A stretch of 23,806 bases of DNA from NCBI GenBank assembly GCA_000467715.1, contig AJFK01000255.1, positions 1 through 23,806 on the forward strand, written 5' to 3'. This DNA is from Hysterium pulicare CBS 123377 (taxonomy: Eukaryota > Ascomycota > Dothideomycetes > Hysteriales > Hysteriaceae). The notes beneath the pieces are model-generated. The model had not been told where the DNA came from, ran no database searches, and worked only from the letters and a program-made list of their open reading frames with translations. The translations under genes and the position numbers were made by a program. Positions 1-23,806 of this stretch are shown here, piece after piece (position 1 is the first letter of the stretch; the number at the start of each line of letters is the position of its first letter).

Positions 1-1739
1 GAGGCGCGGGCCAGTGGGGTTGGCCAGTCTCCGCGCTCGGATGCTCTCTCCAACCGGATCGAAGATGCTCTCTAGGAGCTCTGAGATCTGTGAGCCGGAC
101 CCGAAGGTCCCCTTCCTGATGATGGTTTGGAGTCGGCTGCGTAGTTCCTCTGACTTTCCCCTCATCAGCCTGAGGATCGCCTCGTCTTTTGGAATGATCG
201 TGTTGCTGTGGTCTCTGGAAAACGACATAGGCTCCACCTTCCTATACATATTCGCCAACTCAACTGCTTGGTCCCAGGAAAGGTGCAAAGTGAAGTTTTC
301 GAAGCCGGTGATGGGATCAGGGGCTGGATAGAGCTCGGGATGGAGGCGTTGGAGATCGGCGAAGGTCTTGACCTCAGAAAGAGTAGAGTCGGTCCACCCG
401 ACGGGCCATACAAAGGGCTGGTGGAGAGATGGGTCGAATCGGCGGCGCTGAAGTTCTTCTTCTTGTTTGATTGCGTCTTGCCTCAACTTCTCTCTTCTTA
501 TGATTTCCTGTTGCGTCTCGAACTCCTCCCGTTGCGCTTTTTCGAATGCCTCTCGCTTTGACGCTAGTTCTCGGTTTATGGACTGTTGGAGATTGGAGAG
601 GAGGTAGTCCCACGCCTTCTTCTCATGGTCCCGGCGGTTCTGTTCTACTCGGGCCGCCTCGGCCCTCCTCTCGTGCTCTTCTCGTTTGGAAACCTGAGTT
701 TGCCATCCCAAAATCCCCCCTTCATACGTGCAGCGGGCGGTAGCTGCTCGGATTTTTGCCGCCTCTTGCTCCCGCTCGAGTTCTTCTAAACGCTGCTTGG
801 TTTCTTTCTCTCGCTTTCGAGCTTCGGTGATGGCTTCATCGGCTTTCTGTTGTTCAAGTCTGCGCTGAGTTTTGATTTCATGCAATTTTGTTTCGATCTC
901 TTCTCGCTCTTGTTCTTCAGCTCGACGTTCATCTTCTTGAGCCTGCCTCAGGCGTTCCAATTCTTCCTCATTCGCTTTCATGATCGCGATCTCCTTGCCT
1001 TCATCTCGTGGAAATGCACCCGGCATCGATATCCCACTATACCATGTACCATAGCGGTCGGAGAGCGTCTTTGAGGCTTTGTCTGGTTTGACGCTCGAGT
1101 CTTCATCAGGGTCAACACCTATAGCAGCCTCCAAACGAGCTCGGAGTGGACGAGGAAGGGGTAATTTGGGCAATAGTCGTCTGGACCAAGACTTCTTTGC
1201 TGGAGGTACTTTTTTGGCGGGTCTTGATGGCATGGGAAGGAGTGACTCCCCATCAGGCGTGAGGTCTCCTACCCAAGTCCATTTGTCATTTATAATGCAC
1301 CAGAAGTTCCACGTTCTACGATTCAACTTGAAATGTGTATCGCGTGAGGTTGATGCGCCGTCTTTGGAACGATTGACATCGCTCGCTTCGGTGACATGCT
1401 TCGTGCGTTTCTCTTGTATAAGTTCGGGATCAAAGTCCTCATCTCGTCCACGCTTGGTCGCTTTAGTAGAAGTGTCATACACTAATTGAGTATGTCAGCA
1501 CGCGATAAAGCATCATCAGATACACGGCAAGCATACCAGTTCCTCGAGACTTGAATTGGCTGACGCGGGAAGCAACAGCATTGGTCAAAGATGCTCCATC
1601 CTAGATTACATCACATGTTAGTCTTGTAGTGTAACAACAAGTAAGTGCTAAGGCTTACCCCAGCACTCTGGTTATTCACCGTGAATCTGGTATGAGTCGG
1701 CCGAGCCCGAAGCTCTGGCACCACATAGGATTCATTCAT
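1..1739 (-). CDS. Coiled-coil protein of unknown function, 3 exons, 3' end outside the window
   Basis: The coding sequence starts at the ATG at 1739 (MNESYVVPEL) and is cut by the left edge of the window. Exon 1 is 1659-1739, intron 1 is 1601-1658 (58 nt, GTAAGC...CTAG with a CTAAC-like branch site), exon 2 is 1537-1600, intron 2 is 1482-1536 (55 nt, GTATGC...TTAG with GCTGAC), and exon 3 is 1-1481, open to the edge with no stop. The partial protein is 542 residues. Residues 50-200 are basic and mixed, with an NLS-like stretch (RPAKKVPPAKKSWSRR). Residues about 210-397 form a long charged helix rich in Glu, Arg, Gln and Lys, typical of a coiled coil. Residues 400-542 look globular (WPVGWTDSTL, HLSWDQAVEL). 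I recognise no family. The exon structure and frame are seen directly; the coiled coil is inferred from composition and heptad-like spacing. Confidence 0.85.
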
Positions 1740-2552
1740 TTTAGTGTTGGTATGGTTGAATTGGATTTTCAGATGTGTGTTTGACTGAATGTCTGTGTTG
1801 GTGGTGGGTTCTCACGGTGGAGTGTCTTGAAAAGAAAAGGGTTGAGCTTGAGGACACCGCTGTGAGTTGGTTTGTGTAGAGAAGAAAGTCCAGTCCGCAC
1901 GAAAGAGAAGATTTAAGAGCGGGGTTGGCTAGCGCACGGTCCTGCATGACGACCGTGATAGGTCAGGCGGTGATTTCGTGAGGTGATTTAAAGTCCTTCA
2001 CTCACTTCAGTGAAGCAGTCTTGGCGGGACCGCCAACGTGTCGGGCGGAAAAGAGGTTGGGCTTGGCAGAAAGCTATACATTCTGTATTTGCTTCAATAG
2101 AAACAATACTAACAGATTTAAATTATGCGTTATATGTAATATCAATGGTGATACGGTGATGCTTGGCGTGGTGGTGAGATTCCCCATCCACCCTCAGGAC
2201 ATTTTGAGATCGCACACCACTATATCATAAAAGTCCTTCTGTTTGCATGGTAATTGTGCTGCATTTGGATGACAACTTGCTCGGCAAACAAAATGTATTT
2301 GCATTGTTCCTCCGGCAGGCGTAGAAAACGTACAAGAGCGCTACTCACTTAAGCAATCTCATTTTTCAATATACATCAAAATCATGAAAACTGATCATAC
2401 GTTATCACTCATATAGTATTTCCTACTTGTAAAGGCAGAGGACAAGACCCTTCATCCTGTACGTTAGTCCGAAGCTCTCTCCGCAGGCTTTACTCTGACC
2501 ATCCCCTCATCTCCCTTTTTGAGTGCAGGTGATACAAACCCTTCAAAGTCGC
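1740..2552. other. Intergenic region, presumed promoter of the coiled-coil gene
   Basis: This stretch lies upstream of the minus-strand coiled-coil gene and downstream of the small minus-strand coding tail. I see no reading frame with coding character. A minus-strand frame from 1947 to 1741 (68 codons, low complexity) could be an upstream ORF in the leader, but the transcription start is unknown. No repeat or RNA gene is visible. Confidence 0.5.
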
Positions 2553-2702
2553 TTACTCTTCTTCAGACTCTGCATCCGACTCGTCACTAGAGTAATCGAA
2601 CTTGGCCTTCGGCAGAGATGGTGCCAAGGGGTGCGATACCAATTTTCGATGAGGATTTGATGGTCTCGACTGCGATGTCTCGGATTGATCCCAGCACTTA
2701 TA
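2553..2702 (-). CDS. Orphan C-terminal coding fragment with acidic tail
   Basis: On the minus strand a frame of 49 codons ends at TAA (2555-2553) and reads like genuine protein: YKCWDQSETS, then HPLAPSLPKAKFDY, then the acidic tail SSDESDAESEEE. It is closed upstream by TGA at 2717-2715. An AAAG or ATAAG acceptor at about 2712-2703 could make it a 3' terminal exon. I could not find a convincing upstream exon: the minus-strand frame at 2802-3116 is a candidate (a weak GTACTG donor would keep the frame), but it overlaps the first exon of the plus-strand gene at 2874. It may be the last exon of a real gene or a relic. Function unknown. Confidence 0.4.
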   Translation of the reverse strand, partial: YKCWDQSETSQSRPSNPHRKLVSHPLAPSLPKAKFDYSSDESDAESEEE

Positions 2703-2873
2703 CCGTCGGCTCTTTCAGGAGTACCCCGTACTTAAAAGTCATCCATGGTGGAAGGGGACAACCACAAGATGGAGGTTATGGAGGGTTAAAGATCCTAAAG
2801 TCTATTTTTGATCATGTATAAGCTTGTAACTTTGGTGCAACTGCTTCAGTACATAGTACGGTAAGAGGCGTAA

Positions 2874-4154
2874 ATGGAGTCTCTTGAATCGATTCTTGTC
2901 CAGGCTGGTTATATGAGGAGTTTCTTTGATGCGATCAGCGCGATCTCGATCGCTCAATGCCAGAGTCGCGATGTTCCCAATCCGTCTAATATCAGTGGAC
3001 TTGGGCAGATTAGCCAGAGCCCATTCGGCGCCGCTGGACAAGGTTGCAGCACTCAGGTACCCGTCGCCAATACGGGTCCTGGTTTGGTATACCAGAAAAT
3101 AACCAAAGCTCGACAACTACTGCACCACCCGCTCCGGGCAGTAGCAGTCAGGGCGACTCAAAGAATGATCGGCCTTCCTATGGACAGGAGCGTGTGCTTG
3201 GAGGTGGCAGGCCCGGCGCCCAATCTCCCATTAATCACCCTATATCTGGACTGGGATCATTTGTCGGGAAGAATGCTTCTGCTGGTCCGGCTCAGATGTC
3301 GTCGAATCAGGCACCTCCTGCTACTCAGCCGAAGCCTCATCCATCGAAAGCGGCCGCTACGGGAGGAAGTGGTCGATCACGCAAGCGACATGGTCCCTTT
3401 ATTGTAGACTCGGACGATGAGGATGAAGAATTAATCCCTAAAGCCAGGAACGCAGGAGCTTCAGCCAGCTTCGCACCACCTTACACCTCTGCGTTTCGAG
3501 GCTGTCAATCCCCTTCTGTAGCTAATGCCGCAGCTTGGCGTGCTCAAGCAACCGCAGGTAAAGGCGAACCCAACTTAGCACCACCGTCAGTTCCTTTGGC
3601 CAGTGCACCCCAACCACATGTCCAGCAACCAACCAAACCCCAAAATTCCGCTGGACTCAGCGCTCCGACAGCCAGTACCAAGCTAAGCTCAATACTATCA
3701 GTCGTCCGTGTATTCTCTACATCCGCACAGAAACCTCATTTCGATGTTAGATTGGCCGATTACATGAAGGAGCTTTGGGGAAGTCTAAAGACTGGGAGGG
3801 AACAAATTCTCTGCACTAAGACTCTTCAACCCGATGACATCAATGTCCTCAGGAAATCTTGTGGCCTGTGGCCTGTGGCATTACGTGTATCCATATTAAG
3901 AGCATTGGAAAGACGCTGCATGGAACTTCCAACTGTTGGATACATTCTACAAAACTTTTCTCCAGTACGGAAACAGCGAACTACAGGACGTGTTTGTTGG
4001 CAGTTCTCAAGGGATTAGGGTCTGGACGGGACAATTGTTCGATGCTACGGCAAGTTGTTCATTCGCTCGACCAAATCGGAGCGTGCCTTATAGGGCTCCT
4101 AGACTCCGGTATGAGTTGGTGGATGCCCTCGTGAACATTGGTGGAACAGTTTGA
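2874..4154 (+). CDS. Hypothetical protein, Ser/Pro/Gln-rich with globular C-terminus, about 369 aa
   Basis: The proposed model is exon 1 at 2874-3042, intron 3043-3095 (53 nt, weak donor GTTGCA, acceptor ATACCAG), exon 2 at 3096-3782, intron 3783-3900 (118 nt, weak donor GTCTAA, acceptor TTAAG), and exon 3 at 3901-4154 ending in TGA. Without introns the frame breaks twice. With them the protein reads smoothly across both joins (AGQENNQSST and KELWGKHWKDAAW). The N-terminus is MESLESILVQ. Residues about 60-250 are disordered, with a basic-acidic pair (GRSRKRHGPF, VDSDDEDEE) that could be a nuclear signal. The C-terminal part has conserved-looking aromatic residues (WNFQLLDTFYKTF). No family is recognised. 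Neither donor is canonical, so frameshift decay is the alternative. Confidence 0.5.
3860..3878 (+). repeat. Short direct repeat, 7-nt unit
   Basis: The unit TGTGGCC occurs twice in tandem and begins a third time (TTGTGGCCTGTGGCCTGTGGC). A 7-nt gain or loss would shift the reading frame. It sits in the proposed second intron of the hypothetical gene at 2874-4154, so it is either harmless intronic sequence or the cause of the local frame break. Confidence 0.6.
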
Positions 4155-4277
4155 GGGGAAGGTAGTTGACAAAGGGAGTGGTGGCGACTGGATATCAAAT
4201 TGACATCATGGGAATTGTTTTTGTTTCAAGAGCTCGTAGAATCAGCACCGTATGATGTCTGGCATAATCAGCATATG

Positions 4278-4577
4278 TTACAACGGACTTCCAGGGAGCT
4301 CGATTATGTAGAATAGGCTTTCTACTGTAAAATACGATACCTTCAATAGACTTCCCACCTTATGCTGACGCCAATGAAAGCCATTTGATACGTTATCCGG
4401 AACCCAAAGCAGTTCTGCCCACCGGCCATACAGCGCCGCCCGTGAGGCGTCCGTCTGATACACCTTGCTTGGCATCTAATAATCTTTACTCCAGTACTCA
4501 TCACCCTGTGCTAGGTGCAGATGCAAAATCCATTCAAGGCATGGCTCGTACACCGCCCTCTCAGCTAGTGCGCTCAT
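4278..4577 (-). pseudogene. Gene relic with one in-frame TAG
   Basis: A minus-strand frame from the ATG at 4577 reads MSALAERAVYEPCLEW, then HLAQGDEYWSKDY, meets TAG at 4478-4476, and continues in the same frame with MPSKVYQTDASRAALYGRWA and WVPDNVSNGFHWRQHKVG. It becomes AT-rich and non-protein-like before the stop at 4278. The composition on both sides of the TAG is clearly protein-like and rich in Trp and Tyr, so one ancestral gene with a nonsense change (TGG to TAG would need a single transition) is the simplest reading. Alternatives are a 33-residue peptide followed by a separate frame, or an unrecognised intron. I cannot assign a family. Confidence 0.45.
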
Positions 4578-6176
4578 CAAACAGTTGTTTAGTCCTCTCT
4601 TTCCTTAATCTTAGAATTTTGTTAAAGCTCTAATATCTTCTTGATTAGGTCCTGATAATATTATAGTTTTCTAGGGGTGATGATAAAGTTTAGATCCTGC
4701 CGCCATCGGTCCATGTTTGGAAAAGGAGGCGAGAGAAGCTAAACCACTTATAGCCATTTCAAGTAGACCACAATCCTCTCCTTTCAGTTTCCTTTACTTA
4801 TCGATATACTGTCAAATTACTTAGCACTGAAACACTGTCTCTAAAGCTCCATGTTCCTGGATACATGAAGCCTTGCTCTGGCTAGTCATGAGTCCAGTCG
4901 GACATACGCTTTGCAATGACCCAGAAAGTATGTTGCCCTTGAAGAAAATCGTTGTCCCTGCACATAGCTGATGTGAGCTTTGAGAAAAGAAACGTTTGTA
5001 GTTTGCGTCCGTTAATTATCAATGGATAATGCAACGATCACGGTACTCGGTTTCGTGCTACGCTAGAGAGTATATCTTTAATAAAAGCAACTGGAGACTG
5101 CTACAGGAGGCTTGCAGGACGTATATGGACAGCAAAAAAAATCCAATATGGGTATCGTAACCCTTGCTATCCTGCTAAGTAGATGAAACAGACTCTGAGG
5201 AAGGATCGTAAAGGAATATAAGCAGTTAGACTTTCCTTGGCTATGGTAAGACTGGGCTGATGACTTCTTGGTCTCCAAAAGGAGTATAGTTTTATATCCA
5301 CTAAGTCTAAACCACAGTAGAGAGAGGGAAGTTTAGGTGGTCGAACACTGACTTTTTCCGACGACGGGGATGTGGATCTTGAATACAATGGAGACGTGTT
5401 GGGCGTTGCGGTGAAAAGAAGATGAGATATAGGAACGTCAGTCTATAGATTCTGGGTTTTCTAGCATCCGCTTGGCTCTTGTTCACATTTGATTGAGCTA
5501 GTGCTAGTCTTATTGCTAAACAGTTGTGCAGAAGCAAGTATTATTCTGTTGAAAAGGTTCATCAAGAGGCCAGAAGGAGATCAGAGGAAGAGAGGAAGTG
5601 CCAGTGGAGAGACGAAGAGAAGATCATTGTTAGGTCAAGGAACTTAGTACAGCCTTCATTCTAGTCTATCAGAAGCAAAGATGGCCCAAAGCAATAGGGG
5701 CTCACACGCTGTCGCCTCAATATAGCATAAGGGCCCTAAGGGAGACCATGCCCCTTCGCTCTCCGAACTTCGTTATCTTTTGTTTTTCTTATGGCATGAC
5801 CTCCTCTTATCATTCACTTCCAAATTCTTCATCATCTCTCCCTAATACCCCGCAGCGTCCCTTCACAATGTGCGAGCTTGCCCGCCAAGCCCGCAACACC
5901 CATTCACCGCCCATTTCATGACCTTCTGACCTCCCGACCTCCTCCTTCCAATGTCAATCTGTCATTTCGGCCACTTTCTACCGAACTGAAACCGAATCAC
6001 TTTCTTGGCACCCACAGCCCGCCTATTTATTTCCGCCGGCTCACCTCACTCCAATCTTCAACAACATCTCAGTCACAGCAAACAACCCCAACTTCAACTG
6101 CCACGACTGTCACAAGTTTCGATCACAAGCTACTTCGATATTGTTGAGTTCGATTCCATTTCTCTCATACCAGCAA
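4578..6176. other. Intergenic, no recognisable gene; CT-rich leader at the right end
   Basis: About 1.6 kb without a supportable gene. Several frames of 65-90 codons exist near 5078-5540 on the minus strand and 5878-6250 on the plus strand, but they have low-complexity or erratic composition and no splice logic linking them. From about 5760 the plus strand becomes rich in C and T, as is usual for the promoter and 5' leader of filamentous fungal genes, which fits the gene starting at 6296. No tRNA or long repeat was found. Confidence 0.5.
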
Positions 6177-6260
6177 GTGAGTTAGACCCCACTGGACTTC
6201 ACTTCCTCCACCTCACGCTACATTTCCATGTTCGATACCGTAGCTGACCCTCTTATCCAG
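6177..6260 (+). other. Probable 5'-UTR intron
   Basis: GTGAGT at 6177 and a TTATCCAG acceptor ending at 6260, with GCTGAC as a plausible branch site 15-20 nt before it, define an 84-nt intron just upstream of the ATG at 6296. The frame upstream of the donor is open in register with the downstream ATG but holds no ATG of its own and is closed by TGA near 5987. The intron is therefore placed in the leader, not the coding region. Confidence 0.55.
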
Positions 6261-6295
6261 TTGTACTCCTGCATCCAAACAAGCTTGACTTCAAT

Positions 6296-8757
6296 ATGCC
6301 TTTTGGGAGCTTCCTCTCTGGAAGCGCAAGTCTCGTTGCCGGTTCTGTCGCTTCTGCCTGGCCAGCAGATGATCAAGGAAAGTTTTTTGTAAGTATTCCC
6401 CTCATATTCTCTTGTATTCTGCCCTTTAGTTGGAGTATCCTCTCTTGTACTAGGGAGTCTTTGCACCATGAGTCCTTGCCCGGTCTTCTCCTCTACCACA
6501 CTTCACTTATCTCTCTTTCTACCTATCTTGTATACTCCTGATCTTATCTCCACCTTTCCCTCCACCAGTAGATCAGGTTACTGACTATAGCTTCTAGAGA
6601 CTCAGCCGTGCAGCCTGCAAAGACCTAGCCTCGGGCTACCAGACCCTCTCCTCGATCCCTGGCGCGGTCGGCAACTACCTAGATGAATGCCTCGTACCAT
6701 TATATCCCTACCTTATTCCCTTCTACCCCGATCCAGAGCCACCATCTGCTCCAAACCCAAATCGGGCCCATCCAGCCCTTCCTCCTCAAAAACCTCCTCA
6801 CCAGACCGCCATAGAGCCAGCTATGCAAACAAAGCTGCAGAAGGCCAAAGCGCCACAGAAGGTGGCCAAGAAGAAGGCGGCAGAACGCCGACGGAATAGG
6901 CTCGCTACCTTGCCAATAGACCAAGTCGTAGATGCCACTGGCACTACTCTCACCCCAGGAAAAGAGATTGGGCCGAGTGGCCTACAGGACCACAACGGCG
7001 CTGACGTCGGTGTGCAGTCTGTTGATATTCAGATTTCTGCAGCCTCACCTACTGGGAGCCAACTATTCCATCCTCTTGAAGAGTCTCATTCTGTAAGCGA
7101 TGCTCTAGTTAGAGGCGCTGCTGCTCGAGATGCCGAGTACCGGAAATGGGCTGAAGACAGAGAAGTGGCCAGGGTAAAGGAGCTAGAAGAAGCCGATGCC
7201 AGAGAAGCACAAGCGAAGAAAGAACAGGATGAATGGGACCAAGCCCGCGCACTCAAGCTTCAGGCAGAGCAAGCGGAGGACGATGCCAGGGAAGAGGCAC
7301 GTCAGAAGCAAAAAGCCGAGAAGATGGCCGCAAGCCAAAAGGTTCTTGATGAGTTTATGAAACGGATAAACCCACAAGATATCATGCGTCCTTCTGGAAA
7401 TTGGGGCGAAGGTCTACCTACCATGCTGACGGGCCCATCTCCTTCAGAAGTCATCACAGAAGTGCGTAAGCTCGGGGATGGATCAAACGCGCAGCCGCAA
7501 TCCACAACCACCACATACAACCCATACAACCACGCGAAACCCTCCATTGTCGAACTACTCGCGCAATTCTATCCAGATAGGCTGGCTGCTCTGGAGAAGC
7601 TACATGCCCACGGCCAAAATATGACCAAGAAGTTCAAGGCGATCGATACCATTTTGTATCATACGCTGAACGTGAATAAGGATGCTGTATCGATCATCAT
7701 GCGAACCCTACTGGACGAGGATATCATGCAGGCAGGCATGATTCTCTGCGGCATGCAGCCAGAGATTACTCTTGAGGAATTCGAATTGCTCGGGTGGGAT
7801 CTGGGACCTCATGAGGCGTTCTATCAGCTCATGGAAAACAACGAAGAGCTATTGAATCTGAATCCAAAACTGAAAGATGCGATCTTCCAGCTCCTGCAGT
7901 TGGTCCAGCACTTGAGGCCTAGCGGAGCCACTCAAAATCCATCACCACCAATTCAAACCGCAGCACCAACAGTTCCCACCGGCGTCGGATCTGGTACAGC
8001 ACAGGCAGGAGATGCCGGGTTCAGTATCAAGGGCGCTGGTGGCAGCAGCAACGCAGATGGCTGTCCCCTTGGACCGACTTGGCAAGGTATCCAGAACGGA
8101 GGTTCCTCTACTAAGCCGAACAGCGAGAATCCTTCTGCACCATCCGGGGTCTCCAATCCCACTCCAAATGGATCAGGCCCGGTGGCAGCCTCTGCTCCTG
8201 CGGCGGCTACAGCTCCAGGTGTAGCTCTCGGCCCCACTGGTACTTCGCCATTTGGCACCTTTGGGCCTCCTGCTCCTGTTACTGCCAATGGACCTCCAGC
8301 TCAAGGCGCCGCATCCGCTCCAGGCAGTTCCTCAAACAATGGAAATCCTGCAGCCAACGGCGCAGCCCCCAATAATGGCACACCTCCCAATAAAGGTGCT
8401 CTCTCCCCGGACATGCAGACCAAGAACGCCGTAGTTCAAGCCATGTTAGCCGATGAACCCGAATTCAAGAAGCTAGTCAACAAGCTTAGCGAGGACGTTC
8501 GTGGAGGTAGATCAATCTCAGAGGAGCTACTTACCGAAATAGAGCGGAAGCTCCAGCATGTCTACCTAATGCAGAACTGCTCCCTAAGGATCCTACGGTC
8601 GGATGCCAGCGAATGGATTACTGCCGCTGAACGCTTGTTTAACCTCTTGACGAAGAGGAGGAAGTACTCAAAGAAGTTGGAGAAAAATAACGCCCTGACG
8701 AGCTTCTACGATGGATTAAACCAGGTTCTCACTATATTGGCTGTGGTGAACCGCTAA
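6296..8757 (+). CDS. Coiled-coil, Pro/Ala/Gly/Asn-rich protein, 750 aa, function unknown
   Basis: Exon 1 is 6296-6388 (31 codons, MPFGSFLSGS to QGKFF). The intron is 6389-6597 (209 nt, GTAAGT...TTCTAG). Exon 2 is 6598-8757. Choosing the acceptor at 6597 and not CTATAG at 6590 keeps the frame (RLSRAACKDL, YQTLSSIPGA). Residues about 110-132 are strongly basic (KVAKKKAAERRRNR), which suggests a nuclear signal. Residues about 200-289 are a charged helix rich in Ala, Glu, Lys and Gln, a likely coiled coil. Residues 290-470 look helical and globular. Residues about 473-632 are low-complexity Pro, Ala, Gly, Ser and Asn. The last 115 residues are helical again. I recognise no domain. It converges on SWF1. 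Confidence 0.85.
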
Positions 8758-9131
8758 ATGGAGGCTATGGCTTGTGTGGACTATGAATCAGTGGTTTACC
8801 TCCAGATCGTGCATGCACCTCAGCTTTCATTGTTTCTTTTCTCAAAACCTTATCTTGAACCCCTATGTAAGGGGTAGTTGAAATCAGTCTGTAATTTGGG
8901 ACATTCTGGATTGGTGTGCTCCGGCGCCTCTGTTGGAGATGGAGAACGGATGGGGATACCCCTTAGTTATTTCGATTATTTTCTTGACAGGTTGGGTACA
9001 TCAGATTGTCGAAGTCACGGAAGTACGATACGACTTCACAATTCTAGCTTGCCGGTCAGGATATGCATAGCGATGGTGTTTTCATAGGAAATACCTACAA
9101 ATAAAAGTTCATATTCTCATTAAACGCATGT
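8758..9131. other. Intergenic region between convergent genes
   Basis: A 374 bp gap holds the 3' ends of the coiled-coil gene (plus) and SWF1 (minus). The only signal worth naming is AATAAA at 9100-9105 on the plus strand, a possible poly(A) element for the plus-strand gene. No coding frame is credible here. Confidence 0.45.
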
Positions 9132-10469
9132 CTATCTCATCATTTCGCAGAAATTGTCCCAGAAGCCCAAATCATATATATTCTCCACCTCCCTCAACGA
9201 CCAACACCTCTGCAAACTGTCCTCTAGTATAACGCTCTTCAAGCCATCAGGCAGGTTCTGCGGCGGTTGACCGTCTATCGTACGAATGACGACCTGGCGA
9301 CTCTCGACCGGCCACGAAGTGGGTGGTTCCTCGTCGTAAGCATGCGGTGGATGTAGTTGATGTGGCTCGTCCTTTCTTAGGCCGAGGAAGACCACCCCAT
9401 CATCCATGTCGTCTCGCCAGTCAGCCCATTTTCCACTCTCGTTGGTGGTCATGCCCGCCCAGATTAAGTAGATGTGGTAGCTCAGGAGCCCGAGTGGCAT
9501 GGGCCAGGTGAGGAGGGCTAGGAGACCCACTCCAGTGATGGAGAGACCGCCTAGCTCGAGTGCGATGCTGAGGTAGGTCAAAAAGTAATGCAGCTTCATC
9601 CTGAACGTATCCAAGAAGGTAGAAGAAGCGGTAATTTGCCCGCTATATTTGTAGAATTGCTCGTATCTTGAATAGTGGGTCTGAACCATGGGGACGATAG
9701 CGACGTAAGATAGATAAGCGCCATATGCTACCAGTAGCCCCGTTGATAAGAGTAAAGCAAGAAACCATCTATAGTTCCCTCGTCCAAGGCAGTTGTTCAC
9801 CCATATGCAGTGATGATCGGATCGACCAACGCACGTCTTGCATATGCTACAGTGTTTGCTCCGAGCCGGCTTTAACATCATACAGGTAGTGCACATCTTC
9901 CCCGGATAATATAGGATCCTGTCATAGGGGTATAGTCGCATCTGTTCTGCATGATTGGCTGGTGTCACGTAGGTTTTACTATTCCGTCGGGCGCTGAGGT
10001 AGGTGAACAAGTAGGGAAGAGGTAGGAGGAGGAGTAGTATGATAAGATGCTTGGTAGGAAGCTTCGTCCATGCGGTGGGGATGAACAGTAGCGCGCATCC
10101 AGTAATCAGACCGAGGAAGAAGATCTACAGAGTTAGCACGGAAAGAGTTGAAAGTCGGGGGAAGCCTACAATGACGAGAGGGTGCTTCTCATACATGAGA
10201 TAGCTCCCAAATTTGGAGCTACCATTCGTAATCCGGCCATTTGTGAGGCGCAGGTCGAGTATGCGGAGGAACTTCGGTATGCGGATAACCAGAAGTCTAT
10301 GCAGGAAGCCGATGGGCGTGTTCCTAATAGCAGAGTCAACGATGGAAACATGAAGTCTTTCGGGAGATATGTCAGGGTACCTGAAGGCTGGAAGTCTCCC
10401 GAAGAAGGCCACGAAGGTGATTAGGGAGATTGTGATGGAGAAAATAGCGATATTCCGTGCGAGAGCCAT
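9132..10469 (-). CDS. SWF1: Swf1-type DHHC palmitoyltransferase
   Basis: This is a protein S-acyltransferase that attaches palmitate to Cys of membrane proteins. Yeast Swf1 acts in the ER on SNAREs near their transmembrane segments. Exon 1 is 10170-10469 (100 codons), the intron is 10125-10169 (45 nt, GTAGGC...GCTAACTCTGTAG), and exon 2 is 9132-10124, giving 430 aa, close to the usual fungal length. The N-terminus is a membrane anchor (IAIFSITISLITFVAFFGRL), followed by the conserved FLHRLL stretch, further hydrophobic segments (residues about 98-140), the Cys-rich CTTCMMLKPARSKHCSIC and DHHC at residues 203-206 (catalytic Cys206), then two more membrane segments and a hydrophilic tail. Alignment to Swf1 and not Pfa3/4 is from memory of the LYPYD...PGxxCxTC pattern. 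It shares a short divergent promoter with RAP1. Confidence 0.92.
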
Positions 10470-10747
10470 TTCGAGATTGATTTGGACTGCTGAAGCTGCA
10501 TGGCGGGGTAGGTAACGAGGTCTTAAGACTTTGCCGTACAGTCTCTTTATACTTTTCCTCGTCAGATCAAATCTGAGTTTTTACGCACCAAATCACTCTG
10601 ATATCATTCACACTCACCTGAAGGATGCATCCAAGGTTGATGTGAAGTTGACTAAAGCGCCAAGCCAAAGCGCGTGACGACGCGTCGAGCGCTAGAATAC
10701 GACCGGTCGTCTCCGCACTCAACGACAACCACCCAAGACACACCAGC
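10470..10747. promoter_or_regulatory. Divergent SWF1/RAP1 promoter region
   Basis: A 278 bp gap lies between the SWF1 ATG (minus) and the RAP1 ATG (plus). A TATAAAG-like sequence on the minus strand (10545-10551) lies about 76 bp upstream of the SWF1 ATG. The RAP1-proximal part is GC-rich and contains ACGCGT at 10680-10685. Both sites are seen directly; their use is inference. Confidence 0.5.
10680..10685 (+). promoter_or_regulatory. MluI cell-cycle box (MCB-like) upstream of RAP1
   Basis: The palindrome ACGCGT lies in a CpG-rich context (GACGACGCGTCGAG), 63 bp before the RAP1 ATG. In yeasts this is the binding core for the MBF complex at G1/S genes. A role in cell-cycle control of this telomere gene is plausible but unproven, because a 6-nt site can occur by chance. 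Confidence 0.35.
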
Positions 10748-13687
10748 ATGGCCGAACAACAGGCGCAGGTGGTATATAACGATGTCGCCGAAGGATCGAA
10801 TCTCCACGGGCAATTGTTTGAGGGCAAAAGGTTCTGGGTGGCCCAGCGCTGTCCTTCGCGACCCCACTACATTGAGCAGATTCGGAGCAATGGTGGAGAA
10901 GTCGTCATATTAGAGAGACAGGCTGACTACCTCATCGCGGACCATGCACGAAAGGATCTTCCCCCAGGAAGCATTTCTTATAGGTTTGTTGAAGAGTCCC
11001 TCAAGAACGGGGAATTGGAAGACCCTGACGATCATCTCGCTGGCCCTCCTCGAGGGGCGGTTCGAGCCATTGGTTCTCTGAGGCCTCCAAAGAGTGGGCG
11101 AGTGGCTTATACCGCGGAAGATGACAGGCAGTTGTACAAGTGGGTTAAGGACTTTGAGCGTAAGGGAGGGGCTATCTCCGGCAACGAGATCTACAAGCAA
11201 CTCGAACAAGTGGTAAAATTGCGATCGCGGACCATAAGGCATTGCTTTTGGCTAAGTTACTTTAGAATCCTCGACATACATGGCAATCATGGCGCGACCG
11301 TTGGGTTAAACAACTCCAAAATAGACCTCCCTCATCCATTGTGCCTGCCAATGCTCCCCCTTCGCCCCCTACAGATCAGTCGTTCGAGCAAACCATCCCG
11401 CCTAGACCCGCAGCGAGTAACGAGACTACAGCCGAAGGTTCTAACAAGAAAAGTAGTTCCGCGGAAAGAGAGAGCCGCAGCAAGCAAAAAACTCTTGACC
11501 CGGAGAACAAGAAAGATCATGAACCGAAGAGAGTAAAGTTCACAAAGGAAGACTTTGAAGAACTACATTCGAACGTAGAGGCAATAGCTACGACGCCTTT
11601 CGGAGAATACCTGGAAGCTTGGGAGAGTTGGGCAACAGGAACACCGCAGACCGCAGAGCAGTGGAGGGAGTATTTCGAAAAGACGGTGTTGCCACAATGG
11701 AAGAAAGATTCTGAATCAGAAAAAGATAGGATCAAAGAGGCGGTCCAGAACAGACACCAAGCGGAGAAAGACAGCACGAGCCAACACGCCGAAGACCAAA
11801 ACGAGCATTTAGTGGAGCAAGAAGCCAAGCAGGAAGATGGACCCGCCAGAGCATCTACAGAACCTGTCACACCGCCGAAACATAGAGAACGAGGTAAACG
11901 AAGAGCCCAATCGCCAGAAGTTGTTATCATAAGCCCAAGACCGAAGAAAGCTCAGACTCCGCCATTAACAATATCGCCTAATCAGCAAGCAGCATCCGAG
12001 ATAGAGAGGACAGAGTCTCCCAATGCGCTCTTGGAGAGAGGTATTCTAAGATTAGTCCAAACGCGCGGAGGTGAGAAGCCTATAGAAGCGTACAAGTTCT
12101 GGGCGGAGGAGCAGAAACCCGCTCTGAGGGAGGAACAACCCCAACTGGACTATGGTAGGAAACGCTTCATCAGACCTCACTATGCGATTAGCTAACGATG
12201 GAATCCTAGTGGGCATCCAGCGAGAACTCATAAAGCGATGGAACAGCTTGGCTCCCGAAGAGCAAGCACCTTACATAACGATGGAGGTGGCTGATCAAAA
12301 ACGCTATGAGATGGAAGCTTCAACCCCAGTGGAGACGCCGAAATCCCGCGCTGAAAACATTATACACACCCTTGCTGAACTTCACGAAAAGTCGAAGAAG
12401 CGCCGCCGCGAGAATGGTGATGAAGTCACCGAGGATCACCAGCCCGTAGCATCTCCAAAACCCAAGAAGCCACGCCCGGAAAGCCCGCTGTTTGTCCGGG
12501 AAGAAACTTGGGAACAGACTGCGGAATACCCACAGCCCATGGAGATCGATGAAGAAGAAGAAGAGATGACAAAACTAGAGCATCAATTTGACCAACTGAG
12601 CTCACCACGAAAACTAAAGCGTCCTCAGCCGTTCATTCAAGACGAAGAAGTATTAAACCCAATTGCTACGCCACCACTTCACCAAAATTTAGGAACCAAG
12701 GCTAAGCTATCCATAAGGAAGGATACCTATACGATCGTACTCTCTTCTGATGATGGCTCTGACGAAGATGAAGACATGGAGGAATATATCCAGCAAGAGC
12801 TCCAGACTCAAATCTCATATCCGCAACTCGGGCAGTCTGCCAATGATGGCAGTGAGAGACAGGAAGCTCAAGCCCTACAAATCTCACAGTCCCAAACCAT
12901 AGACTTCAGTCTCGCGCCTTCCGAAGGCAGCTTGGAAGGGAGCTCACAGCCGTCTGCAACACCCACGCCGCGTGCTCCCCGTCATAAAGCTGCCGTATTC
13001 GACACGCAAGCTATCCTATCCTCACCCTCTCAACCCCTCGATCTCGGTCTTGCATTCCCAGAAGACGGCTTCCCGCAATCGCAATCGCAATCGCAAACCC
13101 AAACCCAAGAAGGAGAGCCTATCGAATACCCCTCGCTACCCGAGCCCTCCTCTCCAACCCACAAGCAAGATTCCATCTCCACCTCCCAATCTCTCCACGA
13201 ATTCCGACGCTCGCTAAACTCTCGCTCCCCGTCTCCAACCCTCGACATGGCCCCTCCAGCTCCCCCAGCCGACGACGCCGCTTCAGACATCTCATCCCAA
13301 ATCTCGTACCTCTCAGACGCCGAGATCTCCGAAGAAGGCGATCCAGACCCCCCACTTACCGGCCCCGGCGTGCGTGCCTTCTTCGCGGAGCAAGCTTCCC
13401 AGGGCTTTCAACATAACGCCATTGTCTCGGCGCTTAAACACACGACCTTGAGAGCGGAGTTAGCGAAGGTAGTGTTGGCGGCTTGGAATAATGGCGAGTC
13501 GTTGCCGCACGCGAGGGGCATTTGGTCGGAGACGGAGGATGAGTGGTTAGAAGGTGGGGATGGGCGGAAGATTAAGAAGTTGGAGGAGAAGCATTCTTGG
13601 GAGGGGTGGGGTGGATGTGTTGAGAGGATGAACTTTTTGGAGAGGGCGAGGGGGAAGGGGAAGGAGAGGGTTAAGGATGAGGCGTAG
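10748..13687 (+). CDS. RAP1: Rap1-like telomere protein (BRCT, Myb, HMG-like, RCT), 943 aa
   Basis: Exon 1 is 10748-11212, intron 1 is 11213-11265 (53 nt, GTAAAA...CTTTAG), exon 2 is 11266-12154, intron 2 is 12155-12209 (55 nt, GTAGGA...GCTAACGATGGAATCCTAG), and exon 3 is 12210-13687. The joins restore motifs: LEQV|NPRHTWQSWRDRW completes the Myb helix, and LDY|VGIQRELIKRW completes a second box. Domain order is BRCT (about 18-100, FEGKRFWVAQR), Myb (about 118-173), a middle helical module (about 246-305, TAEQWREYFEK), an HMG-box-like module (about 427-490, RWNSLAPEEQAPY), a long Ser/Gln/Glu-rich linker, and the Rap1 C-terminal domain (about 835-925, ending with GIWSETEDEWL). Rap1 proteins bind telomeric complexes and act in end protection and silencing. 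Whether this one binds DNA directly or through a TRF-like partner cannot be read from the sequence. Confidence 0.9.
13074..13109 (+). repeat. Hexanucleotide tandem repeat within RAP1
   Basis: Six imperfect 6-nt units (CGCAAT x3, CGCAAA, CCCAAA, CCCAAG) encode the run QSQSQSQTQTQ in the disordered linker before the C-terminal domain. The unit is a multiple of three, so copy-number change keeps the frame. Such tracts often vary in length between strains. Confidence 0.75.
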
Positions 13688-13829
13688 GAAGTAGAGGAGG
13701 TGTCGATGTGGCTTGAGGGGTTTGGGCTGGCGTAAACACTTGGATTATCTAGGCTGTGGAAGGAAAGGGCTACGCTTTCTATTTCTTCATAACGAGGAAC
13801 AGGCTTAGGAGTTTCAATACGCAGTAGTC

Positions 13830-14289
13830 TTATTCTTGAGTTCGAAAGAAGATATCGGTTCCAGGTAAATAAACATCGTCAGCCATGATCTTCTTATGAC
13901 CAACAATGCCTACACCTAGCGAGTCTTCTCTGCGTCCCTTTCTCAACAATGTTCTTTTCTTGATCACAGTTAAGAAAGGGGAAAAGGTTTGCGTTGCAGG
14001 ATCGATGAATCCAAGGTCAACGTTCACAGGTTTGATTACGGTCCTGGCCAGATATTTGCATATATCATCACACGCCAAAACCCTTCCAAAAATAATAGTG
14101 GGGCGGAGAGGGATGGGGATGTTTTCAAGATAATAATTGTTATTTATTGTTTGGATGATAAGATCAATATGTGTCAAAGGATGGTATGCCTTGAATCTAA
14201 GATCAGAAACCATGAATACCTCGAAACCGTCCGCCGCGCCATCAAAATGCCAATTTGAGGTGTCACCGACGCCAGACCAGGCTATGCTG
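13830..14289 (-). CDS. Uncharacterised reading frame, possibly a last exon or gene remnant
   Basis: The minus-strand frame is open from just after a TAA near 14290 to TAA at 13832-13830. It has an internal ATG at 14213 (127 residues if used). Protein-like stretches lie at both ends: AWSGVGDTSNWHFDGAADGF upstream of the ATG and VNVDLGFIDPATQTFSPF with GVGIVGHKKIMADDVYLPG near the C-terminus. The AT-rich centre (about 14100-14200) may be an intron. A GTAAGA donor at about 14341 and acceptors at about 14280-14290 suggest an earlier exon, but that would lie against the 3' end of the flavoprotein gene. No family is recognised. Confidence 0.4.
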
Positions 14290-14379
14290 ATGAGTAGAAA
14301 TTACTAGAGCTTAAACTCATTCAAATTCACTTTCCCGACGTCTTACGCAAGTTCCCATGTTCTCATTCAGAACAATCAT

Positions 14380-16245
14380 CTACGTTCCCAAAATCTTAGT
14401 CCGCATCCACTCACTAGTGCCCACGCCCAGATTCAACCCATTCCTAGCCCACCACCTTCTAATTTCCTCGCCTCTCGCCCCCTCAACCCCATCTTCCAGC
14501 GCCTCCTCGATATCACAAGTTTTGTATTCGACGCGCAGGCCGCTGCGTTTCCACCACTCCAGCACCTCCGCGTGACCCATTTTGGTAGCGCCGACTAGGA
14601 CTTGATTGTCGAAGAGCATCTTCTCGCCTCGGAGTTTGCGCCAGAAATCTAGAATGTGCGTGTGGCCGTGGGCGGAGGCGAGTTTGGCGACGGTGTCTTC
14701 GTGCGGGAAAGCGATGCCGGAGGTGGACCACCAGCGGAGGGTTGGGAGGAGGCCGGATTGGGTGGCGTAGGAGATTGATTTGCCGACTTTGAGGCGGAGA
14801 CGTTGTCGTGAAGGTGGTGATTCTTCTCCTTGTTGGGGTGATGATGGCTTTGACTGGGGAGGGGTTGGACTGCTCTTAGAGCGGCCGTCGCCATCTACCA
14901 TGCCCTGTTGCTTACCGTCTACCGTGCCATGTTTCTTCCACCATTCTAATACTGCAATGTTCCCTTGACTACTTGCTTGTTCGAGAGCTGCCTCGGTGTA
15001 TTTGAGGGAGAGACCTGAGTTGTACCACCAGTCTAGAACATGGACAAATCCGGCCCTACTTGCATTGTCCATAGCATCGGCGGAGTACTCCTTTGTAAGG
15101 AAGGTAGGCGAAGTGCGCCAGTATTCTAGAATCTCCGTCTTTCCAAATATAGAGGATGCTTTATAGGGTAGGAAAGCATGGCCGAATGTCGACCAGAAAA
15201 GCTCTTTGTGGTTGGTTTCCAGGTGTGACAGAATCGGTAGCATTGCGAACCTCATGATGAGTTTCATGCACAGCAGCGAGAGTCGAGTGGGCTTATCGGT
15301 ATCTAGAACTGCTTTGACGTCGTCAGCGGTACCAATGAGTAGAGTCCATTCCAGCTTTTCCATGTTTGTCTGTGGACCGGCTTCACTGCTGGCTTGCCGC
15401 CATTCTGGAGGAGTTGGGACGGAAGTATGGACATTGAGTGCTGTAGCTAGTTCCCAATCCCCTGTAAAATCTAATATTATGGTCCACAGTTCAGGGGGTA
15501 ATGCTGGTCCACGCTTCTTTGTTGGCTTTAACGCAGGCAATTGTGATAGAGCGACGTCGAAGTCGCGTCCCACAGTCATGAGATCGACTTGAGTCTGGAC
15601 AGACTCCGTGAAAGAATCTACGCCCTCCCATGGGAGCTCCTTACGACCATTGGACTCAAAAGCCCAAAGCAATGGCTGGATGATGCGAATCCAATTCCAC
15701 TTTCTTCGAATCTTAGTGAGCTGTTTTTTAGTCATGGGATTCTCCCACATCAGCGTAGACATGGCCGGAATGAGCAATATTTTCTTTGACACGTCCCAGC
15801 TTCGAAGTATCTCCAAGTGTAAGTTATTGGTCATGCCATGGAGCATGCGGGCAAGGTTCTCAGCGTCAATGGGAGCGAGGACGAGCAGGTCTGCCCAAGC
15901 ACAGAGCTTGGCAGCCTTTTGTTGATATCTCAGGACATCGTGCGGTGCCTGGTTATCTCCATCATCGTAGTATTCGACGTCGGGGACATAGTTGTTGAAG
16001 CGGTGAAGGAGAGGTTTTTCGTAATGGTGGCGATCACAGATGACGGTTCGTGTTTGGAGGGCTTCAAACCTCGACAATCTTCGAACGATATCTAGAGAGA
16101 AGTCGAGGGTGGCAGAGTTAGACGCAGCAACGAGGACGTTGAGAATATGGCCACGGTCGAGATTCGACATTGTGGGAGAGTGGTTGCGGATTGATGGTGT
16201 GAGTGGCTTGGTGGTGGGGAGCGCCTTCAATCGGCATGGTTCCAT
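14380..16245 (-). CDS. Degenerate Hal3/PPCDC-type flavoprotein with F-box-like motif and ankyrin-like repeats
   Basis: Single exon, 621 aa from the first ATG at 16245 (MEPCRL); the ATG at 16170 (MSNLDRGHIL), directly before the domain, is the alternative (596 aa). The frame upstream has no ATG. Residues about 30-185 resemble the flavin-dependent Cys decarboxylase fold of phosphopantothenoylcysteine decarboxylase and Hal3: LNVLVAASNSATL, WADLLVLAPIDAENLARMLHG (117 onward), NNLHLEILRSWD, PAMSTLMW (160-167). The family's key residues are altered: Ala111 replaces the catalytic His, Ser163 replaces Asn of PxMNxxMW, and the Cys-containing CGxxGxG loop is absent. LPPELWTIILDF (249-260) is F-box-like. 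From about residue 380 there are repeats of the type A(S/T)xxGxxxVLxWW, related to ankyrin repeats, interrupted by a Ser/Pro linker. Catalysis is unlikely; flavin or protein binding is possible. Confidence 0.85.
   Translation of the reverse strand: MEPCRLKALPTTKPLTPSIRNHSPTMSNLDRGHILNVLVAASNSATLDFSLDIVRRLSRFEALQTRTVICDRHHYEKPLLHRFNNYVPDVEYYDDGDNQAPHDVLRYQQKAAKLCAWADLLVLAPIDAENLARMLHGMTNNLHLEILRSWDVSKKILLIPAMSTLMWENPMTKKQLTKIRRKWNWIRIIQPLLWAFESNGRKELPWEGVDSFTESVQTQVDLMTVGRDFDVALSQLPALKPTKKRGPALPPELWTIILDFTGDWELATALNVHTSVPTPPEWRQASSEAGPQTNMEKLEWTLLIGTADDVKAVLDTDKPTRLSLLCMKLIMRFAMLPILSHLETNHKELFWSTFGHAFLPYKASSIFGKTEILEYWRTSPTFLTKEYSADAMDNASRAGFVHVLDWWYNSGLSLKYTEAALEQASSQGNIAVLEWWKKHGTVDGKQQGMVDGDGRSKSSPTPPQSKPSSPQQGEESPPSRQRLRLKVGKSISYATQSGLLPTLRWWSTSGIAFPHEDTVAKLASAHGHTHILDFWRKLRGEKMLFDNQVLVGATKMGHAEVLEWWKRSGLRVEYKTCDIEEALEDGVEGARGEEIRRWWARNGLNLGVGTSEWMRTKILGT
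14520..15110 (-). repeat. Protein-level repeat: ankyrin-like units with Trp-Trp ends
   Basis: At least five related units are encoded: ASRAGFVHVLDWW, ASSQGNIAVLEWW, ATQSGLLPTLRWW, ASAHGHTHILDFW and ATKMGHAEVLEWW, with a partial EIRRWW at the C-terminus. Spacing is about 33-36 residues except around a Ser/Pro/Gln insertion between the second and third. The GH..VL core matches the second part of an ankyrin repeat. The WW ending is distinctive. Confidence 0.7.
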
Positions 16246-17681
16246 AGTGCAGTCTGCTGCGCGTGATTGGTGGATGTGACTAACAAGGGATGTGGTCGTG
16301 ATACCTCCATGCGTGCGTCGATTCACTGAAAGAGGTCATGATGCTGTCTCAGCGGTGAGAACGGGGCGGACAACAAGTGCATCGAGTATGCGTATGTTCT
16401 TCTGTCAATGGTGCAGGGCATCGATGGCCCTGGCTTGTCAGGGTTGTGGCGCAGTGGCATTCCTGTCCTCAACGGGAATGCCATAATGCCATGCTGCAGG
16501 CCGTGGCTGTCAACAATCCCATTTCACCTTCGCAAGGGTTGCCGTTTGCTTGGCCGACGTAGCCCTTATCTACCATCAGCGGCGTTCACCCAGGCCCTCA
16601 ATTCCCTACCCAGGCATGCCTCCACAGATGCAAGAACCAGGAGAAGATTTGCTGTGAGGTCAGCCCACTATGATCACCGTTTGCACCGCCGGCAGCGCCA
16701 GAAGGCTGCGTTTCAGACGGCTTGATGCCTGCCTAGAACAACCCCCCGCCGCGCATCTTGCCTCGCTCTTGTTAGCAGCATCGTCTCTGAGCGCAGCACC
16801 TTGCACTTTCTCCTCTGCCAGTGGTTGACGTCGACAATGATCTTCCCTCTGCATCCCCGAAACTCACGCAGCCTGTGAAAATGCTGGCCATGTCGTCGTT
16901 AGTGTCGCTGTGGCTTTCGACTCCCGCACCGTGTTTCTCCCATGACTCTCCCAAATTGTCGTGCCATAGACATCGCCCTAATTCCTCCACCCACCGTCCC
17001 CAGTCCCTTAGCTCCACCACATCTAGATAACCTCTGTCTCCCTGACCTACTGCTGTCTACGTCGCCCTCAGTGCTTCCGTTCCTCAACCCACGTACATGT
17101 GCGCTTCCCCCAGGTGTTCGTCCCATCTCAAACCCTGCCTTGCGCTGGTGAGCCCGACGAGCAACGCACGACAACCACAGAGAAAGACCAAGCCAAATCC
17201 AGGGTCCACGGTCTGGTCCAATACGACTGCCGCCACACATATCTTGTGTCCTTGCCCGTCGCCTCAATCATATTCCCTGCATACATTGCAACGCGTAATT
17301 TCACGGGGAAAGCCGTCATTCGTGTTCCAGGATACCGCTTCTGCAATTCACCTTCTTCGACGGAGACGGTTTGAAAACCAGACAACCCGAAGCCACAGGT
17401 GGCGAGCATTCATCGTGCATGACCTGCATTGATGCGTACGCTCTGCCAAAATATTCTACCACCCTCAGCACCGTCGTTTGTGAGACTCCCGCGCGACCTC
17501 ATGGCGACTTGATCGCCAAACGACGCTCATTTGCCTTGGCGACATTTTGACCAGAATCTTTCTGCCAGGCGCTCGGCCCGATAGACAAGCCGCAGAACAT
17601 ACGCCGTGTGCCCGAACCTCTTTTCCCGTCCCTACCTGTCTGCGGCCAGCGGGCTTGCAGAAGAGTCCCGGAAACGGCTCA
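16246..17681. promoter_or_regulatory. Shared upstream region of the flavoprotein and phytochrome genes
   Basis: About 1.4 kb separates two divergent start codons. The plus strand from about 16700 to 17680 is rich in C and T, as expected for a promoter and long leader of the phytochrome gene. A frame joined to the phytochrome is open back to 17547 but lacks an ATG, and short upstream ATGs occur (for example at 17096). A leader intron is possible but I could not define one. No RNA gene or repeat is evident. Confidence 0.5.
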
Positions 17682-20600
17682 ATGTCTCAACCATCGAGCA
17701 GTCGGCCTGACGTCGAGCCTTCTTCAAAAGATGGCGGGGTTGAACCTCCCTCACCGTCATCGTCCAAGCCCCGGCAAAGATCTCCCCATCCTCCCAGCGC
17801 ATCGGTGGCTTCACCCTACGAAGGCATGTCGTTAAGTCCCGGGGTTACTGATCGCGTATTTCCTATACGTAGCGTCGTGTCTATGGATCCGACTCCTACG
17901 CCCTCTCGAAACCCAGACAAACAAGGAGACTACTTTTCCCAATACACTCGTCCTTCTGATGCTCGAGCTAGCGGCGCCCGTAGAACGTCTACAAGTTCCA
18001 CGGCCTCGTACTCCTCCCAACGTTCTCAAAGAGCCTCTCAACCCAGTCAAAGTACATTAAATCAAGACATAACTCCTAAGGCTGAAGCGCAGTCTACATC
18101 TGAAACGTGGAGGGGGTCTGCAAGAGCCGAAGCTTCAAGAGCTGCTCCACCAAGACTACCTGCGCAATTATTCAATGACATAGTTTCGAGCAGATCCAAC
18201 GAGAGCGAGAGCCGGCCGGACCCGATGTTGGCAGAGAAAGGCGCTTCAGTTGAAGGCTCTTCCATCAAGAGTGTGCAGAGTAGCGTAGGGGATATGAGTG
18301 GTTTGTTCACAGCTCGGTTCAGGCATGTGGTGACCGAAGGAGGACACGCAGTCATAACTGGGAGAGATGGGGATACACTACAACGCTGCGAGGATGAACC
18401 TATACATATACCCGGCGCTGTACAAGGATTCGGTCTACTGATTGCCCTTCAGGAAGATCCTAATGGTAGCGGCATTCTCCCCGTTAGAATTGTAAGCGAA
18501 AATTCCAGACGGATCATCGGACGTTCTCCAGGAGAGCTTTTCGCACTGGAAAGCTTCACGGACATTCTGTCAGAAGAACAGGCAGACAATTTGTTAGACC
18601 ACATAGACTTCATTCGGGATGCCGATGCCGATGTTGCTACTAATGGTCCGGAAGTTTTCACCATGTCCATTAAATCTCCAGGTGGAAGGTCACGGAAGCT
18701 CTGGTGTGCAATGCACGTGAACGACGCAAACCCCGGCCTGATTGTTTGCGAGTTTGAACTCGAGGATGATCAGTTGCATCCACTGGTGCCTCCGAACGAC
18801 CACACACCCGAACTTCCAGAAGATACACTCAACAGCAAGCCCACCGCGGAAGAATTTGCCGAGAGCACTGAAACGAAGAGTAGACCGCTCAGAGTATTGA
18901 GGAGTGCCAGGAAGCGGAAAGGTGAAGCTGCCGCTATGGAAGTTTTCAATATCATGGCCCAAGTCCAAGAGCAAATGGCAAACGCACCCAATCTCGAAAG
19001 ATTTCTGAAAGTCCTAGTGGGCGTCGTCAAAGAGCTCACTGGCTTTCACCGGGTAATGATATACCAATTTGATCAGGCATTCAATGGCCGAGTCGTAACG
19101 GAGCTGGTAGATCCTAGAGCGACCAAGGACCTGTACAAAGGACTGAACTTTCCTGCGTCAGACATACCGAAGCAGGCCAGAGAGTTATACAAGCTGAATC
19201 GAGTACGCCTGCTCTATGACCGCGATCAAGAGACCGCGCGACTTGTGTGTCGTTCTGTTGAAGACCTCGAGCATCCTTTGGACCTTACCCACGCATACCT
19301 ACGGGCAATGTCACCTATACATCTTAAATACCTTGCAAACATGGCGGTTCGATCATCAATGTCAATATCCATAAATGGTTTCAACGAACTCTGGGGCCTC
19401 ATTGCTTGCCATTCTTACGGCCCGCGAGGGATGAGGGTCTCATTCCCAATCCGTAAAATGTGTCGCCTGGTGGGAGATTCAGCGTCGAGAAACATTGAGC
19501 GGCTTTCCTATGCATCCAGATTGCAGGCCAGAAAACTCATCAACACTGCTCCAACTCAAAGCAATCCTTCAGGATACATCATTGCTTCTTCGGATGACTT
19601 GCTCAAGCTTTTTGATGCCGACTTTGGGGTATTGTCAATACGAGACGAACCCAAGATTCTCGGTGAACTCGAACAGTCGCAGGAGGCGCTGGCTATGTTG
19701 GAATATCTCCGAATGCGGAAGATCACATCAGTTCTATCGTCACAAGACATTGCCCAGGACTTTCCCGATCTTCGATACCCCCCAGGCTTCCAGGTCATCG
19801 CCGGCATGCTTATAGTACCATTGACAGTAGGCGGCGATGATTTTATCGTTTTTTTCCGCAAAGGCCAACTCAAGGAAGTGAAATGGGCAGGGAATCCTTA
19901 CGAGAAGTTCGTCAAAGAAGGTACAGAAGGTTATCTGGAGCCAAGAAAGAGTTTCAAGACGTGGTCAGAAACCGTTGTTGGCAAATGCCGCGAATGGACA
20001 GAGGAAGAGACTGAAACCGCTGCGGTTCTCTGCCTCGTGTACGGCAAATTCATCGAAGTGTGGAGGCAGAAAGAGGCCGCCCTGCAGAGTAGCCAACTAA
20101 CCAGACTCCTATTGGCGAACTCTGCCCATGAAGTACGCACCCCGCTGAACGCGATAATCAACTACCTGGAGATAGCCCTTGAGGGTTCGTTAGATCAAGA
20201 AACACGAGAAAATCTGGCCAAATCCCATTCCGCATCGAAGTCACTTATTTATGTCATCAATGACTTGCTAGACTTGACAAAGACCGAAGAGGGGGGCGCG
20301 CTCATTAAAGGTGAGATCTTTGACTTGAAAGCCACATTACGCGATGGTACAGACGTGTTCCAGGGAGATGCGAAGCGAAAGGGAATCACCTACGAAGTCA
20401 TCGAGCACCCAGGAGTCCCACAGAATGTTATTGGTGATCATCGAAGAGTTCGACAGGCAATTTCAAATATCACAGCCAATGCTATCAAGAACACTTCCCA
20501 GGGTGGAATCAAAGTCGAGATGTATGTCGCATCCTTCCCCGCCAAAGACCATTGTGAGGTTGAGGTGGTTTGCACGGATACGGGCGTGGGCATGAACTCC

Positions 20601-22292
20601 AAGAAGCTCGATCAGCTATTTAGAGACCTCGAACAGGTTCAGTCAGAAACATCCTCCTCGCTTGAAGATGCGATTGTACCGTCAAAGACCATCAGCGACG
20701 GGAAAAAAGAGAAGTCAACATTGGGACTCGGTCTTGCTGTGGTTGCGCGTATTGTGCGGAATATGAATGGACAACTACGGCTCAAATCTGAAGAGGGCAA
20801 AGGATCTCGCTTTGTGATACAATTCCCCTTTGATTTGCCCGACTCGGAAATCAAAGAGAGCCCTCCACCTATGTCGCCAGAGGGATTACACACTCCGCAA
20901 CCCGGCACTCCTCAGCCAGAAGGGGAAATCACACTTGTTTCCAGAGACCTAGCAGGCAGAGACTCCGGTAGCGAGACAGTGACCCGCAAAGAAAGTGCCG
21001 AAAGTCTCACCAGTAAAACCAGCCTAAGGAGCTTCAAGAGCGGTTCAAGCATCAAAAGTGCGAGGAGCGATGTCGATAGGCTTATTGAGGCAATACAAGA
21101 ACCTCATCTAGTTGAGAAGCGTCCAAAGCCTGGCGAGCGACGCCTGAGTAATAGATCCGCACAGCCGACTCTGAGGAAGAGTGGCAGCGTTGGAAGTCTG
21201 AACAGAAGCAATCCATCCTCGCCAAGAGGGAGTCGCTCTAAAAGTATTGAACAATCGGAGCGTGTGGGCCCGAAAGTTCCTGTGCATCAGCGATCGACGG
21301 AGGTGCAGAATCCAGGAGAAGAAAAACTACTTCATTCGGGAACATCAGTCAAGGCAATCAAGGTTCCAGATGATGCTTCATCACCCGTGGACAATAATGC
21401 TTCTCGATCGATATCTGGCGTGCTGGGCGAGGTTCCCGATAGTCCTCTAGAGCATGTAGACCCCTTTTCAGCAGAAAATATGCATGTACTTGTAGCGGAA
21501 GATGATCCTGTCAACAGCAAAATCGTCACAAAGAGACTGGAGAAACTTGGCCACCACATCTATCTGACTGTTAACGGGGAGGAATGCGCTAGTGCATTCG
21601 GGGACAAGCCCAAGAACTTTGACGTCGTCTTGATGGACATGCAAGTAAGTCAACCGAGGCGGAACATCTCAGGTGCCTTTTACTCATAACTGTCTCTTTT
21701 TTAGATGCCCATAGTTGATGGCCTTACCTCCACGAAAATGATTCGGTCATTTGAAAAGACTCACCCTAGAGCCCTATCCCCGCGAGCCTCCGCCAACGGT
21801 CGGATACCTATCATAGCCGTGTCAGCTTCTTTGCTTGAAAAGGAAAGGCAAAAATACATTGATGCTGGTTTTGATGCCTGGATCCTCAAACCCATATCTT
21901 TTCCCCGGTTGAGTGAGCTGATGATAGGTATTGTTGATGCCACAATCCGTGAGAAACTACTCTACGAACCCGGTCAATGGGAAAAGGGGGGTTGGTTTCA
22001 TCGGGGACAAGCAAACGCACAAGATATCAACACCGCTCCATCAGGCCAAACTCCTATCACCAATCCATCTAAGTCGGTCCGAGCTGCCGCTTCTTCAGAT
22101 GAACCCACTAAGAGTGATACTCCAGGCGAGATTTCTGATGAACAAAAAGGACCTCCAGAAGAGCAATTGAAACAACAATCCGGTTCGTCGTCAAGTGCTA
22201 AACGTATGCATTATGAGGATACTCCGGGAGACACTGAGGACACCTCCCAGATCACACCTACACGGCCTATAGCAAGTCCTGATCCTATATGA
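17682..22292 (+). CDS. fphA: Fungal phytochrome, hybrid histidine kinase (red-light receptor)
   Basis: Exon 1 is 17682-21644, the intron is 21645-21704 (60 nt, GTAAGT...TTTTTTAG), and exon 2 is 21705-22292, giving 1516 aa. I chose the first ATG in frame (MSQPSSSRPD). After a disordered N-terminus of about 215 residues come PAS with the biliverdin-attachment Cys236 (RCEDEPIHIPGAVQGFG), GAF (about 436-606, PASDIP, SPIHLKYL), PHY (about 620-785, tongue EPRKSFKTW), HisKA with phospho-acceptor His816 (NSAHEVRTPLN), HATPase (about 917-1053: N box ANAIKN, G1 DTGVGM, G2 GLGLA), a Ser-rich linker, and REC (about 1266-1395: Asp1274/1275, phospho-acceptor Asp1319, Lys1383). All catalytic and chromophore residues are present. 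Fungal phytochromes of this class signal through a histidine phosphorelay and the Hog1 pathway in response to red light and temperature. The symbol follows Aspergillus FphA by similarity. Confidence 0.95.
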
Positions 22293-23806
22293 TTGCTTAA
22301 TTCTCATCGCCTCGTCCCAATACCAAACTACGCTTCCGAGACCGCCTTCATCCTCGGTACTTTTTCATATGAATCTCTCCAATCCCTACAAAATCCAATG
22401 CCCTCAAGCACTTGCATTGAATGCAATTTCCTTTTGGCATACAAAGCGTGGCGTTGCTGGTTCTTTCACTAGCGGGTGTTCACCGGTCAGTATAGATACT
22501 TACCCTCGCTGGCCTAGTTAGATCGTATTTCCTTCCTGTGAAATTCGGGGTCAATGGGAAATGGCTTAGAAACTCGTTGAGCTCGCTTCTAATCCGGCGA
22601 ATCATTGGCGAGAATGCCATTCATGGTTTTATTTCTTCTAGCGTACGTAATGTACACGTAAATGACCATCATGCATCTCATGATCCTGTATGCATTTTGG
22701 GGGAACTAGAGCGCCTTTTCTACGGCTTCTTGGCGCGTTTCTCCACTCGGCCAGGAAGGGGCTGAGGGAATAGACACAGGCTTAGAAGAACGGATGTTGT
22801 CTGAGCTAGACTCGGTGCTATTTGTATCCCTGGAAGGGGGGAAGCCAGTATAGTTCAGTTGCAAGAACGAAGTGACGAATATAAACTTAATCAGTCAATC
22901 TCGATCCCATTCTTTACTTGCGCGTGCATACAGTACGTGTGCCTTTCACGCATCTTTCTAAACAACTAGATCCAGACTACGGCGACTTCCCCCTTTTTCG
23001 CTTTCGTTCCCGTAAGGCCCACCAAAGAGTCTAAGGAACTCACCGCGAGAACCATGGATGGACTGTAAGGCTTACTGGGGCTTGTTTCACTTCACCCGCA
23101 TACCCGGTTCTAGCATTAACCCTGCCTTGTGTCTGCTACCCACTTTTCTTACTTTCCTTTCCAGTCTTTGCAAAGACGTAGTCAGTAGTTAAGGAGGTAG
23201 GTTATGACAGCTCAGACCTGTGCAACGGTGGGCCACTTGTTTCAGGTTGCTCCATACGCTAAGTTAGAGAACCGGGCGTGGGAAAAAGCTTCAGCATGAC
23301 AATTCATTATTTCGATATATATAGGAGAGAGCTTTGGATTCGGTGTGAGTCTTGCAATGGGGAATATGATGATTACAACTACATGAACTGAATAGTAAAT
23401 CTCACGCGCGCTCTAATGAGGAGGTTGGACGAACAAGTGGTGCTGCACCATTGTATTCTATGAAGGAAAGCTTGCCGCAGAAGGTCAAATGATGAAGTCA
23501 CATAGTAATCATCCATAACCTTACTTTCAACGTAGCTGCACGCAACAGAAAAGAATGGAAAAGAGAGTCTATACGCAACGTTGTGGCGGCGGCGGGGAAA
23601 GACTGGAACAAAGGAGGGGTGGTATTGTACGACGCTCGGCTGGCTTTATAACCAAGTAGTATCTTCCTTTGTGTATTTCTATTGTGCAGGTGACGTTGTT
23701 TTAGGTGAATAGTATACCAGTTCGGGAAATTTGACGAGAGATGTCAGATGCCACGGAGTAGCTTTCATAATATCTTGTGATAGATGATGGCCCCCCCCCC
23801 CCCCAA
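22293..23806. other. Intergenic region to the window end, no recognisable gene
   Basis: About 1.5 kb downstream of the phytochrome gene. Frames such as plus 22538-22765 lack coding character. An AATATAAACTTAATC stretch near 22877 could serve the phytochrome 3' end. CT-rich patches at 22980-23170 resemble promoter or leader sequence of a gene beyond or within the region, but I could not assemble exons. Confidence 0.45.
23791..23804 (+). repeat. Run of 14 C at the window end
   Basis: A homopolymer of 14 C followed by AA forms the last bases. It may be a natural tract or a place where the assembly stopped. Confidence 0.8.

Follow-up and report, generated by a model that had tools for sequence, protein, structure and literature searches.

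What function is left to a protein whose N-terminal domain descends from phosphopantothenoylcysteine decarboxylase (PPCDC), once the catalytic His, Asn, and Cys have all disappeared from its alignments, is the question raised by a gene in a 23,806-nucleotide stretch of DNA from Hysterium pulicare CBS 123377, the whole of which is called the window below. The reading we favor, at a probability of roughly 0.62, is that the locus is a real gene for a pseudo-PPCDC, in which the domain provides a binding or oligomerizing module attached to a repeat scaffold and probably works as a non-catalytic adaptor, a role that we infer from architecture alone. The features on which the argument draws are as follows.

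14380..16245, minus strand: whole coding frame of the protein (P0001), 621 residues plus stop, open without any intron
16168..16170, minus strand: Met26, a candidate alternative start codon; coding bias is absent over residues 1-28 (-0.006 bits per codon)
15526..16164, minus strand: predicted PPCDC/Hal3-fold (HFCD) domain, residues 28-240 (Pfam, phmmer, model of residues 28-242, Foldseek, VIA-align)
15697..15918, minus strand: best match to PF02441 (Flavoprotein), residues 110-183 (Pfam)
15913..15915, minus strand: Ala111, at the site of the catalytic His90 of AtHAL3a (phmmer and other alignments; a gap in MAFFT)
15757..15759, minus strand: Ser163, at the site of the catalytic Asn142, within PAMSTLMW (phmmer and multiple alignments)
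15748..15750, minus strand: Met166, the retained equivalent of Met145 (phmmer, MAFFT)
15598..15660, minus strand: region expected to hold the catalytic Cys loop, residues 196-216, with no Cys (alignments, residue scan)
15391..15507, minus strand: segment once read as F-box-like (LPPELWTIIL...), residues 247-285, not confirmed
14383..15198, minus strand: seven WW-type repeats of about 30 residues each, ankyrin-like, residues 350-621
14788..14925, minus strand: Ser/Pro-rich insert between two of the repeats, residues 441-486

The position of the frame, as first proposed from the letters of the DNA alone, stands without change: in the list of open reading frames of the window, the minus-strand frame running from 16245 to 14380 has no internal stop in any of its 621 codons. 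Scored against the codon usage of five other frames (four from the window plus that of the genome's intact PPCDC), it reaches 0.149 bits per codon, versus -0.056 and -0.068 for the other two frames of the same strand; the best antisense frame is also positive, at 0.099 bits per codon. Because residues 1-28 are devoid of coding bias, translation may begin at Met26. A strict scan for donor, branch, and acceptor sites finds zero introns in the gene, and a relaxed scan returns 29 donor/acceptor pairs, of which 11 keep the frame. None of these excises exactly the insert at residues 441-486; pairs that begin at residue 201 would remove the region of the Cys loop rather than restore the loop itself. 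Across all three minus-strand frames over 15300-16400 the motifs CGD, HI[EDN][LFM], and PAMNT are absent, and a looser Cys pattern matches once, as VCPD, in a frame that carries 17 stops. Introns appear from these scans to be an unlikely cause of the missing catalytic residues, and the open reading frame is most likely a real gene for which no introns are needed.

Sequence comparison establishes the homology of the N-terminal domain to PPCDC. The match to PF02441 scores 32.6 bits against a curated cut-off of 22.7 (34.4 bits in a genome-wide profile search), which upholds the family placement originally drawn from WADLLVLAPIDAENLA, beginning at residue 117, and PAMSTLMW, beginning at residue 160; by phmmer, residues 89-180 align without a gap to residues 68-159 of AtHAL3a. 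Structure prediction, proposed earlier as a check on this placement, gives a Rossmann-like HFCD fold for the modeled residues 28-242 when compared by Foldseek and VIA-align, from an input alignment of 31 bacterial PPCDC sequences, hand-picked from 80 relatives (one, L043, was left out because it contains X), that itself biases the model toward the PPCDC fold.

In AtHAL3a, His90, Asn142, and Met145 are reported to be needed for the first step of the reaction and Cys175 for the second (PMC9604783). The column of the conserved His is occupied in the window protein by Ala111 in several alignments and by a gap in all four MAFFT settings, and never by a His; the substitution of Ala111 for His that was originally proposed holds for phmmer and several other alignments and not for MAFFT, with the absence of a His common to all. 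The replacement of Asn by Ser163 is borne out by both the gap-free phmmer alignment and the multiple alignments. The Cys loop, earlier described as missing, is indeed unrecognizable, its expected position falling on Ser198, Trp206, or a gap according to the alignment, and no Cys occurs between residues 116 and 325. Conservation at these sites was gauged in 79 of 80 bacterial relatives fetched as the best 80 of 362 loci, one having been dropped for an X, with His present in 79 of 79, Asn in 79 of 79, and Cys in 76 of 79. Two patterns served to retrieve these relatives, and since one of the two, PAM[SN]T[LA]MW, was also required at extraction, its P, A, M, T, M, and W are conserved by design; either N or S was allowed at the key site, where N is found in 80 of 80.

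Among the 58 columns that are at least 90% conserved in the 79 relatives, the window protein keeps 26 (27 in one of the four MAFFT settings), compared with 45 in the genome's intact PPCDC. The kept columns cluster mainly in the elements WA, AP.DA, LA, PAM.TLMW, and P.T, the PAM.T.MW part being imposed by the search pattern, and the PxMNxxMW motif retains Thr164, Met166, and Trp167. Further near-invariant columns are altered (Thr to Cys70, Lys to Arg133, Asp to Asn140), as is the Gly of the GSV loop, which is Asn43 here and Gly in 71 of 80 relatives. On the evidence of the alignments, then, the catalytic His, Asn, and Cys are all lost from a domain that appears to preserve a large share of its core and some of the flavin/substrate pocket. 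This sets the protein apart from PPCDC proper (AtHAL3a and human PPCDC; PF02441), to which it also adds an extra C-terminal region of about 380 residues. It differs as well from the partly deficient S. cerevisiae proteins, of which Hal3 and Vhs3 are described as retaining the catalytic His (PMC9604783) and Cab3 as keeping Asn and Cys.

A six-frame search of the genome (37.2 Mb in 596 contigs) with PF02441 yields two matches, to a profile search that intron-split or unassembled genes could escape: the window gene and a second gene at C458:11341-11994. This second gene has an uninterrupted frame of 254 residues that carries LHIELRRWAD, PAMNTAMW, and ACGDTGVGAM and aligns to AtHAL3a on either side of a short insertion. 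The window protein and this intact PPCDC share 31-38% identity over local segments and 32% overall. Since a separate intact PPCDC is encoded in the genome, the window gene should be dispensable for CoA synthesis and free to be non-catalytic, and the loss of three catalytic residues together with the presence of an intact paralogue makes decarboxylation by the window protein, as judged from sequence, very unlikely.

The insertion in the intact PPCDC (L001:1429-2193) is about 25 residues long, lies directly before PAMNTAMW, and is absent from AtHAL3a, human PPCDC, and the window protein in the alignments; splice scans find no in-frame donor/acceptor pair that brackets it.

Downstream of the domain, the motif [ILVT][LIR][RDE][WFY]W occurs in seven copies between residues 350 and 621, at spacings of 31, 29, 70, 29, 30, and 34, and these copies bear out the proposed fusion of the N-terminal domain to a repeat region. 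The spacing of 70 holds the Ser/Pro-rich insert, the codon bias of which is normal. When residues 241-621 are shuffled 20,000 times, no shuffle has more than two copies of the motif, which was defined after the repeats were seen. The repeat consensus, xxxASxxGxxxxLxWWxxSGL, presumably resembles ankyrin repeats of the GHLEVVKWL kind. A Pfam search with the whole protein gives no ankyrin match; Ank_4 (PF13637) reaches 13.9 bits (E 0.072) when 381 residues are searched and 16.0 bits (E 0.016) with residues 361-621, against a cut-off of 22.7. A profile built from 20 ankyrin segments of this genome (the best-scoring loci, 20 of 20) gives 5.5 and 6.3 bits on residues 350-450 and 485-621, scores reached by 3 of 2,000 and 5 of 2,000 shuffles, respectively. 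The segments themselves, each left out in turn, score 64.5-95.6 bits, values that are not independent because several of the loci lie within one gene (e.g. L123, L128, and L139). What the tail shares with ankyrin-repeat proteins is thus the period of about 30 residues and a sub-threshold profile match, whereas it has a W-W signature of its own and falls far below the ankyrin segments of its own genome in the shared profile. Ankyrin-like is a fair but weak description: the seven tandem repeats of about 30 residues stand, the profile scores stay below the Pfam cut-off, and the ankyrin identity of the repeats is best called suggestive from their sequence.

A single-sequence structure of the C-terminal part has a pLDDT of 39, too low to be of use, and a search of the PDB with the same part gives 0 matches at E up to 10. 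A degenerate DNA pattern of the repeat has zero matches among viral contigs, and a looser pattern finds four places in the fungus's own genome, the window gene included, versus three for the reversed control. A protein search of the genome for a sister gene with the repeat region returned the region itself alone.

How might such a protein work? We suggest that the domain no longer decarboxylates and acts instead as a binding or oligomerizing platform, and that the repeats would form a solenoid holding a partner protein. The adaptor so formed could possibly sense flavin or a CoA precursor, or join the intact PPCDC. From the sequence-only reading, this interpretation takes over the HFCD/PPCDC fold, the loss of His, Asn, and Cys, and the fused repeats, and leaves behind the parallel with Ppz1 inhibition and the ubiquitin-ligase adaptor. 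Fungal Hal3 and Cab3 are an already known example of an enzyme fold with a second job. A member with no catalytic residue at all and with a repeat tail would isolate a non-catalytic role from the essential CoA function, and such a separation would open that role to knockout and direct study.

One alternative makes the window protein a regulatory pseudo-subunit of the trimer formed by the intact PPCDC. Without a catalytic residue to contribute to the interfaces in which it takes part, it would lower or localize CoA synthesis, with the repeats tethering the complex. The active sites of PPCDC lie between subunits and S. cerevisiae is described as mixing partly deficient ones (PMC9604783), and the position of AtHal3 Leu117, which has been tested in yeast Hal3 for trimer formation (PMC6168597), stays hydrophobic here, as Met138 in the gap-free phmmer alignment. 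However, unlike Hal3 and Cab3, the window protein supplies neither half-site; of the 19 near-invariant columns within residues 124-150 it keeps 10, barely above the proportion for the whole domain, and the low identity to the intact PPCDC likewise argues against a shared trimer. We regard this alternative as unlikely.

Somewhat less probable still is a broader version of the adaptor reading, in which a conserved fungal family uses the dead PPCDC domain as a sensor or docking module on the machinery of CoA synthesis that signals to the repeat scaffold. If true, it would couple a network of interacting proteins to the status of CoA or flavin.

PF02441 and UbiD genes have been counted in Aspergillus, Penicillium, and relatives (PMC9200314). 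In the table given there, P. oxalicum, A. fumigatus, and Arthroderma benhamiae have no UbiD and exactly two PF02441 genes each, and all other rows have at least one UbiD and at least three PF02441 genes. Profile searches of the present genome give two PF02441 matches and no UbiD match. N. crassa is reported to have two related genes, and a few ascomycetes besides S. pombe to have one (PMC9604783). These counts hint, without proof, that the second PF02441 gene of filamentous ascomycetes may often be orthologous to the window gene, in which case a widespread uncharacterized family, rather than a peculiarity of a single fungus, would gain a testable role. In C. neoformans both genes are described as encoding working PPCDCs (PMC9604783), so that a second gene can also code for an active enzyme. 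Searches with the whole protein gave 12 pattern-matched stretches in prokaryote genomes and 4 pattern matches in viral contigs, none of them confirmed, and thus no relative of like architecture that would show selection on the frame, fungal orthologues not being expected in either set. Among the matches listed, the open-licence literature on this architecture and on fungal PF02441 contains no described protein with the same domain order, in agreement with what had been said of it at the outset; where the F-box proteins of A. nidulans have been surveyed, the main text speaks of ankyrin and not of flavoprotein.

A role in SCF ubiquitin ligases, with the window protein as an F-box substrate adaptor to which the PPCDC-like domain is accessory, is quite improbable. 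The idea goes back to LPPELWTIIL at residues 249-258, which is similar to the start of an F-box and is what the protein has in common with F-box proteins (PF12937); fungi are also reported to have proteins that combine F-box and ankyrin domains (PMC7991009). Yet a profile of 29 F-box segments from the same genome (29 of 30 loci, L117 dropped for a stop) gives the window segment 3.4 bits, a score reached by 8 of 2,000 shuffles of residues 236-300, versus 28.3-53.1 bits for its own members when left out, and, because the members of both the F-box and ankyrin profiles are the best-scoring of the genome, very divergent relatives would score lower. Pfam gives no F-box match on the protein at E up to 10 (HMMER filters drop most matches above about 0.1), and the gene is not among the genome's PF12937 matches, which number at least 129 with 150 of 181 candidates scored. 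Neither the F-box-like module nor the ubiquitin-ligase adaptor, for which LPPELWTIIL was the sole basis, finds support in a test that recovers the genome's own best F-boxes. The genome as a whole holds at least 129 F-box-like and at least 167 Ank_2 matches.

Equally doubtful is flavin chemistry on another substrate by way of migrated residues. His102 lies nine residues ahead of the lost His, and part of the PxMNxxMW motif is kept; against this stand the changes at Cys70, Asn140, Arg133, and Asn43 listed above, which extend the losses beyond the catalytic residues.

Two features have been tied to inhibition of Ppz1, the BBxxxVTF motif and a C-terminal tail rich in acidic residues, and yeast Hal3 is reported still to inhibit Ppz1 after loss of its catalytic His (PMC9604783). 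The window protein has neither BBxxxVTF nor looser variants of it, with no V[TS]F throughout its 621 residues, and its last 60 residues, 11 of them D/E and 10 K/R, do not form an acidic tail, differences that also separate it from the close system of fungal Hal3 (including C. neoformans Hal3, 6eoa). That it is a Hal3-type inhibitor of Ppz phosphatase, the parallel drawn originally, is therefore unsupported and hardly credible, despite the fold that its model shares with Hal3 by Foldseek and VIA-align and the dispensability of the His, the more so as the shorter Hal3-like proteins of S. pombe, C. neoformans, and U. maydis are described as very poor or null inhibitors (PMC9604783).

Several neighbors of the pseudo-PPCDC gene could be recognized. 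A DHHC gene lies near the locus, and a 644-residue frame at 6823-8757 of the window (plus strand) has a charged start and a Pro/Ala/Gly-rich middle, with no Pfam match at E of 0.01 or below. A Rap1-type telomere protein is spread over several plus-strand frames at 10748-13687, with BRCT_2, Myb_Rap1, a sub-threshold HMG_box, and Rap1_C. A phytochrome histidine kinase with PAS_2, GAF, PHY, HisKA, HATPase, and receiver domains occupies 17682-22289 on the plus strand, divergent from the pseudo-PPCDC gene and with the two start codons about 1.4 kb apart; its receiver domain is split, probably by an intron, over two frames near 21689-21705, and neither half reaches the Pfam cut-off.
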